From Rudaea sp. 3F27F6 (GTDB taxonomy: Bacteria > Pseudomonadota > Gammaproteobacteria > Xanthomonadales > Rhodanobacteraceae), in NCBI RefSeq assembly GCF_005503555.1, contig NZ_SCNG01000005.1, positions 310,001-374,000 of the forward strand: 64,000 bases of DNA. Reading direction: 5' to 3'. Position 1 is the stretch's first letter, and every line of letters begins with the position of its first letter. Below are positions 1-64,000 of the stretch, one piece after another. The translations under genes were made by a program, and so were the position numbers. The notes below the pieces were generated by a model that had not been told where the DNA came from, did not search any database, and saw nothing but the letters and a program-made list of their open reading frames with translations.

Positions 1-1
1 G

Positions 2-913
2 CACATAGGTCGAATCGCCCGGCGCGCCGCCGCCGGGATTGTCGGCGAGATCGGCGGCGACGATGAGTCCTTGCGTTGCGCGTGCCGCGGCGAGCAGCGC
101 GTCGATCGAGGTCAGCGGCGGCGTGCATTTTCCGCGCAGTGCGCGCAGCTCGTTTCCGAGCGTCGCTGCGAGCGCTGCGCCGTTGTCCTGCGCCGCGTCG
201 GTGTAGACCAGCACCTTGGTGCCGATGCTCGTGCTGTCGCCCCACGGAAAGCCGTGCGCGATCGAGATCGACAGCGCCACGCCCGCGGTTTCGAGTTCAC
301 GCAGGCGGGAGACGAAAGCGCGCATCGGCTCGCGTGTGGTGTGGTAGAGATCGAGTTGCTTGCAGTCGTACATCGCTGCTGATGCGCGGCGTCCGCCGTC
401 CAGCTGGCGCGCGCACAGCGCGGCGAGTGCGTGCGTGCTCTCGGCGATGTCGGTGTGCGGATATTCCTTGTAGCAGACCAGCGCGTCGGCGAGTTCGACC
501 ATGGCGTCGCTGAGATGGCAGTGCGGATCGAGCACCGCGCCGAGGAAGGAGCCTGCGCCGATGCGCTCGCGCACGCGTGCAAGCAGATCGGCTTCGCAGT
601 CTTCGATATCGGGCGTCGCCATCGCGCCGTGCAGATTCAGCAGCACGGCGTCGAACGGCTGCCGCGCTTCGAGATCGGCGAGCAGTGCCTCGCGCAGCTC
701 GATCCACGAGGCGGTGGTGATCGGTCCCGCGGGCTGGGCGATGAGATTCGGGCCGACGACGATCTCGGCGCCGCGGTCGAGCAGAGGGCCGAACAAGCTG
801 CGTCGAGCGTCTGCGCCGTGGCCGAAGTCCGTCTCGATGAAATCTACGGCAGAGCACGGGATCGGAGAGAACGCATTGGTCTCGTTGGAAATGCCGCCGT
901 AGTAGATGCGCAT
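2..913 (-). CDS. M81 family metallopeptidase, MlrC-like (partial, C-terminus outside window)
   Basis: Reading leftwards from the ATG at 913 gives 304 codons that run off the window edge. Motifs typical of family M81 (DUF1485, MlrC) are visible: ETNAF at residues 11-15, LHGAMAT near 94-100 followed by DCE, LDPHCH near 128-133 and YPHTD near 151-155. These Asp/His residues fit the zinc site of MlrC-type peptidases, which cleave small peptides including linearised microcystin. No signal peptide is visible, so it is probably cytosolic. It is transcribed divergently from the alpha/beta hydrolase at 1097, and the shared intergenic region carries two palindromes. The family call is firm; the substrate is unknown. 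Confidence 0.88.
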   Translation of the reverse strand, partial: MRIYYGGISNETNAFSPIPCSAVDFIETDFGHGADARRSLFGPLLDRGAEIVVGPNLIAQPAGPITTASWIELREALLADLEARQPFDAVLLNLHGAMATPDIEDCEADLLARVRERIGAGSFLGAVLDPHCHLSDAMVELADALVCYKEYPHTDIAESTHALAALCARQLDGGRRASAAMYDCKQLDLYHTTREPMRAFVSRLRELETAGVALSISIAHGFPWGDSTSIGTKVLVYTDAAQDNGAALAATLGNELRALRGKCTPPLTSIDALLAAARATQGLIVAADLADNPGGGAPGDSTYV

Positions 914-982
914 CGAGGGTTCCGCTGCAGGAAAGAGACGCGTCGCCGCGTGTTTCGTGCGGCGATGACGAATTTATTTAAT

Positions 983-998
983 GATACACTTGTGTATC
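983..998. promoter_or_regulatory. Candidate operator, palindrome GATACACTTGTGTATC
   Basis: A perfect inverted repeat with 7-nt arms around TT lies 70 nt upstream of the M81 start, in an AT-rich stretch unlike the GC-rich surroundings. It fits the pattern GATAC-N6-GTATC, which recurs at 1060-1075. Use as an operator by the nearby XRE-cupin regulator is inference. Confidence 0.55.
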
Positions 999-1059
999 GT
1001 AAATAAACAATGATATCGTCGAAAACAAGAAATACAGAAGAACAAGAAAAAATTCTAGC

Positions 1060-1075
1060 GATACAAAAAAGTATC
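1060..1075. promoter_or_regulatory. Candidate operator, second GATAC-N6-GTATC site
   Basis: GATACAAAAAAGTATC has the same 5-nt outer arms and 6-nt spacing as the site at 983-998, 77 bp away. It ends 21 nt before the GTG start of the hydrolase at 1097. Two identical half-site arrangements in a divergent promoter region suggest one regulator controlling both genes. Confidence 0.5.
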
Positions 1076-1096
1076 AGATAACGACGGGAGGACGGA

Positions 1097-2275
1097 GTGG
1101 GAATCCGACTGAAATCGCTGATCCGTTATGGATCGATGTTCGTGGCCGCGGTGCTGGTTCTGTTCGCGGTCTGGCTGGGCGGCGCGCTATGGGCGCGCGC
1201 GCAAATACGCGACGTCAATGCGGGAAGTACGCGCATCTTCGCCGAGGACGGCGTCGCCGAGCAGGAGTACGTCACGCTCGGCGGCGTGCGCCAATGGATC
1301 AGCGTGCGTGCGATGACGCGCGGGCAGCCCCTGCTGCTGTATCTGCACGGCGGTCCCGGCGGCGTGATCAGCGATGTCTCCTATGTCTTCGCCAGACCCT
1401 GGGAAGATTTTTTCACCGTCGTGCAGTGGGATCAGCGCGGCTTCGGCCGCTCGGCGATCGATCTCGACACGATGGCGCCGGTTACCGAGGAGCAACTCGT
1501 CGCCGACGCGATCGAGCTGATCGAGCAACTGCGGAAGCGTTACGGTCAGCGCAAGATCGTGCTCGTCGGCCAGTCTTTCGGCACGATCATCGGCGCGGGC
1601 GTGGCGCGGCAGCGCCCCGATCTGCTGCACGCTTATGTCGGCTTGGGCCAGGTGACGAACTGGTCGACCATCTTCGCCGACGCGCGCGCCGCCATGCTCG
1701 CGGACGCGCACGACGCGAGCGATCCCGCGCTCGTCGACGCACTCGACAAACTGCCGCCCGCGCCGCCGGCGAGCGATCCCGTGGCATACGCGGGCTGGGG
1801 CGACCGCATCCAACTCGAAGCGGTGCGCCGCGGCCACTTTTGGTACAACGCGCGCAGCGAAGGCGATCTTTTGCGGCGCATTTTGAACTGGCAGTTGCTG
1901 TCGCCGACGCAGTCGCTGGGCCAGATCGGCGCGAGGCTCGTCGGCAGCGGCAAAGAAAAGACTTTGTTGCCTGTGCTGCGCTCGATCGCGGACTGGGATT
2001 TCCGCAAAAAGCTCGGCACGCATTTCGACGTGCCGATGATCTTCGTCTCGGGACGCCACGACTTCATCACGCCGGTCGGCAACGTCATCGCGCTCGAACG
2101 CGAAATCGACGCGCCGTCGAAATCGATGAACGTGTTCGAGCATTCCGCGCACGTGCTCGTCGTCGAAGAACCCGGACGCATGCTGCGCGTGCTGACCGAT
2201 CAAGTCCTGCCGATCGTCGAACACGCGACGCAGGAGGCCGCGCCGCCATCGCAGGCACCAGGCGCTTCTCCGTAA
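1097..2275 (+). CDS. Membrane-anchored alpha/beta hydrolase, proline-iminopeptidase-like
   Basis: This 392-residue protein starts at GTG behind a GGGAGG-like ribosome site; no better ATG lies nearby. A hydrophobic helix at about residues 13-33 should act as a signal anchor and place the enzyme in the periplasm. HGGPGG at 84-89 is the oxyanion motif of the S33 prolyl-aminopeptidase group. GQSFG at 158-162 holds the nucleophile Ser160. GRHDF and HSAH near the C-terminus supply the likely acid and base. It leads the plus-strand cluster that continues with a TonB-dependent receptor, which suggests a role in trimming imported peptides. Esterase activity is an alternative. Confidence 0.8.
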   Translation: MGIRLKSLIRYGSMFVAAVLVLFAVWLGGALWARAQIRDVNAGSTRIFAEDGVAEQEYVTLGGVRQWISVRAMTRGQPLLLYLHGGPGGVISDVSYVFARPWEDFFTVVQWDQRGFGRSAIDLDTMAPVTEEQLVADAIELIEQLRKRYGQRKIVLVGQSFGTIIGAGVARQRPDLLHAYVGLGQVTNWSTIFADARAAMLADAHDASDPALVDALDKLPPAPPASDPVAYAGWGDRIQLEAVRRGHFWYNARSEGDLLRRILNWQLLSPTQSLGQIGARLVGSGKEKTLLPVLRSIADWDFRKKLGTHFDVPMIFVSGRHDFITPVGNVIALEREIDAPSKSMNVFEHSAHVLVVEEPGRMLRVLTDQVLPIVEHATQEAAPPSQAPGASP

Positions 2276-2355
2276 CCCGATCCAAATCCGGCGTCCGCGG
2301 CGGCCACGCCGGGCGCCGTCAGCCGTGCCATCCGAAAAAAAAGAGAGGAGGGGAA

Positions 2356-4566
2356 ATGACGAAACGTTCAGCGAACCGCTTTGAGATACCGACCATCGCC
2401 AGCGTGCTCGCGTTGTTGTCCAGTTGTGCCTTTGCCGCCGAACCGGCGGACAAGCCGGCCGAGAGCGAGGCGAACGCGCTCGCCCCGATCATCGTCACCG
2501 CGCAAAAGCGCAGCGAGAACGTGCAGGTCGTGCCGATTTCGATCAGCGTGCTCGGCAGCGAGCGCCTCGAACAGATGCATGCGACCCAGCTTGCCGACTA
2601 CGCGAACTACATGCCGGGCTTGCAGGTGATCAGCTCGGGCACGCCCGGTGCCGGCACGGTGGCGATGCGCGGCATCTCGCCGCTCGGCGCGAATTCGACC
2701 GTGTCGACCTACATCGACGAAACGCCGCTCGGTTCGAGTTCCTTTTACGCGCACGCGTCCGGCAATATCCTCGATCTGCTGCCGTACGACGTCGAGAGCT
2801 TCCAGGCTTTTCGCGGTCCGCAGGGCACGCTCTGGGGCGCCGGCGCCTTGGGTGGCGTGATCCAGTACACGACGCGCAAACCCGATCTCGACGAGACCTC
2901 GCTGCGCGCGGGCATGGACATGTTCGGCGTGGACGGTGCGGGCAATGTCGGCGTCACCGCGCGCGCGCAGATCAATCTGCCGCTCGTGCCGGGCCAGCTT
3001 GCGCTCAGCGCGAGCGCGGCGCGGCAGGATACGCCGGGCTACATCGACAACGTGCGCCGCGGCGGCAACGACCAGAACGGCTACTCGCAGACGGCCGGCC
3101 GCGTCGCCCTGCGCTGGAAGGCGAGCGACGATCTCGACATCGCGCTCAGCGCGATCAAGCAGAAAGTCGATGCCGACAACGACAGCAACGTCGCGCTCGA
3201 TCCGGTCACGCTGCGCCCGCTCTACGGCAAGTGGCGCAACGACAATTACGTCGCCGAGAGCAACCGGCGCGATCTCGACTACTTAAGCGCGACGGTGAAC
3301 TGGGACGCCGGTTTCGCCGATTTTGTCTCGGCGACGAGTTATTCGCGCACGAGTTTCAGCTCGGTCGTCGACGGATCGAAGTCGTACGGCATGCTGTTTG
3401 GGCTGTTCGGCCAGCCGCCCGGCGTGGTTCCGTTTCAGGCGGATCTGCGTCTGTACAAGACGACGCAGGAGTTTCGCTTGACCTCGAAACCCGACGACCG
3501 TTTCGAGTGGCTGGTCGGCACGTTCTACACCAATGAAACCAGCCGCAACTATCAGGTCGCCGGCGCGCTGAATACCGATCTCGTTCCGGTCGCTGGACTC
3601 GATCCCTTGTTCGTTGCGCAACTGCCGTCGAGCTACAAGGAATATGCGCTGTTCGGCAACGTCACCTGGAAGTTCGGCGAGAAGTTCGACATCGCCGCGG
3701 GCCTGCGCTGGGCGCGCAACGAGCAGGAATTCAGGCAGGTCAGCACCAGCCTCGTGCTGCCGTCGACCGACCGCCTCGGCAGCTCTGCGGAAAACGTGCG
3801 CACCTGGTCGATCGGGCCGCGCTGGCGCATCGGTGCGGACACGATGCTCTATGCGCGCGTCGCCACCGGCTATCAGCCGGGCGGCCCGAATGTGGTGCTG
3901 CCAGGCATTCCGCCGACGGTCGCCGCCGATACGCTGACCAACTACGAGGCCGGCGTGAAGACGGATTTGTTCGATCATCGCCTGACTCTCGATGCGGCCG
4001 TGTACAACATCGACTGGCGCAAGATCCAGGTCACCGCGACGCAGGCCGGGTTCAGTTACACCGTCAACGGCGGTAAGGCGAACAGCCGTGGTTTCGAAGG
4101 ATCGGCGGTGTATTCGCCGGTCGCTGGTCTGCGCCTTGGCTTCGCCGCGGCCTACACCGATGCGACTTTGTCGGAAAACGTGCCTTCGATCGGCGGCCTC
4201 GACGGCGATCGTCTGCCCTACGCGCCGAAGTGGAGCGGCTCGGCGACGGCGGATTACACCTTCGCCCTCAACGGCAGTTGGACTGCGCGTATCGGCGGCG
4301 GCGTGCGCTACGTCGGCGAGCGCGTCACCACGGTGACGCATAGTCCGCTCGCATTGCCATTGGGCGCCTACGAGGCGGTCGATCTCAATGCCGACATCGC
4401 CAACGACCGCTGGACCGTGCGCCTGTTCGTGAAGAACCTGACGAACAAGGGCGCGTATCTTTCGGCGACGCCGCTGACCAGTGCGCTGACCGGCGCGATC
4501 GTCGACGTGCGCGCGACGCCGCTGCAGCCGCGCGTGATCGGCGTGGGTTTCGACGTGAAACTTTGA
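2356..4566 (+). CDS. TonB-dependent outer-membrane receptor 1
   Basis: The 736-residue product starts at an ATG with a strong AGGAGGGG ribosome site at 2345-2352. It has a signal peptide ending near AFA (about residue 28), a TonB-box-like IIVTAQKR near residue 46, a plug domain (MRGISPLG, QAFRGPQGTLWGAGALGG) and a beta-barrel ending in DVKL. The family drives energised uptake of large or scarce substrates. It is closely related to the receptor at 6952, with the same plug sequences almost word for word. The flanking peptidases suggest that it imports a peptide. The upstream frame stays open into the hydrolase gene but lacks coding features there. Confidence 0.93.
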   Translation: MTKRSANRFEIPTIASVLALLSSCAFAAEPADKPAESEANALAPIIVTAQKRSENVQVVPISISVLGSERLEQMHATQLADYANYMPGLQVISSGTPGAGTVAMRGISPLGANSTVSTYIDETPLGSSSFYAHASGNILDLLPYDVESFQAFRGPQGTLWGAGALGGVIQYTTRKPDLDETSLRAGMDMFGVDGAGNVGVTARAQINLPLVPGQLALSASAARQDTPGYIDNVRRGGNDQNGYSQTAGRVALRWKASDDLDIALSAIKQKVDADNDSNVALDPVTLRPLYGKWRNDNYVAESNRRDLDYLSATVNWDAGFADFVSATSYSRTSFSSVVDGSKSYGMLFGLFGQPPGVVPFQADLRLYKTTQEFRLTSKPDDRFEWLVGTFYTNETSRNYQVAGALNTDLVPVAGLDPLFVAQLPSSYKEYALFGNVTWKFGEKFDIAAGLRWARNEQEFRQVSTSLVLPSTDRLGSSAENVRTWSIGPRWRIGADTMLYARVATGYQPGGPNVVLPGIPPTVAADTLTNYEAGVKTDLFDHRLTLDAAVYNIDWRKIQVTATQAGFSYTVNGGKANSRGFEGSAVYSPVAGLRLGFAAAYTDATLSENVPSIGGLDGDRLPYAPKWSGSATADYTFALNGSWTARIGGGVRYVGERVTTVTHSPLALPLGAYEAVDLNADIANDRWTVRLFVKNLTNKGAYLSATPLTSALTGAIVDVRATPLQPRVIGVGFDVKL

Positions 4567-4685
4567 GCGGGCGCGGAACGCTGAGGGGGCGAGTCCGCAC
4601 GCAAGCGCACAGCGCCGCAATCGAGGCTCTGTCGCCGCCGTATTCGAGCGGAGTCGCTTCGGCGTGAGTCGGTGAAGTTCGGTTG

Positions 4686-4706
4686 GGCCGCGCGTAATGC
4701 GCGGCC
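4686..4706. terminator. Hairpin GGCCGCGC-gtaat-GCGCGGCC between convergent genes
   Basis: A perfect 8-bp GC stem with a 5-nt loop lies between the convergent receptor gene (stop at 4566) and the XRE-cupin gene (stop at 4795). There is no T-run, so intrinsic termination is uncertain. Its arms match those of the hairpin at 4787-4807. Confidence 0.4.
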
Positions 4707-4786
4707 TCAAAGGAATCGGGCAGCGATCGCGGCATTGCGCCGCCTGCCGCTACGGCGGCGTGCAATTCCTGCGTGACTCTTGTGTG

Positions 4787-4807
4787 GCGCGGCCTCAGCG
4801 GCCGCGC
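4787..4807. terminator. Hairpin GCGCGGCC-tcagc-GGCCGCGC overlapping a stop codon
   Basis: A perfect 8-bp stem whose loop contains the stop codon of the XRE-cupin gene. The same two arm sequences occur in opposite order at 4686-4706, so the two elements could also pair with each other. A role as transcript end for the two convergent genes is inferred. Confidence 0.35.
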
Positions 4808-5514
4808 GATTTGCCGGTGCGCTTTGCCGCGGGCTTCGATTTGCGTTTCGGCGCGGCGGCGGATTTCGTTGCGTCGTGCAGCACGGCATCGTTGTCGCCG
4901 TGCAAGGTCAGCAGTGACTGCATCAGTCCTTCGTCCGCGCTCGACATGACCGCGAGCACGACGGCTTCGTCGCACTGCTCGGCGACGTAGGCGTGTCCCA
5001 TATTGCTGTCGATGTAAATCGACTCGCCCGCGCCGAGCACGATCGGATCGTAGAACTCGGTGTGCACCTTGATCGCGCCAGACAGCACGTAAAGATATTC
5101 CTCGCCCGAGTGGCGCACGAGTTCGCCGAATTCGTGCACGTTCTTCGCGCGGATGTGCGTGATCGCCGGCACCATGCGTTTGCGCCGCAGTTCGGTGCAG
5201 AGATAGTAATAGTCGTAGTTCTTCGTGTTGACGCGCACCGCGTCTTCGATGTGGCCGATGCTACGGCGCGCGGTGACCGTGGACTCGCCGGCCGCGTCGG
5301 GATCGGCGAACAAGTCCGCCATGCGCATGCCGAGGCGCTGACTGAGCTGCTGCAGCTTGTCGTAGGTGAGGGTGAGGCGGTCGTGTTCGACCTTGGAAAG
5401 AGTCGACACGGGAATATCCACGCGCTCGCTCATTTCCTTCAGCGTCCATGCGTTGCGCGTGCGCAGCGAGCGCATGACGCTGCCGAGCGTCGGATGGCGA
5501 TTGTTCGAATCCAT
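4795..5514 (-). CDS. XRE-family transcriptional regulator with C-terminal cupin domain
   Basis: The 239-residue product starts at the ATG at 5514 behind AGGAAAC; a longer open frame upstream lacks a ribosome site. Residues about 10-65 form an HTH_3 domain (SLRTRNAWTLKEMSERV, STLSKVEHDRLTLTYDKL). Residues about 125-205 form a cupin_2 barrel (HSGEEYLYVLSGAIKV, ESIYIDSNMGHAYV), the architecture of the PuuR and SutR regulators that bind small metabolites. The last 25 residues are a Lys/Arg/Ala-rich tail. It lies between the two receptor units and is divergent from the dipeptidase at 5726, so it is the natural candidate regulator of the island. Its ligand is unknown. Confidence 0.88.
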   Translation of the reverse strand: MDSNNRHPTLGSVMRSLRTRNAWTLKEMSERVDIPVSTLSKVEHDRLTLTYDKLQQLSQRLGMRMADLFADPDAAGESTVTARRSIGHIEDAVRVNTKNYDYYYLCTELRRKRMVPAITHIRAKNVHEFGELVRHSGEEYLYVLSGAIKVHTEFYDPIVLGAGESIYIDSNMGHAYVAEQCDEAVVLAVMSSADEGLMQSLLTLHGDNDAVLHDATKSAAAPKRKSKPAAKRTGKSRGR

Positions 5515-5610
5515 GTTGTTTCCTGATTGCTGTCCTTGGGTGGCCTGCAGGTCGCGGCAGGTGTCCGATCGGAACCGCGGCCGCGCCGGCTTTTTGGGCA
5601 CTGCGAGAAG

Positions 5611-5661
5611 CATACGCTCCAAGCGTGTATCGTCAATATTTGTCCTGATTAGAAAATTTCT
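5611..5661. promoter_or_regulatory. Candidate control elements between regulator and dipeptidase
   Basis: Within an AT-rich patch lies GTGTATCGTCAATA (5625-5638), which matches GTGTATCGTAAATA at 992-1005 in 13 of 14 positions. It is preceded by CATACGCTCC, giving a loose ATAC...GTAT symmetry. AGAAA-A-TTTCT at 5651-5661 is a second small palindrome just before the -35 box. The shared sequence suggests that the same regulator acts at both promoters. Confidence 0.4.
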
Positions 5662-5662
5662 A

Positions 5663-5690
5663 TTGACAATTTTCCGATTGGGACTAGAGT
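5663..5690 (+). promoter_or_regulatory. Sigma-70-like promoter for dipeptidase/receptor operon
   Basis: A consensus -35 hexamer TTGACA at 5663-5668 is followed after 16 bp by TAGAGT at 5685-5690, which shares four of six positions with TATAAT. The start codon at 5726 lies 35 nt further on. The downstream ribosome site is GGGAGA at 5715-5720. Confidence 0.55.
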
Positions 5691-5725
5691 GGCCTCACAA
5701 GAGACAGTATCGTTGGGAGACGAAC

Positions 5726-6952
5726 ATGTCATCGCACCAGGCCTCGTTGTCCATGAGCCGTCGCCGTCTGCTTGCAGCCGCCGCCGGTGCCGCCGTTACC
5801 GGTTTCATGCTTCCGCGCTTCGGTCGTTCCGCGACTGCCGCTGCGCCGGAGCGAAAAAAGTATCCGAAGAAAGTAACCGACATCGTCGAGCGCTCGCTCG
5901 TGATCGACATGCTCGCGCCGCTCAAGCTCGACTTCCGCCCCGAGGCTTACGCCGAGCCGCTCACCGCGGCCGATGCGGAGATGTTCCGCTCCTGCGGCAT
6001 CACCGGCTTCCACAATTCGATCGGCGTCGGCGGCGCGAGCGCCTATGACGACGCATTGAGTTTCCTTGCGGCGTGGAGCGGCTTCGTCGCGCGCAACACG
6101 GACGTGTTCACCCAGGTCGGCGTCATCACCGATCTCGACAAGGCCAAGGCGCAGCGCAAGATCGCCGTGATCATGGGTCTGCAGAACGCCGACGAATTCC
6201 GCAGCGTGAAGGACGTCAAGGAATTCTTCCAGCTCGGTCTGCGCTGCGCGCAGCTCACGTACAACACGCAGAACCTGATCGGCAGCGGTTCGACCGAACG
6301 CGTCGACGGCGGCATCAGCGACTACGGCGTCGAAATCATCAAGGCGATGAACGAGGTCGGCATGCTGATCGACGTCTCGCACAGCGGCGACCGCACCACG
6401 CTCGAAGCGATCGAGTTGTCGCCGCGGCCGATCGCGATCACTCATTCCAACTGCCGCGCGCTCAACAACCATCCGCGCCTGAAAACCGACGAAGCGATCA
6501 AGAAGCTCGCGGCCAAGGGCGGCGTCATGGGCATCACCGGCGTGCGCATGTTCGTCAAGGACAAAGACCCGACCACGATCGAAGACATCGTCGACCACAT
6601 TGATCACGTAGCCAAGCTCGTCGGCGTCGAGCACGTCGGTATCGGTTCGGACTCGGACCTGATGGGCTACGACAAGATGCCGCCCGACCAGTACAAGCAG
6701 CTCAAGGCGGCGTACAAGGCGAGCTACGCGTTCCGCGACAAGATCGACACCGAAGGTTTCGACCATCCGCGCAAGGTCTATGACCTGACCGAGGCGCTGC
6801 TGCGCCGCGGTTACAGCGAAGCCAATATCCAGGCCGTGCTTGGCGGTAACTTCCGCCGCCTGCTCGCCGAATCGTGGGTGCCGCGACCGCCCGCGCCGCA
6901 GAAGAAGCCCGAAGACGGCAAGCCCACCGATGCGACGCAGGAGAAGAAGTGA
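5726..6952 (+). CDS. Tat-exported M19 (membrane dipeptidase) family protein with altered metal site
   Basis: 408 residues. The N-terminus carries a twin-arginine motif, SRRRLL at 11-16, then a hydrophobic stretch, so export by Tat to the periplasm is likely. The M19 fold is clear from DVSHSGDRT (His219), ITHSNC (His240) and GIGSDSD. The usual first zinc motif HxD is replaced by VIDMLAP (59-65), and the usual glutamate in GIEG is Gln in GLQN (151-154). This matches a recognised side branch of M19 rather than random decay. The stop overlaps the start of the next receptor (TGATG), so the two are co-translated. It may hydrolyse an unusual dipeptide, or have lost catalysis. Confidence 0.85.
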   Translation: MSSHQASLSMSRRRLLAAAAGAAVTGFMLPRFGRSATAAAPERKKYPKKVTDIVERSLVIDMLAPLKLDFRPEAYAEPLTAADAEMFRSCGITGFHNSIGVGGASAYDDALSFLAAWSGFVARNTDVFTQVGVITDLDKAKAQRKIAVIMGLQNADEFRSVKDVKEFFQLGLRCAQLTYNTQNLIGSGSTERVDGGISDYGVEIIKAMNEVGMLIDVSHSGDRTTLEAIELSPRPIAITHSNCRALNNHPRLKTDEAIKKLAAKGGVMGITGVRMFVKDKDPTTIEDIVDHIDHVAKLVGVEHVGIGSDSDLMGYDKMPPDQYKQLKAAYKASYAFRDKIDTEGFDHPRKVYDLTEALLRRGYSEANIQAVLGGNFRRLLAESWVPRPPAPQKKPEDGKPTDATQEKK

Positions 6953-9165
6953 TGGCGACGAAGACCCGCTTTGCCATACCGACCTTGGTCAGCGCGTTCG
7001 CGCTGCTCGCCGTCGCCGCGCATGCGGCCGACGACGTGACCAAGCCGGCGGACAGCAACAACCCCGACAACACGCTCGCACCGATCATCGTCACCGCGCA
7101 GAAGCGCAGCGAGGACGTGCAGAGCGTGCCGATCTCGATCAGCGTCATCGGCAGCGAGCAACTCGAACAGATGCATGCGACGCAGTTGTCCGACTACGTC
7201 AATTATCTGCCCGGCGTGCAGATGATCACGTCCGGCACGCCGGGGCTCGGCGCGGTGGCGATGCGCGGCATCTCGCCGCTCGGATCGAACGCGACGGTGT
7301 CGACTTACATCGACGAGACGCCGCTCGGTTCGAGTTCGTTCTACGCGAGATCGGCCGGCAATGTGCTCGATCTGCTGCCGTACGATGTCGAGAGCTTCCA
7401 GGCACTGCGCGGACCGCAGGGCACGCTGTGGGGCGCGGGTGCGCTCGGCGGCGTGATCCAATACGTCACCCGGCAGCCCGATCTCGATCAGTTTTCCATG
7501 CGCGTCGGCGGCGACGTGTTCGGCCTCGACGGTTCGGGTGGCCTCGGCGTCGGCGCCCGGGCCAGCCTCAACGCGCCGCTGATCCCGGGCCAGCTCGGCC
7601 TCAGCGTCAGCCTCGCGCGGCAGAACACGCCGGGCTACATCGACAATCACCGCACCGGCGAGAGCGACCAGAACAGTTTTTCGCAGACCGCAGGAAGAGT
7701 CGCACTGCGCTGGAAAGCGACCGACGATCTGACCATCTCGCTTGCCGCGATCAAACAGAAGATCGACGGCGACAACAATGCCAACGTCGCCCTCGACCCG
7801 CTGACCTTGCAGCCGATTTACGGCAAGCGCTACAACAACAATTACGTACCCGAGCCGACCACGCGCGATCTCGACTATTTCACCGCCACGGTGAACTGGG
7901 ACGCCGGCTTCGCCGACTTCGTTTCGGCGACGAGTTATTCGCAGACGATCCAGCGCGGCGTGCAGGACGCCACAATGACTTACGGCGTGCTGTTTCCGGC
8001 GTTCGGCCAGCCAGCGCCCGGCCTGTCGGACTTCAGGCTCAAGCTGAATCTGTACAAGGTGACCCAGGAGTTCCGCCTTGCCTCGAAATCCGACGACCGC
8101 TTCGAGTGGCTGGTCGGCACGTTCTACACCAACGAAACCAGCCGCAACTACCAGCGTGCGAGCGCGGAGAAGTTCGACGGCACGCCGATCCCCGGGCTCG
8201 ATCCGCTCGCGCTTGCGCAGCTGCCGTCGAGCTACAAGGAATACGCGCTGTTCGGCAACGTCACCTGGAAGTTCAACGACAAGTTCGACATCGGCGCGGG
8301 CCTGCGCTGGGCGCGCAACGAGCAGGAGTTCACCCAGATCAGCAGCGGATCGATCCTGCCGACCACGATCACGCCGGGCAGTTCGGCCGAGACTGTGCGC
8401 ACCTGGTCGGTCGGGCCGCGCTGGCATCTCACTCCGGACACCATGCTGTATGCGCGCGTCGCGACCGGCTACCAGCCGGGCGGCCCGAACGTCGTCCTGC
8501 CGGGCGTGCCGGCGACGGTCGGCGCGGACACGCTGACCAACTACGAATTCGGACTGAAGACCTCGCTGATCGATCATCGCCTGATTCTCGACGCCGCGGT
8601 GTTCAACATCGACTGGAAGAAGATCCAGGTCAGCGCCTCGAACAACGTCGCGACCTATCTGGTCAACGGCGGCACGGCGAACAGCAAGGGCCTCGAATTC
8701 TCCGCGCTGTACACGCCGGTCAACGGTCTGCGCCTCGGCTTGAACGGCGCCTACACCGACGCGAAGCTGACCGAGAACGTTCCCGCGGTCGGCGGACTCG
8801 ATGGCGACCGTCTGCCGTTCATTCCGAAGTGGAGTGGCTCGGCGACGGCCGACTACTCGTTCCCGCTGAGCGGCAGCTGGACCATGCGCGTCGGCGGCGG
8901 TCTGCGCTACGTCGGCGACAGCTACACCATGGTGAATCACAGCCCGCTCGCGCTGCCGATGGACAGCTACGCCGCTGTCGATCTCAACGCCGACATCGCC
9001 AACGACCGCTGGACCGTGCGCTTCTTCGTCAAGAATGCTACGAACAAGAATGTGTACGTGTCGCTCTCGCCGATCCAGAACGGCGGCACCGGTGCGATTT
9101 CCCAGGTGTCCGGAACACCGCTGCAGCCGCGCATCGTCGGCGTCGGCTTCGACCTGAAACTCTGA
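6952..9165 (+). CDS. TonB-dependent outer-membrane receptor 2
   Basis: 737 residues. The ATG overlaps the stop of the dipeptidase. A signal peptide ends near AAHA (about residue 24), IIVTAQKR follows near residue 46, and the plug and barrel end in DLKL. It aligns with the receptor at 2356 with few gaps over nearly its whole length, so the two are recent paralogues. They differ mainly in barrel and loop stretches such as the region after the FVSATSYS segment. Tight coupling to a dipeptidase and to DgcN-type metabolism suggests peptide uptake. The two receptors may take different members of one substrate family. Confidence 0.93.
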   Translation: MATKTRFAIPTLVSAFALLAVAAHAADDVTKPADSNNPDNTLAPIIVTAQKRSEDVQSVPISISVIGSEQLEQMHATQLSDYVNYLPGVQMITSGTPGLGAVAMRGISPLGSNATVSTYIDETPLGSSSFYARSAGNVLDLLPYDVESFQALRGPQGTLWGAGALGGVIQYVTRQPDLDQFSMRVGGDVFGLDGSGGLGVGARASLNAPLIPGQLGLSVSLARQNTPGYIDNHRTGESDQNSFSQTAGRVALRWKATDDLTISLAAIKQKIDGDNNANVALDPLTLQPIYGKRYNNNYVPEPTTRDLDYFTATVNWDAGFADFVSATSYSQTIQRGVQDATMTYGVLFPAFGQPAPGLSDFRLKLNLYKVTQEFRLASKSDDRFEWLVGTFYTNETSRNYQRASAEKFDGTPIPGLDPLALAQLPSSYKEYALFGNVTWKFNDKFDIGAGLRWARNEQEFTQISSGSILPTTITPGSSAETVRTWSVGPRWHLTPDTMLYARVATGYQPGGPNVVLPGVPATVGADTLTNYEFGLKTSLIDHRLILDAAVFNIDWKKIQVSASNNVATYLVNGGTANSKGLEFSALYTPVNGLRLGLNGAYTDAKLTENVPAVGGLDGDRLPFIPKWSGSATADYSFPLSGSWTMRVGGGLRYVGDSYTMVNHSPLALPMDSYAAVDLNADIANDRWTVRFFVKNATNKNVYVSLSPIQNGGTGAISQVSGTPLQPRIVGVGFDLKL

Positions 9166-9181
9166 AGGACTGTTCAAGATC

Positions 9182-10225
9182 ATGCAGATCAATCCGCTTA
9201 CCCGCGATACCTCGATCGAGCCGCTGCCGTCGCCGTACTTGCTGTTTCTCGGCGACGCGACCGAACCCGGTTTCGCCAAGACCGCGTTCGGCCTGCGCGA
9301 CTGGGCGCCCGAGCGCTGTCTCGGCGAGTGGTCGACGAATGCCGCGACGGTGACCACCGGCCTGCCGCGGCTGACGCCGAAAGAGGCGCGCATGCGCGGC
9401 GCGCGCGGCCTCGTCATCGGCGTGGCCAGCATCGGCGGCGCGATCGGCGCGAGCTGGATTCCGCATCTGGTCGAAGCGCTCGAAGCGGGACTCGATCTGG
9501 TCAGCGGCATGCACCATCGTCTGACCGACGTACCGCAACTCGCGGCCGCCGCGGAGCGCTGCGGGCGCAAGCTCGTCGATGTGCGCGTGCCGCCGCCGAA
9601 CATCCCGATCGCATGCGGGCGCAAGCGCAGCGGCAAGCGCCTGCTCACTGTCGGCACCGATTGTGCGCTCGGCAAAAAGTACACCGCACTCGCGATCGCC
9701 AAGGCGTTCACGGCGAAGGGCGTTGACGCCGATTTCCGCGCGACCGGGCAGACCGGCATTCTGATCGCCGGCTCGGGCATGCCGATGGACGCGGTGATTT
9801 CCGATTTCGGCGCGGGCGCCGCCGAGATGCTGAGTCCCGACGCGGCGCCGACGCACTGGGACGTGGTCGAAGGGCAGGGCTCGCTGTTCCATCCGGCCTA
9901 CGCGGGCGTCTCGCTCGGCCTGCTGCACGGCAGCCAGCCCGACGTGATCGTGGTCTGTCACGAAGCGGGCCGCACGGAGATGATGGGGTATCCAAGTTAT
10001 CCGCTGCCGAGCATCGAGGACACGATCAGTCTCAACCTCCGGCTCGGCGCACGCACGAACGCCGCGATCCGCTGCGCGGGAGTGAGCGCCAACACATCGC
10101 GTCTCGACGAAGCGGCGGCGCGCGAGTGGCTCGCGCGCGAAAGTGCGCGGCTCGGCATGCCGGTGGCGGACCCGATCCGTGGTGGGGAAGAATTCGAAAA
10201 GCTCGTCGCGGCCTGTCTTTCTTGA
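9182..10225 (+). CDS. dgcN: DUF1611 family protein, D-glutamate N-acetyltransferase DgcN-like
   Basis: 347 residues, no signal peptide. The first part (to about residue 140) matches the DUF1611 N-terminal domain (GVASIGGAI, SGMHHRL). The second part carries a P-loop-like GTDCALGKKYT at 158-168, then EGQGSLFHPAYAGVS and VCHEAGR, all typical of the family. A characterised member, DgcN, N-acetylates D-glutamate and works with an enolase-superfamily partner, DgcA. Here such a partner lies one gene downstream at 12533. It starts 16 nt after the receptor stop, in the same operon. The D-glutamate specificity is transferred from the family and was not read from the sequence. Confidence 0.8.
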   Translation: MQINPLTRDTSIEPLPSPYLLFLGDATEPGFAKTAFGLRDWAPERCLGEWSTNAATVTTGLPRLTPKEARMRGARGLVIGVASIGGAIGASWIPHLVEALEAGLDLVSGMHHRLTDVPQLAAAAERCGRKLVDVRVPPPNIPIACGRKRSGKRLLTVGTDCALGKKYTALAIAKAFTAKGVDADFRATGQTGILIAGSGMPMDAVISDFGAGAAEMLSPDAAPTHWDVVEGQGSLFHPAYAGVSLGLLHGSQPDVIVVCHEAGRTEMMGYPSYPLPSIEDTISLNLRLGARTNAAIRCAGVSANTSRLDEAAAREWLARESARLGMPVADPIRGGEEFEKLVAACLS

Positions 10226-10265
10226 AGGCCGCAGCGAGAGGGAAGGCGACAAGTTGCAGAGTCCC

Positions 10266-10300
10266 GTCGTTGCCCGCGTGTTTTTCGCGGGAATGACAGA
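10266..10300. repeat. Remnant of dRS3/REP-like hairpin
   Basis: Between dgcN and the serine hydrolase, GTCGTTGCCCGCG and CGCGGGAATGACAG form the two arms of a degenerate version of the ATTCCCGC/GCGGGAAT hairpin seen in the repeats at 20811 and 31207. Confidence 0.5.
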
Positions 10301-10327
10301 AAATTCGCGATCGTGGGAGGACAAATC

Positions 10328-12304
10328 ATGAAAAAAGCAAAATGGTTGCTCGCGGTTTCCGCCGCGTTGACGACGCTGTTCGCAGCCGCGCAGGCACCGA
10401 CCGAAACTTCGCCGCCCGCGGCGGCGGCAACCGCGCCGCCGGTCGCCGACTCGGTGCCCGGTCTGACCAAGACCGACGTCGACGCCTGGCTCGACGGCTA
10501 CATGCCTTACGCGCTCGCGACCGGCGACATCGCCGGCGCGGTCGTCGCAGTGGTCAAGGACGGGCAGATCGTCACTTCGCGCGGCTACGGCTACGCCGAC
10601 GTCGACGCGCGCAAGCCGGTCGATCCGAAATTGACCTTGTTCCGCCCCGGTTCGGTGTCGAAGTTGTTCACCTGGACCGCGGTGATGCAGCAGGTCGAGC
10701 AGGGCAAGATCGATCTCGACGGCGACGTCAACAAGTATCTCGATTTCCAGATCCCTGCGCGCGACGGCAAGCCGCTGACCATGCGCCAGATCATGCAGCA
10801 CGTCGGCGGATTCGAGGAGCAGGGCAAGGAGATCATGACCTACGGCCCGAACCCGCCGAAGTTCGACGACCTGCTCAAGCGCTGGACGCCCGAGCGCGTG
10901 TTCGAGCCCGGCACGACGCCGGCCTATTCGAACTATGCGACCTCGCTGGCCGGCTACATCGTCCAGCGTGTCTCCGGCGAGTCGTTCGACGACTATCTCG
11001 ACAAGCATCTCTTCGCGCCGCTCGACATGAAGCACTCGACGTTCCGCCAGCCGCTGCCGGCGGCGCTCGCACCGCTGATGTCGAAGGGCTATCGGCGCGC
11101 CTCCGAGCCGCCGATCGAATTCGAGAACGTCGGCCCGGCGCCGGCCGGCTCGCTGGCGTCGCCCGGCGAGGACATGGCGCACTTTATGATCGCCCATCTC
11201 AACGGCGGCGAGTACAACGGCAACCGCATCCTGCGCGCCGACACGATCGAGAAGATGCACAACAGTCCGCTGACCCTGCTGCCGCCGCTCAACCGCATGG
11301 AGCTCGGCTTCTTCGAGACCAACCTCAACGGCCGCCAAGTGATCGCGCATCTCGGCGACACCCAGGTATTCCACACTTCGCTGCATCTGTTCCTCAAAGA
11401 CAACGTCGGCTTCTACGTGTCGTTCAACAGCGCCGGCAAGGAAGGCGCGGTCGGTCCGCTGCGCGGCGCACTGTTCCAGGACTTCGCCGATCGCTATCTG
11501 CCGAACGTCGCGCCGCCCGACGGCAAGGTCGACGAGAAGACGGCGAAAGAACACGCGCAGTTGATGGCCGGCAAGTGGACGGTGTCGCGCGGATCGCGGT
11601 CGAACTTCCTCGCGATCACCGACTTCATCGGCCAGAACACGCTCAGCGTCGACGAAAAAGGCAATCTCGTCACGCCGTTCAAGACGCTCGGCGGCGCGCC
11701 GCGCCAGTGGGTCGAGATCGCGCCGTTCGTCTGGCGCGACAAGAACAGCCACGATCGCTTCGCCGCCAAGGTGGTCGACGGCAAGCCGGTGCGCTGGAGC
11801 TTCGACACGATATCGCCGTTCATGGTGTTCGACCGGCCCGAGTGGTACCGCGATTCGGGCTGGTTGATGCCGTTGTTCTCGCTCGGCCTCGGCGCGCTGC
11901 TGCTCACCGGTCTGTTCTGGCCGATCACCGCGATCGTGCGCCGCCGCTACGGCGCCAAGCTCGCGCTCGACGCGAAATCGCTGAACGTATATCGCTGGAG
12001 TAGGATCGCCGCGATCGCCGTGGTTGCCGCGATTGCCATCTGGGCTTTCACCGTCACCACGATGATGAAGGACCTGAGCAACTTCAGCTCGCGCTTCGAC
12101 GGCGTGCTCTGGTTCGCCGAAATTTTCGGCACGGTGGCCTTCATCGGCGGCTTCCTCGTGATGCTGTGGAATCTCGCCACGGTCTGGCGCGGCGACCCCC
12201 GCTGGCCGGCGAAGACCTGGAGCATCGTGCTCGCGCTGTCGGCCTTCTTCGTCCTCTGGGTCGCGCTCGCGTTCAAGCTGATCCATTTCGGCACGAACTT
12301 CTGA
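10328..12304 (+). CDS. Exported serine hydrolase (class C beta-lactamase fold) with C-terminal membrane helices
   Basis: 658 residues. The ATG has a GGGAGG ribosome site. A signal peptide (about residues 1-22) is followed by a beta-lactamase/DD-peptidase domain. The SxxK motif is SVSK at 109-112, the tyrosine motif is YSN at 200-202, and HLGD probably supplies the third motif. After about residue 510 come several hydrophobic segments, which should anchor it in the inner membrane with the catalytic domain outside. The family includes D-aminopeptidases, esterases and MlrB. Its position between dgcN and the epimerase gene favours a peptidase releasing D-residues. True beta-lactamase activity is unlikely. 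Confidence 0.85.
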   Translation: MKKAKWLLAVSAALTTLFAAAQAPTETSPPAAAATAPPVADSVPGLTKTDVDAWLDGYMPYALATGDIAGAVVAVVKDGQIVTSRGYGYADVDARKPVDPKLTLFRPGSVSKLFTWTAVMQQVEQGKIDLDGDVNKYLDFQIPARDGKPLTMRQIMQHVGGFEEQGKEIMTYGPNPPKFDDLLKRWTPERVFEPGTTPAYSNYATSLAGYIVQRVSGESFDDYLDKHLFAPLDMKHSTFRQPLPAALAPLMSKGYRRASEPPIEFENVGPAPAGSLASPGEDMAHFMIAHLNGGEYNGNRILRADTIEKMHNSPLTLLPPLNRMELGFFETNLNGRQVIAHLGDTQVFHTSLHLFLKDNVGFYVSFNSAGKEGAVGPLRGALFQDFADRYLPNVAPPDGKVDEKTAKEHAQLMAGKWTVSRGSRSNFLAITDFIGQNTLSVDEKGNLVTPFKTLGGAPRQWVEIAPFVWRDKNSHDRFAAKVVDGKPVRWSFDTISPFMVFDRPEWYRDSGWLMPLFSLGLGALLLTGLFWPITAIVRRRYGAKLALDAKSLNVYRWSRIAAIAVVAAIAIWAFTVTTMMKDLSNFSSRFDGVLWFAEIFGTVAFIGGFLVMLWNLATVWRGDPRWPAKTWSIVLALSAFFVLWVALAFKLIHFGTNF

Positions 12305-12532
12305 TGCCCCTCGGTAGACCGCTTGCGCCGCAATGACCGGCGCAGGCGGGATGCCGTTGCGGTTGCTAAGCAAAACCCGTTCGCCCGGAGCACATCGAAC
12401 GGCGAACGTCACGGCGGATTGCCGTTCGTGCTTCGACGGGCAAGGCGCATCGCCGCCGGGTTTGTCGAAGCATCGCCGCGAACGGCACGGCGCATTCGCC
12501 TTCAACCTGCTGCATATCGGAGTGGATTTCTG

Positions 12533-13522
12533 ATGCCTTCACGCAAGCTGCACGTCGAGATCAAGGAACTGCGCTTTGTCACGCCGTTCCGCATCTCGGG
12601 CTATCTGTTCGAGAAACAGGACGTCGTCATCGTCACCATCGAAGAAGGTGCGCATCGTGGCCGCGGCGAGGCCGCTGGCGTCTACTATCTCGGCGACACG
12701 GCAGCGAGTCTCGTCGCCGCGATCGAAGCGCACCGCGGCGAGATCGAGGCGGGCCTCGACCGCGCCGGCCTGCAACGGCTGATGTCGGCCGGCGGCGCGC
12801 GCAACGCGGTCGACTGCGCGCTCTGGGATCTCGATGCGAAGCGCAGTGGCCAGAGCGTATTCGAGCTTGCCGGTCTAGCGCCGCCGAAGGCACTGCTGAC
12901 GACGTTCACGCTCGGCGCGGATGAACCCGCGGCGATGGCCGAAGGCGCGCGCCGCTATGCGCAGGCGCGTTCGCTCAAATTGAAACTCACCGGCGATCTC
13001 GAACTCGATCTCGCGCGCGTCAACGCGGTGCGTGCGGCGCGGCCCGAGACGTGGATCGGCGTCGATGCGAACCGCGGCTACGCGATCGCCGAACTCGATG
13101 CGCTCGTGCACGGGCTCGTTGCGGCCGGCGTGTCGCTGCTCGAACAGCCGCTCGCGCGCGGACGCGAGGCCGATCTCGAAGGCTACGTGTCGCCGATTCC
13201 GATCGCGGCCGACGAAAGCGTGCTGACCTTGGACGAAGTGCCCGCTCTGGTCGGACGCTTTAATATCGTCAACATCAAACTCGACAAGTGCGGCGGACTC
13301 AGCGAAGGCCTGGCGATGGCACGCAAGGCGCGCGAACTCGGCCTCGGCGTGATGGTCGGCAACATGACCGGCACGAGCCTGGCGATGGCGCCGGGCTTCG
13401 TGCTCGGCCAGCTCTGCGACTTCGTCGACCTCGACGGGCCGATCTTCATCGCCGACGATCCCGAGCCGCGCGCGCGCTACGCCGACGGCACGATCTGGTG
13501 CGGCACGGAACTCTGGGGCTGA
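12533..13522 (+). CDS. dgcA: Enolase-superfamily dipeptide epimerase / N-acetyl-D-glutamate racemase DgcA-like
   Basis: 329 residues from the ATG at 12533; the frame is open further upstream but without coding signs. The muconate-lactonising subgroup residues are present. The acid/base pair is Lys149-x-Lys151 (KLK) on one face and Lys249 (NIKLDK) on the other. Metal ligands are Asp178 (VDANRG), Glu204 (LLEQPL) and Asp227 (AADES). Family members epimerise dipeptides such as L-Ala-D/L-Glu, and the DgcA branch epimerises N-acetyl-D-glutamate. A DUF1611/DgcN gene in the same cluster favours the DgcA role. A muropeptide dipeptide epimerase (YcjG/YkfB type) is the alternative. Confidence 0.85.
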   Translation: MPSRKLHVEIKELRFVTPFRISGYLFEKQDVVIVTIEEGAHRGRGEAAGVYYLGDTAASLVAAIEAHRGEIEAGLDRAGLQRLMSAGGARNAVDCALWDLDAKRSGQSVFELAGLAPPKALLTTFTLGADEPAAMAEGARRYAQARSLKLKLTGDLELDLARVNAVRAARPETWIGVDANRGYAIAELDALVHGLVAAGVSLLEQPLARGREADLEGYVSPIPIAADESVLTLDEVPALVGRFNIVNIKLDKCGGLSEGLAMARKARELGLGVMVGNMTGTSLAMAPGFVLGQLCDFVDLDGPIFIADDPEPRARYADGTIWCGTELWG

Positions 13523-13535
13523 GCGCACATCGCGC

Positions 13536-14864
13536 ATGAGCACCGCGACCGCCAACGCGCTCGAGCGCACCTGGTTCGGCCAGCCACGCGGATTGACCGT
13601 CCTGTTCCTGACCGAGATGTGGGAGATCTTCTCCTACTACGGTATGCGCGCGCTGCTGGTCTATTACATGACCAAGCAACTGCTGATCGGACAGGAGCGC
13701 GCGTCGCTGATCTACGGCGCCTACACGGCGACCGCGTACTTCACGCCGATCTTCGGCGGCATGATCGCCGACCGCTGGCTCGGCAAGCGCCGCGCGGTGA
13801 TACTCGGCGGCAGCATCATGGCCGTCGGGCATTTCCTCATGGCGTTCGAGCCCGCGTTCTATCTTGCTCTCGCAACGATCGCGCTCGGCAACGGCCTGTT
13901 CATGCCGAGCCTGCCGAGCCAGATCGACGACCTGTACAAACCCGACGACGCGCGCCGCGGCTGGGCCTACAACGTCTACTACGTCGGCATCAATCTCGGC
14001 GGTTTCCTCGCGCCGCTGGTCTGCGGCACGCTCGGCGAGTTCTACGGCTGGCATTGGGGTTTCGGCGCGGCCGGAATCGGCATGCTGGCCGGACTGTCGA
14101 TCTACGTGCTCGGCGGAAAATATCTGCCGGCGCAGGAGCGCGTGGTGCGCGTCGTCGAGAAAGCGAAAATCTCCTGGACCGAGTATCGGCCGACCCTGCT
14201 GCTTCTGCTCGCGGTCGGCCTGTCGGTGACCGTGTTCCGCGCGGCCTATGAGCAGATCGGCAACACCGTTCCGTTGTGGGCCGACGTCGGCGTCGATCGC
14301 GCGACGAGCTTCGCGACGATACCGATGACCTGGTTCCAGTCGCTCAATCCCTTGCTCGTGTTCCTGCTCACGCCGCCGCTGCTCGCGTATTGGCGCCGGC
14401 GCGCGCAGACGCAGCGTGAGCCGACTTCGATGCAGAAGATGGCGCTCGGCGCGGTGATCGTCGCGGGCGCGTATCTGCTGCTTGCGTTCGCGGCATTCGA
14501 GGTGGGGCAGGGACGTGCGCACTGGCTGTGGTTCGTCGCCTATTTCGCCATCTTCACGATCGGCGAATTGCATATCCTGCCGGTCGGTCTCGGATTGTTC
14601 GCGCGGCTGGCACCGGCCGGCTACGGCGCGACGACGATCGCAGCCTGGTTCTGCGCGATCTTCACCGGCAGCCTCTGCGCGGGTTTCGTCGGCCGCTGGT
14701 GGAGTTCGCTGAGCCACGCGGCTTTTTTCTTCGTCCTCGCCTGTATCGCGCTGCTTGCCGCGGCCATGCTGATTGCGCTCGACCGCACGGCGCGGCGCAT
14801 CGAGCGGCAGCGCTTCGATAGCATCGCAGCGACGACCGCATCCCTCGTTCCGACACACGGCTGA
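13536..14864 (+). CDS. POT/PTR2 family peptide transporter (MFS)
   Basis: 442 residues with about 12 hydrophobic segments. The start lies 13 nt after the epimerase stop. The N-terminal signature FLTEMWEIFSYYGMRAL places it in the proton-coupled oligopeptide transporter family, which brings di- and tripeptides into the cytoplasm. The family motif is ExxER; here Glu27 and Glu30 are present but the arginine is Ile31 (codon ATC). That arginine is usually important for proton coupling, so the mechanism or direction could differ. The neighbours suggest a peptide or N-acyl amino-acid substrate. MlrD of the microcystin cluster is described as belonging to the same broad family. Confidence 0.88.
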   Translation: MSTATANALERTWFGQPRGLTVLFLTEMWEIFSYYGMRALLVYYMTKQLLIGQERASLIYGAYTATAYFTPIFGGMIADRWLGKRRAVILGGSIMAVGHFLMAFEPAFYLALATIALGNGLFMPSLPSQIDDLYKPDDARRGWAYNVYYVGINLGGFLAPLVCGTLGEFYGWHWGFGAAGIGMLAGLSIYVLGGKYLPAQERVVRVVEKAKISWTEYRPTLLLLLAVGLSVTVFRAAYEQIGNTVPLWADVGVDRATSFATIPMTWFQSLNPLLVFLLTPPLLAYWRRRAQTQREPTSMQKMALGAVIVAGAYLLLAFAAFEVGQGRAHWLWFVAYFAIFTIGELHILPVGLGLFARLAPAGYGATTIAAWFCAIFTGSLCAGFVGRWWSSLSHAAFFFVLACIALLAAAMLIALDRTARRIERQRFDSIAATTASLVPTHG

Positions 14865-14874
14865 GCATACGATC

Positions 14875-16041
14875 ATGTCCTCCTGGTTCCAGCGTTTTCT
14901 GTTGCCGGGGTTCGCCTTCAAGGCCGTGGTCATCGGCGGCGGCTATGCGACCGGCAGAGAGCTTGCCGAGTTCTTTATGCCGAGCGGGCCGTGGGGCGGC
15001 GTCGCCGCGATGGCGCTCGCGACCCTGATCTGGAGCGCGGTGTGCGTTGCCACGTTCGCCTTCGCCCGCCTGGTCGGTGCGCGCGACTATCTGAGTTTCG
15101 TGCGCGCCTTGCTCGGCCCGGGCTGGGTCGTGTTCGAGATCGCCTACGTCTTGTTCGTGGTGTTGATCCTCGCCGTGTTCGGCGCGGCCGCGGGCGCGAT
15201 CGGCGAAGCCATGTTCGGCCTGCCCAAGCTCGTCGGTACGCTTACGCTGATGGCCGGCATCGCCCTGTTCGCGACCTTCGGCAACACGTCGGTCGAGCGC
15301 CTGTTCAAGTACGTGTCGTTTCTGCTCTACGCGGTCTACGCGATCTTCGTCGTGCTCGCGATCACGCGTTTCGGCGACCGCATCCTCGCCGGCTTCTCGG
15401 TGCCGGCCTCCGCCGACGGCTGGGCGCTCGGCGGCGTGACTTACGCGAGCTACAACATCATCGGCGCCGTGGTCATCCTGCCGGTCCTGCGCCATCTGAC
15501 CAGCACGCGCGACGCGGTGATCGCCGGTGCGATCGCCGGTCCGCTCGCGATGGTGCCGGCGCTGCTGTTCTTTGTCTGCATGGTCGCCTATTACCCCGAA
15601 GTGGCGAACGAGACCCTGCCGTCGGATTTTCTGCTGCAGAAATTGAATCTGCCGGTGTTCCACCTGCTGTTCCAGTTCATGATCTTTGCCGCCCTGCTCG
15701 AAAGCGGCACCGGCGCCGTACACGCGATCAACGAACGCATCGACAAGGCCTGGCGCGTGCGCCACGGTGTCGAGCTGTCGGCCGCTTCGCGCCTCGCGAT
15801 CGCCCTCGTGCTGCTGGTCGGCTGCATGCTGCTCGCCGATCGCTTCGGTCTTGTGGGATTGATCGCCAAGGGTTATCGCGCGCTTGCGGCGATCTTCCTT
15901 GCCGTCTACGTCTTGCCGGTGATGACGCTCGGCGTCGCACGACTATGGCGCAGCCGCGGCATCGAAGGAAAACGATTGCACCACGGAGAACACGGAGGGC
16001 ACGGAGGGCACGGAGAAAAAGCCGTGAAGAGTCCTTTGTGA
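14875..16041 (+). CDS. YkvI-like integral membrane transporter
   Basis: 388 residues starting 10 nt after the POT gene. Ten or more hydrophobic segments and the opening PGFAFKAVVIGGGYATGRE resemble the YkvI (COG3949) family, distantly related to amino-acid transporters of the APC superfamily. No member I know of has a proven substrate. Co-transcription with the POT transporter suggests amino-acid or peptide transport. The C-terminal tail after about residue 360 is not typical of the family. It is His/Gly-rich (HGEHGGHGGHGE) and is encoded by a 9-bp interspersed tandem repeat that the frame runs into, so the ancestral stop was probably earlier. Confidence 0.75.
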   Translation: MSSWFQRFLLPGFAFKAVVIGGGYATGRELAEFFMPSGPWGGVAAMALATLIWSAVCVATFAFARLVGARDYLSFVRALLGPGWVVFEIAYVLFVVLILAVFGAAAGAIGEAMFGLPKLVGTLTLMAGIALFATFGNTSVERLFKYVSFLLYAVYAIFVVLAITRFGDRILAGFSVPASADGWALGGVTYASYNIIGAVVILPVLRHLTSTRDAVIAGAIAGPLAMVPALLFFVCMVAYYPEVANETLPSDFLLQKLNLPVFHLLFQFMIFAALLESGTGAVHAINERIDKAWRVRHGVELSAASRLAIALVLLVGCMLLADRFGLVGLIAKGYRALAAIFLAVYVLPVMTLGVARLWRSRGIEGKRLHHGEHGGHGGHGEKAVKSPL

Positions 16042-16089
16042 TGCCGTTGCTTTGCGTGTTCTCCGCTTTTCCCGGCGTTCTGCGTGTGG
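15979..16089. repeat. CACGGAG tandem repeat and inverted partner
   Basis: Four CACGGAG units start at 15982, 15991, 16000 and 16009, an exact 9-bp period. About 45 nt on, GTGTTCTCCG (16057-16066) is a partial inverted copy of the CGGAGAACAC in the first units. This type of accacggagaacacggag element is widespread between bacterial genes. It overlaps the end of the YkvI-like gene and the space before the next gene. Confidence 0.7.
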
Positions 16090-16131
16090 CCGTCGTTTGA
16101 TCCCGCTTTCATCTGTGGTCGTGGAGGATTT

Positions 16132-17706
16132 ATGAAGAAATCCCTTTTCCCGCTTTTCGCTGTCTTGTTTGCTGCGTCGGCCGTTGCCGCGCCACCCGCC
16201 GATTTCGAAGCGCGCGTCGAAAAACTGCGCAAGGAGGTCGGCGTGCCCGGCATGGCCGTAGCCATCGTCGAGGACGGCAAGGTGACGATGGCCAAGGGAT
16301 TCGGCACGCGCGCGCTCGGCCTGAACGAAGCCGTCGATGCCGACACGATCTTCATGACCGGCTCGACCGGCAAGGCGGTGACGAGCGCCGCGCTCGCCGT
16401 CCTCGTCGACCGCGGCAAGATCGGCTGGGACGACAAGGTCATCGACCACATGCCCGATTTCGCCATGTACGACCCCTGGGTCACGCGCGAGATCACGATC
16501 CGCGATCTGCTCGTACACCGCAGCGGCCTCGGCCTCGGCGAAGGCGACCTGCTGTTCGTGCCGCGCGCGGGCCTCTCGCGCGCCGAGTCCGTGCGCCGCC
16601 TGCGCTATCTCAAACCGGCGACGAGCTTCCGCTACGGCTTCGCCTACGACAACGTGCTCTACATGGTCGCGGGCCAGTTGATCGAAGCGGTCAGCGGCAA
16701 GACCTGGGAGAAGTTCGTCGCCGAAGACGTGTTCAAGCCGGCCGGCATGCTGCATTCGACCAGCGACGACGACGTGCGCTTCACCGTCGCCGACCGCGCC
16801 TATCCGCATGCGCGCATGGACGGCGGTCTGCGCGGCGTCGGCAAGCAGGAGCGCCTCGACGAGCGCGACGGCCTCGGCCGCAACGCCGCGCCGGCGGGCG
16901 GCCTCGCGGTCAGCGCCAACGACATGGCGCGCTGGCTGATCATCCAGCTCAACCGCGGCAAGCTGCCGGAAGGCGAGGGCCGGCTGTTCTCCGAAGCGCA
17001 GAGTGCGCAGATGTGGACGCCCGAAGTATTCGTGCCGACGAGCAAGCGGCCCGAGTCGCTCAAGCTGACCGTGCCGAACTTCAGCACCTACGCGCTCGGC
17101 TGGGGCGTGCAGGACTACCGCGGCACCAAGGTGCTGCAGCATTCCGGCGCGGTGCTCGGCTTCCAGACCATCGTCGCGCTGATCCCGGGCAAGAACGTCG
17201 GCTTCGCGATCATGATCAACAGCGAGGACAGCGGCATCTACGCCGGGCTGCTCTACGAACTCTACGACCACTATCTCGGATTCCCGCCGAACGATTGGCC
17301 GGCGAAGTTCAGCGCCTATCTGAAGGAACGCGCCGCGAAAGGTCTCGAAGCCTACAAGGCCGACGCCGCCAAGCCGGCCAAGGTCGGTCCGTCGCTGCCG
17401 CTCGCGCGCTACGTCGGCACCTATGCCGATCCGTGGTACGGCCAGATCGAAGTCTCGCAGACGAAAGGCAAGCTCTCGATCGATTTCAAATCGACGCCGC
17501 GCATGAACGGCGCGCTCGACCACTGGCAGTACGACAGCTTCGTCACGCGCTTCACCGACAAGACGATAGAGCCGGCCTACGTGACCTTCGCCCTCGATGC
17601 CGACGGCAAGATCACCGGCGTGACGATGAAGCCGGTGTCGCCGATCGCCGATTTCAGCTACGACTACCAGGACCTGTCGTTTACGCCCGTGGAAAAGTCA
17701 AAATAG
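16132..17706 (+). CDS. Exported serine hydrolase (beta-lactamase fold) with C-terminal accessory domain
   Basis: 524 residues behind a GGAGG ribosome site. The signal peptide is about residues 1-20 (AVAA). The catalytic motifs of the class C/DD-peptidase group are STGK at 78-81, YDN at 172-174 and HSGAV near 345. The C-terminal 110 residues resemble the DUF3471 domain often attached to such hydrolases. It should act in the periplasm. It shares the fold with the hydrolase at 10328 but lacks its membrane segments, so the two are not recent duplicates. Members include D-aminopeptidases, esterases and MlrB-type peptidases; D-peptide cleavage is inferred from context. Confidence 0.86.
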   Translation: MKKSLFPLFAVLFAASAVAAPPADFEARVEKLRKEVGVPGMAVAIVEDGKVTMAKGFGTRALGLNEAVDADTIFMTGSTGKAVTSAALAVLVDRGKIGWDDKVIDHMPDFAMYDPWVTREITIRDLLVHRSGLGLGEGDLLFVPRAGLSRAESVRRLRYLKPATSFRYGFAYDNVLYMVAGQLIEAVSGKTWEKFVAEDVFKPAGMLHSTSDDDVRFTVADRAYPHARMDGGLRGVGKQERLDERDGLGRNAAPAGGLAVSANDMARWLIIQLNRGKLPEGEGRLFSEAQSAQMWTPEVFVPTSKRPESLKLTVPNFSTYALGWGVQDYRGTKVLQHSGAVLGFQTIVALIPGKNVGFAIMINSEDSGIYAGLLYELYDHYLGFPPNDWPAKFSAYLKERAAKGLEAYKADAAKPAKVGPSLPLARYVGTYADPWYGQIEVSQTKGKLSIDFKSTPRMNGALDHWQYDSFVTRFTDKTIEPAYVTFALDADGKITGVTMKPVSPIADFSYDYQDLSFTPVEKSK

Positions 17707-17805
17707 GCGCACCCGACCGGGATCCCGTTTGCTTCATGCCGCTGTGCGCGGTGCGAAGCGAACACACCGGGATGGGTTCCACTTCCTGGCCAACCGCGAG
17801 ACACC

Positions 17806-19149
17806 ATGAACAACACTCTGCGTTCGACTATCCAGTACGCCTTCGCCGCCTGCGCCGCCGTCGCGGCTTGTGCTCCGCTGGCCGCCGCCGAAACCGACGC
17901 CGCGCTCGCCGCGCGGGTCGAGCGCGTGCTCGCGGCGACGCCGCTGATCGACGGCCACAACGATCTGCCGTGGGGCATCCGCGAGCGCTTCGGCAATGCC
18001 GACGGCGTGGACCTGCGCGCGGACACGCTGAAGCTGCCGCGCCCCGCGGATGCATCCGAAGACTGGATGCCGTTGATGACCGACATCCCGCGCCTGCGCA
18101 AGGGCCATGTTGGCGGCCAGTTCTGGTCGGTGTGGATTCCGTCTTCGTTGACCGGCGCCGCGGCGGTGCAGACCACGCTGGAGCAGATCGACATCGTGCA
18201 CAACATGGTCTCGCGCTATCCGGCCGACATGGAAATGGCCGGCACGGCGGACGATCTGCTGCATGCGCGCAAGGCCGGCCGCGTCGGTGCATTGATCGGC
18301 ATTGAAGGCGGCCATCAAATCGGCAATTCGCTGCCCGCGCTGCGCCAGATGTACGCGCTCGGCGTGCGTTATATGACCCTGACCCATTCGCAGAACAACG
18401 ACTGGGCCGACTCGGCGACGGACACGCCGAAGCATCACGGCCTGACCGCCTTCGGCCGTGCGGTCGTCGGCGAAATGAACCGCCTCGGCATGCTCGTCGA
18501 TCTGAGCCACGTTTCGCCGGAAACGATGAAGGCGGCACTCGCCGTCTCGACCGCGCCGGTGATGTTTTCGCATTCGAGTGCGCGCGCGCTGGTCGATCAT
18601 CCGCGCGATGTACCCGACGACGTGCTCGCGCTGGTGAAGAAAAACCGCGGCATCGTCATGGTCAACTTCGCACCGCCGTACGTTTCCGCCGAGCGCGCGC
18701 GCTGGGAGGCCGACCGCGCCGCCGAGCAGACGCGCAACAACGCGCCGCCGTTCGCCGGCCTGTACATCGGCCAGCCCGATCGCGCCAAGGCCGCGCTGGC
18801 CGAATGGGATAAGGCGCATCCGCTGCCGCCGGTGACGATCGCGATGGTGGCCGACCACATCGAACATATCCGCGATGTCTGCGGCATCGACTGCGTCGGC
18901 ATCGGCTCCGACTTCGACGGCATTCCGTCGACGCCGCAGGGCCTCGACGGCGTCGACAAGTATCCGGTGCTGTTCGTCGAGCTGGCGCGTCGCGGCTGGA
19001 ACGACGCCGATCTCGCCAAGCTCGCCGCCGGCAACATCCTGCGCGTCCTGCACGAAGCCGAAGCCGCGGCCAAGCGCCTGCAGGCGACCGCGCGGCCGTC
19101 GTCGGCGACGATCGAAACCCTCGACGCCGCGCCGAAAAAATCTTCCTGA
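17806..19149 (+). CDS. Periplasmic M19 membrane dipeptidase, canonical
   Basis: 447 residues with an N-terminal signal peptide ending near APLAAAE. All expected zinc-site residues of renal-dipeptidase-type enzymes are present: DGHNDLP with His51 and Asp53, GIEGGH with Glu167, DLSHVS with His235, FSHSSAR with His256, and GIGSDFDG. The family hydrolyses dipeptides and commonly accepts a D-residue at the C-terminal position. Together with the degenerate M19 at 5726 it gives the island one standard and one non-standard dipeptidase. It is followed after 11 nt by the D-aminoacylase, so the two are probably one transcript. Confidence 0.93.
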   Translation: MNNTLRSTIQYAFAACAAVAACAPLAAAETDAALAARVERVLAATPLIDGHNDLPWGIRERFGNADGVDLRADTLKLPRPADASEDWMPLMTDIPRLRKGHVGGQFWSVWIPSSLTGAAAVQTTLEQIDIVHNMVSRYPADMEMAGTADDLLHARKAGRVGALIGIEGGHQIGNSLPALRQMYALGVRYMTLTHSQNNDWADSATDTPKHHGLTAFGRAVVGEMNRLGMLVDLSHVSPETMKAALAVSTAPVMFSHSSARALVDHPRDVPDDVLALVKKNRGIVMVNFAPPYVSAERARWEADRAAEQTRNNAPPFAGLYIGQPDRAKAALAEWDKAHPLPPVTIAMVADHIEHIRDVCGIDCVGIGSDFDGIPSTPQGLDGVDKYPVLFVELARRGWNDADLAKLAAGNILRVLHEAEAAAKRLQATARPSSATIETLDAAPKKSS

Positions 19150-19160
19150 GAGGCGAAAAC

Positions 19161-20795
19161 ATGAAACGAATGATCTTGTCGTCCCTGGTAATGGCCGCGT
19201 GTTCGCTGATGACATTCGGCATCGCATCGGCTGCCACGCCCGTCTACGACATCGTCATTCGCAACGGCCGCGTGCTCGACGGCGCGGGCAATCCCTTCGT
19301 ACGCGCCGACGTAGCGATCAAGGACGGGCGCATCGCGCGCATCGGCAAGATCGACGCGGCCGGCGTGCGCGAAATCGATGCCAGCGGCAAGTACGTCGCG
19401 CCCGGCCTGATCGACATGATGGACCAGTCGGGCGAAGTGCTGCTGAAGAACGGCGCTGCCGAGAACAAGCTGCGCATGGGCGTCACCAGCCTGATCGCGG
19501 GCGAGGGCGGTACGCCGGTCGATGCGGAGAAGATTCCCGAGTACTTCACCCAGCTTGAAAAGCAGGGCATCGCGGTCAATTTCGGCACTTACTACAGCGC
19601 CGCGCAGGCGCGCGTGAAGGTGATGGGCGATGGCGCGGCCAGGCCGACGCCTGCGCAATTCGAGGCGATGAAGGGCCTCGTCGCGACGGCGATGAAGAAC
19701 GGCACCTTCGGCATCGCGAGCGCCCTGATCTATCCGCCCGACTCTTTCCAGACCACGGACGACCTCATCGCGATGGCCAAGGTCGCGAGCGCCTGCAACG
19801 GTTTTTACTCGACCCATATGCGTGACGAGAGCGGCAAGCTGCTCGACGCGATCGACGAGGCCATCGCGATCGGCGAGAAGGGCGGCGTCAAAGTCGAGAT
19901 CTTCCACATGAAGGCGGCGTGGGCGCCCGGCTGGGGCAAGCTGATGCCCGAAGCGATCGCCAAGATCAATGCGGCGCGTGCGCGCGGCGTCGACGTGGCC
20001 GGCGATCTGTATCCGTATACCGCAGGCGGCACCGGCATCGACATCACCGTGCCGAATCATCTGTTCGCCGACGGCGCCGAGCAGGCATGGAAGAAGCTGC
20101 GCGATCCGGCGGTACGCGCGCAGTTGAAACGCGAAGTCGCCGCCGGTTCACTGCCGGGCTGGTCGAACCTCGTCGAAGCGGCAGGCGGTTGGGAGCATGT
20201 CGTGCTCGCCAACTCGTTCAACGAAAAGTACGCGCAGTATCACGGCAAGAGTTTCGCCGAGATCGGCAAGGCGATGAACAAGGACCCGGCCGACGCGGCC
20301 TGGGACATCCTGCTCGACGCGCTGCCGAAGCGCGCGATGGCGCTGTACTTCATGATGGACGAAGCCGACATCGAAACCGCGCTGAAGCAGCCCTGGACCA
20401 GCGTGGGCACCGATGCCAGTGCCGCCGAAAAATTCGGCGAGGTCGACGCGCTCGGCCTGCCGCATCCGCGCGCCTATGGCACGTTCCCGCGCGTCATCGC
20501 CGAATACGTACGCAAGCGCCACGTGCTGACGCTCGAAGAAGCCGTGCGCAAGATGAGCTCATGGCCCGCCGCGCGCCTCGGCCTCGCCGATCGCGGCGAA
20601 CTGCGCGAAGGTCTGCGCGCCGACGTGATCGTGCTCGACTACGACCGCGTGCAGGACCGCGCCGACTGGACCCATCCGACCGCGGCGCCCGAGGGCATCG
20701 ATACCGTGATCGTCAACGGCAAGCTGGCGATCGATGCGGGCAAATACACCGGGGCGAAGAGCGGTGTCGTGTTGAGGCACGCTTGCACGCGCTGA
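19161..20795 (+). CDS. N-acyl-D-amino-acid deacylase-like amidohydrolase, exported
   Basis: 544 residues with a signal peptide ending near IASA (residue 24). The frame around the barrel matches the D-aminoacylase group: IRNGRVLDGAGNP, YVAPGLID, THMRDESG, VEIFHMKA and SVGTDAS. In typical members PGLID is followed by an HxH metal pair. Here the sequence is PGLIDMMDQSGE (81-92), so both histidines are missing, as in a known side branch of the family. The family releases D-amino acids from N-acyl-D-amino acids. The context of DgcN/DgcA and dipeptidases supports a D-amino-acid substrate, but the altered metal site leaves the reaction open. Confidence 0.82.
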   Translation: MKRMILSSLVMAACSLMTFGIASAATPVYDIVIRNGRVLDGAGNPFVRADVAIKDGRIARIGKIDAAGVREIDASGKYVAPGLIDMMDQSGEVLLKNGAAENKLRMGVTSLIAGEGGTPVDAEKIPEYFTQLEKQGIAVNFGTYYSAAQARVKVMGDGAARPTPAQFEAMKGLVATAMKNGTFGIASALIYPPDSFQTTDDLIAMAKVASACNGFYSTHMRDESGKLLDAIDEAIAIGEKGGVKVEIFHMKAAWAPGWGKLMPEAIAKINAARARGVDVAGDLYPYTAGGTGIDITVPNHLFADGAEQAWKKLRDPAVRAQLKREVAAGSLPGWSNLVEAAGGWEHVVLANSFNEKYAQYHGKSFAEIGKAMNKDPADAAWDILLDALPKRAMALYFMMDEADIETALKQPWTSVGTDASAAEKFGEVDALGLPHPRAYGTFPRVIAEYVRKRHVLTLEEAVRKMSSWPAARLGLADRGELREGLRADVIVLDYDRVQDRADWTHPTAAPEGIDTVIVNGKLAIDAGKYTGAKSGVVLRHACTR

Positions 20796-20810
20796 TTTGT
20801 GCTTCTTTCG

Positions 20811-21553
20811 CTCGTCATTCCCGCACGCTTTTGGCGGGAATCCAGCGACTTTGCTTTGGTTTTTTTGTTGGTCTAGAAGCAAAGGCTTCCGCTCGTCCTG
20901 CGGACGAGCGGGTAACTTTCTTTGCTTGTGCAAAGAAAGTCACCAAAGAAACACCCCCCAGAACATTGCGCCCTACGCGCATCCTGCGCTCCGGGTCCGC
21001 GACATCGGCCGGGTTCCGCTAATTGCACATCCGTGTGCAATAGCGGAATCGGCGCGATCCATCGCGCCGACCCTGCGGGCCTTATCGTCCGCTGCCGCCG
21101 CAATGTAATGGGGACCCGGAGAAGCCAGGGCAGCGCGCATCGTGCGCGCCGAAGCTAGAGCAAGAAGCAGGCCCTCTGCTTTCGTGGGCGCGCAATTGGT
21201 CGTGCCCGGCTCTGCTTTTGACCTGGCTTTTGACCTCGGGTCCCCGTCAGTCGCGGCGAGGGCATGACGGATTCGCCCGTAGGGTCGCGCGCAGGATGCG
21301 CGCGAGTTCGCGAATGGACAGGATGTCCATCGAGCGAACCCCGGCATGACCTCGCGAACCCGTAGCGCGTAGCGCGGAGGGCGCGGCTCCCGGGGTGCAT
21401 TTCTTTGGTTACTTTCTTTGGGCAAGCAAAGAAAGTAACCCGCTCGTCCGTAGGACGAGTGGAAGCTCTGCTCTTAAACAAACCAAAGCAGAGCAAGGGC
21501 TGGATTCCCGCTTGACCAGCCCTTCGGCTGTTGAGAGCCGCGGGAATGACGAG
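20811..21553. repeat. Interspersed inverted-repeat element, copy A
   Basis: A 743-bp element begins with CTCGTCATTCCCGC and ends with its exact complement GCGGGAATGACGAG. Its outer arms, each about 150 nt, are imperfect inverted copies: the segment with CCGCTCGTCCTGCGGACGAG and TTTCTTTG near 20888-20945 is mirrored near 21410-21465. A 35-nt hairpin, TTCCGCTA...TAGCGGAA, sits at 21014-21048. It contains only spurious short frames and no transposase. A second copy is at 31249. Similar blocks are common in Xanthomonadales genomes, to my knowledge. It closes the catabolic island on its right side. Confidence 0.8.
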
Positions 21554-21611
21554 CAAAAACTTCGTGCGATCGCAAGATGCCATGCGCGCTAGTCGCGCCT
21601 CAACCAAGCCG

Positions 21612-22145
21612 TCAGCGTTTGTCGTGCCAACACCAATGCCAAGGCTCATAGGCGATGCCGTGCGGATTGCCGCGCGGGTAGCTCAAACTGAATTTGTATG
21701 TCCCGGCGTTCTTGCGCAGCCACGCGAACGCCGGTGAACGTTCGAATTCTTCTTCGAGTGCTGTGTAGCCGGGTGTGGTGATGTCGAGCGCGCGGCCGGT
21801 GTGGTGCTCGCTGTAGCCTGGTGCGGCGCTGACGCGCAGGATTTCCTGCATCGACTGGCCGCGGTCGAGTTTGCGTTTGAGGATGCCGAGTTGGTATTCG
21901 ATGCCGCGAAACGCGGAGACGATTTCCAGTTCGACGCCGGCTTGCGCCGCGGCTTCGCGCATGCGCATCCACGCGCGCGCCGCGTGCGGGGCGAGGTACT
22001 GTTCGCGTCCTTGCGTATCGCGGCCGATGCTCGCCAGCCGCCGCGGCTCGCGCACGCGGCGCAGTCCGCGCACGCGGCCGTAGTCGCGTGGCACGCCGAG
22101 CGCGAACGCGGCGCTGACGAAATCGATTTCGCTGGTCTGGTTCAT
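21612..22145 (-). CDS. M15 family D,D-carboxypeptidase (VanY-like)
   Basis: 177 residues. The zinc motif SEHHTGRALD (SxHxxGxAxD) and the downstream EPWHW identify an M15B VanY-type peptidase, which removes the terminal D-alanine from peptidoglycan peptides. No signal peptide or membrane helix is visible, so either the enzyme is cytosolic (a recycling or LD/DD role) or export is unconventional. It is the last gene of the minus-strand run that starts with the SPFH gene at 24379, and lies next to repeat copy A. Confidence 0.88.
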   Translation of the reverse strand: MNQTSEIDFVSAAFALGVPRDYGRVRGLRRVREPRRLASIGRDTQGREQYLAPHAARAWMRMREAAAQAGVELEIVSAFRGIEYQLGILKRKLDRGQSMQEILRVSAAPGYSEHHTGRALDITTPGYTALEEEFERSPAFAWLRKNAGTYKFSLSYPRGNPHGIAYEPWHWCWHDKR

Positions 22146-22186
22146 TGACGATCGGAGTATAGGGAATCGCGCGGCAAATGCCGTGC

Positions 22187-22966
22187 TCAGCCTTGCGGCA
22201 TGATCAGGGGCAGAAGCACATGCAGCACGATGTCGGTGCTGAAGTGCGCAGCGATGGCGTGTTCGATACCGTAGCGGCAGAACAGCCAGCCGAACGCGAT
22301 GCCGCAGACGGCGTTGGCTGAAATGATGCTGATGACGATCGCCGGATTGAGCGGTACTTCCGAGACGGCCGACCAGTTTGGCAGATGCGCCGCGCCGAAC
22401 AAGATCGCGGCGATGACGATCGCCGTCCAATAGACCGACGGGCGCGGTGACAGAATGCGCGTCGCCAGCCACACGAGGGCGGAGACGAGGAACAGACGGA
22501 ACGCCGTTTCTTCGACGATGCCGCCATAGAATGACGCGAGCAGCCCCTTCCACGAAGCGGGGATATGGCTCACGTCGATGGCGTCCGCGGGCAGCGGCAG
22601 TATTGCCTGTAGCAGGCCGGCTGCGACCGCAGCCACAATTCCGACGACGATCGCCAGAATCCACCGCGATGACGGCGGGGCGGAGGCGCCGGCGAGCCAG
22701 CGACGAATTGCCGGGCTGTCCAATCCGAAACGTTGTCCTGCGCGCAAACCGATGTAGGCAAGCAGGGCAATCACGACGAAATTGGCGCCGAACGTCACCA
22801 GAATCCCTCCGATCGGCGGCCACGCTTTCTGCGTCATCGCGAGGGCATAGGGCAGGACCAGCAGCGATGCAATCGCTCCGCTCGCGCCGAGTACCAGCGC
22901 GATTGCGCCATTGCGATGGTCGGGCCTATCGTTCAACGCAATCTCGTTCACGACTGTTTCGCTCAC
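22187..22966 (-). CDS. CPBP family intramembrane metalloprotease
   Basis: 259 residues with about seven hydrophobic segments. The family motifs are EETAFR (EExxxR), FGAAH (FxxxH) and HFSTD (HxxxD). CPBP proteins are membrane-embedded proteases or protease-like factors; they include CAAX prenyl proteases, bacteriocin-immunity proteins and MlrA. The start overlaps the stop of the Arc-like gene (ATGA), so they are translationally coupled. Its substrate may lie in the SPFH membrane domain encoded upstream; that is inference. Confidence 0.85.
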
Positions 22967-23157
22967 GGCTGCTTGTCCTCGCTGTCGTCGACCGGGGGAA
23001 TGCTGTTGCGCATGCGGCCTGCCTTGCGCAGCGCGTCGCGCAGCACGTACTCGATCTGCGCGTTGACGCTGCGCAGTTCGTCGTCGGCCCAGCGCTGGAC
23101 GGCGTCGAGCACGTCGGCGCTGATGCGCAGCGGATAGGCTTTCTTATCGGCGGCCAT
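22963..23157 (-). CDS. Small Arc-like ribbon-helix-helix DNA-binding protein
   Basis: 64 residues. [20 protein letters not shown] followed by two predicted helices ([21 protein letters not shown]) has the Arc/MetJ ribbon-helix-helix pattern. The acidic C-terminus ([10 protein letters not shown]) is disordered. It overlaps the membrane-protein gene before it by 14 nt and the CPBP gene after it by 4 nt. It may autoregulate the SPFH operon. No toxin gene accompanies it, so an antitoxin role has no support. Confidence 0.75.
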
Positions 23158-23500
23158 TGGTTTTCCGTGCGGCGGGTTTGTCCTGGTAGCGCAGTTTGCC
23201 GATCAGGAGTGCGAGCACGATGAGGCAAATGCACACCACAAAAAGGACGGTGGCGATGTTGCGCTTCGAATCATCTTGGAAAAAAGCGTAGAGCGCGATG
23301 CCATGCGCGATGATCAGCGCCGCAAGGACGCTGACCATCATGCTCACGAACTGGCCGAGACCCTGGACATCGGAAACCCGCTCCCAGTCCACGCCGTGGA
23401 CGAGGCCGCGCGGCCCGCGCACACGAATCACGATCGCGAGGATGAGCATCACGATGCCGGCGGCGCTGGCCACGATCAATTCGGTGAGCTTGTCCGTCAT
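23144..23500 (-). CDS. Small membrane protein of SPFH operon, unknown function
   Basis: 118 residues with three hydrophobic segments (about 6-27, 50-72 and 83-101) and a basic C-terminus. I do not recognise a named family. It starts 12 nt downstream of the SPFH stop and overlaps the Arc-like gene, so it is co-expressed with both. Its location suggests an accessory partner of the SPFH protein. Confidence 0.7.
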
Positions 23501-23512
23501 GGCACGCCCCGC

Positions 23513-24379
23513 TTAGTTGTATAGCGTCCCGGTATTGACGATCGGCTGCGTTCCGCGCTCGCCGCAGAGCACGACGAGCAGGTTCGACACCATCGCCGCC
23601 TTGCGTTCTTCGTCGAGCTGCACGACGCCGCGCGACTTCAACTGGTCGAGCGCCATCTCGACCATCGTCACCGCGCCTTCAACGATGCGTGTGCGCGCAG
23701 CGATGATCGCGCTGGCCTGCTGGCGCTGCAGCATCGCCTGAGCGATCTCGGGGGCGAAGGCGAGGTGAGTGATGCGCGCTTCGATCACCTTGACGCCGGC
23801 GCTGGCGAGGCGTTCCTGGATTTCATTCTGCAGATGGTCGGCGACTTCCTTGCCGTGGCTGCGCAGCGAGATGCCGCCCGAGTCGTGCGAATCGTACGGA
23901 TAACTCTGCGCCATCTGGCGCAGCGCGGACTCGCTCTGGATGTGTACGAAGTCTTCGTAGTCGTTGACCTGGAACAGCGCTTCGGCGGTATCGACCACCT
24001 GCCAGACGACGACCGCGGCGATCTCGATCGGATTGCCGTCGAGATCGTTGACCTTGAGTTTGGACGATTCGAAGTTGCGCACGCGCAGCGAGACGCTAGT
24101 TTTCGAGTAGAACGGATTGGCCCAGCGCGGACCTGGGTCGCGCACCGTGCCGACGTAGCGGCCGAAGAATTGCAGCACCTTGCCTTCGTTCGGCGCCACG
24201 GTGAAGAAACCGCAGAGACAGATGAGCAGGGCGAAGGCGATCAGGATAGCGGCCACGATGATCCACACGCTCTTGCCCTGAACGCCATAGATCAGCCAGG
24301 CCACATCGGCCAGCAGCAATACGATCAAGCCGATCAAAGCGGGAATGCCGGATGGCGCGGAAACGGAACGCTCGTTCAT
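23513..24379 (-). CDS. SPFH/stomatin-like membrane scaffold protein
   Basis: 288 residues starting at an ATG with an AGGAGA ribosome site. Two hydrophobic segments (about residues 12-32 and 38-60) precede an SPFH domain (about 60-230; [50 protein letters not shown]). A helical region with [20 protein letters not shown] follows. Such proteins oligomerise and organise membrane microdomains, often controlling membrane proteases. The operon partner CPBP is such a candidate. This is the first gene of a five-gene minus-strand run. Confidence 0.88.
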
Positions 24380-24688
24380 GGTGGTCTCTCCTGTGGGTGA
24401 GGAAAAGATATCAAAAAGATATCAATTATTCAACAGGTATTCACGACGATCGAAAAATGGTTTTGGTTAGTGGAGAAAATTGATGAAAATCAAATAATAA
24501 AAGAGATTATTGAATGTAAAAAAGAGACTGGGCGTCGACGATTGGAAGCTCTCGCGTGTCGAATTGGGCCGCGCTGAGTCGTCTGATTGTTGAGTCGGGA
24601 CGGAATCTTCGCGACGGCTTTGTTGCTCCCGCTCGGATGCAGGACGTTTGTAGAGTGGGGCGGCTTCCGCTCTTTCCCGGAGAAACGC
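24380..24688. other. 309-bp AT-rich divergent intergenic region
   Basis: It separates the minus-strand SPFH operon from the plus-strand MFS gene. The stretch 24400-24530 is markedly AT-rich and must hold the SPFH promoter. Apart from the GATATC direct repeat at 24405-24425 I see no RNA gene or coding sequence. Confidence 0.6.
24405..24425. promoter_or_regulatory. Direct repeat AAGATATCAA x2, 11-bp period
   Basis: AAGATATCAA occurs at 24405-24414 and 24416-24425. Each copy contains the palindrome GATATC, so the sites fall on the same DNA face one helical turn apart. That is the layout expected for a ribbon-helix-helix repressor. The operon it precedes encodes such a protein. Binding is inferred. 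Confidence 0.4.
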
Positions 24689-25891
24689 ATGAGCACTTCC
24701 TATCGTTGGGTCATCGTCGGCGCCGGCGCGCTGATGACCTGCGTCGCGTTCGGCGCGATGTTTTCGCTCGCGGTGTTTCTCGAACCGATCGCGGCCGAGA
24801 CGGCGTGGTCGCGCGCGGGCATATCGAGTGCGATGACGCTGAACTTTCTCGTCATGGGCCTCGGCGGTTTCGTCTGGGGCGCGGTGAGCGACCGCTACGG
24901 CGCGCGCATCGTCGTGACGATCGGCGCGGTGCTGCTCGGCCTCGCTCTTGTGCTCGCGAGCCGGGCGACGTCACTGCCGTTGTTTCAGGCGACTTACGGC
25001 GTGCTTGTCGGCGTTGCCGCGAGTACGTTCTTCGCGCCGCTGATCGCGACCACGATGGCCTGGTTCGACACGCATCGCAGCCTCGCCGTCGCCCTGGTAT
25101 CCGCCGGTGTCGGCGTGGCGCCGATGACGGTGTCGCCGTTCGCGCGCTGGCTGATCGACGCTCACGGTTGGCGCCCGGCAATGCTGACGATCGGCATCGC
25201 CGCCTGGATTTTGCTGCTGCCGGCGACCCTGCTGGTGCGCCGTGCGCCGGCCATTGCGGCCGCCGCACCGACTGACGACGCGGGCGGGCAGGACCAGCGC
25301 AGCGCGATATTCGCCGCGCTGCGCTCGCCGCAGTTCATCGTGCTCGGCCTGACCTTCTTCGCCTGCTGCATGGCGCACTCTGGGCCGATCTTCCATATGG
25401 TCACCTACGCGATGACCTGCGGCATCGCGCCGATGGCCGCGGTCAGCATCTACAGCGTTGAAGGATTGGCTGGACTCGGCGGCCGGCTCGCGTACGGACT
25501 GCTCGCCGACCGGCTCGGGGTCAAGCCGGTGTTGGTCGCTGGGTTGACGATACAAGCGCTGGTGATCGCCGCCTATCTCTTCGCCAGCCGGCTCGATCAG
25601 TTCTATGCGCTCGCGGTGATTTTCGGCGGCACTTACGGCGGAGTGATGCCGCTCTACGCCGTGCTCGCGCACGAATACTTCGGGCCGCGCATTCTCGGCA
25701 CGGTATTCGGTGCGGCGATCATGCTGTCGAGCCTCGGCATGGCCGCGGGGCCGCTGGTCGGCGGCTGGATCTACGACGTCAACGACAGCTACGCGTGGTT
25801 GTTCATTGCATCGGCGATGGTCGGCCTCGGCGCCGCGGCGATTGCGCTGGCCTTTCCGCCGCCGGTGCGTGCGCGCGGCGTGCCGGCCTGA
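24689..25891 (+). CDS. MFS transporter, monocarboxylate/oxalate-antiporter-like
   Basis: 400 residues from the ATG at 24689 with CCGGAGA upstream. Twelve hydrophobic segments and the loop motif GAVSDRYGARIVV after the second helix mark the major facilitator superfamily. The sequence style (FSLAVFLEPIAAE, GGTYGGVMPLYAVLAHEYFG) resembles the OFA/monocarboxylate group, which moves small organic acids. It stands alone and converges on the transglutaminase-like gene with 6 nt between stops. The substrate cannot be read from the sequence. Confidence 0.82.
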   Translation: MSTSYRWVIVGAGALMTCVAFGAMFSLAVFLEPIAAETAWSRAGISSAMTLNFLVMGLGGFVWGAVSDRYGARIVVTIGAVLLGLALVLASRATSLPLFQATYGVLVGVAASTFFAPLIATTMAWFDTHRSLAVALVSAGVGVAPMTVSPFARWLIDAHGWRPAMLTIGIAAWILLLPATLLVRRAPAIAAAAPTDDAGGQDQRSAIFAALRSPQFIVLGLTFFACCMAHSGPIFHMVTYAMTCGIAPMAAVSIYSVEGLAGLGGRLAYGLLADRLGVKPVLVAGLTIQALVIAAYLFASRLDQFYALAVIFGGTYGGVMPLYAVLAHEYFGPRILGTVFGAAIMLSSLGMAAGPLVGGWIYDVNDSYAWLFIASAMVGLGAAAIALAFPPPVRARGVPA

Positions 25892-25897
25892 TGCCGA

Positions 25898-27346
25898 TCA
25901 GGGGCGCAGCGGCTCGATCGAATCGATGCGGACGCGCCCGAGGGTGTTGAATCCGGCATAGAACCGCCACGGATCGCCGCTGCCTGTCGACAGCGCGATA
26001 TGGCCTGCGTCAAAACCTTGCAGCGCGGCGTCGTAACTGCGCCAGCGGCCGTCGACATAGGCCTGCGCCCAGGCGTGCGGCACGAAGACGTTGGATTTAC
26101 CGGCGTAGCTGTCGATGTAGACGAGGCCGTCGACGACGCGCGTCGGGATGCCGAGCACGCGGCCGAGCGCGGCGAGCAGCACGGCGTGCTCGGTGCAGTC
26201 GCCTTCGGGGTTCTTCGCGACTTCGAGCGCCGACGCGTAGCCGACGCTGAGGTCTTTGTTGCGGATGAATTTGCGCACGAAGTCTTCGAGGCTCTGCATC
26301 TGCGCGGCCGGCGTCTTCACTGCGCCCGCGCCGTCGTGTGCGAGTTTGACGACTTCGGGGGCTGCGCTTTGCAGCCAGTCGTTCGGCTGTGTGTCGATGG
26401 AGGTCGGCTTGGCTTCGCGCGCCGGCGTCGTGTTCGCGGCGCCGAGCGGCGCGATGCGCAGTTGGATCTTGTCGCCGGTCTTCGAAACCTGTTGTTCGTC
26501 GGTCGTGGCGAACTGCAGCGGCTCGCCGCTCGCATCGGTGGCGCTGACGACGAGGCTGACGCCGTTTGCGCGCTCTTCCGCGCTCAGTGCGCGCGGCGAA
26601 GAGAGCAGGGTGCGCACGAGGATGTCCGATGCCTGGTTCGGCGCCGTCGCGCAGGCCTGCGGGCATGCGAGCATGGTCAGCTCGTAGCCCATCATCGGCA
26701 CGAGCAGCTTGCGCACCGTGAAGTCGGCCTCGACCCACGACACGGTCCGCGTCGGCGAGCCGCCGAGTTCGATGACCTGTTCGATGCGCACGAGTTCGTG
26801 CTTGCCGTCGGGCAGTTCGATCGTCTGCTTATCGGCGACGCGCGAGTCGACCTCGACCGCTTCGAGATTCTCGGCCTGGAACGTGAGCGTCTTGTAGCGC
26901 GAGCCGGGCGTGAGCCCGTGCTTCTCTTCGGCGAGGCGCAGGCCTTCGGCGAGCACCGCGCCGCGCGGCCAATCGATAACGCGCGTCTGCTTCGCGCCGC
27001 CGACTTCGGTCGTCACTTCGAGCTTGCCGTCGGCGCGGATGACGCCGGTTTGCACGCTTTCGATGCCGGAGATTTTTGTGCGCGACTCGAAGCGCAGCGG
27101 TTTGCCGTCGGACGTTTCCTCGTCGGTCTCGCTCGTGCTCATGCCGACCTTGAGGCCGGAACGTTCGATCTCGATCTGCATCGTCTGCACGGTGCGCACG
27201 CTGGCGCCGGCGACGGTGCGCGTTGTGTGCATGTGGCCGATCTTGCGGCCGTCGAGCAGGACGCTCATCCAGGTTTCGTCGGGCGGAGCCGCTTGGGCGA
27301 CGGAGGCGAGCGAAAGCAGGAGGAGAGCGAAGAGGCGATGCAGCAT
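25898..27346 (-). CDS. Secreted transglutaminase-like domain protein
   Basis: 482 residues from the ATG at 27346, chosen because it opens directly with a signal peptide (MLHRLFALLLLSLASVAQA); two upstream Met codons would bury it. The C-terminal third has a transglutaminase/protease-like core with Cys in GDCTEHA, His in VPHAWAQ and Asp in SYDAAL. The N-terminal 330 residues look like a beta-rich domain of unknown function. Such proteins act as periplasmic peptidases or cross-linkers. It overlaps no neighbour and appears monocistronic. Confidence 0.83.
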   Translation of the reverse strand: MLHRLFALLLLSLASVAQAAPPDETWMSVLLDGRKIGHMHTTRTVAGASVRTVQTMQIEIERSGLKVGMSTSETDEETSDGKPLRFESRTKISGIESVQTGVIRADGKLEVTTEVGGAKQTRVIDWPRGAVLAEGLRLAEEKHGLTPGSRYKTLTFQAENLEAVEVDSRVADKQTIELPDGKHELVRIEQVIELGGSPTRTVSWVEADFTVRKLLVPMMGYELTMLACPQACATAPNQASDILVRTLLSSPRALSAEERANGVSLVVSATDASGEPLQFATTDEQQVSKTGDKIQLRIAPLGAANTTPAREAKPTSIDTQPNDWLQSAAPEVVKLAHDGAGAVKTPAAQMQSLEDFVRKFIRNKDLSVGYASALEVAKNPEGDCTEHAVLLAALGRVLGIPTRVVDGLVYIDSYAGKSNVFVPHAWAQAYVDGRWRSYDAALQGFDAGHIALSTGSGDPWRFYAGFNTLGRVRIDSIEPLRP

Positions 27347-27447
27347 GGATGTTCGCGGAGATCGGGGAAGGCGCAGCATACTAGACCCGATATTGGTGCG
27401 TCGCCCTTTCGCTATACTGCGGACGAATCGCAATGACCGGAATCCGC

Positions 27448-27786
27448 ATGAACGATACGACCAGCTTCGCCGTGTTTCTATTTCCGCAGGCGATCGAAAC
27501 GCTTGGGCCGGTGATCAAGCCGTATCTGACCGACGTGCCCGCGGTTGGACCGCATATCGTCTGTTCGGAGGTCGATCCGGCCGGCCCGTTCTTCACCCTG
27601 ACCGTGCAGGGGCGCAGCGCCGATGGCCGTGCGGTCGAAGCGGAACTGCTGGTGCCGCATGCCTTCATCAAACTCGTCGTGTCGCTGCACAGCGAGCACG
27701 GCTTCGGTTTCGGTGTGCGCGAAAAGGCGGTGGCGGCACCCGCTCCCGCTCCCGCTCCGGTCGTGGCGCCTGCAGCGCAGACATAG
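27448..27786 (+). CDS. Small conserved-looking hypothetical protein
   Basis: About 112 residues from ATG 27448 (GGAA four nt upstream); an alternative ATG five codons earlier at 27433 lacks a ribosome site. The N-terminal 90 residues are globular with no signal peptide. The end is a Pro-Ala-rich tail (APAPAPAPVVAPAA). I recognise no family. It lies divergent from the transglutaminase-like gene. Confidence 0.6.
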   Translation: MNDTTSFAVFLFPQAIETLGPVIKPYLTDVPAVGPHIVCSEVDPAGPFFTLTVQGRSADGRAVEAELLVPHAFIKLVVSLHSEHGFGFGVREKAVAAPAPAPAPVVAPAAQT

Positions 27787-27899
27787 AATTCGCGTTGGGA
27801 GCGCGATTTATCACGCGCTGCTTTCCTGCATCGCAAAGAGAAAGAACGCCGCGCGAAACGGATGAGCGTGTTCGCGCGAGGCGCGCGAACGCCGCAGCC

Positions 27900-28607
27900 T
27901 TACGACAAAACTTTCCAGCCCTCCGCCGTCAGCAGCTCCAGCGGGCGGAATCGCGCTTTGTAATCCATCTTCGCGTGGCCTTCGATCCAGTAGCCGAGAT
28001 AGACGTGCGGAAGCCCGCGTTCGCGCGCGATCTCGACCTGGCGCAGGATCGCATGCGTGCCGATGCCGCGCGCTTCGTGGGCAGGATCGTAAAACGTGTA
28101 GACCGCGGACAGGCCGGTCGTAGTGATGTCGGTGACCGCGACGGCGAGCAGTTCTCCGGCAGCATCGCGCAGTTCGATAAACGACGTCGGACTCCACGCG
28201 GTGTAGAGAAAGCGCGTGAAGTCCTGCGGATCGGGATTGTCCATGCCGCCGCCCGCGTGGCGCGCGTCGAGATAGCGCCGGTACAGAGAAAAATATTCGT
28301 GGCTGTAACGCGCGGGCACCACGCTCAATTCCAGGTCGGCGTTGCGCTTGAGGTTGCGGCGCTGGCTGCGATCGGGACTGAATTGCGCGACCGGAATGCG
28401 CGCCGGCACGCAGGCGCGGCATTGCGGACACTGCGGATGGTAGACATGGCCGCCGGCGCGACGGTAGCCGCGCGTCAGCGCGTGCGCGTACATGCGCGGC
28501 AGATGCGGCGCCGAAGGATCGATGACGAGATTCTGCGCCGTCCGCTCGGCGAAGTAGCCGCAAGGATGCGGCAGGGTCTGAAACAAGCGGACGGTTTCGG
28601 ACTTCAT
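27900..28607 (-). CDS. bpt: Aspartate/glutamate leucyltransferase (N-end rule)
   Basis: 235 residues. The opening matches the Bpt/Ate family: HPCGYFAERTAQNLVIDP, then CPQCRACVPARIPV, and later YDPAHEARGIGTHAILRQ and YLGYWIEGHAKMDYK. The enzyme transfers leucine from Leu-tRNA to proteins with N-terminal Asp or Glu, feeding the ClpS/ClpAP degradation route. Full length for the family. It is the last gene of a minus-strand run with the HAD, DUF2007 and tesB genes, but a structured 258-nt gap separates it from the HAD gene. Confidence 0.93.
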   Translation of the reverse strand: MKSETVRLFQTLPHPCGYFAERTAQNLVIDPSAPHLPRMYAHALTRGYRRAGGHVYHPQCPQCRACVPARIPVAQFSPDRSQRRNLKRNADLELSVVPARYSHEYFSLYRRYLDARHAGGGMDNPDPQDFTRFLYTAWSPTSFIELRDAAGELLAVAVTDITTTGLSAVYTFYDPAHEARGIGTHAILRQVEIARERGLPHVYLGYWIEGHAKMDYKARFRPLELLTAEGWKVLS

Positions 28608-28623
28608 GGGCTTATTTTATGCG

Positions 28624-28663
28624 ATCTGCGGGGATTCTGAACAAGTCCAGAAGGTCCGCAGAT
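28624..28663. other. Stem-loop upstream of bpt
   Basis: ATCTGCGG (28624-28631) pairs perfectly with CCGCAGAT (28656-28663), and inside it TTCTG (28635-28639) pairs with CAGAA (28648-28652). A competing partner, CGCAGATC, lies at 28677-28684. It sits 17 nt before the bpt start, so it would be in the bpt leader or at the end of the HAD transcript. Confidence 0.4.
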
Positions 28664-28752
28664 TACCGGCGGCTATCGCAGATCAAGCGCCTCGCGCTCG
28701 ATCGGGCGCTGCCCGGTCCTGGTGCGCAATGGGTTCGCACGTTTGAAACAGT

Positions 28753-28802
28753 TCGCGATCACGCTGTTGCGCGCTTTCTTCTGTGATCGCGAGCCTCGGG
28801 AG
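28753..28802. other. 10-bp inverted repeat in HAD-bpt gap
   Basis: TCGCGATCAC (28753-28762) and GTGATCGCGA (28793-28802) are exact complements 30 nt apart, within the same noncoding gap. It may be a second stem-loop or a protein-binding site. Confidence 0.35.
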
Positions 28803-28865
28803 CGGCCATGCTCAGCCGCACTTTTCAGCGACGGCTTCCGCTCCGGGCGTCCCGGCTCGAATCGA

Positions 28866-29543
28866 TCAGGCCCGCGCCGCAACCTCGTCGATATGCAGAA
28901 GCAAGTCGGCCGGATCGGCGTAAACACGAAATGCGCCGGCCTTACTGAGTTCGTCTTCACCGTAGCCGCCGGAAAGCAGGCCCACGCCGAGGCCGCGCGC
29001 GCGCTTGGCCGCGATCATGTCCCAGATGCTGTCGCCGAGAATGAGCGAGTCGCGGATGTCGACGCCGAGGCGTTCGGCCGCGGTGAGAAACAGATCCGGG
29101 TCGGGCTTGGCGTATTTGACCTGGTCGCGCGTGACCACGGGCACCTTGGCTGGATCGATGCCGAGAGAGGCGAGATTGTGCCCAGCGGTTTCCATGCGTC
29201 CACTCGTTGCGATCGCCCAGGGGTTGCCCTGCTCGGTGAGGTAGTCGAGCAATTCCCGCGCGCCGGGCAACGGACGCACGCTGCTCGACAACTCCTTGTA
29301 AGCCGCGGCGTGATTGCGGCGCAGGCGGTCGAAGCGTTCCGGCGTGGCGTCGAGTCCGGTCTCGCGCAGCAGGATATTGGTGAACAGACCGCCCGACATG
29401 CCGATCTTGCGATGAATGCTCCACACGGGAATCTGGATGCCTTCGGCGTCGAGCGAGGTCTTCCAGGCGAGCACGTGCTGGTACACGCTGTCGATCAGGG
29501 TGCCGTCGAGGTCGAAGAGGAACGCGGTCTTGGTGCGCGACAT
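28866..29543 (-). CDS. HAD-superfamily phosphatase (phosphoglycolate-phosphatase-like)
   Basis: 225 residues from the only suitable ATG. Motif I is FDLDGTLIDS (nucleophile Asp in DLDGT), motif II is ATSGR, the lysine lies in KYAKPDPD, and motif III is LGDSIWDM. A helical cap inserted after motif I makes it a subclass I enzyme. It dephosphorylates a small phosphometabolite such as phosphoglycolate or a sugar phosphate. The exact substrate cannot be assigned. Confidence 0.85.
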   Translation of the reverse strand: MSRTKTAFLFDLDGTLIDSVYQHVLAWKTSLDAEGIQIPVWSIHRKIGMSGGLFTNILLRETGLDATPERFDRLRRNHAAAYKELSSSVRPLPGARELLDYLTEQGNPWAIATSGRMETAGHNLASLGIDPAKVPVVTRDQVKYAKPDPDLFLTAAERLGVDIRDSLILGDSIWDMIAAKRARGLGVGLLSGGYGEDELSKAGAFRVYADPADLLLHIDEVAARA

Positions 29544-29644
29544 GATGATTGAGCCCGATGGAAGAATGCGGTCGACGGCGGCTGTGTTGCGATCCTCGCG
29601 GTTGGATGATCGCGAAGACACCCGATTGCGGAAATGTCCCGTCG

Positions 29645-30040
29645 CTAGAATATCTTGATGATGCCGAGCCAGTTCAACATCAAGAGCAGGCCGATGGCGA
29701 TAAGCAGCACGGTGCGGATGTTCCAAACGAAGCGCGAACGGCGCTCGGTCGGCGTACGCTCCTTGTTGCGCGACTGTTCGAGTTCTTCGGCGTAGCGCGT
29801 CGGCGGCTCGATGCCGATTTCGCGCAGCATCGCGCGCGCGCGCGCCTGATCTTCTGAATGTACGACCCAGACCTGCGCCCAGCCCTCGCGATTGGGTTTC
29901 GTCGCGTAGCTCGGGCCCTTGTAGTCGTGGCCGGCGTAGTTGCTGCGATTCGTCACCGAGGTTTCGATGCCGGCATCGCGCAGCAGCGCGACGACGCGGT
30001 CGACGTTTTCGTTGCGGGCGGAAGTGTAAATCTGCCTCAT
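29645..30040 (-). CDS. DUF2007-like protein with C-terminal membrane anchor
   Basis: 131 residues. The N-terminal 75 residues (MRQIYTSARNENVDRVVALL, then VWVVHSEDQARARAML) resemble the small alpha/beta DUF2007 'putative signal transducing' domain. A charged linker leads to one transmembrane helix (TVLLIAIGLLLMLNWLGII) at the end, so the domain should face the cytoplasm. It lies between tesB and the HAD gene on the same strand. Confidence 0.75.
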   Translation of the reverse strand: MRQIYTSARNENVDRVVALLRDAGIETSVTNRSNYAGHDYKGPSYATKPNREGWAQVWVVHSEDQARARAMLREIGIEPPTRYAEELEQSRNKERTPTERRSRFVWNIRTVLLIAIGLLLMLNWLGIIKIF

Positions 30041-30116
30041 AGTGCTCGGTGTTTGCTCGAAAAGTGCGAAGAGGATGACGGTTTGCCGATCTCGACGATC
30101 GGCGAGGATCGCTCGG

Positions 30117-30989
30117 CTACTTCTTGTCCTCGACCAGCCGCATCATGCCTTCCTGAGCGGCCGAGGCAACAAGGCGGCCGTCGGCGGAAAAAATCTGCCC
30201 GCGTGCGAGGCCGCGCGCGCCCTGCGCGGTCGGGCTGTCGAGCGCGTAGAGCAGCCAGTCGTCGGCGCGAAACGGACGGTGGAACCACATCGCATGATCG
30301 AGGCTCGCCAGATGCACGTTGCCGTTGAGCCAGGAAATTCCGTGCGGCAGCATCGCCGTGCCGATCAAGTTGAAGTCCGAGGCGTAGGCGAGCATCGCAC
30401 GATGCAAGGCCGGTGAGTCGCCGATGCGATCGATCAAGCGAAACCAGATGTGCTGCTTCGGCGGCAGCTTGCCCGGATTGAAGTCGTCGCGCGGTTCGAC
30501 ATAGCGTAGCTCGAACGGTCCACGGCTGCCGAGCCAGCGTTGCAGCTTGACCGGCAATTTTTCCAGTTCCTGCGGCGACAGCGCTTTGCGCGACGGCAGC
30601 ACGTCGGCCAGCGGTACGTCGGGCATCGCGGTCTGGTGCTCGAAACCCGGTTCGTCGATCTGGAACGAAACCGTACAGTTGAAAATCTGCTCGCCATGCT
30701 GGATCGCGATCACGCGGCGCGTAGAGAAACTGCGCCCGTCGCGCGTACGCTCGACGTTGTAGACGATCGGCGCGGCGATGTCGCCTGCGCGCAGAAAGTA
30801 GGCGTGCAGCGAATGCGCGCCGCGGTGATCTTCCACCGTCTGCTGCGCAGCCGACAGCGCCTGGCCTAGCACTTGGCCGCCGAACACGTAACGTGTACCG
30901 ATGTCGCGGCTCTGGCCGCGGAACAGGTTGTCTTCGAGACGCTCGAGGCCGAGCAACTCGACCAGTTCGGCGACGACGGGGTTAGTCAT
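30117..30989 (-). CDS. tesB: Acyl-CoA thioesterase II
   Basis: 290 residues from the ATG at 30989; upstream codons lack a ribosome site. Two hotdog domains are visible: FRGQSRDIGTRYVFGGQVLGQAL and HSLHAYFLRAGD in the first, ASDFNLIGTAMLPHG and SLDHAMWFHRPFR in the second. This is the classic TesB layout with the conserved Asp of the second domain (LDHAMWFH). It hydrolyses medium- and long-chain acyl-CoA in the cytoplasm. Confidence 0.94.
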   Translation of the reverse strand: MTNPVVAELVELLGLERLEDNLFRGQSRDIGTRYVFGGQVLGQALSAAQQTVEDHRGAHSLHAYFLRAGDIAAPIVYNVERTRDGRSFSTRRVIAIQHGEQIFNCTVSFQIDEPGFEHQTAMPDVPLADVLPSRKALSPQELEKLPVKLQRWLGSRGPFELRYVEPRDDFNPGKLPPKQHIWFRLIDRIGDSPALHRAMLAYASDFNLIGTAMLPHGISWLNGNVHLASLDHAMWFHRPFRADDWLLYALDSPTAQGARGLARGQIFSADGRLVASAAQEGMMRLVEDKK

Positions 30990-31206
30990 GCGGACTCCGC
31001 TCTGTTGCGAACGCACATTCTAACGTAGAGGTGTGGTTTCGCGTCTTCGACTTTGCTTCGTCTTGCGGTGGGGATGTTCTTGGCAGTCGAGTGTGCTCGC
31101 TTGTCATTTCCGTGGAAGCTGGGCTTTTAGCAGCACAGGGGGTGCGGTTGGGCTTACGCCTTTAGCTCGTCATTTCCACATGGGCTAGGGTGGTTGTCGT
31201 TTTTTG

Positions 31207-31248
31207 CTCGTCATTCCCGCGAAAGCGGGAATCCAGCTTTCGCTTTTG
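31207..31248. repeat. dRS3/REP-like hairpin unit
   Basis: CTCGTCATTCCCGCGAAAGCGGGAATCCAGC forms a tight hairpin around GAAA (ATTCCCGC/GCGGGAAT). It directly abuts the left end of repeat copy B. More degenerate CTCGTCATTTCC fragments lie at about 31097-31185. The 31000-31970 interval contains no supportable gene. Confidence 0.7.
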
Positions 31249-31935
31249 CTCGTCATCCCCGCATGCTCTTAGCGGGGATCCAGCGACTTTGCTTTTTTGC
31301 TTTCGTTTGAGAGCAAAGGCTTCCGCTCGTCCTGCGGGCGAGCGGGTCACTTTTCTTCAGCAGCGAAGAAAAGTAACCAAAAGACGCCGCCCCAGGACAT
31401 TGCGCCCTGCGCGCATCCTGCGCTCCGGGTCAGCGACATCGGCCGGGTTCCGCTAATTGCACATCCGTGTGCAATAGCGGAATGCGCGCGATCCTCGCGC
31501 GCACCCTGCGGGCCTTATCGTCCACTGCCGCCGCAATGTAATGGGGACCCGGAGAAGCAGAGCAGCGCGCATCGTGCGCGCCGAAGCAAGAACGACCTTC
31601 GCGGGCGGCGGCTTTTGATCTGTCTTTTGATCTCGGGTCCCCGTCAGCCGCGACGAGGGCGTGACGGATAAGCCTGAAAGGTCGCGCGCAGGATGCGCGC
31701 GAGTTCGCGAATGGACAGGATGTCCATCGAGCGAACCCCGGCATGACCTCGCGAACTCGCAGCGGAGCTGCGAGCGCGGCTCCCGGGGCGGCGTTTCTTT
31801 GGTTACTTTCTTGTCGCTGTAGACAAGAAAGTGACCCGCTCGTCCGCAGGACGAGTGGAAGCCTTTGCTCCTAAAACCCATAGAGCCAAAAGCAAAGTCG
31901 CTGGATCCCCGCCAAGAGCATGCGGGGATGACGAG
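31249..31935. repeat. Interspersed inverted-repeat element, copy B
   Basis: A 687-bp element. Its first 48 nt, starting CTCGTCATCCCCGCATGC, reappear at the end as an inverted copy with a single mismatch. The similarity continues inwards for roughly 110 more nt less perfectly. The core carries the same TTCCGCTA...TAGCGGAA hairpin (31448-31482) and the same GCAATGTAATGGGGACCCGG stretch as copy A at 20811. No transposase is present. Its longer, cleaner terminal repeat suggests it is the less decayed copy. Confidence 0.82.
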
Positions 31936-31970
31936 CGAAGGAAGCGAGAGCGGCGCGACGAATCGCGCCC

Positions 31971-32552
31971 TTACGGCCGAAGGCGAGCAAGCCCCGCCGC
32001 AGGCACAATTTCGTTCCACGGAAACAGCGGCCCTGGATCCTGCCGTCGCCGCAACATGATTTTCGGATCGTCGCTCGCCGGTTCGAGGCGCGTGTCGAGG
32101 TCTTCGTGGCCGGCGACATAGCGCAGGCTCGGAATGTCGTGACGGAGTTTCTGCAGCAGCGCGAGCAGGGATTGGATCTGCTCCTTCGTATACGGCACGG
32201 TAAATGCTTGGTGCCGGCTGTCGCCCCAATGCGGATAGCGGCCGACATTGAACATCTCGATACCGATCGAGCGCGTGTTCCAGCCTTTGGTGTGGTTGGC
32301 GACATGGTCGGGCGCGACGAAGCGGTATACCGCGCCGGCTTCGGTGATGTAGTAGTGACCGCTGTTGCCGGTGCCTTTTTCGGGGTAATGCACGCGCTCG
32401 CCGAATTCGCGCGTCATATTCATGTCAGGCAATTCGGTGCAGTGGATGACGACGAGATCGATTGCCGAGAGCTCGCGATGATTGAGCTGGGCCGCGTAGG
32501 GCAGCGGCCAATCGTGGACGACGAGATCGGGAGGTGGGGCGGCGATGGGCAT
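31971..32552 (-). CDS. AmpD-like N-acetylmuramoyl-L-alanine amidase
   Basis: 193 residues from the ATG at 32552. Amidase_2 motifs: VVIHCTE (His37), NSGHYYI, SIGIEMFN (Glu near 99) and VAGHEDLDT near residue 158. These residues form the zinc site of AmpD-type enzymes, which remove the stem peptide from anhydromuropeptides. No signal peptide is seen, which is consistent with a cytosolic recycling role. It sits just outside repeat copy B and is divergent from the small hydrolase at 32609. Confidence 0.87.
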   Translation of the reverse strand: MPIAAPPPDLVVHDWPLPYAAQLNHRELSAIDLVVIHCTELPDMNMTREFGERVHYPEKGTGNSGHYYITEAGAVYRFVAPDHVANHTKGWNTRSIGIEMFNVGRYPHWGDSRHQAFTVPYTKEQIQSLLALLQKLRHDIPSLRYVAGHEDLDTRLEPASDDPKIMLRRRQDPGPLFPWNEIVPAAGLARLRP

Positions 32553-32608
32553 GCGCGCAGTCTCGCACGCGTGCGGGAGGCCTGCCAGCGGCATGCGATA
32601 ATCGGCAC

Positions 32609-33121
32609 ATGAAACCCTTCCTGATACTTTCGCACGGCCTCGAAAGCGGCCCCGAGGCGACCAAGGTGACGGCGCTCGCTAAGATCGCCGAACCGCTCGG
32701 CTTCCGCAGTGTGCGCCCCGATTATCGCGATCTCGACGTTCACCGCGACGTTGGCCGGATCGACGAACGCATCGCCCGGCTCAAGTCGCACGCGCCGGCG
32801 GATGCGCCGGTCGTGCTCGCCGGATCGAGTATGGGCGCGTTTTCCTCGGCGCTCGCTTCAACCGGGCTGAACTGCATCGGCCTGTTTCTGATCGCGCTGC
32901 CGCTGGCGATTCCCGGCTATGCACGCACCTTCGAGGCCGCGCGCGTGCCGACCGCGCTGATGCACGGCTGGGAAGACGAGCTGTGTCCGGTCGATGCCGC
33001 CATCGCGTTTGCGCGCGGCCGCGGCGATGCGATCACGCTGCTGCACGACGACCATCGCCTGAGCAATCACGTCGATTTCATCGCCGAACAATTCCGCCTG
33101 TTTCTGGGGCAGTTCGCTTGA
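32609..33121 (+). CDS. Small alpha/beta hydrolase (YqiA/YfeJ-like)
   Basis: 170 residues. LSHGLESGP near the start, AGSSMGAFSS with the nucleophile Ser (GSSMG), MHGWEDELCP (Asp) and LHDDHRL with a nearby His fit the short esterase/hydrolase group related to YqiA. It is cytoplasmic, without a signal peptide. Its TGA overlaps the TTG start of rlmL (TTGA), so the two are translationally coupled. The substrate is unknown. Confidence 0.78.
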   Translation: MKPFLILSHGLESGPEATKVTALAKIAEPLGFRSVRPDYRDLDVHRDVGRIDERIARLKSHAPADAPVVLAGSSMGAFSSALASTGLNCIGLFLIALPLAIPGYARTFEAARVPTALMHGWEDELCPVDAAIAFARGRGDAITLLHDDHRLSNHVDFIAEQFRLFLGQFA

Positions 33122-35292
33122 ACGCGGAGAATCCCGGCGCACGCAAGTTCTTCGCGACATGTCCGAAGGGCCTCGAATATCTGCTCGTCGACGAGTTGAA
33201 GGCGCTCGGCGCCGACGATGCGCGCGAAGCCTTGGCCGGCGTGCATTTCAGCGGCGGACTCGAACACGGTTATCGCGCCTGTTTGTGGTCGCGCCTGGCC
33301 AGCCGCGTATTGATGCCGATCACGGAGTTTGCCGTCGCCGACGGCGACGCGCTTTATCAGGGCGCGCTTACCGTCGATTGGAACGAGCATTTCGGCAGCG
33401 ACGCGACGTTTGCGGTCGATGCGGTCGGCAGCACGAATGGCCTGACCCACACTCAGTTCGCCGCGCTGCGCGTCAAGGATGCGATCGTCGATCAGTTCCG
33501 CGAGCGCGGCGGCGAGCGTCCGAGCGTCGATACCGAGCAGCCGTCGGTGCGAATCAATCTGGTGCTGCGCAAAGGTCAGGCGATCCTCAGCATCGATCTG
33601 GCCGGCACGCCGTTGCACCAGCGCGGCTATCGCCTCGGTAAAGGCGTGGCGCCGCTTAAGGAAAATCTCGCCGCGGGCATGCTGCTGCGTGCCGGATGGC
33701 CGGCGGTGTATGCCGGCGGCGGCGGTCTGGTCGATCCTATGTGCGGTTCGGGCACGCTCCTGGTCGAAGCCGCGCTGATGGCCGCGGACATCGCGCCCGG
33801 ACTGCGTCGCGACTATTTCGGTTTCTTCGGCTGGCGCGGCCACGATGCTGCACTGTGGAAAACGCTGCATGACGAAGCGCAGGTGCGTGCGCGCAGTGGC
33901 GCGCAGGCGCTGCGGCCGGCCTTCTTCGGCTTCGATCGCGACGCCAACGTGCTGCGCGAGGCCGTGCACAACGCGCAATACGCGCAGATGTCGGGATTCA
34001 TCCATCTCGGCAAGCAGATGCTCGAACATTTGCGTCGGCCGCAGGAATTGCCGATGCCGGGCTTGGTGATCTGCAATCCGCCCTACGGCGAGCGCATGGG
34101 GTCGGACGCGGGCCTTGTCGATCTGTACCGCCTGCTCGGCACGAAGCTGAAAGCCGAGTTTCCGGGCTGGCGCGCGGGCGTGATCACGTCCGACGAGAAT
34201 CTCGCGCGCGCGATCGGCCTGCGCGCGGACAAGAAGTACAAGCTCTACAACGGCGCGCTTGAATGCGTCTTTCTCAACTTCGACATCGCCGCCGCCGATG
34301 CACCGAAGCCCGAGCCGAAGCCGCTGTCGGCAGGCGCGCAGATGGCGAAGAACCGCATCGAGAAAAATTACCGGCATCTGCGCAAGACCGCCGCGCGCGA
34401 AGGCATCGAGTGCTGGCGCGTCTACGATGCCGACCTGCCCGAGTACGCGGCGGCGATCGATCTGTATCGCGAGCATCCGCGCAACGGCGGCGCACCGCAG
34501 GATTGGCTGCATATACAGGAATACGCCGCGCCGGCGAGCGTCGATGAGAATCTCGCGCGGACGCGCCTGCGCGAACTCGTGCGCGCCGCGGGTGAGGCGC
34601 TCGGCGTACCGCGCGACCGCGTCGCGCTGAAGCAGCGCCGCCGCGGCAAGGGCGGCGAGAAGTACGGCAACCTCGACCACCGCGGAGAATTTTTCGAAGT
34701 CGGCGAGGGCGGGCTGCGTTTTCTCGTCAATCTCTGGGACTACCTCGATACCGGATTGTTTCTCGACCACCGCCCGTTGCGCGCACGCGTGCGCGAACTT
34801 GCCCGCGGCAAGCGTTTCCTCAATCTGTTCTGCTACACCGGCAGCGTCAGCGTGTACGCGGCGGCGGGCGGCGCGATGGAGACGACCAGCGTCGATCTGT
34901 CGCAGACGTATTTGGAATGGGCGACGCGTAATTTCGCCCTCAATGGTTTCGCCAATCAGCAGCATAGGCTGGTGCGCGCCGATGCGCTTGGTTATCTGCA
35001 GAATCATTCGGCGATGTACGACTTGATCTTCGTCGACCCGCCGACGTTCTCGAACTCGAAGAGCGCGGACGATTTCGACGTGCAGCGCGACCATGCGCGC
35101 CTGCTCCAGCTTTGCGCCGAGCGTCTGCTGCCCGGCGGCACGGTCTTGTTTTCGAACAATTACCGCCGCTTCAAACTTGACGAGGCGGCGCTCGGCGCCT
35201 TTGCCATCCGCGACATCAGCGCGGGCACGATCCCGTTCGATTTCGAGCGCAATTCGCGCATCCACAAAGCCTGGGAATTGACGAAGAAATAA
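33118..35292 (+). CDS. rlmL: Bifunctional 23S rRNA methyltransferase RlmKL
   Basis: 724 residues from a TTG start that overlaps the preceding stop; the reading LNAENPGARKFFATCPKGLE matches the usual RlmL N-terminus and there is no ATG nearby. Order: THUMP region (about 45-160), RlmL methyltransferase with DPMCGSGTLLVEAA (about 204) and NPPYGER (about 320), then the RlmK half with NLFCYTGSVSVYAA (about 566) and FVDPPTFSNSK (about 640). It makes m2G2445 and m7G2069 in 23S rRNA. Length and fusion are standard for gammaproteobacteria. Confidence 0.95.
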   Translation: MNAENPGARKFFATCPKGLEYLLVDELKALGADDAREALAGVHFSGGLEHGYRACLWSRLASRVLMPITEFAVADGDALYQGALTVDWNEHFGSDATFAVDAVGSTNGLTHTQFAALRVKDAIVDQFRERGGERPSVDTEQPSVRINLVLRKGQAILSIDLAGTPLHQRGYRLGKGVAPLKENLAAGMLLRAGWPAVYAGGGGLVDPMCGSGTLLVEAALMAADIAPGLRRDYFGFFGWRGHDAALWKTLHDEAQVRARSGAQALRPAFFGFDRDANVLREAVHNAQYAQMSGFIHLGKQMLEHLRRPQELPMPGLVICNPPYGERMGSDAGLVDLYRLLGTKLKAEFPGWRAGVITSDENLARAIGLRADKKYKLYNGALECVFLNFDIAAADAPKPEPKPLSAGAQMAKNRIEKNYRHLRKTAAREGIECWRVYDADLPEYAAAIDLYREHPRNGGAPQDWLHIQEYAAPASVDENLARTRLRELVRAAGEALGVPRDRVALKQRRRGKGGEKYGNLDHRGEFFEVGEGGLRFLVNLWDYLDTGLFLDHRPLRARVRELARGKRFLNLFCYTGSVSVYAAAGGAMETTSVDLSQTYLEWATRNFALNGFANQQHRLVRADALGYLQNHSAMYDLIFVDPPTFSNSKSADDFDVQRDHARLLQLCAERLLPGGTVLFSNNYRRFKLDEAALGAFAIRDISAGTIPFDFERNSRIHKAWELTKK

Positions 35293-35437
35293 CGCTGTTC
35301 AGTTTGGTGTCGAGCGGGCCCGATCTAGGCTGAACGGTTCAGGGAAATGCGTCGATTTTTCAGAGTCGATTCAGCCGAAAAACCGCAGCATGCACCTGCG
35401 GCCAATCGGTCGCTCTTGTACTAATCGGAGCAGCATC

Positions 35438-35869
35438 ATGAACTTCAGCAAGCGTGGTTTTCGTGCGATGGCTTTCGGCCTGGTCGCCGTGGCCGGGCTC
35501 GCATTCGCGTCGGTGGCTTCGGCGCGCGATCACTTCAGCCTCGGCATCAGCGTGCCGGGCCTGTCGATCGGCGTTGGTTCGCATCACACCTACGTTGGCG
35601 TCGGTGGCGGTTACTACGGTGGCTACGGCGGTGGTTACTATTCACCGGCCTATTACGGGCAGACCTACTATGCGCCGGCGCCGGTGTACTACCCGGCATA
35701 TCCGAGTTACTACAGCGCGCCGGTCGTCTATCGCAGCGGCTATTACGGCGGTGGCTACAATCGCGGCTACTACCGTGGGTACAACCACGGTTATGAGCGC
35801 GGCTACTACCGCGGTCGCGACGCCGGGCGCGGCGGTTACTATGATCGCGGCGGCTACTACCACCGTTGA
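35438..35869 (+). CDS. Secreted Gly/Tyr-rich protein
   Basis: 143 residues. A signal peptide ends near SVASA (residue 29). The mature part starts DHFSLGISVPGLSIGVG and then becomes almost purely Gly, Tyr, Arg and Ser with GGYYGGY and RGYYRGY repeats and a PAPVYYPAYPSYY stretch. Such low-complexity exported proteins are common near the cell envelope, but their function is unknown. The codon pattern follows the genome. A strong terminator follows directly. Confidence 0.8.
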   Translation: MNFSKRGFRAMAFGLVAVAGLAFASVASARDHFSLGISVPGLSIGVGSHHTYVGVGGGYYGGYGGGYYSPAYYGQTYYAPAPVYYPAYPSYYSAPVVYRSGYYGGGYNRGYYRGYNHGYERGYYRGRDAGRGGYYDRGGYYHR

Positions 35870-35917
35870 CGGGTTACCCGGCGCCTGCCTTCCCCCAAGT
35901 TTGAGCGTCGGTCTGCG

Positions 35918-35949
35918 GCCCCGCTGCTTCGGCAGCGGGGCTTTTATTT
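35918..35949 (+). terminator. Intrinsic terminator with UUCG tetraloop
   Basis: GCCCCGCTGC (35918-35927) pairs perfectly with GCAGCGGGGC (35932-35941) around a TTCG loop, followed by TTTTATTT. This is a textbook rho-independent terminator for the Gly/Tyr-rich gene. Confidence 0.92.
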
Positions 35950-36075
35950 GCGCGAATATTCGGTGCATCCCGAGCGGTGCGGGATGAAAAGCCGGGGCAG
36001 GCCAACTTTCGGCAGGCTGGCCGTCTTCAATCCGTCACATTATGATGCCGACTATTCTTTCGATACGGATACCCA

Positions 36076-36711
36076 GTGACTCAACCGCAACCGACGCCGC
36101 CCACCACGGGTTCGCAAGCCTGGCTGTTTTTCCGCCAATGGCTGAAGAACCCCCTCAGCATCGCCGCGCTCGCGCCTTCGGGTACGCAGTTGGCCGGGCT
36201 GATGACGGCGGAGTTGCCGGACGGCACGAAGCGCGTGATCGAACTCGGCGCCGGTACCGGCGTATTCACGCGCGCACTGATCGATGAAGGCATCGCGCCG
36301 GAGCAGTTGCTGGTCGTCGAATTGAATTCCGAACTCTACGAGCATCTGCGCGGCCGCTTCCCGAATGCGCAAGTCGTTTGCGGCGACGCCTGCGAGCTGA
36401 CCAAGATCGCCGCGGAAAAGGGCTTCGCCCGCGCCGGCGAAGTCGATGCGGTCGTCAGCGGCCTTGGCCTGCTCAATATGTCGCGCGATCTGCAGCGTTC
36501 GATCATGCGCTCTGCGTTCGACGTGCTCAGGCCGGGCGGCTCCTTCATCCAGTTCACCTATTCGCCGAAGCCGCCGCTCGCGCGCGAGCTGCTCGACGAA
36601 CTCGGCCTCTCGGTTCGCCGCGGAGGCTTCGCCTGGCGCAATATTCCGCCGGCGTCGGTGTTCGTGTTTTCGCGCAATCGTTCGGAGCAGATGCACGCCG
36701 TCAGAAGCTGA
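36076..36711 (+). CDS. SAM-dependent methyltransferase, phospholipid N-methyltransferase-like
   Basis: 211 residues from a GTG start; the ATG at 36042 is out of frame. Motif I is VIELGAGTGVFTRAL, motif II is VVELNSEL, and VSGLGLLNMS fits the PmtA / rRNA-dimethylase-like group. WLKNPLSIAALAPSGTQLA near the start is typical of the phospholipid N-methyltransferase type, which adds methyl groups to phosphatidylethanolamine at the inner membrane. Another small-molecule substrate is possible. Confidence 0.8.
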   Translation: MTQPQPTPPTTGSQAWLFFRQWLKNPLSIAALAPSGTQLAGLMTAELPDGTKRVIELGAGTGVFTRALIDEGIAPEQLLVVELNSELYEHLRGRFPNAQVVCGDACELTKIAAEKGFARAGEVDAVVSGLGLLNMSRDLQRSIMRSAFDVLRPGGSFIQFTYSPKPPLARELLDELGLSVRRGGFAWRNIPPASVFVFSRNRSEQMHAVRS

Positions 36712-36781
36712 GGCGTCCGGTTCAGACTCCGTTTTCGCCGCGGCCCGCATAGTCCGCGGCATCGGCAAGCGGAGGGGCGGC

Positions 36782-38173
36782 ATGAACCGTATATGCGTGC
36801 TGGCTTTGGCGGTGCTTGGTGCAATGAGCATCGCGGCAACTGCGATTGCACAATCGCAATGGGTCATCGGTAGCGGTCGCAGTTATCAAGTACAGGGAAC
36901 GGGCGACGCCGCAGGCGAGCAAGGGGCGACCGTGACGCTGCGATCCGGCAATGGCGAGCCGGAAAAATTCGGCGCTTCGCTCGCGCGCCTCGATGCCTCG
37001 CCTTACCGAAACAAGACCATCGCGCTTTCTGCCGATCTCGACACGCGCGATGCGCAGCAGGGCGCCGGCATCTGGCTGCGTGCGGACGGCGCCGACGGAA
37101 AGCTGGCGTTTGCCAATTCACAGCGGGAGCCGGTGTTCGGAACCGTGTTGAATGTGCATCGCCAAGTGCAGATCGACGTTCCCGAGCAGGCGACGGTGCT
37201 GGTCTTCGGCACGTTGCTGAGCGGCAACGGCGAAGTCGTCGCGCATAAGCTGCGCCTTACTGCGATGAAACCCGAACCGACTGCCCAGGTGGCGCCGGAC
37301 CTCGTCCTCGATGCGGCCATCCGCACCGTGCGTGAACACGCTTTGCATGCCCGCGACGTCGACTGGCCACAAGCCGAGCCCGAAATCCGCGCAATGGCGA
37401 AGAACGCGAAGACCTCGAAAGACGTTTATCCGGCGATTCGCGCGCTGCTCGCGAAACTCGGCGATCATCACAGCATGCTGCTCGAACCGCAGGCATCGCG
37501 TCGGTTCGCCGAGGGTGGAGCGCCGAGTTCGATGCCGATTGTCGAATTGAAGCCGGACAATATCGGCTACATCGAGATGCCGGGTTACTCGGGTGTGGAG
37601 GCGAAGGCGCAGGCCGAATTCGTCGGCGGTATCGTCGATGCCATCGGCAAGATCGCCCCGCAGGCGCACTGCGGCTGGATCGTCGATCTGCGCAGAAACG
37701 TCGGCGGCAACATGTATCCGATGCTCGGATCGCTGCGACCCTTGCTCGGTCCAAAACCGCTAGGCAGTTTCCGCCACGCGAACGGCGAGTCGACTCCGTT
37801 CACCGCCGTGAACGGGCCAGCCGCATCGCCGCGCGTCGGGCCGGATCTGCAATCGGCGCCGATCGCCGTGCTGACCGGGCCGCAGACGGCCAGCTCCGGC
37901 GAAGTCGTGGCCGTTGCATTCCGCGGCCGGCCCAATACGCGCTCGTTCGGCGCGGCGACCGCCGGTCTGAGCACCGGCAATCGGACCTTTTCTCTGGGAG
38001 ACGGCAGCATGCTCGCGCTGACCACAGTCGTCGATATGGATCGCGACGGCCACGTCTACGGCGGCAAGATCGAACCGGATGAGACCGTCGCGCCAGCCAA
38101 GCAGGGCGGCGCGGACGAAACGCTGGCTGCCGCTGCGGCATGGCTTGTGCGTTCGCCGAGCTGCAAACGCTGA
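36782..38173 (+). CDS. Secreted S41-type (C-terminal processing protease-like) peptidase
   Basis: 463 residues with a GGAGGGG ribosome site and a signal peptide ending near AIAQ (residue 24). Residues about 25-170 form a beta-rich domain. The C-terminal half holds the S41 core: NIGYIEMPGY, GWIVDLRRNVGG, and TASSGEVVAVAF with the expected nucleophile Ser, then GAATAG. I see no PDZ domain or usual catalytic Lys spacing, so it belongs to the tricorn/IRBP-like side of the family. A periplasmic peptidase role is likely. Confidence 0.8.
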   Translation: MNRICVLALAVLGAMSIAATAIAQSQWVIGSGRSYQVQGTGDAAGEQGATVTLRSGNGEPEKFGASLARLDASPYRNKTIALSADLDTRDAQQGAGIWLRADGADGKLAFANSQREPVFGTVLNVHRQVQIDVPEQATVLVFGTLLSGNGEVVAHKLRLTAMKPEPTAQVAPDLVLDAAIRTVREHALHARDVDWPQAEPEIRAMAKNAKTSKDVYPAIRALLAKLGDHHSMLLEPQASRRFAEGGAPSSMPIVELKPDNIGYIEMPGYSGVEAKAQAEFVGGIVDAIGKIAPQAHCGWIVDLRRNVGGNMYPMLGSLRPLLGPKPLGSFRHANGESTPFTAVNGPAASPRVGPDLQSAPIAVLTGPQTASSGEVVAVAFRGRPNTRSFGAATAGLSTGNRTFSLGDGSMLALTTVVDMDRDGHVYGGKIEPDETVAPAKQGGADETLAAAAAWLVRSPSCKR

Positions 38174-38321
38174 AATCGGGGTGCTTTTCAGGCGCGCTGC
38201 GCGAAAGGCGCGGATTTACGTTATACCCGCTTGTTTGCTGTACGAGTCGCGACGGGGCGAATCGCGCCTCTCCGCCGATCCGATTTAGAATGGCCGCCTC
38301 TGCACCGAGACGAGGCCTGCC

Positions 38322-39992
38322 ATGAACGCTCCCACCCGCATCGACACCGCGCGCACGATCCGCGCGCCGCGCGGAAACATCCTTACGTGCAAAAGCTGGC
38401 TGACCGAAGCCGCATTCCGCATGATCCAGAACAATTTGGATCCGCAGGTGGCGGAAAATCCGCACGAACTCGTCGTCTACGGCGGCATCGGCCGCGCCGC
38501 GCGCAACTGGGAATGCTTCGACGCGATCCTGCGTTCGCTGCGCGAATTGAACGACGACGAAACCTTGCTGATCCAGTCGGGCAAGCCGGTCGGCGTGTTC
38601 CCGAGCCATGCCGACGCGCCGCGCGTATTGCTCGCGAACTCCAACCTCGTGCCGCACTGGGCGACCTGGGAGCATTTCAACGAACTCGATAAAAAGGGTC
38701 TGATGATGTACGGCCAGATGACGGCCGGCTCGTGGATCTACATCGGTTCGCAGGGCATCGTCCAGGGCACTTACGAAACCTTCGTCGAGCTCGGTCGTCA
38801 GCACTACGGCGGTTCGCTCAAAGGGCGTTGGATACTGACCGCGGGCCTCGGCGGCATGGGCGGCGCGCAGCCGCTCGCCGCGAGCCTGGCCGGCGCCTGT
38901 TCGCTCAACGTCGAATGCCAGCAGAGCCGCATCGATTTCCGCCTCAAGACGCGCTACGTCGACGAGCAGGCGCACGATATCGATGACGCACTCGCGCGCA
39001 TCGAAAAGTATACAAAGTCGGGCGAGGCGAAATCGATCGCGCTGCTCGGCAATGCGGCCGAAATCCTGCCCGAGCTGGTCAAGCGCGGCGTCAAGCCCGA
39101 CGCGGTCACCGATCAGACCAGCGCGCACGATCCGGTCAACGGCTATCTGCCGATCGGCTGGAGCGTCGAGCAGTGGATCGAGCGGCGCGCAACAGACCCG
39201 AACGGCGTGCGCGACGCGGCGAAGAAGTCGATGCGCGTACACGTCGAAGCGATGCTCGCGTTCCACGCGCAGGGCATCCCGACGGTCGACTACGGCAACA
39301 ACATCCGTCAGATGGCCAAGGACGAAGGCTGCGCGAACGCGTTCGATTTTCCCGGTTTCGTCCCGGCCTATGTGCGCCCGCTGTTCTGCCGCGGCGTCGG
39401 GCCGTTCCGCTGGGTCGCGCTGTCGGGCGATCCTGAGGACATCTACAAGACCGATGCGAAGGTGAAGGAGCTGATTCCCGACGATCCGCATCTGCACAAC
39501 TGGATCGACATGGCCCAGAAGCGCATCGACTTCCAGGGCCTGCCGGCACGCATCTGCTGGGTCGGCCTCGGCCAGCGCCACCGTCTCGGCCTCGCGTTCA
39601 ACGAGATGGTGCGTAAAGGCGAACTCAAGGCGCCGATCGTGATCGGCCGCGACCACCTCGATTCCGGTTCGGTCGCAAGCCCGAACCGCGAAACCGAAGC
39701 GATGAAGGACGGCTCCGACGCGGTCAGCGACTGGCCGATCCTCAATGCGCTGCTCAACACGGCGGGCGGAGCGACCTGGGTTTCGTTCCACCACGGCGGC
39801 GGCGTCGGTATGGGCTACAGCCAGCACAGCGGCGTAGTCATCGTTTGCGATGGCAGCGAAGCCGCGGACAAGCGCATCGCGCGCGTGCTCTGGAACGATC
39901 CGGGCACAGGCGTGATGCGGCATGCCGATGCGGGCTATGAGATCGCGCAGGCTTGCGCCAAGGAACAAGGCCTGAAGTTGCCCATGAGTTGA
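38322..39992 (+). CDS. hutU: Urocanate hydratase
   Basis: 556 residues, full length. Signature stretches include [50 protein letters not shown] and [19 protein letters not shown], with the conserved Cys in the last. It converts urocanate to imidazolone propionate with tightly bound NAD in histidine breakdown. No other hut gene is in the window, so it is separate from hutH, hutI and hutG here. Confidence 0.97.
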
Positions 39993-40142
39993 TTCGGGCG
40001 AATCGTGCCTGATCGACGGCGTGCTGGCTTTCACTCTGCTCGATCTGACCCGCAAGTTCCAACACCGGCATATGACTTCCGGTCGGTTCGCGCCGGCCGG
40101 CAGTTCGCTAGACTCGCGGCGCCCCGACTGGAGGATGCCGCA

Positions 40143-40628
40143 ATGCGTGTTTCGCTGTTGTTCGCTTTGGCGATGGTTTATGGCGCTGCCGGTGCCACGG
40201 AGTTGACGGTTCCTATCCATGCCATGGAACCCTTGCTGGGCAGTTGGCATTGCGACGGTGTGTTTCCTGCCAGCGGCAAGACCATCGCTTCGACCATGCG
40301 TTTCGATATCGATTTGGGCGGTGCGGCCGTGCTCAAGCATCACGACGATATCGCCCCGGCCAGCTATCGCGCGGTGGAAGGGTGGACATACGATGCGAAG
40401 GGCAAGCAATTCAATGCCGCCATCGTCGACAACTTCGGCGGTGCGCGTCGCTTCAGCTCCGGCGGTTGGGAGGGCGACACGTTGACGTGGGCATCCGCGC
40501 CGGAGGTGCAGCCGGCGCAGAAGTTTATTTACGTGCGTGCAGCGAATGGCGTACTGCGCGTGGATTGGCAGGTGATGCGCGACGACAAATACGTGGTCGG
40601 CGACACGCTCACCTGCAAACGCCAATGA
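40143..40628 (+). CDS. Exported hypothetical protein, DUF1579-like beta domain
   Basis: 161 residues with a short signal peptide (residues 1-18, GAAGAT). The rest reads as a lipocalin-like beta protein: MEPLLGSWHCDGVFP, then EGWTYDAKGKQFNA and GGWEGDTLTW. This resembles DUF1579-type domains. A Cys pair (WHCDG and LTCKR) could form a disulphide. No role can be inferred from neighbours. Confidence 0.7.
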   Translation: MRVSLLFALAMVYGAAGATELTVPIHAMEPLLGSWHCDGVFPASGKTIASTMRFDIDLGGAAVLKHHDDIAPASYRAVEGWTYDAKGKQFNAAIVDNFGGARRFSSGGWEGDTLTWASAPEVQPAQKFIYVRAANGVLRVDWQVMRDDKYVVGDTLTCKRQ

Positions 40629-40728
40629 TTCGGCACGTGCGGTGGGATGAGCTTTTGCGCATCCCACCGGCATTCGCGAGATGTCGGGCCTCGCTTCGAG
40701 TTTCGCCTCGCTCGACCGAAGCTGCGAT

Positions 40729-41172
40729 TCAGCCCGGAATTTCGGCCTCGACGAGTTCGCCGAGCAATACCAGCGATTCCTGCCAGCCGAGGTAGCACAT
40801 CTCGGGCGGGATCGCGTCGGGAATGCCTTCCTGCACTACGTTCAATTCGGTACCGCAGATCACCGCACGCAGGTCGATCGTGGTGACCATCGTGCCGGGC
40901 AGGTTGGGATCGTCGAAGCGGTCGTCATGACGGATACGTGCGTTCGGCACCAGCTCCAGATAGGTGCCGCCGAAATTGTGGCCGCCGCCGGAGGAAAAAT
41001 TGGTGAAGCTCATGCGATAGCGGCCGCCGACCTTCGCCTCGAGTTCGTGCACGGTGCAGGTGAAACCGTTCGGCGGAAGCCATTTGCTCAGCGCAGCGGC
41101 ATCGAGGAAAGCGCGGTAGATGCGTTCGGGCGGGGCGCGCAGGACGCGGTGCAGACGGATGGTGCTGGACAT
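40729..41172 (-). CDS. SRPBCC/AHSA1-like START-fold protein
   Basis: 147 residues. RLHRVLRAPPERIYRAFLD, ALSKWLPPNGFTC and the C-terminal MCYLGWQESLVLLGELVE are typical of the AHSA1/CalC group of small ligand-binding START-fold proteins. Such genes often lie beside YciI-like genes, as here (41367, divergent). The ligand is unknown. Confidence 0.88.
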   Translation of the reverse strand: MSSTIRLHRVLRAPPERIYRAFLDAAALSKWLPPNGFTCTVHELEAKVGGRYRMSFTNFSSGGGHNFGGTYLELVPNARIRHDDRFDDPNLPGTMVTTIDLRAVICGTELNVVQEGIPDAIPPEMCYLGWQESLVLLGELVEAEIPG

Positions 41173-41308
41173 GGTCGTTACTCGTTGGTCGAGGAGAAGC
41201 CCTCATTGTCCATGACGCTTGGGCGATACTGAAATCGACATCGCGGTGCGGAAAAAAACCGGGGCCCGGATGTCGATTCCGCCGCTGCCCGTTCGTCGTA
41301 GACAGGCA

Positions 41309-41338
41309 AACGGCCCGCAATGAAGAAAAAACGGGCCG
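41309..41338. other. Stem-loop before YciI gene
   Basis: ACGGCCCG (41309-41316) pairs exactly with CGGGCCGT (41331-41338) around an A-rich loop. It lies 28 nt before the YciI-like start and is probably in its leader. Confidence 0.4.
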
Positions 41339-41366
41339 TCCGTCAAACCTCAAAGGAGACCCAACC

Positions 41367-41753
41367 ATGCGATTTCTATCCCTGATCCGCGTCCAGGAAA
41401 ACACCGGCAAACAGCCCAGCCAGCGCCTGATGAGCGAAATGGGCAAGCTGATGGGAGAAATGACCCAAAGCGGCAAGCTGCTCGACACCGCCGGTCTGAT
41501 GCCGACGGCGCAGAGCAAGCGCGTGAGTCTGCGCGGCGGCAAGATGGCTATCGTCGACGGGCCTTTCACCGAGACGAAAGAAGTGATCGGCGGTTTTGCC
41601 ATGTTCAAGGTCGAGTCGCTCGACGAAGCGATCGTGCTGACCGAGCGCTTCGTCGAACTGCACGTCGAAGACGGTTGGGAGATCGATTGCGAAGTTCGCC
41701 AACTGGTCGAGCCGGATTTTGACTCGCTCACTTCTTGCGAAGATCGTCGCTGA
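41367..41753 (+). CDS. YciI family protein
   Basis: 128 residues behind AAAGGAG. MRFLSLIRVQE, then LLDTAGLMPTAQSKRV, GKMAIVDGPFTETKEVIGGF and a C-terminal acidic tail fit the YCII/DGPF domain. These small dimeric proteins are often linked to sigma factors of the ECF type or AHSA1 proteins. An AHSA1 gene is divergent here, but no sigma factor follows. Confidence 0.88.
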   Translation: MRFLSLIRVQENTGKQPSQRLMSEMGKLMGEMTQSGKLLDTAGLMPTAQSKRVSLRGGKMAIVDGPFTETKEVIGGFAMFKVESLDEAIVLTERFVELHVEDGWEIDCEVRQLVEPDFDSLTSCEDRR

Positions 41754-42034
41754 ACCGATTGAGCGCCGTGGCTGAGCGGCGCGATCGGCGCGGAAGAAGC
41801 CGTTCTTTTGCGCCGCGAATGGCGCCGCGAGGTCGGTTTTTCCGGCTGCTTTATTCGCCATCTAGGCAGTGTCACGGTCGGCCGTCCGCAGGAATAACAA
41901 GGAGCGCCGCGGCGATAGCGGCGTGTGCGCGAACGAGACGCGAGTCACGCTTGCAGATAGTCGGAAACTTGTTCAATCCTTCCAGTGTCGATTGCCCGAC
42001 CGCATATTGCGGATTAGGCGCGAGGGGGAAAGGA

Positions 42035-42832
42035 ATGAGCAAGCTCAAGCTGTTGCTGTTGGCGCTGGCGTTTACCACCGTCGCCGCCTGTTCGAGCCAA
42101 TCGGCCGATAAGTCTGTCATGGCCCCCGCGCTTGTCGGCGAAAGTTCGAAGCCGGGGACTTTTCTCGCCTACGAGCATACAGTTTCGATCAACGCGCCCG
42201 CGGAGACGCTGACGGCACGCATGGATGCGACGCGTGTGGCCTGCGTCGAGGCGCGCTTCGGCGCCTGCACCTTGTTGAGTTTCGACCAAAGCGGCGCGCG
42301 CTATGCCGGCGGCCGCGTGGTCGTGCGCATCGCGCCGGCCGGCGTGGAGCCGCTGGTCAAGCTCGCCAGCGAAGGCGGCGAGATCGGTTCGCGCGAGACC
42401 AAGGCGGAAGATCGCGCCGAGGCGATCGCGGACATTGAGCGGAAGAAGGACCTGCTGTCCCGGCAGCAGACGCGGCTGCTCGAATTTCAGGGGCGCAAGG
42501 ATTTGCCGGTCGCTGACGTGCTCGCGCTCACGCGCGAACTCGCTCAGATCGAAACGGATCTTGACGGACTGAACAAGGCGCGGGCGAACGAGCAGCGCCG
42601 AATCGAGACCAATTTGCTGACGATCGGTTTTCGGCCCGACAAGGAAGAACGCGCATCGCGCTGGAGCCGCGTCGGCACAGCGTTCCGCAATGCGTCCGAG
42701 CGACTCGCCGAAGGCGTTGTCGACACGGTCGAGCTCGTCGCCTATGCCTTGCCGATGCTGCTCGTCGTTTTCGTGCTGGCACTGATCCTGCGCTGGTCGT
42801 GGAGACGCTTTTCGAGAAACCGTTCGGCTTAG
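42035..42832 (+). CDS. DUF4349-like lipoprotein
   Basis: 265 residues. An Sec/Lpp signal with lipobox VAAC (Cys about residue 20) predicts a lipoprotein. The middle contains a long coiled-coil stretch (about 130-200; DIERKKDLLSRQQTRLLEF, LALTRELAQIETDLDGL). A transmembrane helix near 240-258 precedes a basic end. This layout matches DUF4349. With a lipid anchor and a C-terminal helix it would span the periplasmic face of the inner membrane. Function unknown. Confidence 0.82.
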   Translation: MSKLKLLLLALAFTTVAACSSQSADKSVMAPALVGESSKPGTFLAYEHTVSINAPAETLTARMDATRVACVEARFGACTLLSFDQSGARYAGGRVVVRIAPAGVEPLVKLASEGGEIGSRETKAEDRAEAIADIERKKDLLSRQQTRLLEFQGRKDLPVADVLALTRELAQIETDLDGLNKARANEQRRIETNLLTIGFRPDKEERASRWSRVGTAFRNASERLAEGVVDTVELVAYALPMLLVVFVLALILRWSWRRFSRNRSA

Positions 42833-42932
42833 CGCAAAGGCGCGGCGGCGTTTCGGCGATAATGGCGCCACGATCCGCTCGGCCGGATGCGAGCGTTCCC
42901 GTTTCGATCCGGCGCAAACACGGGGGAAGAAC

Positions 42933-43313
42933 ATGAGTGTTTCAGGTGCGGGCGGCACGCCCGGTGGCGTAGGACAGTTTCTCGGTGGCTTCGTGCTCGC
43001 CGTGGTCGGCGGTTGGCTGCTAATGAACCAAGTCACGGTCGCAAGCGGCGCGTGGATGCTATGGGGCTACAACTCGTTCGGCATTTCCCTGGTGCCGTTC
43101 CTCGCCGGTGTCACGTTGCTGTTCTTCAACGGCAGATCGGCGTTGGGATGGCTACTGCTGCTCGGTGGCCTCGCTATCGTGATCGCCGGCGTGATCGCCA
43201 ATCTGCAGGTGTATTTTCGTCCGACCAGTCTGTTCAATACGCTGATGATGCTCGTGTTGCTGTTCGGCGGCATCGGTTTGATCGCGCGTTCACTGCGCGC
43301 GCAGAGCAGTTGA
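42933..43313 (+). CDS. Small four-helix membrane protein, unknown function
   Basis: 126 residues behind GGGGGAAG. Four hydrophobic segments follow a Gly-rich start (SVSGAGGTPGGVGQFLGG). I recognise no named family. It is followed six nt later by the GNAT gene, so they are probably co-transcribed. Confidence 0.7.
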   Translation: MSVSGAGGTPGGVGQFLGGFVLAVVGGWLLMNQVTVASGAWMLWGYNSFGISLVPFLAGVTLLFFNGRSALGWLLLLGGLAIVIAGVIANLQVYFRPTSLFNTLMMLVLLFGGIGLIARSLRAQSS

Positions 43314-43318
43314 CTGCT

Positions 43319-44008
43319 ATGAGCCATCCCGAACTCGACAATCCGATCTGGTCGTCGCTCAACAGCGTGCATGGCAGGCTGGCCTTGCGTTCGGGCGCAG
43401 TCGCCCGCTATCTGGCGCAGTACGCCCCGTTTCTCGGCGTAGCCGATGCGCAGCAGGCGCACGTTGCCGATCTCGACGCCCTCGTCGCACCCGATGAAAG
43501 CGTCTACCTGATCGGGGTCGCGCCGAAGGCGCCGCCGCATTGGCGGCTCGATGCGTTCCGCCCACTCGCGCAGATGATCTGCGAAGAACCGATTGCGGTG
43601 ATCGACGGACCCGACGTGATCGCGCTGACCGCCATGCACCGTGCCGACGTGCTCGCGCTGACCGCGCTGGTCTATCCGCATTATTTCCGCGAGCGCACGA
43701 TGGATATGGGGCGCTACTTCGGCATCTATCAAGACGGACGGCTTGCCGCGATGATCGGCGAGCGTCTCGGCGCGGAATCCGCGCAGGAGATGAGTGCGAT
43801 CTGCACGCATCCGGATTTTCTCGGCCGCGGCTACGCGCGCCGGCTGACCGCGATGCTGACCAACGACACGCTGCAGCAGGGCAGGTTGCCGTTCCTCCAC
43901 GTCAGTTACGAGAATCCGCGCGCGCTGAAACTCTACGAGCAGATCGGCTTTCGTCTGCGCCGCGACATTCCGTTCTACTCGTTGCAGCGCGCTAAGATCG
44001 CACGATGA
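43319..44008 (+). CDS. GNAT family N-acetyltransferase
   Basis: 229 residues from the ATG at 43319. The C-terminal 130 residues form a GNAT fold: ALTALVYPHYF, MGRYFGIYQDGRLAAMIGERL, then the acetyl-CoA motif HPDFLGRGYARRLTAML and HVSYENPRALKLYEQIGFRL. The N-terminal 90 residues resemble the FR47-type extension. Acceptor unknown. The stop overlaps the next start (ATGA). Confidence 0.87.
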   Translation: MSHPELDNPIWSSLNSVHGRLALRSGAVARYLAQYAPFLGVADAQQAHVADLDALVAPDESVYLIGVAPKAPPHWRLDAFRPLAQMICEEPIAVIDGPDVIALTAMHRADVLALTALVYPHYFRERTMDMGRYFGIYQDGRLAAMIGERLGAESAQEMSAICTHPDFLGRGYARRLTAMLTNDTLQQGRLPFLHVSYENPRALKLYEQIGFRLRRDIPFYSLQRAKIAR

Positions 44009-44925
44009 CCAGCGCTAACGTGGTCGTTGTCGCCGTCGTCCTGGTTCTCGCCGTCGGCCCTATTGTTCTCGGATTATTTGGAGCGTTCGGGCCGAAGCGC
44101 GTTGCCGCAGCCGCGAGCGGAGATGCACATGCAGCGTGGAACTGGCGTCTGACGGCGCTTTCGACGCTGCTCTACGTGCTCGCGTTCAATCTCACGTTCT
44201 TCCTGCAGGAATTGTTTCTCGTGTTGCCGAAGGCGTTCACGCCGGGCATACGCGCAGCCTTGTTTCACAACAATCATAGTTGGCAAGGCGATCATCCGCT
44301 TGCACGACTCTTTCAAGGCACGGGCGCGGTTGCGACCGTGCTAGCTGCACTTGCCTGCGCGTGGTTGCTGCGACGGAGCTCAGTCCAATCCACTACAGCG
44401 CGACTGTTTCTGATCTGGATGGCCTATTGCGGTTTCTTTATGGCGCTGCCGCAGGTCGCGGTTGGCGCGCTCAGCAACGGCAGCGACCTCGGCATGGCGA
44501 TGGGCTATTTTGGCCTCGGCGCAGCGGTGAAAGCGGTGTTCGCTCTGGTTGCCTTGGCTCTGATTCCGCCGATTGCATTGTGGTTGGACAGGCAAATGCT
44601 CGAACTGGCCGACGATCCTGCGCGCATCGCGACACGTGGCGCGCGTACGCGCTTCGTCCTGCAGACGGCCGTGCTGCCGGCCTTTCTCGCGATCCTGCCG
44701 ATCATCGCGTTTCGCGTACCGCGCGAATGGATCGAAGTGGTGATGCCGCCGCTCGTGGTCGCATGGATCGGCACGGTCTGGATGTTGGCCGGTGCCTGGC
44801 GCATCGACGACGCGAAAGCGGGCGGCCGCGCCGGCGAGATATCGCTGGCGCGGCCGCTGATCGCGGTGTTGCTGTTGTTGCTGATTTTCCAGTGCGTGCT
44901 CAGGCCGGGCATCCGTTTCTACTGA
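44005..44925 (+). CDS. Multispanning membrane protein, unknown function
   Basis: 306 residues with seven or so hydrophobic segments. It overlaps the GNAT gene by 4 nt and is therefore translationally coupled to it. I recognise no family. The stop converges on the MFS gene at 44948. Confidence 0.75.
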   Translation: MTSANVVVVAVVLVLAVGPIVLGLFGAFGPKRVAAAASGDAHAAWNWRLTALSTLLYVLAFNLTFFLQELFLVLPKAFTPGIRAALFHNNHSWQGDHPLARLFQGTGAVATVLAALACAWLLRRSSVQSTTARLFLIWMAYCGFFMALPQVAVGALSNGSDLGMAMGYFGLGAAVKAVFALVALALIPPIALWLDRQMLELADDPARIATRGARTRFVLQTAVLPAFLAILPIIAFRVPREWIEVVMPPLVVAWIGTVWMLAGAWRIDDAKAGGRAGEISLARPLIAVLLLLLIFQCVLRPGIRFY

Positions 44926-44947
44926 GCGCGCACCGTCGTGCTCGGCT

Positions 44948-46192
44948 TCAGGCCGCGTCGGTCGCCTCCGCGCGCACTGCGCGGCGCGCGACGTATGCGC
45001 CGAGCATCGCGCTCGCGAGCAGCACGAGCGCGGCGACGAAGAACGGCGTGCCCGCGTGCGGAAACGGCGCGTCGGGCCCGATCGAAGCAGCGTAGACGCT
45101 GCCGAAAAACAGCGGCGAGACCACGCCGGCGATGCTGCCGACGCTGTTGTTCGCACCCTGCAACTGGCCTTGCTCCGATTCGGATACACGCTGCGTCATC
45201 AGCGACTGCAGGGTCGGCATCGCCAACGCCCACAAGGCGTTCGGGAACATCGCCAAAGTGAAGGCCCATGCGTTCAGCGCGAGCCCCATGCAGCCTATGC
45301 CCACGGTGCCGGCGAACAGGCCGAACACCATGACCTTGCGGTCGCCGAAGCGCTTCACCACCGGTCCGGTCAGCGTGCCCTGCACGATCAGTTCGAGCAA
45401 ACCGGCGAGGGCGAGCAGCATGCCGACCTGCCACGCGCTCATGCCATAGCGATAGCCCGCGTAGAGGACGAAGACGGCCGAGAACACGTGGTGCGCAAAG
45501 TAGAGCAGGAAGTTCACCACGGCGAGTCCGGTCAGTTCGGCGTGCGAACGCAGCAGGCGCAGCGCGCCGAGTGGATTCGCGCGGCTCCACGAGAATGCCA
45601 TGCGCCGCTCCGGCGCCAGCGATTCCGGCAGGATGAAAGCGCCGTAGAGGAACGCGATCGCGCTCATCGCTGCCGCGGTCCAGAACGGCGCGCGCGGCGA
45701 CCATTCGCCGAGTACGCCGCCGAGCAGCGGTCCGGCGACGAAGCCGGCACTGAACGCGGCCCCGATCAGGCCGTAGCCGCGCGCGCGGTTCTCCGGTGTG
45801 GTGATGTCGGCCATATAGGCGTAGACGGTCGTGAAGCTGGCCGAGGTGATGCCGGCGACGATGCGGCCGAACGCGAGCCACCAGAGATTCGGCGCGAGCG
45901 CCATCAGCACATAGTCGATGGCGAGCCCGGCCGTCGATATCAGGATGACGGGACGGCGGCCGTATTGATCCGACAGCGAACCGATGATCGGCGAGGCGAC
46001 GAACTGCATCAACGCCCACAGCGCGACGAAGATGCCGTTGATGATGCCGGCGCGCGAATTGGAACCGGAGAATTGTTCGATCAGCGAAGGCAGAACAGGG
46101 ATGACGATGCCCATCGCCACGATGTCGAGCATTGCGGTGACGAGAATGAACGCGATCGCGGCCTTGCCGGCGCGAAAGGCAGGTAGTGACAT
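44948..46192 (-). CDS. MFS efflux transporter, TetA-like
   Basis: 414 residues from the ATG at 46192. Twelve hydrophobic segments. GIVIPVLPSLIEQF, then PIIGSLSDQYGRRPVIL (motif A) and GRIVAGITSASFTTVYAYMADIT (motif C region) are typical of the TetA class of drug:H+ antiporters. The substrate is not determined by sequence, and no TetR gene is adjacent. A 295-bp upstream gap to 46487 contains nothing I can assign. Confidence 0.87.
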   Translation of the reverse strand: MSLPAFRAGKAAIAFILVTAMLDIVAMGIVIPVLPSLIEQFSGSNSRAGIINGIFVALWALMQFVASPIIGSLSDQYGRRPVILISTAGLAIDYVLMALAPNLWWLAFGRIVAGITSASFTTVYAYMADITTPENRARGYGLIGAAFSAGFVAGPLLGGVLGEWSPRAPFWTAAAMSAIAFLYGAFILPESLAPERRMAFSWSRANPLGALRLLRSHAELTGLAVVNFLLYFAHHVFSAVFVLYAGYRYGMSAWQVGMLLALAGLLELIVQGTLTGPVVKRFGDRKVMVFGLFAGTVGIGCMGLALNAWAFTLAMFPNALWALAMPTLQSLMTQRVSESEQGQLQGANNSVGSIAGVVSPLFFGSVYAASIGPDAPFPHAGTPFFVAALVLLASAMLGAYVARRAVRAEATDAA

Positions 46193-46487
46193 GATTGAGT
46201 TGTCCGAGGAGTGCGCGCCGAAGGCACGCAAAAAAAGAAGCGGCGGACGCGCGGTGCGCCCGTCAATGCGCTACATCAGATGTTGGAAACACTCTGCATG
46301 GCGGACCTCGGAACTTACGTGTTGCAGGATGCGCATGATACACGAGCATTCGCATAGCGCAACCCGGCGCAGCGGTGGATGTGTCGCATGGCACATCGAA
46401 GCGAAGCGCGTCGTCGTGCGGATACTCAGCTCGCGAGCGGTTTCAATCCGCGCGCGGGGTCCAGCGTGAGTTCGTACCTCGGCAGAT

Positions 46488-47285
46488 TTACCGGCCGATG
46501 CGTTCGCCGAGAGCTTTCGCGGCCGCGGGATTGCGCTCTTTCGCTGCGCTGATGAAATAGATGAACACGTCGCGCGGCGCGGTCGGTGTGGCACTGTCGG
46601 CAACGCGGGGCAGGTCGGTCGGATCGGCGCCGCCGGACCAGATCCGCGCGCGCTGCGCCCAGGCATCGAGGTCGATCGCGGCGTAGCCGGTGTCGATCTG
46701 CGATTCGCTGCGCATCAGGCGCGCGTAGACGAAATCGCCGGTCACGTCGGCAAGCGACGGATATTTCGGCGAGTCGGTATACACCGTCGCGATGCGCTGT
46801 TTGCGTGCGAGCTCGACGTACTCTTCACAGAGAAAACTCGCGTGGCGCACTTCGAGCACGTGGCGCAGCGGTAGGCCGTCGAGGACGCGCGGCAGCAGAT
46901 CTATGAACGCGGCGAGATCGGCCCGGTCGAACGCCTTGTACGGCGGCAACTGCCAGTTGATCGGGCCGAGGCGGTCGCCGAATTCGGCCAGACCGCCGAA
47001 GACGAAATCGTCGATCGCCTTGCCGGCCTCGGCGAGCACGCGGCGGTCGGTGCAATAGCGCGGCGCTTTGAGCGAGAACACGAAATCGTCGGGCGTTTCA
47101 CTGCGCCAGCGTGCATAGGTCGGCGCCTTCTGCGGGCTGTAGTAGGTGCTGTTGATCTCGATCGTCGAAAGCTGGCGGCTGGCGAATTCGAGCTCACGCT
47201 TCTGCGGCCATTTCGCCGGGTAGAAGTGGTTGCGCCACGGCGCGTAGTTCCAGCCGCCGATGCCAGCGCGGATACGGGTGTCCAT
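46488..47285 (-). CDS. DUF72 (YecE-like) TIM-barrel protein
   Basis: 265 residues from the ATG at 47285. IRAGIGGWNYAPWRNHFYP, EFASRQLSTIEINSTYYSPQ and DDFVFSLKAPRYCTD are signature stretches of DUF72. The fold is a TIM barrel; biochemical function is unknown for the family. Full length. Confidence 0.93.
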   Translation of the reverse strand: MDTRIRAGIGGWNYAPWRNHFYPAKWPQKRELEFASRQLSTIEINSTYYSPQKAPTYARWRSETPDDFVFSLKAPRYCTDRRVLAEAGKAIDDFVFGGLAEFGDRLGPINWQLPPYKAFDRADLAAFIDLLPRVLDGLPLRHVLEVRHASFLCEEYVELARKQRIATVYTDSPKYPSLADVTGDFVYARLMRSESQIDTGYAAIDLDAWAQRARIWSGGADPTDLPRVADSATPTAPRDVFIYFISAAKERNPAAAKALGERIGR

Positions 47286-47381
47286 CGCGGTGTCCTCGTG
47301 TCTCGGCCCATCGTATTGGAAATGCGACGGCGCTGCCATGCATGCGCATCGCCCTTATGCGCTGCGCTAGACTTTGTCGTT

Positions 47382-48263
47382 ATGAAAATCGCCCTGGCTC
47401 AATGGCGCATCGAGGCGCCCGCTTCGTTCGCGGAATTCGCCGCACGCATTTCGGCCGAAGCGGAGTCGGCGGCCGGGCAGGGCGCGCGCATCGTCGTGCT
47501 GCCGGAATACCTCGCACTCGAACTTGCCGCGACATTGGACGCGGCAACGCGCGCCGACTTTGCGGCAACCCTGGCCGCGCTGCAGCCGATCCATGCCGAT
47601 TGGCTGCGTTTGTTTTCCGCGCTGGCGGTCAAGCACGGTATCCATCTGCTCGCCGGCACTTTTCTTCTCGCCCAGGCGAACGGCCGCTATCGCAATCGCG
47701 CCTATCTGTTCGCGCCGGACGGCGCGCACGTCTTTCAGGACAAGCTGACCCTGACCGGCTTCGAAAATGCCGCGCGCGTGATCGAGCCCGGCGACGCACT
47801 CAAAGTGTTCGATACGCCGCACGGACGCATCGGCATTGCCATCTGCTACGACAGCGAATTCCCGCTCTACGCGCGCGCGCAACGCGAAGCCGGCACGCGC
47901 TTGCTGCTCGTGCCGAGCTGCACCGACACCGAAGCCGGCGCGACGCGCGTGCGCATCGGCTGCATGGCGCGCGCGCTCGAAAACCGCATCTACGTTGCGC
48001 AGTCGGTCACCGCGGGGCAAGCGCCCGACAATCCCGCGCTCGACACCAACACCGGCCGCGCGGCGCTCTACGTCGCCAGCGACCGCGGCCTGCCGGAAGA
48101 CGGCGTCGTCGCCGCAGCGCAGCCCGGCGCAACATGGCTGATCGCGGAAGTCGATCTCGCCGCGCTGGAGGCGACCGCGGGCAATGCGCAAGTCGCCGTT
48201 CCGGCCGATTGGCTGCAGCAGTCGCGTCCGAGCGTGGCCCGAGCCACGGTCGAAGTTCTGTAG
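47382..48263 (+). CDS. Carbon-nitrogen hydrolase (nitrilase/amidase family)
   Basis: 293 residues. The catalytic triad is visible: Glu in VVLPEYLAL, Lys in FQDKLTLT and Cys in AICYDSEFP. It hydrolyses an amide or nitrile C-N bond. No signal peptide. It begins 96 nt after, and divergent from, the DUF72 gene. An omega-amidase or carbamoylase role is possible but unproven. Confidence 0.9.
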   Translation: MKIALAQWRIEAPASFAEFAARISAEAESAAGQGARIVVLPEYLALELAATLDAATRADFAATLAALQPIHADWLRLFSALAVKHGIHLLAGTFLLAQANGRYRNRAYLFAPDGAHVFQDKLTLTGFENAARVIEPGDALKVFDTPHGRIGIAICYDSEFPLYARAQREAGTRLLLVPSCTDTEAGATRVRIGCMARALENRIYVAQSVTAGQAPDNPALDTNTGRAALYVASDRGLPEDGVVAAAQPGATWLIAEVDLAALEATAGNAQVAVPADWLQQSRPSVARATVEVL

Positions 48264-48691
48264 ATTTCGTCGCAAAACGCCATGCGCGATCAGCGGCGCG
48301 CGTCACAGTGCGCGTGACGGCGTGCGCGGTTTTGCGTGCGTCTCAGCCACTGCAACAATCGTGTCATCTCATATGCGCAAAGCGGGATGACGGATCTATG
48401 CCGGCGACGTTGTTGGCCGACTCGATTCGTTGCTTCGTAAAAACCGCTTCGCGAGACATTTGATCGACTGCGGAATCATCGGATGCAGTTGTACATTTGC
48501 AATTAAAATCGACAATTCTGGATTGAAAATTTCGTTTGCATTGTAATCGATCTTCGTGCAATAGAATTCGGCAATCGCAATGAATGCGGAACTCGATGCG
48601 GCTTATGTAGTCGTGTGGTAGCGAAGAAACGAGGCCGGCATGAGCGGCGCAAGCGGCATTTCAAATCGGGACGAATAAAGGAGCTGTGCTC
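48264..48691. other. 428-bp intergenic region
   Basis: No supportable gene. A degenerate GTCATCTC...GGGATGAC stem at 48361-48391 looks like a decayed REP hairpin. The stretch 48480-48580 is AT-rich and probably carries the promoter of the protease-CHAT gene. Confidence 0.5.
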
Positions 48692-50770
48692 ATGTCGGAA
48701 ATCATCGTTTGCCGGACCATGCCGCTCACCGCCACGCAGGCGGACGCCGCCCTGCGGCGCAGTATCGAAATCAATCCCGCGAATGCGGACGGGCACCGGA
48801 TCGTCGCGCGCAGCGAGATCGGCAGACGCGGCGGCCCGAGACGCCTCACCGTTGCGATCAACCACAAATGGCCGACCAACGGTGTGCGCTTGAGCGTACA
48901 GTTTCTCGACAATCCGGAGCCGGAGTTGAGAAGGCGAATCCTCACTCACATGAATGCCTGGTCGAAGACGGCCAACGTGAGTTTCGCGGAAACGCGGGAG
49001 ACGGGTCAGGTGCGCATCGCGCGCTTGGATCAGCCAGCGGAAGTCGCCGGATATTGGTCGTATATCGGCACGCAGATACTCGGCATCGACAAGGATCAGC
49101 CGACGCTCAATCTCGAAGGCTTCACGATGAATACCTCCGAGGCCGAGTTCAAGCGCGTGGTCCGGCACGAGACCGGACACACTCTCGGCTTCGAGCACGA
49201 GCATATGCGCCGCGAGCTGGTTGCGAAGATCGACCGGCGCAAGGCGGTCGCCTACTTCGACCGCACCCAGGGATGGACGGAACAGGAGACGCTCGATCAA
49301 GTGCTGACGCCGCTGTCGAAGAAGTCGACGCTCGGCACGACCGAGGCCGATGCGCTGTCGATCATGTGCTACCAGATTCCCGGCGCGATCACCAAGAACG
49401 GCAAGGCGATTGCGGGCGGACGCGACATCACCAAGAAGGACTTTCAGTTTGCCGGTAAGTTGTATCCGCTTTCGACCAAGCGCGCCGATGCGGCATCTCA
49501 GCCGCAGGAAACATCAAAGCCGAAGGCGAGGGCCAAATCGCCGTTGCAGGATGGTGCGGCCGGCAGAGATACGTTTCATATCGTCGTGTTGACGCCGTTC
49601 GAGTACGAAGAACCGCAAGCGTCGCAGCCGGCGGCGAGCAAGGCGGAGAAAAGGCCGCAGTTCCTGCGCGTGCTCGCGAGCTACGCCGGCGCGCGCGTGG
49701 AAGCGGCGATGCGCGTGTCGTCGAAGGGCGCCGCAGCCGCAAAGGGCAAGCCCGCGGGGCCGACGCGATTCGGCTCGATCATCGGCATGCACGAGCGGAT
49801 CAAGACTTACACCAATCTCGGCAAAGGCACGCTGCCGAACAAAGAGCAGTTGGCCGCGTTCGGCAGCGATCTGTTCGAAGCCTTGTTCCGCGACAAGGTT
49901 CTGCGCTTGTACGACGAGGCGCGTTCGCGCCAGCACGGCGGCAGGCTCGACATCGTCTTCACCTCGATGGTGCCGTGGATCGCCGAGAAGCCGTGGGAGT
50001 TCGCCTACGACCGCGCGCGCGCGAGCTTTCTCGCGACGGGAGAAACGCATTTTGTGCGCAACGTGCTGACCGGCGTGCCGGCCGATTTCATTGCGCCGTC
50101 GCTCGGTCCGCTGCGCATTCTCGTCGTATCGGCGCAGCCGAGTGGCTATGGCCTGCTTTCGATCGAGCGCGAAACGCAGTTGATCGAAGACAGCTTCGCT
50201 CCGCTCAAGAAGGCAAAGTTGGCGCAAGTCGAACTTCTTGCACGCGCGACGCCGGCAAAGGTTCACGCGCAACTGTCGAGCGGCGCATTCAACGTCGTGC
50301 ATTTCATCGGCCACGGCGACTTCAACGAAGACACCCAGGAAGGTTCGTTGATATTCGAGGACGACGACGGCGGCGCCGCAGTGCTGAAACAGTCCGCGGC
50401 TTGCGAACTGTTCTGCCAGCGCGGCATCAACCTGGTTTTCTTGAATGCCTGCCGGACCGGCACGGGCGGCCGCGCGGAATTCAACAAGGGCGTGGCCCAG
50501 GCGCTGGTCGCGCACGGACTGCCGGCGCTCGTCGCCAACCAGTACAGCGTGCTCGACAGTTCGGCTGCGCATTTCGCCCAATATTTCTACTGGGCTTTGA
50601 GCCAGGGCAAGACGATCGGCCAGGCTGCCTGCGAAGCGCGGATCGCGGTGAACTGTCTGCCGCAGCGCGAGATCATCGATTGGGCCGTTCCCGTCGTGTA
50701 TGCGCGCGATCCTGCAACGGTTCTGTGCGAGCCTCCGCAAAGCCAGACGGCGGCGCCGGGCACGACTTAG
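48692..50770 (+). CDS. Metzincin-type zinc protease fused to CHAT (caspase-like) protease
   Basis: 692 residues from the ATG at 48692, eight nt after GGAG; a GTG two codons earlier is too close to it. Residues about 45-260 form a zinc protease. HETGHTLGFEH at 159-169 gives the metzincin motif HExxHxxGxxH, and SIMCY at 223-227 is the Met-turn, as in astacins. A charged, low-complexity linker (about 262-355) leads to a CHAT domain with His541 in FIGHGDF and Cys587 in LNACRTG, then ALVANQYSVLD. No signal peptide is seen, so both proteases appear cytosolic or are exported by another route. The SGNH gene follows after 48 nt. Confidence 0.88.
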   Translation: MSEIIVCRTMPLTATQADAALRRSIEINPANADGHRIVARSEIGRRGGPRRLTVAINHKWPTNGVRLSVQFLDNPEPELRRRILTHMNAWSKTANVSFAETRETGQVRIARLDQPAEVAGYWSYIGTQILGIDKDQPTLNLEGFTMNTSEAEFKRVVRHETGHTLGFEHEHMRRELVAKIDRRKAVAYFDRTQGWTEQETLDQVLTPLSKKSTLGTTEADALSIMCYQIPGAITKNGKAIAGGRDITKKDFQFAGKLYPLSTKRADAASQPQETSKPKARAKSPLQDGAAGRDTFHIVVLTPFEYEEPQASQPAASKAEKRPQFLRVLASYAGARVEAAMRVSSKGAAAAKGKPAGPTRFGSIIGMHERIKTYTNLGKGTLPNKEQLAAFGSDLFEALFRDKVLRLYDEARSRQHGGRLDIVFTSMVPWIAEKPWEFAYDRARASFLATGETHFVRNVLTGVPADFIAPSLGPLRILVVSAQPSGYGLLSIERETQLIEDSFAPLKKAKLAQVELLARATPAKVHAQLSSGAFNVVHFIGHGDFNEDTQEGSLIFEDDDGGAAVLKQSAACELFCQRGINLVFLNACRTGTGGRAEFNKGVAQALVAHGLPALVANQYSVLDSSAAHFAQYFYWALSQGKTIGQAACEARIAVNCLPQREIIDWAVPVVYARDPATVLCEPPQSQTAAPGTT

Positions 50771-50818
50771 ATTTGGCCGACATAAATCCGTACCGATTTT
50801 CCTACGAGGAGAACATCG

Positions 50819-52012
50819 ATGGCGACGAAAAGCAGAAAGGGCAAAGGGACGTCGAAGAGCAAGGGCAGCCAAACCGGTAGCCCGAAAAAAGGAGCGAAAC
50901 CGGGTTCCAAGCTCGCGCAGAGGCGCAGGTCTCCGGCCGCGATTCATGAAGAGATTGACGACAAATCTCCGGTGAGTCTCGAAGAAGCGCGCGCCTTGGT
51001 GCGCGCCGCGGCTCCGACGCGTACAGTGGCTCCGGCACGCGCAATCCGACGCGCGGCGGCACCGGTGGAGCAGCCGGTCGCTCTGGAATTGTTCGGCGAA
51101 GAGCGCGAGCGTCTGATCGATCAGCGCAACAAGGAACGCGCGCAGCAACTGCGCGATTATCAGGCGACGATGGCGATCATGAAGCAGCGCGGCGTGAAGA
51201 AAGCGCAGCCGGCGTCGGGCGGCGCGGGCCGCCGGCGCGCATTGAGCGCGGACGCCGGTTCGTTTCAGCCCCTGCAGGTGATGGCCGAAGGCGATTCGTG
51301 GTTCGAATATCCGGTGCCGTTTTTCGGCGGCGGCATCGTGCCGAGGCTGGAGAAGCGTCTCGGCGTTCCGATTCTCAATATGGCCGCGGCGGGCGATGAG
51401 GTTCGCTTTATGCTCGGCGTCGAACAGCGCAAACGCTTGCAGCAGAATCTGCAGAGCGGCTGTCCGGCCGGTGGGCCGTGGGACGTCGTACTTTTCTCGG
51501 GTGGCGGCAACGACATCGTCGACAACCCGATGGCGCTGTGGATCCGCGACTTCCAGCAGGGTGCGTCGCCAGGAAGCCTGATCAATCAGCCGCGGTTCGA
51601 CTCGGCGCTCGGCATCGTGCGCGCGGGCTACGAGGATCTGATCGCCATGCGCGACACGTTCAGTCCGACCACGCAGCTCGTCTTTCACTGCTACGACTTT
51701 GCCATACCCGACGGTCGCGGCATCTGCGGCCACGGCCCTTGGCTCAAGCCGGCGCTCGATCTGCATCGCATCACTCAGCCGGTGACGGCGGCCGCGGTGG
51801 TCAAGGAAATGCTGCTGCAGTTCAAAGGCATGCTGGATAGTCTCAGCGCGGCGCATCCGGGCAAGATCACGATTATTTCGACCCAGGGGACGCTGGATCC
51901 GAAGCCGAGTTCGTGGCACAACGAACTGCATCCGCAATCCAAGGGCTTCGACCAGTTCGCCGGGATGTTTCGCGACGCGTTGAAGACGCTCTTTCCGAAT
52001 CGGGTGATCTAG
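50819..52012 (+). CDS. SGNH/GDSL hydrolase with long basic N-terminal tail
   Basis: 397 residues. The first 45 are Lys/Ser/Gly/Arg-rich and disordered. A helical charged region (about 50-130) follows. The SGNH domain starts near residue 150: GDSWFEYP with Ser160, Gly in NMAAAGD, GGGNDIVDN with Asn231, and WHNELHP with His371. The usual aspartate three residues before the histidine is Asn368, a variant common in this subfamily. It is probably an esterase or lipase-like enzyme. It forms an apparent operon with the protease-CHAT gene. Confidence 0.82.
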   Translation: MATKSRKGKGTSKSKGSQTGSPKKGAKPGSKLAQRRRSPAAIHEEIDDKSPVSLEEARALVRAAAPTRTVAPARAIRRAAAPVEQPVALELFGEERERLIDQRNKERAQQLRDYQATMAIMKQRGVKKAQPASGGAGRRRALSADAGSFQPLQVMAEGDSWFEYPVPFFGGGIVPRLEKRLGVPILNMAAAGDEVRFMLGVEQRKRLQQNLQSGCPAGGPWDVVLFSGGGNDIVDNPMALWIRDFQQGASPGSLINQPRFDSALGIVRAGYEDLIAMRDTFSPTTQLVFHCYDFAIPDGRGICGHGPWLKPALDLHRITQPVTAAAVVKEMLLQFKGMLDSLSAAHPGKITIISTQGTLDPKPSSWHNELHPQSKGFDQFAGMFRDALKTLFPNRVI

Positions 52013-52162
52013 CGCGGCACGCTAGCGCAAAGCGATGCGCGGCCGCCGTACCGTTCGAGGTGTGCGGCGCCGTCGCCGAACTTGGATCGGACGCTCCGTT
52101 AAATTCGGTAACGATGTCGCTCGCGGAGCCTTTGCCGGGCGCCGCGAGAACGACGATCGCCG

Positions 52163-53617
52163 TCAGCCCAGTTTGAGATCGACGATAAACTGCGACGCGT
52201 CGCTTTCGAGCTTCGCGATCACGTCCTTGCGTCTGCGCGCATAGAAGTCGGTGTTCAGCGTCATGCGCTGCGCGGCGGTCCAGAAATTCACCTGCCGCGC
52301 GCCCCACTTGAAGAACAGGAAGCGCTTGCGCTCGTCCGTGCTGCGAAAGTAGAACGCGCCGAGCGCCATGCTGAGCGCGCCGTTGTCGGAACTCTGCACC
52401 GAACCGAGCTGGAAATTGCCGCTGTCGCCGGTCGAAGCATGGAAGTCGAACATGCGTATCGCGCCGTCCTCTTCGGTCAGCGAAGACAGCGCGGCGATCG
52501 ACTGCTGCAGCACCGCGAGCTGGTTCTGCGTCGCGATGGCGGTGATGATCTTGAGCGCGGCCTGGTCCATGCGGAATTCGCCTTCGCTCTGATCGAAGCT
52601 GGTGAAGGCGAACTGCTCCGTCGTCCAGCCGAGGTTTTCCAGGACTTCCACGTATTTCTGGTACCACGCGCGCGTCTGCGTGAAGCGGTCGCAGGCGCCG
52701 CTGGCCGCACGCTGGGCCAATTGAACGGAGTAGAGCACGTCTTCCTTCTGCTGCTCGCCGACGCCGTCGACGAAGGACAGCAGGCTGCCGACGTCGACCT
52801 TGGCCGCGAGCGGCGGCGCTGCAGTCCGCCCGCGCGCGATCGTCGTTTTTGCCGCGCGCGGCTTCTTGCCCGGAGCAAGTCCTCCGCGCATCAATGCGAT
52901 CGGCGCGGGGGGCAGGATGAGATCGCGGACATACGCTTCGAGTCCGACGGCGACGATGTTGTGATCGGGCATCGTCGATTTCGCTTTGCCGCCGCCTTTC
53001 GGCGCACGCGCTTGGCGCATCGGCTTCAGCAGCGCTTGATGCGGTTGCTCGATCAAATGGCCTTGCGCGTCGAATTCGGCACTGAGGACGAAGGCCGACT
53101 CTTGCGCCGTGTAGCCGGGATCCCAGTGCGTGTTTCCGGGCACGTTGCAGTGACCGTAGTGGCCGCCTTGGCTGACCCAGATTTGCGGATTGCGATTGTG
53201 GCCGCCGGGGTCCTGGCCGTTGACCGCCGGCTTGGGCGGTCCGTCGGGCCAGACTCTCGGCACGCCGTGCTCGGCTTCGATCCAGCGGCAGAGGCGCGCG
53301 ACGTTGGCGAGCGCCTGCGGATTCTTCGGCAGATGGGCGAAGCCGACGAGTTCGATCTGCACGGCGGAATCGCGATTGGTCTCGATGCCGGGCGGGTGTT
53401 CCAGGGCGCGCGCGCCCTCGGCGGTGTCGATGTGCTGGAAAATATCCGTCGCGCTCACGGTGAAATGCGGATCGGATCGGCCGCTGCGAAACGCCTCCAT
53501 TGCGCCTTCGGCCGTGCTGCCTTCGGTGGTGTGATGCACGATACGATACGGCCCGCTCACATAGGGGCCGCACGAGCCCGAGATGGGAAGCCATTTGGCA
53601 AATGGACACCGAGCCAT
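52163..53617 (-). CDS. Two-domain N-acetylmuramoyl-L-alanine amidase with unknown C-terminal domain
   Basis: 484 residues from the ATG at 53617 behind AGGGGG; a longer frame upstream is noncoding. Residues about 20-175 form an Amidase_2 domain: VHHTTEG (His28), HFTVS, QIELVG, and GHCNVPGNTHWDPG with His156 and Asp166. The N-terminus lacks a signal peptide. After an Ala/Lys-rich linker (about 235-290) a second domain (about 300-484) contains an all-helical start and a beta-rich FFKWGARQVNFWTAAQ end that I do not recognise. The gene converges on the SGNH gene with 150 nt between. Confidence 0.83.
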   Translation of the reverse strand: MARCPFAKWLPISGSCGPYVSGPYRIVHHTTEGSTAEGAMEAFRSGRSDPHFTVSATDIFQHIDTAEGARALEHPPGIETNRDSAVQIELVGFAHLPKNPQALANVARLCRWIEAEHGVPRVWPDGPPKPAVNGQDPGGHNRNPQIWVSQGGHYGHCNVPGNTHWDPGYTAQESAFVLSAEFDAQGHLIEQPHQALLKPMRQARAPKGGGKAKSTMPDHNIVAVGLEAYVRDLILPPAPIALMRGGLAPGKKPRAAKTTIARGRTAAPPLAAKVDVGSLLSFVDGVGEQQKEDVLYSVQLAQRAASGACDRFTQTRAWYQKYVEVLENLGWTTEQFAFTSFDQSEGEFRMDQAALKIITAIATQNQLAVLQQSIAALSSLTEEDGAIRMFDFHASTGDSGNFQLGSVQSSDNGALSMALGAFYFRSTDERKRFLFFKWGARQVNFWTAAQRMTLNTDFYARRRKDVIAKLESDASQFIVDLKLG

Positions 53618-53706
53618 AAATCCCCCTTGGATTTTACCAAAATCGCGGTTTGCGTCGGATAAAAATCGGGGTGCAGCGTAATACGCCGAACGGCGGCGTA
53701 CAACGG

Positions 53707-53724
53707 CCCATTTTTGAAAATGGG
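53707..53724. promoter_or_regulatory. Palindrome CCCATTTTTGAAAATGGG
   Basis: A perfect 18-bp inverted repeat with a partial third arm (TTCAAAATGG, 53733-53742) just after it. It lies 90 nt upstream of the amidase start in a gap between two minus-strand genes, so it may be an operator for the amidase or a terminator for neither. No T-run follows on the minus strand beyond the arm. Confidence 0.4.
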
Positions 53725-53810
53725 CGCGGTTATTCAAAATGGTCGGTGATTATTTTGCGTCGCGCGAATGTGCTGCGACGCGTGGGCGGACGGGATCGTC
53801 GGTTCGACGG

Positions 53811-54362
53811 TCAGATCGGCAGCAAGGTGGTGACCCACAGCGAGGTGCAGGCCAGGCCGCAGCCGATCAGCGTGGCGGCGAGCACGTCGCTCGGGTAATG
53901 CAAGCCGAGCACGACGCGCGAAGCTGCGACGAGCAGTGCGAATGGAATCAGCAGCGGTGCCAGCCACGGGAAGTACGCCAACGCGACGATCGTGAAGGTG
54001 ACCGCATGCAGGGTGTGTCCCGAGGGAAAGCTGAACTCGTCGAGCGGCAGCACGAGCGGCACGATGTCCTGATGCGTGCGGAACGGGCGCGGGCGCCGCG
54101 TCCAGCGTTTGAGGCCGCGGTACATCGAGGCCGCGACGATGCCGGTCAGTGCCATCTGCAGCGCGACGTGGACGCCCTTGATGCCACCGAAGATCGCGAT
54201 CGCGAGCATCAGCACGTACCAGAAGACGCCGTCGCCGAGGCGGCTGATCACACCGAAGAAGCGCGCGATCGCGCGGCGTGCACCCCAGTGATTGGCGCGG
54301 CGGCACAGACCGACTTCGCGGCTGCGCAGTTCGAGGTTTTGCCAGAGTTGCGTCGCGGTCAT
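53811..54362 (-). CDS. PAP2-family phosphatase
   Basis: 183 residues from the ATG at 54362, which overlaps the stop of the glycosyltransferase (ATGA). Five or six hydrophobic segments. The phosphatase signature is complete: LKRWTRRPRPF, SFPSGHT and SRVVLGLHYPSD. It dephosphorylates lipid phosphates such as phosphatidate or undecaprenyl diphosphate at the outer face of the inner membrane. Coupling to a GT4 gene suggests glycolipid or isoprenoid-lipid metabolism. Confidence 0.9.
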   Translation of the reverse strand: MTATQLWQNLELRSREVGLCRRANHWGARRAIARFFGVISRLGDGVFWYVLMLAIAIFGGIKGVHVALQMALTGIVAASMYRGLKRWTRRPRPFRTHQDIVPLVLPLDEFSFPSGHTLHAVTFTIVALAYFPWLAPLLIPFALLVAASRVVLGLHYPSDVLAATLIGCGLACTSLWVTTLLPI

Positions 54363-55522
54363 GTCGCTCCCTCGCTGAATTTGCCGTTGCCGGCCAGTTT
54401 GTTGTTGGTCGGTCCCAGACCCGCGAGCAGCTTGGCGAAGCTCGCGGTGACCGAAACGGGATTGAGTTCGGCGACCGCGGCGACGGCGGCCTCGCGGATG
54501 TCCGTGCGGGTCACGTCGCTGCGCACCAAGTCGAGCGTCGCGCGCAGGAAGGCGTCTTCGTTGGCGAACGCCACGCGGCGTCCGCATTCGCCGGTCAGGT
54601 GCTCGCGCGCCGCGCCGTAGTCGAAGGCGACGGTCGGCAGGCCGCTCGCGAGCGCTTCGAGAGTAACGTTGCCGAAGGTTTCGGTCAGGCTCGGAAACAG
54701 GAACAGATCGGCGCTGGCGAAATGCCGCGCGAGTTCGTCGCCGCGCTGGATGCCGGCGAAGATGAAGTCGGGGTTTTCCGCGGCGAGCGCGGCGCGCGCC
54801 GGGCCGTCGCCGATCCAGATGTAGCGCGCGTCGCGATGGATTTTCTGAATCTCGCGGAACGCGCGCACGGCGAGCGGCAGGTTCTTTTCCGGGGCGATGC
54901 GGCCAACGTAGATCACCGCGATCTGGCCCGGCTTGAGGCCCCACTGCGCGCGCAGCGCTTCGTCGCGGTGCGTCGGCGAGAACAGCGCGTTGTCGACCGC
55001 GCGGCGCAGGAGGACGACGTTGCCGAACTTGTTCTCGATAAGGAAATCGCGCAGCTCGATGGTCGGCACCAGGGTCGCCGCGCCCTGGCGATGGAAGCGG
55101 CGCAGGTAGGCGAACACGACCGGAGTGAGGAAGCCGAAGCCGTAGTGGCGCGCGAAGTCGTCGAAGCGCGTGTGGAACCCGGTCGCGGCCGGAATGCCGA
55201 GCGCGCGCGCCGCGCGCAGGGCGGAATAGCCGAGCGGGCCTTCGGTGGCCGCGTAGATCGCGTCGGGGCGCTCGTCCTTCCAGAGCTTGCGCAGACGGCG
55301 TGCGGTCGGCAGGCCGAACTGCAGGCCCGGATACTTGGGCAGGCGCGCGCCGCGCACGAGGATGTCGGGGCCGTTCTCGTCGGCGTCGTCTTCGGTCTGG
55401 CGCGGACGCACGACCTGCACCGCGTGTCCGGCGTCGCGCAGACCTTGCGCCAGGCCGGCCACGGTCAGGGCCACGCCGTTGATTTCCGGTGGAAACGTCT
55501 CGGTGACCATGGCGATGCGCAT
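54359..55522 (-). CDS. GT4 glycosyltransferase
   Basis: 387 residues. The ATG at 55522 is preferred because AGGAG lies 8 nt upstream; a GTG at 55531 would touch it. N-terminal MRIAMVTETFPPEINGVALTV and GFHTRFDDFARHYG resemble the GT4 mannosyl/sulfoquinovosyl group. The C-terminal domain has VIYVGRIAPEKNLPLAVRA and the nucleotide-sugar motif SLTETFGNVTLEALASGLP. It transfers a sugar, probably to a lipid. It is translationally coupled to the PAP2 gene. Confidence 0.9.
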   Translation of the reverse strand: MRIAMVTETFPPEINGVALTVAGLAQGLRDAGHAVQVVRPRQTEDDADENGPDILVRGARLPKYPGLQFGLPTARRLRKLWKDERPDAIYAATEGPLGYSALRAARALGIPAATGFHTRFDDFARHYGFGFLTPVVFAYLRRFHRQGAATLVPTIELRDFLIENKFGNVVLLRRAVDNALFSPTHRDEALRAQWGLKPGQIAVIYVGRIAPEKNLPLAVRAFREIQKIHRDARYIWIGDGPARAALAAENPDFIFAGIQRGDELARHFASADLFLFPSLTETFGNVTLEALASGLPTVAFDYGAAREHLTGECGRRVAFANEDAFLRATLDLVRSDVTRTDIREAAVAAVAELNPVSVTASFAKLLAGLGPTNNKLAGNGKFSEGAT

Positions 55523-55695
55523 GCGCGGCACTCCTGCGTTTGATGCAGGCTAGTCGGCATGCTTGAACGAGGGGTTACGGATTTATGTCTAGCGCGTTAC
55601 GCGGTCGGCTGCGTCACGAATCGGATGCGGTCCGTGCGTTTCAGAGAAAGCGCTCGGACGAGTGAGCTGCGCCGGAAATCGATCCGGCAAGGCGA

Positions 55696-55712
55696 GGCCG
55701 GATTGCCCGGCC
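55696..55712. terminator. Small GC hairpin downstream of DUF2147 gene
   Basis: GGCCGG-attgc-CCGGCC is a perfect 6-bp stem 40 nt beyond the DUF2147 stop on the minus strand. There is no clear T-run, so it may or may not terminate transcription. Confidence 0.3.
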
Positions 55713-55752
55713 CCGCTGGGACGTTCTTGCTTCTACGGGTGACCCGCAATCG

Positions 55753-56199
55753 TCACGGCGTTACGCGTTGCCAGACCTGGGTTTCGCCGAGCAGGGCGAA
55801 GCCGATGAATCCGCGCACTTCGAGTTTCTTGCCGCCGTCGACGAGGCGCATCTTGCACTTGTAGACCTTGCCGTTCTGCGGCTTGAGGCAGGTGCCGCCT
55901 TCCCAGGTGTCGTCGCCGCTCTTCTTGAAGTTCTGCAGGATGGTCATGCCGAGCACCGGCTTGTTGTGGAACTCGCCTTCGCAGAGTTCGCAGACTGGAT
56001 TCGGGCCCTTTTCCGAAATCATGATCTCGGTGACCTTGCCGCTGAGGATGCCGCCGTTCTCGGAAATCTCGACATGCGACTTCGGCTTGTTGTCTTCGGT
56101 GAACGTGGTCCAGCTGCCGACCGGCGTGGTGTCGGCGGCGAAGGCCGGGGCGGCGCAGAACGCGGCGAAAGCGGCGAAGAGAAAAGTGTACGAACGCAT
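55753..56199 (-). CDS. DUF2147-like secreted protein
   Basis: 148 residues from the ATG at 56199, which opens with a clear signal peptide ([21 protein letters not shown]). The mature part has the DUF2147 pattern: [27 protein letters not shown] and [19 protein letters not shown]. It is a periplasmic beta-barrel-like domain of unknown function. Two CxxC-like cysteines (VCELCEG) are notable. Confidence 0.88.
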
Positions 56200-56323
56200 G
56201 ACGACTCCCTGGTTGTGGTGGTTTTTGTTGTGCGCGGATCGGAAACCGATGCGGCGCGGGTCAATACGGTCCCGCACAGTTGGTTACAATTGGCGATCCT
56301 ATCCAAAGTCTCGCAGTACATCC

Positions 56324-57415
56324 ATGACGCAAAGCATCAAGGAATCGGCCGAGCGCCTCGCCGGCGCCGTGGTCGATCCGCATACGGGCAGGACGCTCGC
56401 CGAAAGCGGCGCGCTGAAAGGCGTCGGCGCCGACGGCGACAAGGTCGCGGTCGACATCGTCCTCGGTTACCCGGCGAAGCAATGGGAAGGCGCGCTGGCG
56501 CAGCAGGTGCGCAGCGCGCTGCAGGCCGATCCGCAGATCGGTCAGGTGACCGTCGGCATCGCCTCGCGCGTGCATGCGCACAAAGTGCAGAACGACCTGA
56601 CCCCGCTGCCGAACGTGAAGAACGTTATCGCCGTCGCCTCAGGCAAAGGCGGCGTCGGCAAGTCGACCACGGCGGCGAATCTCGCCCTCGCGCTCGCCGC
56701 CGAAGGCGCCAAGGTCGGCCTGCTCGACGCGGACATCTACGGGCCGAGCATCCCGCGCATGATGGGCGTGTCGGGCAAACCCGATTCGAAAGACGGCAAG
56801 AGCATCGAGGCGAAGATCGCGCACGGCATCGCCACCATGTCGATCGGTTTCCTGATCGAAGAAGACACGCCGATGATCTGGCGCGGTCCGATGGTGACCC
56901 AGGCGCTGACCCAGTTGCTCAACGACACGAACTGGATCGACCTCGACTATCTGGTCATCGACCTGCCGCCCGGTACGGGCGATATCCAGCTGACCCTGTG
57001 CCAGAAGGTGCCGGTCTCGGGCGCGCTGATCGTGACGACGCCGCAGGACATCGCCACGCTCGATGCGAAGAAGGCGTTGAAGATGTTCGAGAAAGTCAGC
57101 GTGCCGGTGCTCGGTATCGTCGAGAACATGGCCCTGCATATCTGCACGAACTGCGGTCACAGCGAACATATTTTCGGTGCGGGCGGCGGTGCGGCGATGG
57201 CCGCGCAATATGGCGTTCCGCTGCTCGGTTCGCTGCCGCTCGACATCCGCATCCGCGAACAGGCCGACGGTGGCGTGCCGACGGTTGCGGCGGAACCGAA
57301 CGGCGCGCTCGCGCAGAGCTATGCCGAGATCGCACGCAAGACCGCCGCCCAGCTCAGCCTGCGCGCGCGCAGCAAGGCGGCCGGTTTTCCGAAGATCGTC
57401 ATCCAGAACACCTGA
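56324..57415 (+). CDS. apbC: Iron-sulfur cluster carrier ApbC/Mrp (P-loop NTPase)
   Basis: 363 residues. An N-terminal DUF59-like region (about 1-90) precedes the ParA/MinD-type ATPase. The deviant Walker A is [16 protein letters not shown], followed by DADIYGPS and [14 protein letters not shown] carries the conserved CxxC that holds a 4Fe-4S cluster. It inserts or carries Fe-S clusters for other proteins. Full length, followed after 23 nt by fabV. Confidence 0.95.
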
Positions 57416-57438
57416 CAACACATCCGACAGGAAACAAC

Positions 57439-58650
57439 GTGATCATTCATCCCAAGGTCCGCGGCTTCATCTGCACCACGGCGCATCCGCTCGGCTGCGA
57501 GAAGAACGTGCTCGAACAGATCGGCGTCACCGAGAAGGCCGGGCTTGGCGCACCGGCGCGCGCGCCGAAGCGCGTGCTCGTCATCGGCGCGTCGACCGGC
57601 TACGGGCTCGCTTCACGCATCACCGCGGCGTTCGGTTACGGTGCGGCGACGCTCGGCGTGTTCTTCGAGAAACCGTCGAGCGAAGTGAAGCCCGGCACCG
57701 CCGGCTGGTACAACTCGGCCGCGTTCGACAAGTTGGCCAAGCAGGCCGGTCTATACAGCCGCTCGATCAACGGCGATGCGTTCTCGGACGAGACGCGAGC
57801 GCGCGCCATCGAGATCATCGAGAACGAAATGGGCGGCAAGATCGATCTCGTCGTCTATTCGCTCGCCTCGCCGGTGCGCAAGCTGCCTGAGACCGGCGAA
57901 GTGGTGCGCTCGGCGCTGAAGACCATCGGCGCGCCGTTCACCGCGCTCTCAGTCGACACCAATCGCGACACGGTCGTGCAGGCCACCGTCGAGCCGGCGA
58001 CCGAGCAGGAAATTGCCGACACGGTGAAAGTGATGGGCGGCGAGGACTGGGCGCTGTGGATCGACGCGCTGAGCCGCGCCGGCGTGCTTGCCGACGGTGC
58101 GCAGACGATCGCCTACAGCTACGTCGGCACCGAAATCACCTGGCCGATCTACTGGCACGGCGCGCTCGGCCGGGCCAAGCAGCATCTCGACGACACCGCG
58201 CGCGAACTGCGCGGGCGCCATGCCGCGCAGCATCTCGGCGCCTACGTCGGCGTGATGAAGTCCGTGGTGACCCAGGCGAGCGCGGCGATTCCGATCCTGC
58301 CGCTGTATATCGCGATGGCGTTTCGCGTCATGAAAGAGAAGGGCCTGCACGAAGGTCCGATCGAGCAGGCCAACCGCCTGTTCCGCGACGCGCTCTATCG
58401 CATCGATGGGCAGGCGCCGCAAACCGACGGCGAGGGCCGCTTGCGCCTCGACGATTGGGAAATGCGCGACGACGTGCAGCAGGCCTGCAAGGCACTGTGG
58501 CCGACGGTGACGACCGAGAATCTGCGTCAGGTCACCGACTACGACGGTTACAAGCGCGACTTCCTGCGCCTGTTCGGCTTCGCCCGCGACGACGTCGACT
58601 ACGACGCCGACATCGGCCCCGACGTGCGTTTCGACGTCGTCGAAATCTGA
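57439..58650 (+). CDS. fabV: Trans-2-enoyl-ACP reductase FabV
   Basis: 403 residues from a GTG start behind [28 protein letters not shown] is the standard FabV start. [14 protein letters not shown] is the nucleotide-binding loop, and [10 protein letters not shown] provides the catalytic Tyr-x8-Lys. It performs the last reduction of fatty-acid elongation and, unlike FabI, is usually insensitive to triclosan. Its stop is one nt from the stop of the convergent TetR gene. Confidence 0.97.
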
Positions 58651-58651
58651 G

Positions 58652-59314
58652 TCAACGCCGCGCGGCCGACCTGCCGCGCGGCGATTTCGCCCGCGGCGCC
58701 GCGGCGCCGAGATCCGCCAGGTACAGCGCGAGCATGCGCACGCATTCCTTGTCGAGTGCGTCGATCGCGGCAGGTTCGCTGCGCGCGCTCAATTCCGTCG
58801 CCGCTTTCATCTGTTGCAGTACGGCGATCGCCGCGGTGGTCGCCTGCGCGGGCGCCAGCGCGGGTGCGATCGCGTGCAGGATGCGCTGCAAGCGCGCGAG
58901 CACGGCCGTGCGGAATTCCGCGCCGCGCGCGGCCTTTTCATGGCGCAGGGCGTCGAGCAGCGACAAAATCGCGGCGCGCTCGGTCTTCAGATCGACGAAC
59001 ACGCGCAACAATGATCGCGCCAGCGCTTCGACGGCGAGCAAGGCCGAAGCGGCCTCGATGCGCTCGAGCGCGGCGACGGTCAGTTCGAGATAGCGCAGCA
59101 TCAGCGCATCGGCGATCAGTTCCTTGTTCGGAAAGAACTGATACAGCGAACCGATCGGCGCGCCGGCGCGCGCCGCGATCTCGGTCATCGTCGCCGCGGC
59201 ATAACCTTTTTCCGCAAACACCGCGATCGCCGCCTCGATGAGCGCGGCGACGCGTTCCTTGCCGCGCTGGCGTTGCGGGGTGCGCGCGGCAGGCGAAATC
59301 TTCTTCGTTGACAT
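58652..59314 (-). CDS. TetR family transcriptional regulator
   Basis: 220 residues from the ATG at 59314. The HTH domain (about 20-70) reads ALIEAAIAVFAEKGYAAATM, EIAARAGAPIGSLYQFFPNKEL. The C-terminal ligand domain is helical. It is divergent from the isochorismatase gene, with two palindromes in between, so it probably represses itself and the isochorismatase-AbrB operon. The tail is Arg/Ser/Pro-rich. Confidence 0.92.
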   Translation of the reverse strand: MSTKKISPAARTPQRQRGKERVAALIEAAIAVFAEKGYAAATMTEIAARAGAPIGSLYQFFPNKELIADALMLRYLELTVAALERIEAASALLAVEALARSLLRVFVDLKTERAAILSLLDALRHEKAARGAEFRTAVLARLQRILHAIAPALAPAQATTAAIAVLQQMKAATELSARSEPAAIDALDKECVRMLALYLADLGAAAPRAKSPRGRSAARR

Positions 59315-59317
59315 TTG

Positions 59318-59331
59318 TGAGGATTTCCTCA
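59318..59331. promoter_or_regulatory. Candidate TetR operator 1, TGAGGATTTCCTCA
   Basis: A perfect 14-bp palindrome begins 3 nt upstream of the TetR start codon, inside the divergent intergenic region. It shares its GAGGA/TCCTC arms with the site at 59341-59354, 23 bp away centre to centre. Confidence 0.65.
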
Positions 59332-59340
59332 TATATTTTG

Positions 59341-59354
59341 CGAGGACATCCTCA
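59341..59354. promoter_or_regulatory. Candidate TetR operator 2, CGAGGACATCCTCA
   Basis: GAGGA-CA-TCCTC repeats the arms of operator 1 with a different centre. The ATATATTTT stretch between the two sites is a possible -10 region, which bound repressor would cover. Confidence 0.62.
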
Positions 59355-59416
59355 TGTTCTCACCTCTGGGCGCGACCGCGCAACACGGTCGGCCTGCCGA
59401 CTTTCGGAGCATCCTT

Positions 59417-59992
59417 ATGATCGAACTCGATTCCGCCAGCACCGCTCTCGTCCTCGTCGATTTGCAGAAGGGCATCCTCGCCATGCCGACCGAGCCGCAC
59501 GGCGGCGAACTCGTGTTTGCCGCGGGCGCCGCGCTTTCGGCGCGCTTCCGCGCGGCCGGCGCGCCGGTCGTGCGCGTGCGCGTCGATCTCGGGCCGAATT
59601 TCGCCGACGCCCCGTCCAGCCTCGTCGATCAGCCGACGCCGCGGCCGCCGGGCGGATTGCCGGCCGACTTCGCCGAGTTTCCCGACGATCCCGCGGCGCA
59701 CGGCGATCTGATCGTCACCAAGCACAGCTGGGGCGCTTTCCACGGCACCGACCTCGATCTGCGCCTGCGCCGCCGCGGCGTGCGCACGATCGTGCTCGGC
59801 GGCATCTCGACCAATGTCGGCGTCGAATCGACCGCGCGCAGCGCCTTCGATCTCGGCTACGACGTCGTGGTCGTCGAGGACGCCTGCAGCGGACGCTCGG
59901 CGGAGATGCACGCGTTTGCGTTCAAGTACATTTTCCCGCGACTCGCGCGTGTTGCGGTCGGCGCGGACTTGCATTTCGGCCGCGCACGCTGA
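59417..59992 (+). CDS. Isochorismatase-like hydrolase lacking the cysteine
   Basis: 191 residues from ATG 59417; an upstream Met at 59354 overlaps an operator. The fold is clear from ALVLVDLQKG (Asp) and VTKHSWGAFHGT (Lys). At the position where cysteine hydrolases have a nucleophile, the sequence is GGISTNVGVEST, so Gly replaces Cys, as in isochorismatase PhzD rather than nicotinamidase. It may cleave a vinyl ether or another non-amide bond. It leads an operon with the AbrB-like transporter. Confidence 0.83.
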   Translation: MIELDSASTALVLVDLQKGILAMPTEPHGGELVFAAGAALSARFRAAGAPVVRVRVDLGPNFADAPSSLVDQPTPRPPGGLPADFAEFPDDPAAHGDLIVTKHSWGAFHGTDLDLRLRRRGVRTIVLGGISTNVGVESTARSAFDLGYDVVVVEDACSGRSAEMHAFAFKYIFPRLARVAVGADLHFGRAR

Positions 59993-60003
59993 GGCGATCG
60001 GCC

Positions 60004-61113
60004 ATGCTCGCGAGACTGTCCAAACCGGCGCAGTGGGGGCTGCTCGCGATCTTGTCGGCGGCCATCGCCGGCGGTCTGTTCGCTCTGCATCTGCCCGGCG
60101 CGCTACTGCTCGGCCCGATGTTCGCCGGCATTGCATTCGGCACACACGGTGCCGAAGTGCGCGTGCCGGCAAAGGCTTATATCGGCGCGCAAGCGATTGT
60201 CGGCTGCCTGATCGCAAACATGATCACGCCGGCGATCGCGCAGACCTTTCTCGCGCATTGGCCGCTGTTCGTCGGCACGATTGCGGCGACGCTCGTCGCC
60301 AGCATCGCCCTCGGCGCAGGATTGAGCCGGGTCGCGCGCACCTTGCCCGGCACCACGGCGATCTGGGGCGTAACGCCCGGCGCGGCTATGGCCATGGTGC
60401 TGATGGCCGAGTCGTTCGGCGCCGACGCGCGGCTCGTCGCTTTCATGCAGTATCTGCGCGTCATCTGCGTCGCCCTGGTCGCCGCGGCAGTCGCGCATTT
60501 CTGGCTGCACCTGCAGGACGTTGCCCCGGTGCAACCCGTCTGGTTTCCGCCGCTCGACGTGATGGCATTCGCCGGCACTCTGGCCGTTGCTGCGATCGGC
60601 GCCGTGGTCGGCGTACGTTCGCGCATCCAGGCCGGCGCCTTGCTCGTGCCGGCGCTCGGCGCGATCGTGCTGCATTTGGGCGGCTGGCTGAAACTCGAAC
60701 TGCCGCCGTGGCTGCTGACTGCGGTCTATGCGCTGATCGGCTGGAGCATCGGCCTGCGCTTCCGCCGCGATACGCTGCGCTACTCATTGCGCGCATTGTC
60801 GCCGATCCTGTTCTCGATCGCGGCGCTGATCGCCGTCTGTGCAGGCCTGTCATGGCTGCTCGTGCAGGCGGCCGGTGTCGACGCGCTGACCGCCTATCTG
60901 GCGATGAGCCCGGGCGGCATGGATACGGTGGCGATCATCGCTGCGTCCAGCCACGTCGATCTCGCCTTCGTGATGGCGATGCAGGCGGTGCGCCTGATCG
61001 TCGTCATCGCCCTTGGCCCACGCTTGGCGGCGTGGGTTGCGCGGCATATCGGAAAGCAGTCTGCCGCGGCCATACCGGCGCACGACGCCGCCACCCGAGA
61101 GGACTCACAATGA
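60004..61113 (+). CDS. AbrB family membrane protein
   Basis: 369 residues, 11 nt after the isochorismatase stop. Ten or so hydrophobic segments in two similar halves and the repeated GTTAIWGVTPGAAMAMVLMA and LTAYLAMSPGGMDTVAIIA motifs mark the AbrB (COG3180) family. The family is often mislabelled as ammonia monooxygenase; a transport role is likely. Substrate unknown, but probably linked to the isochorismatase-like enzyme. Confidence 0.87.
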   Translation: MLARLSKPAQWGLLAILSAAIAGGLFALHLPGALLLGPMFAGIAFGTHGAEVRVPAKAYIGAQAIVGCLIANMITPAIAQTFLAHWPLFVGTIAATLVASIALGAGLSRVARTLPGTTAIWGVTPGAAMAMVLMAESFGADARLVAFMQYLRVICVALVAAAVAHFWLHLQDVAPVQPVWFPPLDVMAFAGTLAVAAIGAVVGVRSRIQAGALLVPALGAIVLHLGGWLKLELPPWLLTAVYALIGWSIGLRFRRDTLRYSLRALSPILFSIAALIAVCAGLSWLLVQAAGVDALTAYLAMSPGGMDTVAIIAASSHVDLAFVMAMQAVRLIVVIALGPRLAAWVARHIGKQSAAAIPAHDAATREDSQ

Positions 61114-61436
61114 TCGACTACGTTGCCTGGTTCTTTGCCGGCGCGCTGGCTGCGAACGGCGTGCCGCATTTCGTCGCCGGCGTGTCGGGGCGCGCTTTTC
61201 CGACGCCGTTCGCGCGCTTTTACGGACGCACCGAGTCGACGGCCTGGTTCAACGTGATCTGGGCGGCGCTCAATCTGGCCGGTGCTTATGCGCTCATCTG
61301 GCACGTGGGCACGTTCGACGGCGGCAACCTCATGCACGCTGGCACGGCCGGCCTCGGTGCCTTGCTCCTCGCGCTCGCCATGGCGGGGTGGTTCGGCAAG
61401 GAGTATGGCGGCAATCGCCCCGGCTCCCGATCCTGA
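61110..61436 (+). CDS. Small membrane protein, third gene of TetR-controlled operon
   Basis: 108 residues. The start overlaps the AbrB stop (ATGA). Three or four hydrophobic segments. MIDYVAWFFAGALAANGVPH and GRTESTAWFNVIWAALNLAG are recognisable in many genomes as an uncharacterised membrane family. Function unknown. Confidence 0.78.
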   Translation: MIDYVAWFFAGALAANGVPHFVAGVSGRAFPTPFARFYGRTESTAWFNVIWAALNLAGAYALIWHVGTFDGGNLMHAGTAGLGALLLALAMAGWFGKEYGGNRPGSRS

Positions 61437-61468
61437 GCCGTGCGGCGAGTCCGTCGCCGCTGCGCGAA

Positions 61469-62569
61469 TCAGGCGGCGGCGCGCAGGTTGAGTTCGCTGG
61501 TGCGGTCGAACACGTGAAGTTTGTCGAGATCCACCGCGAGGCGCACATGTTCACCGGGACGCAGGCGCAAGTGGCCGCCGACGCGCGCGACGAGGCGCTC
61601 GCTGGCGCCGATCGAGACATTCAGTATCGTCTCCGCGCCGAGCGGCTCGACGACCTCGGCGATGCCGTCGAGGCAGGCGTGTCCGGGCTGTGCGTCTGCT
61701 GCGGCGAGGTGCAGTGCCTCCGGCCGGATGCCGAGCCAGACCGGCTGGGCGTCGGCGAGGGCGAACCGCGCGTGCAGCGCGTTCGGCAAGGGGACGGTGA
61801 AGCCGGCGCCGGACAGCGTCCCCGATTGCCAGCGCGCTTCGACGAAACCCATCGCCGGCGAGCCGATGAAGCCGCCGACGAACTTGTTGAGCGGACGTTC
61901 GTAGAGTTCGATCGGCGCGGCGATCTGCTGGATCTCGCCGTCCTTCATCACCACGATGCGGTCGCCCATGGTCATCGCCTCGACCTGATCGTGGGTGACG
62001 TAAATCGTCGTCACGCCGAGGCGCCGGTGCAAGCGCGAGATCGAGGCGCGCATTTCGCCGCGCAGCTTGGCGTCGAGATTCGACAGCGGCTCATCCATCA
62101 GGAACACCTTCGGCTCGCGCACGATCGCGCGGCCGAGCGCGACGCGCTGGCGCTGGCCACCCGACAGGGCCGCGGGCTTGCGTTCGAGCAATTCGTCGAG
62201 CTGCAGCATCTGCGCGGCGTCGAGCACGCGCCGGGCGATCTCGGCCTTGGGCCGGCCGGCGAGCTTGAGCGCGAAACCCATGTTTTCGCGCACGGTCATA
62301 TGCGGATAGAGCGCGTAGTTCTGGAACACCATGGCGATGTCGCGCTCTTTCGGCGGCAGCAGGTTGACCGCGCGGCCGTCGATTTCGAGCGTGCCCGAGG
62401 AAATTTCCTCGAGCCCGGCGATCATGCGCAGCGTGGTCGACTTGCCGCAGCCCGAGGGGCCGACGAAGACGACGAATTCGCCGTCGCCGACGTCGAGGTT
62501 GAAGTCTTTCACCGCGGCATGCCCGTCGGCATAACGCTTGCTGATATTGCGCAGGTTGACGGCGGCCAT
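61469..62569 (-). CDS. Sugar ABC transporter ATP-binding protein, UgpC/MalK type
   Basis: 366 residues from the ATG at 62569. Walker A is GPSGCGKST, the signature is [14 protein letters not shown], Walker B is [12 protein letters not shown], and the switch His lies in VTHDQ. A C-terminal TOBE/OB region (about 240-366) is typical of MalK/UgpC. It powers uptake of sugars or glycerol phosphate. No permease or binding-protein gene is adjacent, so it probably serves permeases encoded elsewhere. Confidence 0.93.
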
Positions 62570-62696
62570 GACGCTGTTCCGGACACGAGACGGGCGACTG
62601 CGAGGGTACGCTACCTTGCGGATTCCGACCAAGCCCTACTGTCCGGGCCCGGCTGCGCGTATCATGACGCTCCTTTGCGTCAGGACCGGAGTGTCG

Positions 62697-63266
62697 GTGA
62701 GCATCAAGAGTGATCGTTGGATCCGCCGCATGGCGGATAAGCACGGCATGATCGAACCGTTCGAAGCGGGGCAGGTGAGGGTCAACGCTTCCGGCGGCAA
62801 GCTGATTTCCTACGGTACGTCGAGTTACGGTTACGACGTGCGCTGTGCCGACGAGTTCAAAATCTTTACCAATATTAATTCGACCATCGTCGACCCCAAG
62901 CATTTCGATTCGCGCAGCTTCGTCGACGTGAAGGCGCCCGAGTGCATCATCCCGCCGAATTCCTTCGCTTTGGCGCGTACGGTCGAGTATTTCCGCATAC
63001 CGCGCAACGTGCTGACCGTCTGCCTCGGCAAGAGCACCTACGCGCGCTGCGGCATCATCGTCAACGTCACCCCGCTCGAACCCGAGTGGGAAGGCCATGT
63101 GACCCTGGAGTTTTCCAACACGACGCCGCTGCCGGCGCGCATCTACGCCAACGAAGGCGTCGCGCAGATGCTGTTCTTCGAATCGGACGAGGTTTGTGAG
63201 GTAAGCTATGCGGACCGCGGCGGCAAGTATCAGGGTCAGCGCGGGGTCACCCTGCCGCAGGCATGA
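62697..63266 (+). CDS. dcd: dCTP deaminase
   Basis: 189 residues from the GTG at 62697, giving [21 protein letters not shown], the usual family start. Conserved stretches [47 protein letters not shown] with the catalytic Glu, and [15 protein letters not shown] are present. It converts dCTP to dUTP for thymidylate synthesis. Full length. Confidence 0.96.
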
Positions 63267-63340
63267 TTCCGACAGACTGCAGCCATCCGCATCCGTCACC
63301 GTCGAGTCCTGATCCCACGAATTCGAGGCACGCAACAGAC

Positions 63341-63745
63341 ATGCAAAAGCTCAATTTGGCCCAAGGTTTCAAACTCGTCCTGCTCGCACTGCTGCTTGCC
63401 GCGTTGGCGGCCTGCGGACGCGACAACATCAAAGAAGGCACGTCCGACGCGGCCACGTCGCCGAACCAGTACGACCTCGTCGTACGCGCGGACAAGGACG
63501 GCCAGTTCGATCTCGACAATGCCACCGTCGACACGCAAACGCTGCGCGACCATATCCGCTACCGCAACGAGAACGGCCAGCCCGTCCACTCGATCCTGCT
63601 CAAGCCCGGCGAGAAGCAGAAGGTCACCAATGCGCAGGTCGCCGGCCTTGCCGGCATCTCGCGCGACCTGAAGATCGAAAGCTACGTGCTCGACAACGAC
63701 GGCAAGCTCAAAGTCATCCAGATTGCCGACGACGGCAAGAAATAA
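63341..63745 (+). CDS. Small lipoprotein, unknown function
   Basis: 134 residues. A signal with lipobox LAAC (Cys about residue 25) predicts a lipid-anchored protein. The mature part contains repeated DxDG-like turns (RADKDGQFDLDN, LDNDGKLKVIQIADDGKK). I recognise no family. The next gene also encodes an exported protein and follows after 25 nt. Confidence 0.72.
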   Translation: MQKLNLAQGFKLVLLALLLAALAACGRDNIKEGTSDAATSPNQYDLVVRADKDGQFDLDNATVDTQTLRDHIRYRNENGQPVHSILLKPGEKQKVTNAQVAGLAGISRDLKIESYVLDNDGKLKVIQIADDGKK

Positions 63746-63770
63746 CGCTCACTATTCGGGAGAGATCCAC

Positions 63771-64000
63771 ATGCACATGCGTCGCACCATCACCGTCCTC
63801 GCCGCCGCGCTCAGCTTGGCTTTCGCCGGCGCGAGCATCGCGCGCGACATCGAAGACGGCAGGCTGATCATCAAGATCACCAAGGACGGCAAGTACCAGG
63901 TCGGTGACGCGGTCACCGTGGACAAGGTCGGCATGTACGGCGCGGTCGGCGGCTTCTATCAGGAAGGTCTGGACAAGAACAAGCCGCTCAGAGGCATTCT
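63771..64000 (+). CDS. Exported protein, partial (C-terminus outside window)
   Basis: 76 codons before the window ends. A signal peptide (MHMRRTITVLAAALSLAFAGASIA) precedes RDIEDGRLIIKITKDGKYQV. GGGAGA lies 8 nt upstream of the ATG at 63771; the ATG at 63777 is also possible. It is probably co-transcribed with the lipoprotein gene at 63341. No family assigned. Confidence 0.65.
   Translation, partial: MHMRRTITVLAAALSLAFAGASIARDIEDGRLIIKITKDGKYQVGDAVTVDKVGMYGAVGGFYQEGLDKNKPLRGI

Follow-up and report, generated by a model that had tools for sequence, protein, structure and literature searches.

Here we report that a single polypeptide of Rudaea sp. 3F27F6 joins an intact metzincin zinc protease to an intact CHAT caspase-like protease. 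The gene lies in a 64,000-nucleotide stretch of contig NZ_SCNG01000005.1, referred to here as the window. Two features of its N-terminus, an invariant cysteine (C7) and an Arg-rich segment over the predicted maturation site, are new observations made here by sequence comparison. They suggest a self-contained two-step switch, in which a latent metzincin would be combined with its own CHAT activator within a hydrolase cassette, ending in inhibition or lysis of the producing cell; we put this forward tentatively, at somewhat below an even chance.

The fusion gene and its two protease sites

The features of the window are collected in Table 1. The fusion gene has an in-frame GTG 6 nt upstream of its ATG, at 48686, and a start of the form MSxIxC or similar is common to many relatives of the protein. 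The Pfam scan assigned residues 60-175 to Astacin (E 4.1e-6, 27 bits; curated cut-off 22.5) and residues 391-668 to CHAT (E 4.3e-30, 105.6 bits; cut-off 24), and found no SAVED, TPR or any other domain. When PDB sequences were searched, residues 45-261 matched myroilysin (5gwd, E 1.1e-25), the closest solved relative of the metzincin domain (profile E 7.7e-35), and residues 471-645 matched 8tl0 (E 4.6e-8), which is named SAVED-CHAT (PMC11417357). The PADLOC model SAVED_CHAT also matched (E 4.9e-12), the match being confined to the CHAT part (463-687).

An earlier first-pass annotation had read an intact metzincin site from HETGHTLGFEH (159-169) and SIMCY (223-227) and an intact CHAT dyad from H541 and C587. 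Both readings hold: the Astacin match exceeds its cut-off, the Pfam and myroilysin profiles agree that the N-terminal domain is a metzincin, and the dyad is conserved in the CHAT alignment (A4) in addition to the Pfam match. The zinc site and the Met-turn are invariant in the metzincin alignment (A3), save for S/V variation within SIMCY, and E170, which directly follows the zinc site in the place of the astacin family-specific Glu, is invariant in 24 sequences, as is Y227, the Tyr of the Met-turn. Since the zinc site, Met-turn and CHAT His/Cys are kept in aligned relatives and whole-gene dN/dS is 0.11-0.18 among three Bradyrhizobium copies of the fusion, the fusion is not a product of chance. 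The annotation had also reported the absence of a signal peptide, in agreement with Kyte-Doolittle profiles, in which the highest 17-residue mean of residues 1-60 was 0.79, whereas two control genes from the window reached 2.05 and 2.58.

Alignment A3 contains 24 family metzincin rows. It omits L021 (96% identical to L020; reads GRRGGPRR), loci that duplicate genes already represented (L001, L002, L054-L056 and others), the fragments L031, L033 and L034, which lack the N-terminus, and seven M12A metzincins that are more distantly related (26-34% identical) and are restored in a wider alignment of 31 rows.

Table 1. Features of the metzincin-CHAT locus (window coordinates)
Feature	Position	Strand	Basis
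Inserted segment (5.5 kb) with fusion, SGNH and amidase genes	48254..53828		flanks match G008 and G011
Metzincin-CHAT fusion gene	48692..50770	+	ATG start, 692 aa
Predicted propeptide, residues 1-51	48692..48844	+	predicted; residues 52 onward align with mature myroilysin
C7 codon, candidate cysteine switch	48710..48712	+	N-terminal Cys invariant (24/24 in A3); function predicted from myroilysin (passages of PMC9629494)
GRRGGPRR (44-51), predicted activation site	48821..48844	+	R51 aligns with myroilysin R39
Metzincin catalytic domain (M12A, myroilysin-like), residues 52-262	48845..49477	+	Pfam and myroilysin alignment
Zinc site HETGHTLGFEH	49166..49198	+	alignment
Met-turn SIMCY, C226 and Y227 invariant	49358..49372	+	24-row alignment A3
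Variable linker, residues 263-292	49478..49567	+	dN/dS 0.29-0.89, three Bradyrhizobium copies
CHAT region with its N-terminal extension, residues 293-682	49568..50737	+	Pfam CHAT 391-668; alignment A4
Catalytic H541 codon	50312..50314	+	HFIGHG invariant in A4
Catalytic C587 codon	50450..50452	+	in FLNAC; Cys of FLN[AS]C invariant in A4
SGNH/GDSL-like hydrolase, K/R-rich N-terminus	50819..52012	+	Pfam Lipase_GDSL_2, E 2.5e-4, under cut-off
N-acetylmuramoyl-L-alanine amidase (Amidase_2), C-terminal region without assignment	52163..53617	-	Pfam, E 4.5e-9

Candidate cysteine switch and Arg-rich segment

According to passages of PMC9629494, myroilysin is kept latent by a cysteine switch and has an N-terminal Gly when mature. 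Chain lengths and alignment show that the mature chain (5zjk, 213 aa) begins at residue 40 of 5gwd, so the maturation junction is R39|G40, and in two alignments R51|L52 of the window protein falls on this junction. A cysteine occupies the C7 column in 31 of 31 sequences of the wider alignment, the seven distant M12A metzincins included. The alignments with myroilysin begin after C7, which is a putative counterpart of the switch cysteine; C7 may have another role, since C226 of the Met-turn is equally invariant.

Segment 43-51 is dibasic in all 15 CHAT-linked family metzincins and in none of the nine CHAT-free ones, and R51 is present in 15/15 and 1/9, respectively. The site is also kept in L029, in which CHAT is a neighbouring gene. 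Because seven of the nine CHAT-free metzincins group together in the tree (90/82), the correlation between motif and CHAT is not independent and leaves about three CHAT-free lineages. A dibasic pair (50-51) was seen post hoc in one of the seven distant metzincins (L024:6919-7815), which adjoins a metzincin-CHAT gene. Those distant metzincins that lie close to C14 caspase genes (L043, L100) lack such a pair at the junction, so the dibasic rule does not reach these. A second pair, R22-R23, is conserved in the CHAT-linked set and occurs also in CHAT-free L036 and L038. Cleavage after Arg is not a necessity for CHAT proteases, since three Craspases cut at A|S, L|D and M|K (PMC11106740). It had been suggested that one of the two proteases may activate or process the other; of this we retain the direction from CHAT to metzincin only, to which the invariant C7 and the CHAT-linked dibasic segment point.

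Inserted segment, partner genes and family

The inserted segment is missing from two genomes of the same genus (G008 and G011), in which the nitrilase and PAP2 genes adjoin; DNA similarity to G008 stops at 48229 and that to G011 at 48253, and it picks up again at 53829 or 53832. In the window, nitrilase and PAP2 flank the insert among ordinary metabolic and transport genes, PtuA and PtuB are not beside the fusion, and the insert showed no known defence gene. The SGNH gene starts 48 bp downstream of the fusion gene, and its product has GDSW at residue 158 and GGND at residue 229. Of 21 loci, 10 have a homologue adjoining the family gene; none was found in the other 11, three of which have too little sequence to judge. 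For the amidase we propose a start at M41 of the open reading frame 52163-53737, where a Geminocystis homologue begins at the matching Met; a gene 63% identical to it adjoins L024. Like the fusion protein, the SGNH and amidase proteins have no signal-peptide-like N-terminus. Gene lists for the flanks were made from the longest open reading frames weighted by GC3 and can miss genes, as they did the metzincin frames of L093, L094 and L096. Promoter-like sites (0; 1.0 expected) and terminator-like sites (8; 6.4 expected) were not interpreted.

Records of five phyla contain full metzincin-CHAT fusions. The family is rare and patchy, with full fusions in 2 of 398 genomes of the order (that of the window counted) and 3 of 195 genomes of a Bradyrhizobium sample. 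Bradyrhizobium DOA9 has a copy. No metzincin-CHAT protein was found in titles and abstracts of open-access papers, among the matches listed; the first-pass annotation had likewise known of no characterised example. The fusion is not essential, since the metzincin and CHAT halves are separate genes in L029. Eighteen relatives carry at the C-terminus a third domain of some 200 aa, which the window copy lacks and which could be a sensor. Its profile (alignment A1) matched no PDB sequence up to E 10, and a Pfam scan of the 18 members gave three weak single-member matches, none of them to Peptidase_M54. A dead archaemetzincin, suspected from the layout, was dropped on these two results; PF07998 was likewise absent from the 40 relatives searched, while the control matched in three archaea. 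L034, which has lost the metzincin, and L032 and L037, in which it is replaced, keep the CHAT and C-terminal domains.

The same CHAT type is elsewhere fused to DUF7379, and proteins with a caspase, trypsin-like, S8 or amidase annotation contain SGNH relatives, Pfam having confirmed three of the four kinds: activator and effector modules recombine. An origin from phage genes was rejected on the data at hand: P0001 gave one CHAT-only match (30.8%) among 50,697 phage records, and a scan of viral contigs with A4 found no relative.

Proposed mechanism, alternatives and known systems

In the proposed switch, the metzincin would be made as an inactive zymogen with residues 1-51 as propeptide, and Cys7 would bind the catalytic zinc as in myroilysin. 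Once triggered, CHAT would cut its own chain in the Arg-rich segment 44-51, after R46 or R51, whereupon the propeptide would depart, the new N-terminus would insert and the freed metzincin would degrade cytoplasmic proteins. It would act with the SGNH hydrolase, sometimes with other hydrolases and, in the window, with a peptidoglycan amidase. The likeliest outcome would be that the producing cell is inhibited or lysed upon infection or stress. In this model we infer that C7 binds zinc and that CHAT does the cutting, and likewise the trigger, the toxicity and the role in defence.

A role in defence is suggested by association. In Ruegeria pomeroyi, a DUF7379-CHAT gene stands directly upstream of PtuA and PtuB (Septu), and a PDC-M54A-like gene lies about 1 kb from the fusion in L089, a Bradyrhizobium; to these are added the patchy distribution and the insertion island. 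Protease-gated hydrolase cassettes as proposed here would probably be used in conflict or cell death. With clearly less confidence than for the switch, and as a doubtful proposition, this may be the first recognised bacterial caspase-like protease with a cysteine-switch metalloprotease zymogen as substrate in cis. It would then represent a broader group of mobile cassettes that has not been described as a class. In these, latent and interchangeable hydrolases (metzincin, SGNH, DUF7379 hydrolase, peptidoglycan hydrolases) would be fused to an initiator protease (CHAT, C14 caspase, trypsin or S8) or encoded next to it, and would jointly dismantle the cell.

The astacin-like protease, SGNH hydrolase and peptidoglycan amidase are of types usual outside the cytoplasm, and related clusters hold wall and polysaccharide enzymes (GH19, M74, M15, an annotated chitosanase). 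This could indicate that the enzymes serve attack or foraging and work extracellularly or within a target cell, after delivery by a contractile apparatus or release by lysis, CHAT maturing the protease during release. We consider this unlikely: the three window proteins lack signal-peptide-like N-termini, and to our knowledge CHAT proteases of known function work inside the cell. Contractile delivery is also disfavoured by the T6SS sheath PF05943 being found in 2 and the phage-type sheath PF04984 in 4 of 15 genomes with a family CHAT; the window genome matched neither, and cargo of a T6SS or eCIS was rejected as a candidate on these mostly negative searches. The same activation chemistry might serve protein quality control in response to stress, or autolysis during development, instead of defence against phages. 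The lack of a known defence gene in the island and its ordinary metabolic and transport neighbours would agree with this, but the patchiness described above is more in keeping with accessory or conflict genes than with core physiology, and we regard such a role as improbable.

Events could also run in the opposite order or in trans, with the linker cut by the metzincin or by a host protease so as to free or activate CHAT as the real effector. The linker is indeed the fastest evolving part and both protease sites are intact, but the conserved basic segment is at the propeptide junction of the metzincin and not in the linker, and CHAT with the C-terminal domain is retained where the metzincin is gone or replaced, so that a reversed order appears decidedly improbable. 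The poorest chance of all is given to the fusion being a co-expression device for proteases that have unrelated substrates and do not process each other. The split genes of L029 and the C7 kept by CHAT-less metzincins would be compatible with it; within the family, however, the dibasic maturation site is restricted to CHAT-linked metzincins, and L029, with its neighbouring CHAT gene, keeps it.

If the switch from CHAT to metzincin is true, a caspase-like enzyme activates a metalloprotease zymogen inside one bacterial protein. This would be a small-scale counterpart of the protease cascades of animals, and both switch and cut site are predicted to the residue. Hydrolase cassettes that pair caspase-like or trypsin-like proteases with lipase-like and wall-degrading enzymes would then be a testable source of new cell-death and defence systems.

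The NTP-dependent conflict systems, as described in passages of PMC7159879 and PMC8195603, similarly recombine caspase-like and trypsin-like modules and have metallopeptidases as rare effectors; they differ in having an NTPase partner, none of which was seen beside the fusion, and those passages mention no metzincin-CHAT fusion. Myroilysin of Myroides (M12A; zymogen 5gwd, mature form 5zjk) shares with the window protein the metzincin domain, the zinc site with a Glu after the third His, an N-terminal propeptide region and the Arg before the mature N-terminus, but its solved form comprises a propeptide and a catalytic domain, and passages of PMC9848320 and PMC9629494 make no mention of a CHAT. 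SAVED-CHAT (8tl0) and TPR-CHAT/Csx29 of Craspase likewise have a CHAT with a His-Cys dyad as the protease that starts a proteolytic response. Their sensors are SAVED and TPR with the CRISPR complex, respectively, whereas the fusion has no Pfam domain besides its two proteases, and Craspase has its substrate, Csx30, on a different polypeptide, whereas the presumed substrate here is on the same chain. The plasmid-borne DUF7379-CHAT protein of Ruegeria pomeroyi differs in having DUF7379 in place of the metzincin and PtuA/PtuB adjoining; it resembles the window protein in the fusion of CHAT to a hydrolase-like domain and in its CHAT region, which is 35.7% identical over window residues 294-679.

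The metzincin-CHAT protein and its relatives

The fusion protein, with residues numbered from the ATG, matches the Pfam families Astacin (residues 60-175, E 4.1e-6) and CHAT (residues 391-668, E 4.3e-30), both above the curated cut-offs. By sequence, its top hits in the PDB are myroilysin 5gwd (residues 45-261, E 1.1e-25) and 8tl0 (residues 471-645, E 4.6e-8), the latter named SAVED-CHAT in passages of PMC11417357. The residues named in the first-pass annotation, HETGHTLGFEH (159-169), SIMCY (223-227), H541 and C587, were all correct, and the aligned relatives retain the zinc site, the Met-turn and the His and Cys of CHAT. A simple scan of hydropathy, for which two genes served as controls, agrees with the proposed absence of a signal peptide: none of the three window proteins shows a signal-peptide-like stretch near its start.

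Coordinates of features in the window and in loci (L) of relatives or neighbours
Feature	Location	Strand	Remark
Metzincin-CHAT fusion gene	window 48692-50770	+	692 aa
SGNH gene	window 50819-52012	+	
Amidase_2 gene	window 52163-53617	-	Pfam
Amidase C-terminal part	window 52163-52804	-	no Pfam match
Insert	window ~48254-53828		
Long PAP2 ORF and glycosyltransferase ORF	window 53811-55531	-	overlap >500 bases, different frames
DUF7379-CHAT, PtuA- and PtuB-like genes, Ruegeria pomeroyi megaplasmid	L040:4342-11146		
SGNH-caspase protein, Rhizobium plasmid	L108:4824-6734		
SGNH-caspase protein, Sinorhizobium plasmid	L110:4773-6689		
Trypsin-SGNH gene row, Geminocystis plasmid	L107:1468-7431		
CHAT and SGNH-like gene row, Paraburkholderia plasmid	L115:5262-11593	same strand	
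M12-C14 gene row, Bradyrhizobium barranii plasmid	L043:5064-12849		
Protein adjoining lone metzincin	L095:7897-9882		~660 aa
Metzincin ORFs and SGNH gene, Hymenobacter bin	L039:7965-12749		

A scan of genome contigs yielded 21 loci, whose types were assigned by our own reading. Full metzincin-CHAT proteins of about 890-940 aa are encoded in 11 of them, counting both L020 and L021, its 96% copy. The others hold a fused copy truncated by the contig end (L027), a copy truncated at its start (L031), a metzincin and a CHAT as two genes with an in-frame stop between them (L029), a CHAT preceded by a metzincin reduced to about 18 residues (L034), DUF7379-CHAT proteins (L032, L037), a CHAT protein truncated at its start (L033) and metzincins without CHAT (L036, L038, L039). 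By record titles the full fusions span five phyla (Verrucomicrobiales/Verrucomicrobiaceae, Planctomycetota, Candidatus Binatia, Acidobacteria/Blastocatellia and several Pseudomonadota); many fusion-bearing records are metagenome bins, whereas no such label is given for Aestuariivirga sp. YIM B02566, Rhizobiales bacterium Y(2018), Bradyrhizobium sp. cir1 and Bradyrhizobium sp. DOA9. Whole-genome searches added two full fusions, in G058 (window's order) and G496 (Bradyrhizobium sample). The architecture had been called unusual, and the family is indeed rare across the genome samples: a full fusion occurs in 2/398 genomes of the window's order, its own included, in one genome, again its own, of the 299 in a phylum sample (E <= 1e-30) and in 3/195 genomes of the Bradyrhizobium sample, which also contains the L034 copy.

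Comparison of L026, L035 and L089 gave whole-gene dN/dS values of 0.11-0.18. By part, the metzincin has 0.07-0.13, CHAT 0.06-0.18, a third, C-terminal domain 0.13-0.32 and the linker 0.29-0.89. This third domain of about 200 aa was aligned over 18 relatives (alignment A1). Of 19 genomes searched, 15 carry a single copy, always behind CHAT, while the window genome and the three lone-metzincin genomes gave no match. Neither a PDB match nor a convincing Pfam match to the domain was found, and two more distant DUF7379-CHAT proteins (Ruegeria, L040; genome G602, L097) do not match it. The window protein stops right where the linker to this domain would start; this copy has lost its third domain, and is thereby without the obvious candidate sensor of its relatives.

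Partner genes, insertion and neighbourhoods

Ten of the 21 loci have a GDSL/SGNH-like gene next to the family gene, and so do the window and L089. It was not found in L020, L021, L023, L030, L032, L033, L036 and L038, where downstream sequence is sufficient; the 11 loci counted without it include L024, L027 and L037, with too little downstream sequence to judge. The SGNH proteins form two groups with a mutual identity of only about 30% and the same place in the locus. GDSW is present in all 12 proteins checked and GGND in 11, the one lacking it (L022) being truncated by the contig end; the L034 protein is shortened. An amidase gene 63% identical to that of the window adjoins L024; 22 other loci tested gave no such amidase gene. 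Nitrilase and PAP2 genes flank the fusion, SGNH and amidase genes in the window; in G008 and G011, two genomes of the same genus, they neighbour each other at distances of about 160 and 800 bp, so the three genes are one insert. In G002 the PAP2 side alone is visible, and the G013 contig is too short to compare.

About 210 aa of the amidase C-terminal part recur in plasmids, at about 32% identity in the best of the matches listed, which include 64 plasmid records (45 Sinorhizobium, 14 Streptomyces, 2 Vibrio). In L114, the one such record examined, it is a separate protein of 258 aa. The true start of the PAP2 gene probably lies well within its ORF.

Pfam shows the CHAT region joined to DUF7379 in L032, L037, L040, L090, L097 and L116, and BLAST shows the same fusion in L091 and L092. 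On the Ruegeria megaplasmid, genes resembling PtuA (best E 6.4e-47) and PtuB (best E 1.1e-66) lie directly downstream of the DUF7379-CHAT gene, the PtuA-like gene also having a SIR2_2 match. This is a Septu locus, and it looks like a variant with a caspase-like third component; no paper combining Septu with CHAT was found in the open-access literature searched. Near the L089 fusion, at about 1 kb, lies a gene with a match to part of the PADLOC defence candidate PDC-M54A (E 1.1e-91).

On plasmids, relatives of the SGNH protein sit inside proteins whose annotations name a caspase, a trypsin-like peptidase, an S8 peptidase or an amidase. Pfam finds SGNH with caspase C14 in L108 and with trypsin in L107, the SGNH match being at or below the cut-off in both, and with Amidase_3 and M15 in L109; the S8 case is taken from record annotation. 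The Geminocystis row comprises the trypsin-SGNH fusion gene and GH19, TPR, amidase and trypsin-M74 genes; over 38% of the window amidase, the Geminocystis amidase is 59% identical. In the Paraburkholderia row, CHAT and SGNH-like genes stand with those for an M15 peptidase and a calcineurin-like phosphoesterase, the SGNH-like protein being 31% identical to that of the window and without a Pfam match of its own. Among distant M12A metzincins, a C14 caspase gene adjoins in L043 and is one ORF away in L100.

Several other arrangements were observed. SGNH and a caspase domain form one protein in L108 (by Pfam) and L110 (by sequence and annotation), both with C1 peptidase genes nearby, L108 additionally with a trypsin-like gene and a YLATT (YEATS-like-associated) gene. 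The Bradyrhizobium barranii row consists of M12 metallopeptidase, C14 caspase and trypsin/PLD-like genes, with another M12A gene upstream. The L095 protein has HEMTH and HEGFAD motifs, is gluzincin-like by eye and has no Pfam match; ORFs with similar starts adjoin the metzincin in three other Bradyrhizobium genomes (L093, L094, L096). In the Hymenobacter bin, three consecutive metzincin ORFs precede the SGNH gene, and no family CHAT was found in that genome.

Judged by association, a conflict or self-destruction cassette fits better than a nutritional or housekeeping role, because SGNH, lipase-like and wall-degrading company is recurrent, the window's proteins of this kind show no export signals, the spread is patchy, the genes are inserted, and relatives neighbour Septu and PDC-M54A. 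No metzincin-CHAT protein was found in open-access titles and abstracts, among the matches listed, or in passages of PMC7159879, PMC8195603, PMC12419801 and PMC9848320; subscription papers and preprints, outside this scope, may contain an earlier description.

A candidate switch in the predicted propeptide

The protein could well be a latent metzincin carrying its own caspase-like activator, a reading that we hold tentatively. In a supported group (99/96) of 24 metzincins (alignment A3), the candidate switch cysteine C7 is invariant (24/24), as is C226 of the Met-turn. A dibasic pair within residues 43-51, the region of the predicted activation site, occurs in 15/15 CHAT-linked metzincins (fused to CHAT or, in L029, with CHAT directly next) and in 0/9 CHAT-free ones, and R51 in 15/15 and 1/9 (L036), respectively. 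Because seven of the nine CHAT-free metzincins cluster together (90/82) and L029, L036 and L038 have no supported placement among the fused metzincins, this correlation rests on about three CHAT-free lineages. Moreover, the pair R22-R23 is conserved in 15/15 CHAT-linked metzincins plus L036 and L038, so the propeptide has basic residues away from the junction as well.

For seven CHAT-free metzincins the genomes were searched with the CHAT profile, and for L041 and L042 about 6 kb on each side was examined. Six of the seven genomes gave no profile match at E <= 1e-5; the seventh (G366, L036) has distant CHATs only (best E 5.6e-18). Seven distant M12A metzincins (26-34% identical) were excluded from the alignment; when added, all have Cys in the C7 column (31/31 in total). 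Of these seven, only the extra L024 metzincin is dibasic at 50-51; it is also, as noticed post hoc, the only one with a metzincin-CHAT gene as neighbour; those near C14 caspase genes (L043, L100) have no dibasic pair at the junction.

D622 belongs to a conserved motif, ANQYSVLD, and lies over an Asp of 8tl0 in the alignment. By the example of separase, an Asp at this place could bind a P1 Arg. CHAT cut sites vary, three Craspases cleaving between A and S, L and D, and M and K (PMC11106740), and orthocaspases, caspase-like but not CHAT, cleave after basic residues (PMC6426788).

In PDB alignments, R51-L52 of the window protein lies over R39-G40 of the zymogen 5gwd, and the mature chain 5zjk starts at residue 40 of 5gwd. 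As the myroilysin alignments start after C7, this residue is only a candidate counterpart of the known switch cysteine. According to passages of PMC9629494, pro-myroilysin is latent through a cysteine switch, and its mature N-terminus is a glycine that binds the family-specific glutamate; in the window protein, the third zinc His is followed by a Glu (E170).

What the first reader, a model, noticed from the sequence alone, without database searches (positions are those of the whole stretch)
48692..50770. Single polypeptide with a metzincin zinc protease and a CHAT caspase-like protease
HETGHTLGFEH (159-169) plus Met-turn SIMCY (223-227) define an intact metzincin site. His541 and Cys587 define an intact CHAT dyad. 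CHAT domains act as regulated proteases in bacterial defence and cell-death systems. A fusion to a metzincin, without signal peptide, is unusual, and I know of no characterised example. One protease may activate or process the other.
Basis: partly seen in the sequence, partly recalled or inferred. Interest (0 to 1): 0.8.

Follow-up and report, generated by a model that had tools for sequence, protein, structure and literature searches.

The report
Two-protease fusion with SGNH partner
A bacterial protein joins a zinc protease, built like a locked precursor, to a caspase-like protease, and it sits in a small inserted gene cassette with a lipase-like partner; its function is untested, but the layout suggests one protease may unlock the other.

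Summary
ORF 48692-50770 (692 aa) carries an astacin-type metzincin and a CHAT caspase-like domain, both with intact catalytic motifs, without a signal peptide. It is not a one-off: all 120 listed relatives carry both, and 115 of 120 continue into a further domain that this protein lacks. In a model made from 18 loci that domain folds like an archaemetzincin without its HExxH, a pseudo-protease. [quoted passage not shown] lost in two distant stand-alone ones). An SGNH hydrolase gene adjoins the fusion in 9 of 13 assessable loci. Fusion, SGNH and an amidase gene form a 5.6-kb block missing from two same-genus genomes. Best reading: a horizontally moved hydrolase module in which CHAT gates a cysteine-switch metzincin. 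Latency anatomy is well supported; activation by CHAT is inferred; a defence role is untested. Stand-alone metzincins with the same Arg site speak against an obligatory CHAT role. My searches found no paper describing the fusion.

The parts
48254..53831 (.). Inserted cassette (fusion gene, SGNH gene, amidase gene) between a carbon-nitrogen hydrolase gene and a PAP2 gene; ends approximate
   Evidence: BLASTN flanks in two same-genus genomes: about 0.8 kb (G011) and about 0.2 kb (G008) in place of 5.6 kb
48679..48683 (+). AGGAG, likely ribosome binding site
   Evidence: read from sequence
48692..50770 (+). Metzincin-CHAT fusion gene, 692 aa
48692..48796 (+). Putative prosegment, residues 1-35 (block means of pLDDT 74-89 for residues 1-30, 55 for 31-40)
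   Evidence: structural alignment with pro-myroilysin 5czw/5gwd begins at residue 1 or 2
48710..48712 (+). Cys7, candidate cysteine-switch residue
   Evidence: 57 of 58 rows Cys, 1 gap; 117 of 121 fused (4 gaps) and 114 of 120 stand-alone (5 gaps, 1 Phe)
48797..48844 (+). Disordered loop (residues 36-51), contains GRRGGPRR (44-51)
   Evidence: pLDDT under 50
48842..48847 (+). Arg51-Leu52, predicted maturation site
   Evidence: aligned with R39-G40 of pro-myroilysin; by count the 5zjk (mature) chain starts at that Gly. Arg51: 241 of 241 rows, 56 of 58 rows of the wider alignment
48845..49477 (+). Astacin-type metzincin catalytic domain (residues 52-262)
49166..49201 (+). Zinc motif HETGHTLGFEHE (159-170) with Glu170 in the place of the family-specific Glu
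   Evidence: 58 of 58 rows
49358..49372 (+). Met-turn SIMCY (223-227)
   Evidence: M225 and Y227 58 of 58
49553..50740 (+). CHAT region (residues 288-683 by fold; Pfam CHAT 391-668)
50312..50314 (+). His541, catalytic dyad
50450..50452 (+). Cys587, catalytic dyad
50819..52012 (+). SGNH/GDSL-like hydrolase gene, 397 aa, Lys/Arg-rich N-terminal part; partner gene 48 bp downstream. Pfam Lipase_GDSL_2 22.1 bits, below its cut-off of 32.9
52163..53737 (-). Amidase_2 protein (start codon uncertain) with a C-terminal half that matches no Pfam family; a 63% identical homologue lies near the fusion in L007

Best explanation
The gene encodes a probably cytosolic two-protease zymogen carried in a horizontally acquired hydrolase cassette. 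The metzincin is held latent by an N-terminal prosegment whose Cys7 caps the catalytic zinc (cysteine switch, as in pro-myroilysin). Cleavage after Arg51 in the disordered GRRGGPRR loop would free the active site and let the new N-terminus pair with Glu170. The fused CHAT domain, a separase-like clan CD protease of likely Arg preference, is the most plausible activator, in cis or between copies. Once a stimulus switches CHAT on, the pair would process the co-encoded SGNH hydrolase (through its basic tail) and/or cell proteins, damaging the cell or an intruder. In most listed relatives an archaemetzincin-like domain without HExxH follows CHAT, perhaps as regulator or docking site; here it is missing. 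Shown: domains, intact sites, zymogen-like anatomy, partner gene, insertion. Inferred: latency, cleavage at R51, CHAT as activator, SGNH as target, defence or self-harm role.
For: Closest solved relative is myroilysin. [quoted passage not shown] a structure paper says its mature N-terminal Gly binds the family-specific Glu (PMC9629494, passages). Cys7 is conserved. Model: ordered N-terminal segment, disordered 36-51, ordered catalytic domain. R51/L52 aligns with the R/G boundary where mature myroilysin starts; R51 in 241 of 241 close rows. The CHAT model matches separase and gingipains; separases prefer Arg, gingipains Arg or Lys (PMC4357240, passages). SGNH gene adjacent in 9 of 13 assessable loci, one copy in 8 of 10 genomes searched and near the metzincin gene in 7 of those 8. 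Cassette insertion.
Against: Stand-alone metzincins (the 120 listed of 4265 hits) keep Cys7 and Arg51 without CHAT in the same protein, so another protease or autolysis may mature them. R50 is Arg in 121 of 121 fused but 80 of 120 stand-alone rows; a tree-based pair test found no significant link to CHAT. The pairwise alignment has only modest posterior values around the site, and two of 58 rows lack Arg51. No coordinates were available to check that Cys7 touches zinc. Cys7 lies 44 residues before Arg51, farther than I recall for myroilysin. No sensor domain was found. 4 of 13 loci lack the SGNH gene. Of 10 neighbouring proteins from relatives 9 had no PADLOC hit.
Confidence: 0.42

Rival explanations
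1. The metzincin matures by itself or by another cell protease; CHAT and metzincin are two separate effectors that share one chain only for co-delivery, and neither acts on the other.
For: Stand-alone metzincins keep Cys7 and Arg51. Other CHAT proteins of this kind carry DUF7379, a different hydrolase-looking domain, in place of the metzincin (Pfam for L015 and L020; L059, L063, L064 by similarity). Fused and stand-alone forms interchange on the tree: 13 changes, at least 8 forced by well-supported branches.
Against: The loop keeps both Arg50 and Arg51 in 121 of 121 fused rows. In L012, where the two parts are separate ORFs, they stay side by side with SGNH, although a single stop codon, possibly a sequencing error, explains that split.
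Confidence: 0.28
2. A hydrolase cargo set used outside the cell (predation, scavenging or competitor killing), exported by a non-classical route; the basic tails of the partners are export or packaging signals.
For: Across different loci the neighbours include SGNH, amidase, patatin, metallo-beta-lactamase-fold, gluzincin-like, clostripain and caspase genes, a digestive-looking set. SGNH N-terminal parts are rich in Lys/Arg. Astacins in general are described as extracellular (PMC9848320, passages).
Against: No evident signal peptide. Secretion genes were not searched for. Separase and Csx29, the closest CHAT folds, act inside cells (recalled).
Confidence: 0.15
3. Phage-triggered abortive defence module in the strict sense, with CHAT directly sensing infection.
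For: CHAT proteases act in CRISPR-linked defence (Craspase: PMC10028731, passages; CalpL: PMC11417357, search listing; fold matches). Patchy spread across phyla and a cassette insertion.
Against: No recognised sensor. 9 of 10 chosen neighbours in relatives have no PADLOC hit. PADLOC match of the fusion itself covers only CHAT.
Confidence: 0.12
4. In this genome the gene is a decaying remnant, since it lacks the C-terminal domain present in most listed relatives.
For: 115 of 120 listed relatives have at least 180 aa after CHAT; this protein has 22.
Against: All catalytic residues are intact, and a separate database entry, P0001, 98% identical, has the same 692-aa length.
Confidence: 0.03

Closest known systems
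Myroilysin (M12A astacin, PDB 5gwd/5czw pro-form, 5zjk mature)
   Same: Catalytic fold, HExxHxxGxxHE motif, Met-turn, prosegment in place of a switch, Arg at the mature boundary
   Different: Secreted elastase of one catalytic domain; here no evident signal peptide, fused to CHAT, and a longer stretch between Cys and site (the myroilysin distance is recalled)
Craspase TPR-CHAT (Csx29)
   Same: Best fold match of the CHAT half; regulated caspase-like protease with an encoded partner substrate
   Different: No TPR match; no Cas gene among the nine neighbouring proteins scanned (CRISPR arrays not searched); neighbour here is an SGNH hydrolase
SAVED-CHAT (CHAT protein of 8tl0)
   Same: Only sequence match of the CHAT half in the PDB; catalytic His and Cys align
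   Different: No SAVED match in Pfam
Separase and gingipain R/K
   Same: Caspase-like fold, Arg/Lys-type clan CD proteases
   Different: Low identity (8-15%), different organisation and role
Archaemetzincin (M54)
   Different: HExxH missing in 115 of 115 examined tails; domain absent from the window protein

Membership tests
Astacin family M12A (metzincins) | HExxHxxGxxHE zinc motif with family-specific Glu | tested here: met
   58 of 58 rows
Astacin family M12A (metzincins) | Met-turn SxMxY with the Tyr | tested here: met
   SIMCY 223-227; M and Y 58 of 58
Astacin family M12A (metzincins) | Astacin catalytic fold | tested here: met
Cysteine-switch zymogen (myroilysin type) | Prosegment Cys upstream of the maturation site | tested here: met
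   Cys7 in 57 of 58 rows, 1 gap
Cysteine-switch zymogen (myroilysin type) | Cys thiol ligates the catalytic zinc and keeps the enzyme latent | not testable with these tools
   no coordinates and no biochemistry
Cysteine-switch zymogen (myroilysin type) | Maturation cleavage at the domain boundary | tested here: inconclusive
   R51/L52 aligns with the mature N-terminus of myroilysin; cleavage itself not observed
CHAT proteases (clan CD) | Pfam CHAT profile and His/Cys dyad | tested here: met
   105.6 bits; H541 and C587 in 54 of 58 rows, 4 gaps
CHAT proteases (clan CD) | Caspase-like fold | tested here: met
Craspase / type III-E CRISPR | TPR region in the CHAT protein | tested here: not met
   no TPR family at E <= 0.1; a metzincin occupies the N-terminal part
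Craspase / type III-E CRISPR | Cas7-11 (gRAMP) partner | tested here: inconclusive
   none among nine neighbouring proteins scanned with Pfam; the rest of the genome was not scanned
SAVED-CHAT defence | SAVED sensor domain | tested here: not met
   no SAVED match at E <= 0.1; the PADLOC match covers residues 463-687 only
Anti-phage defence system | Protection against phage | not testable with these tools
   needs experiment
Archaemetzincin M54 (C-terminal domain of relatives) | Archaemetzincin fold | tested here: met
Archaemetzincin M54 (C-terminal domain of relatives) | HExxH zinc site | tested here: not met
   0 of 115

The most novel reading that the evidence does not exclude
A bacterial protease cascade in one chain: a caspase-like CHAT protease, watched over in most relatives by a dead archaemetzincin, cuts after Arg51 and opens a cytosolic cysteine-switch metzincin, which with the SGNH hydrolase partner carries out programmed self-destruction. 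This would link caspase-type and metzincin-type control in prokaryotes.
Probability: 0.22. Interest if true: 0.88.

Novelty: new variant of a known kind. Interest (0 to 1): 0.64.

Why it matters
A 2023 review describes astacins outside animals and their kin as scattered, in bacteria mainly in pathogens or colonizers of animals, and probably acquired from animals (PMC9848320, passages). Here is a large zymogen-like astacin group (4265 stand-alone hits, besides the fusions) with members in several bacterial phyla, without an evident signal peptide in the window protein, tied to caspase-like proteases and lipase-like partners. If CHAT opens the metzincin, it is a directly testable two-step proteolytic switch. 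The pseudo-archaemetzincin adds a case of a dead protease kept beside two live ones.

Tried and rejected
One-off fusion: rejected, 120 of 120 listed relatives carry both motifs. That search takes only proteins of 0.55 to 1.75 times the query length and lists 120 of 681, so it favours fusions; the other 561 were not seen. Assembly artefact of the short form: unlikely, P0001 has the same length. CHAT-linked dibasic site: R50 is Arg in all 121 fused rows but, on the tree, 8 independent pairs gave no significant link, so it is not used as support. Whole fusion on plasmids or phages: 0 of 8 plasmid records and 0 of 1 phage record covered 80% of the query; the viral-contig scan gave one distant metzincin. 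Repeats bracketing the cassette: none found. Sigma-70-like promoter sites in 48200-53900: 0 found. Presence in whole genomes: at E <= 1e-40, 6 of 297 (phylum of L008), 3 of 288 (phylum of L011), 1 of 347 (order of L018) and 1 of 246 (order of L012); each count includes the centre genome, and only the centre genomes match both halves (in G456 across a stop codon), the other 7 matching the metzincin or the CHAT part alone. In the window's phylum only the own genome among 398 at E <= 1e-60. In one search, 14 of 60 matched at E <= 1e-3, but only the own genome and G058 over the full length. Rows dropped: in the SGNH adjacency count I left out L007, L010 and L023 (downstream side cut by the contig end), and loci without a recognised metzincin-CHAT fusion (L015, L016, L017, L019-L022; of these L017 and L022 do have an SGNH gene). 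I counted L012 (split by a stop codon) and L014 (5' end cut) as fusions. One search covered 10 of 11 genomes at hand (G459 omitted). Some 'stand-alone' metzincins may be truncated fusions. G002 was not informative for the empty site, as its flanks lie on two contigs. The zinc-Cys distance could not be checked. What I say about the Cys position in myroilysin is recalled.

Full report

Zymogen anatomy. [quoted passage not shown] A structure paper states that its mature N-terminal Gly binds the family-specific Glu (PMC9629494, passages). Here Cys7 is present in 57 of 58 aligned rows (one gap) and Glu170 in 58 of 58. The model has an ordered N-terminal segment (block means 74-89 for residues 1-30), a disordered 36-51 and an ordered catalytic domain. 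The pairwise alignment puts R51/L52 on R39/G40 of pro-myroilysin, with modest posterior values there; by count the mature chain 5zjk starts at that Gly. Structural alignment also starts the mature chain at model residue 52. R51 is Arg in 121 of 121 fused and 120 of 120 stand-alone rows, and in 56 of 58 rows of the wider alignment; the two exceptions fit the stand-alone metzincins L021 and L022. I take this as good evidence for a latent metzincin, though the zinc-Cys contact was not seen.

Who cuts. The CHAT fold lies near separase and gingipains; separases prefer Arg, gingipains Arg or Lys (PMC4357240, passages). CHAT is therefore a candidate activator. Against this, stand-alone metzincins keep the same site, and the tree-based test of the second Arg was not significant. 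In one search the fused state needs 13 changes, at least 8 forced by supported branches, so fusion and separation recur (some stand-alone entries may be truncated).

Partner genes. An SGNH hydrolase lies next to the fusion in 9 of 13 loci where the neighbourhood is not cut (window, L002, L005, L008, L009, L011, L012, L014, L018; not L003, L004, L006, L013). In 7 of the 9 it follows within 48 bp or overlaps, in L008 after 219 bp, and in L011 it lies upstream; L009/L018 are both Bradyrhizobium with shared neighbours and L003/L004 are close relatives. In 8 of 10 genomes searched it occurs exactly once at E <= 1e-5; in 7 of these it is near the metzincin gene, and in the eighth both sit at contig ends. 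Other loci show CHAT fused to DUF7379 (Pfam for L015 and L020; L059, L063, L064 by similarity), with clostripain (L020) or SGNH and caspase genes (L064) beside it, and metzincins beside metallo-beta-lactamase-fold and HExxH-bearing genes (L021, L060). In the window an amidase gene follows; its 63% homologue lies near the fusion in L007. It was not found in the 59 other relatives searched.

Mobility. None of 15 same-genus genomes has the fusion. Between the flanking genes, two of them hold about 0.8 kb and 0.2 kb where the window holds 5.6 kb. The cassette genes have G+C 0.63 against 0.65-0.69 for the flanking genes, and the 428 bases before the fusion gene 0.52. No bracketing repeats were found.

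Mechanism. I propose that the metzincin is held by Cys7, that cleavage at R51 opens it, that CHAT is the likeliest cutter when stimulated, and that the SGNH partner is processed or acts with it. Only the anatomy, the partner gene and the insertion are shown. The physiological role (self-destruction, defence or external use) is open. Of 10 chosen neighbouring proteins in relatives 9 had no PADLOC hit; the tenth matched several ATPase-type models.

Verdict. Real, conserved and, as far as my searches go, uncharacterised; a new variant of the known kind of CHAT-protease effector modules, with a testable switch.

Noticed in passing
L015, L020, L059, L063, L064: CHAT fused to DUF7379 or a similar domain (HGTFS and THSRGG or AHSRGG motifs, serine-hydrolase look) in place of the metzincin; L064 has a caspase gene and L020 a clostripain gene next door.
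   Followed up: partly
L021 and L060: Conserved trio: an HExxH-bearing protein of 584 aa (weak Peptidase_M4 match), a metallo-beta-lactamase-fold protein and a stand-alone metzincin.
   Followed up: partly
window 50819-52012 and related SGNH genes: Block V reads NELHP instead of DxxHP in 10 of 13 SGNH sequences checked, DELHP in one, not present in two cut ones; the catalytic acid may be changed.
   Followed up: no
window 52163-53000: C-terminal half of the amidase protein matches no Pfam family.
   Followed up: no
L012 7950-10592: Metzincin and CHAT are separate ORFs split by one in-frame TAA; fission or sequencing error.
   Followed up: partly
L022 7965-12752: Hymenobacter MAG cluster with three metzincin genes, one with a weak zinc-ribbon match, followed by an SGNH gene.
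   Followed up: no
L081 (Ruegeria pomeroyi megaplasmid): Related CHAT protein followed by an AAA ATPase and a hypothetical gene.
   Followed up: no
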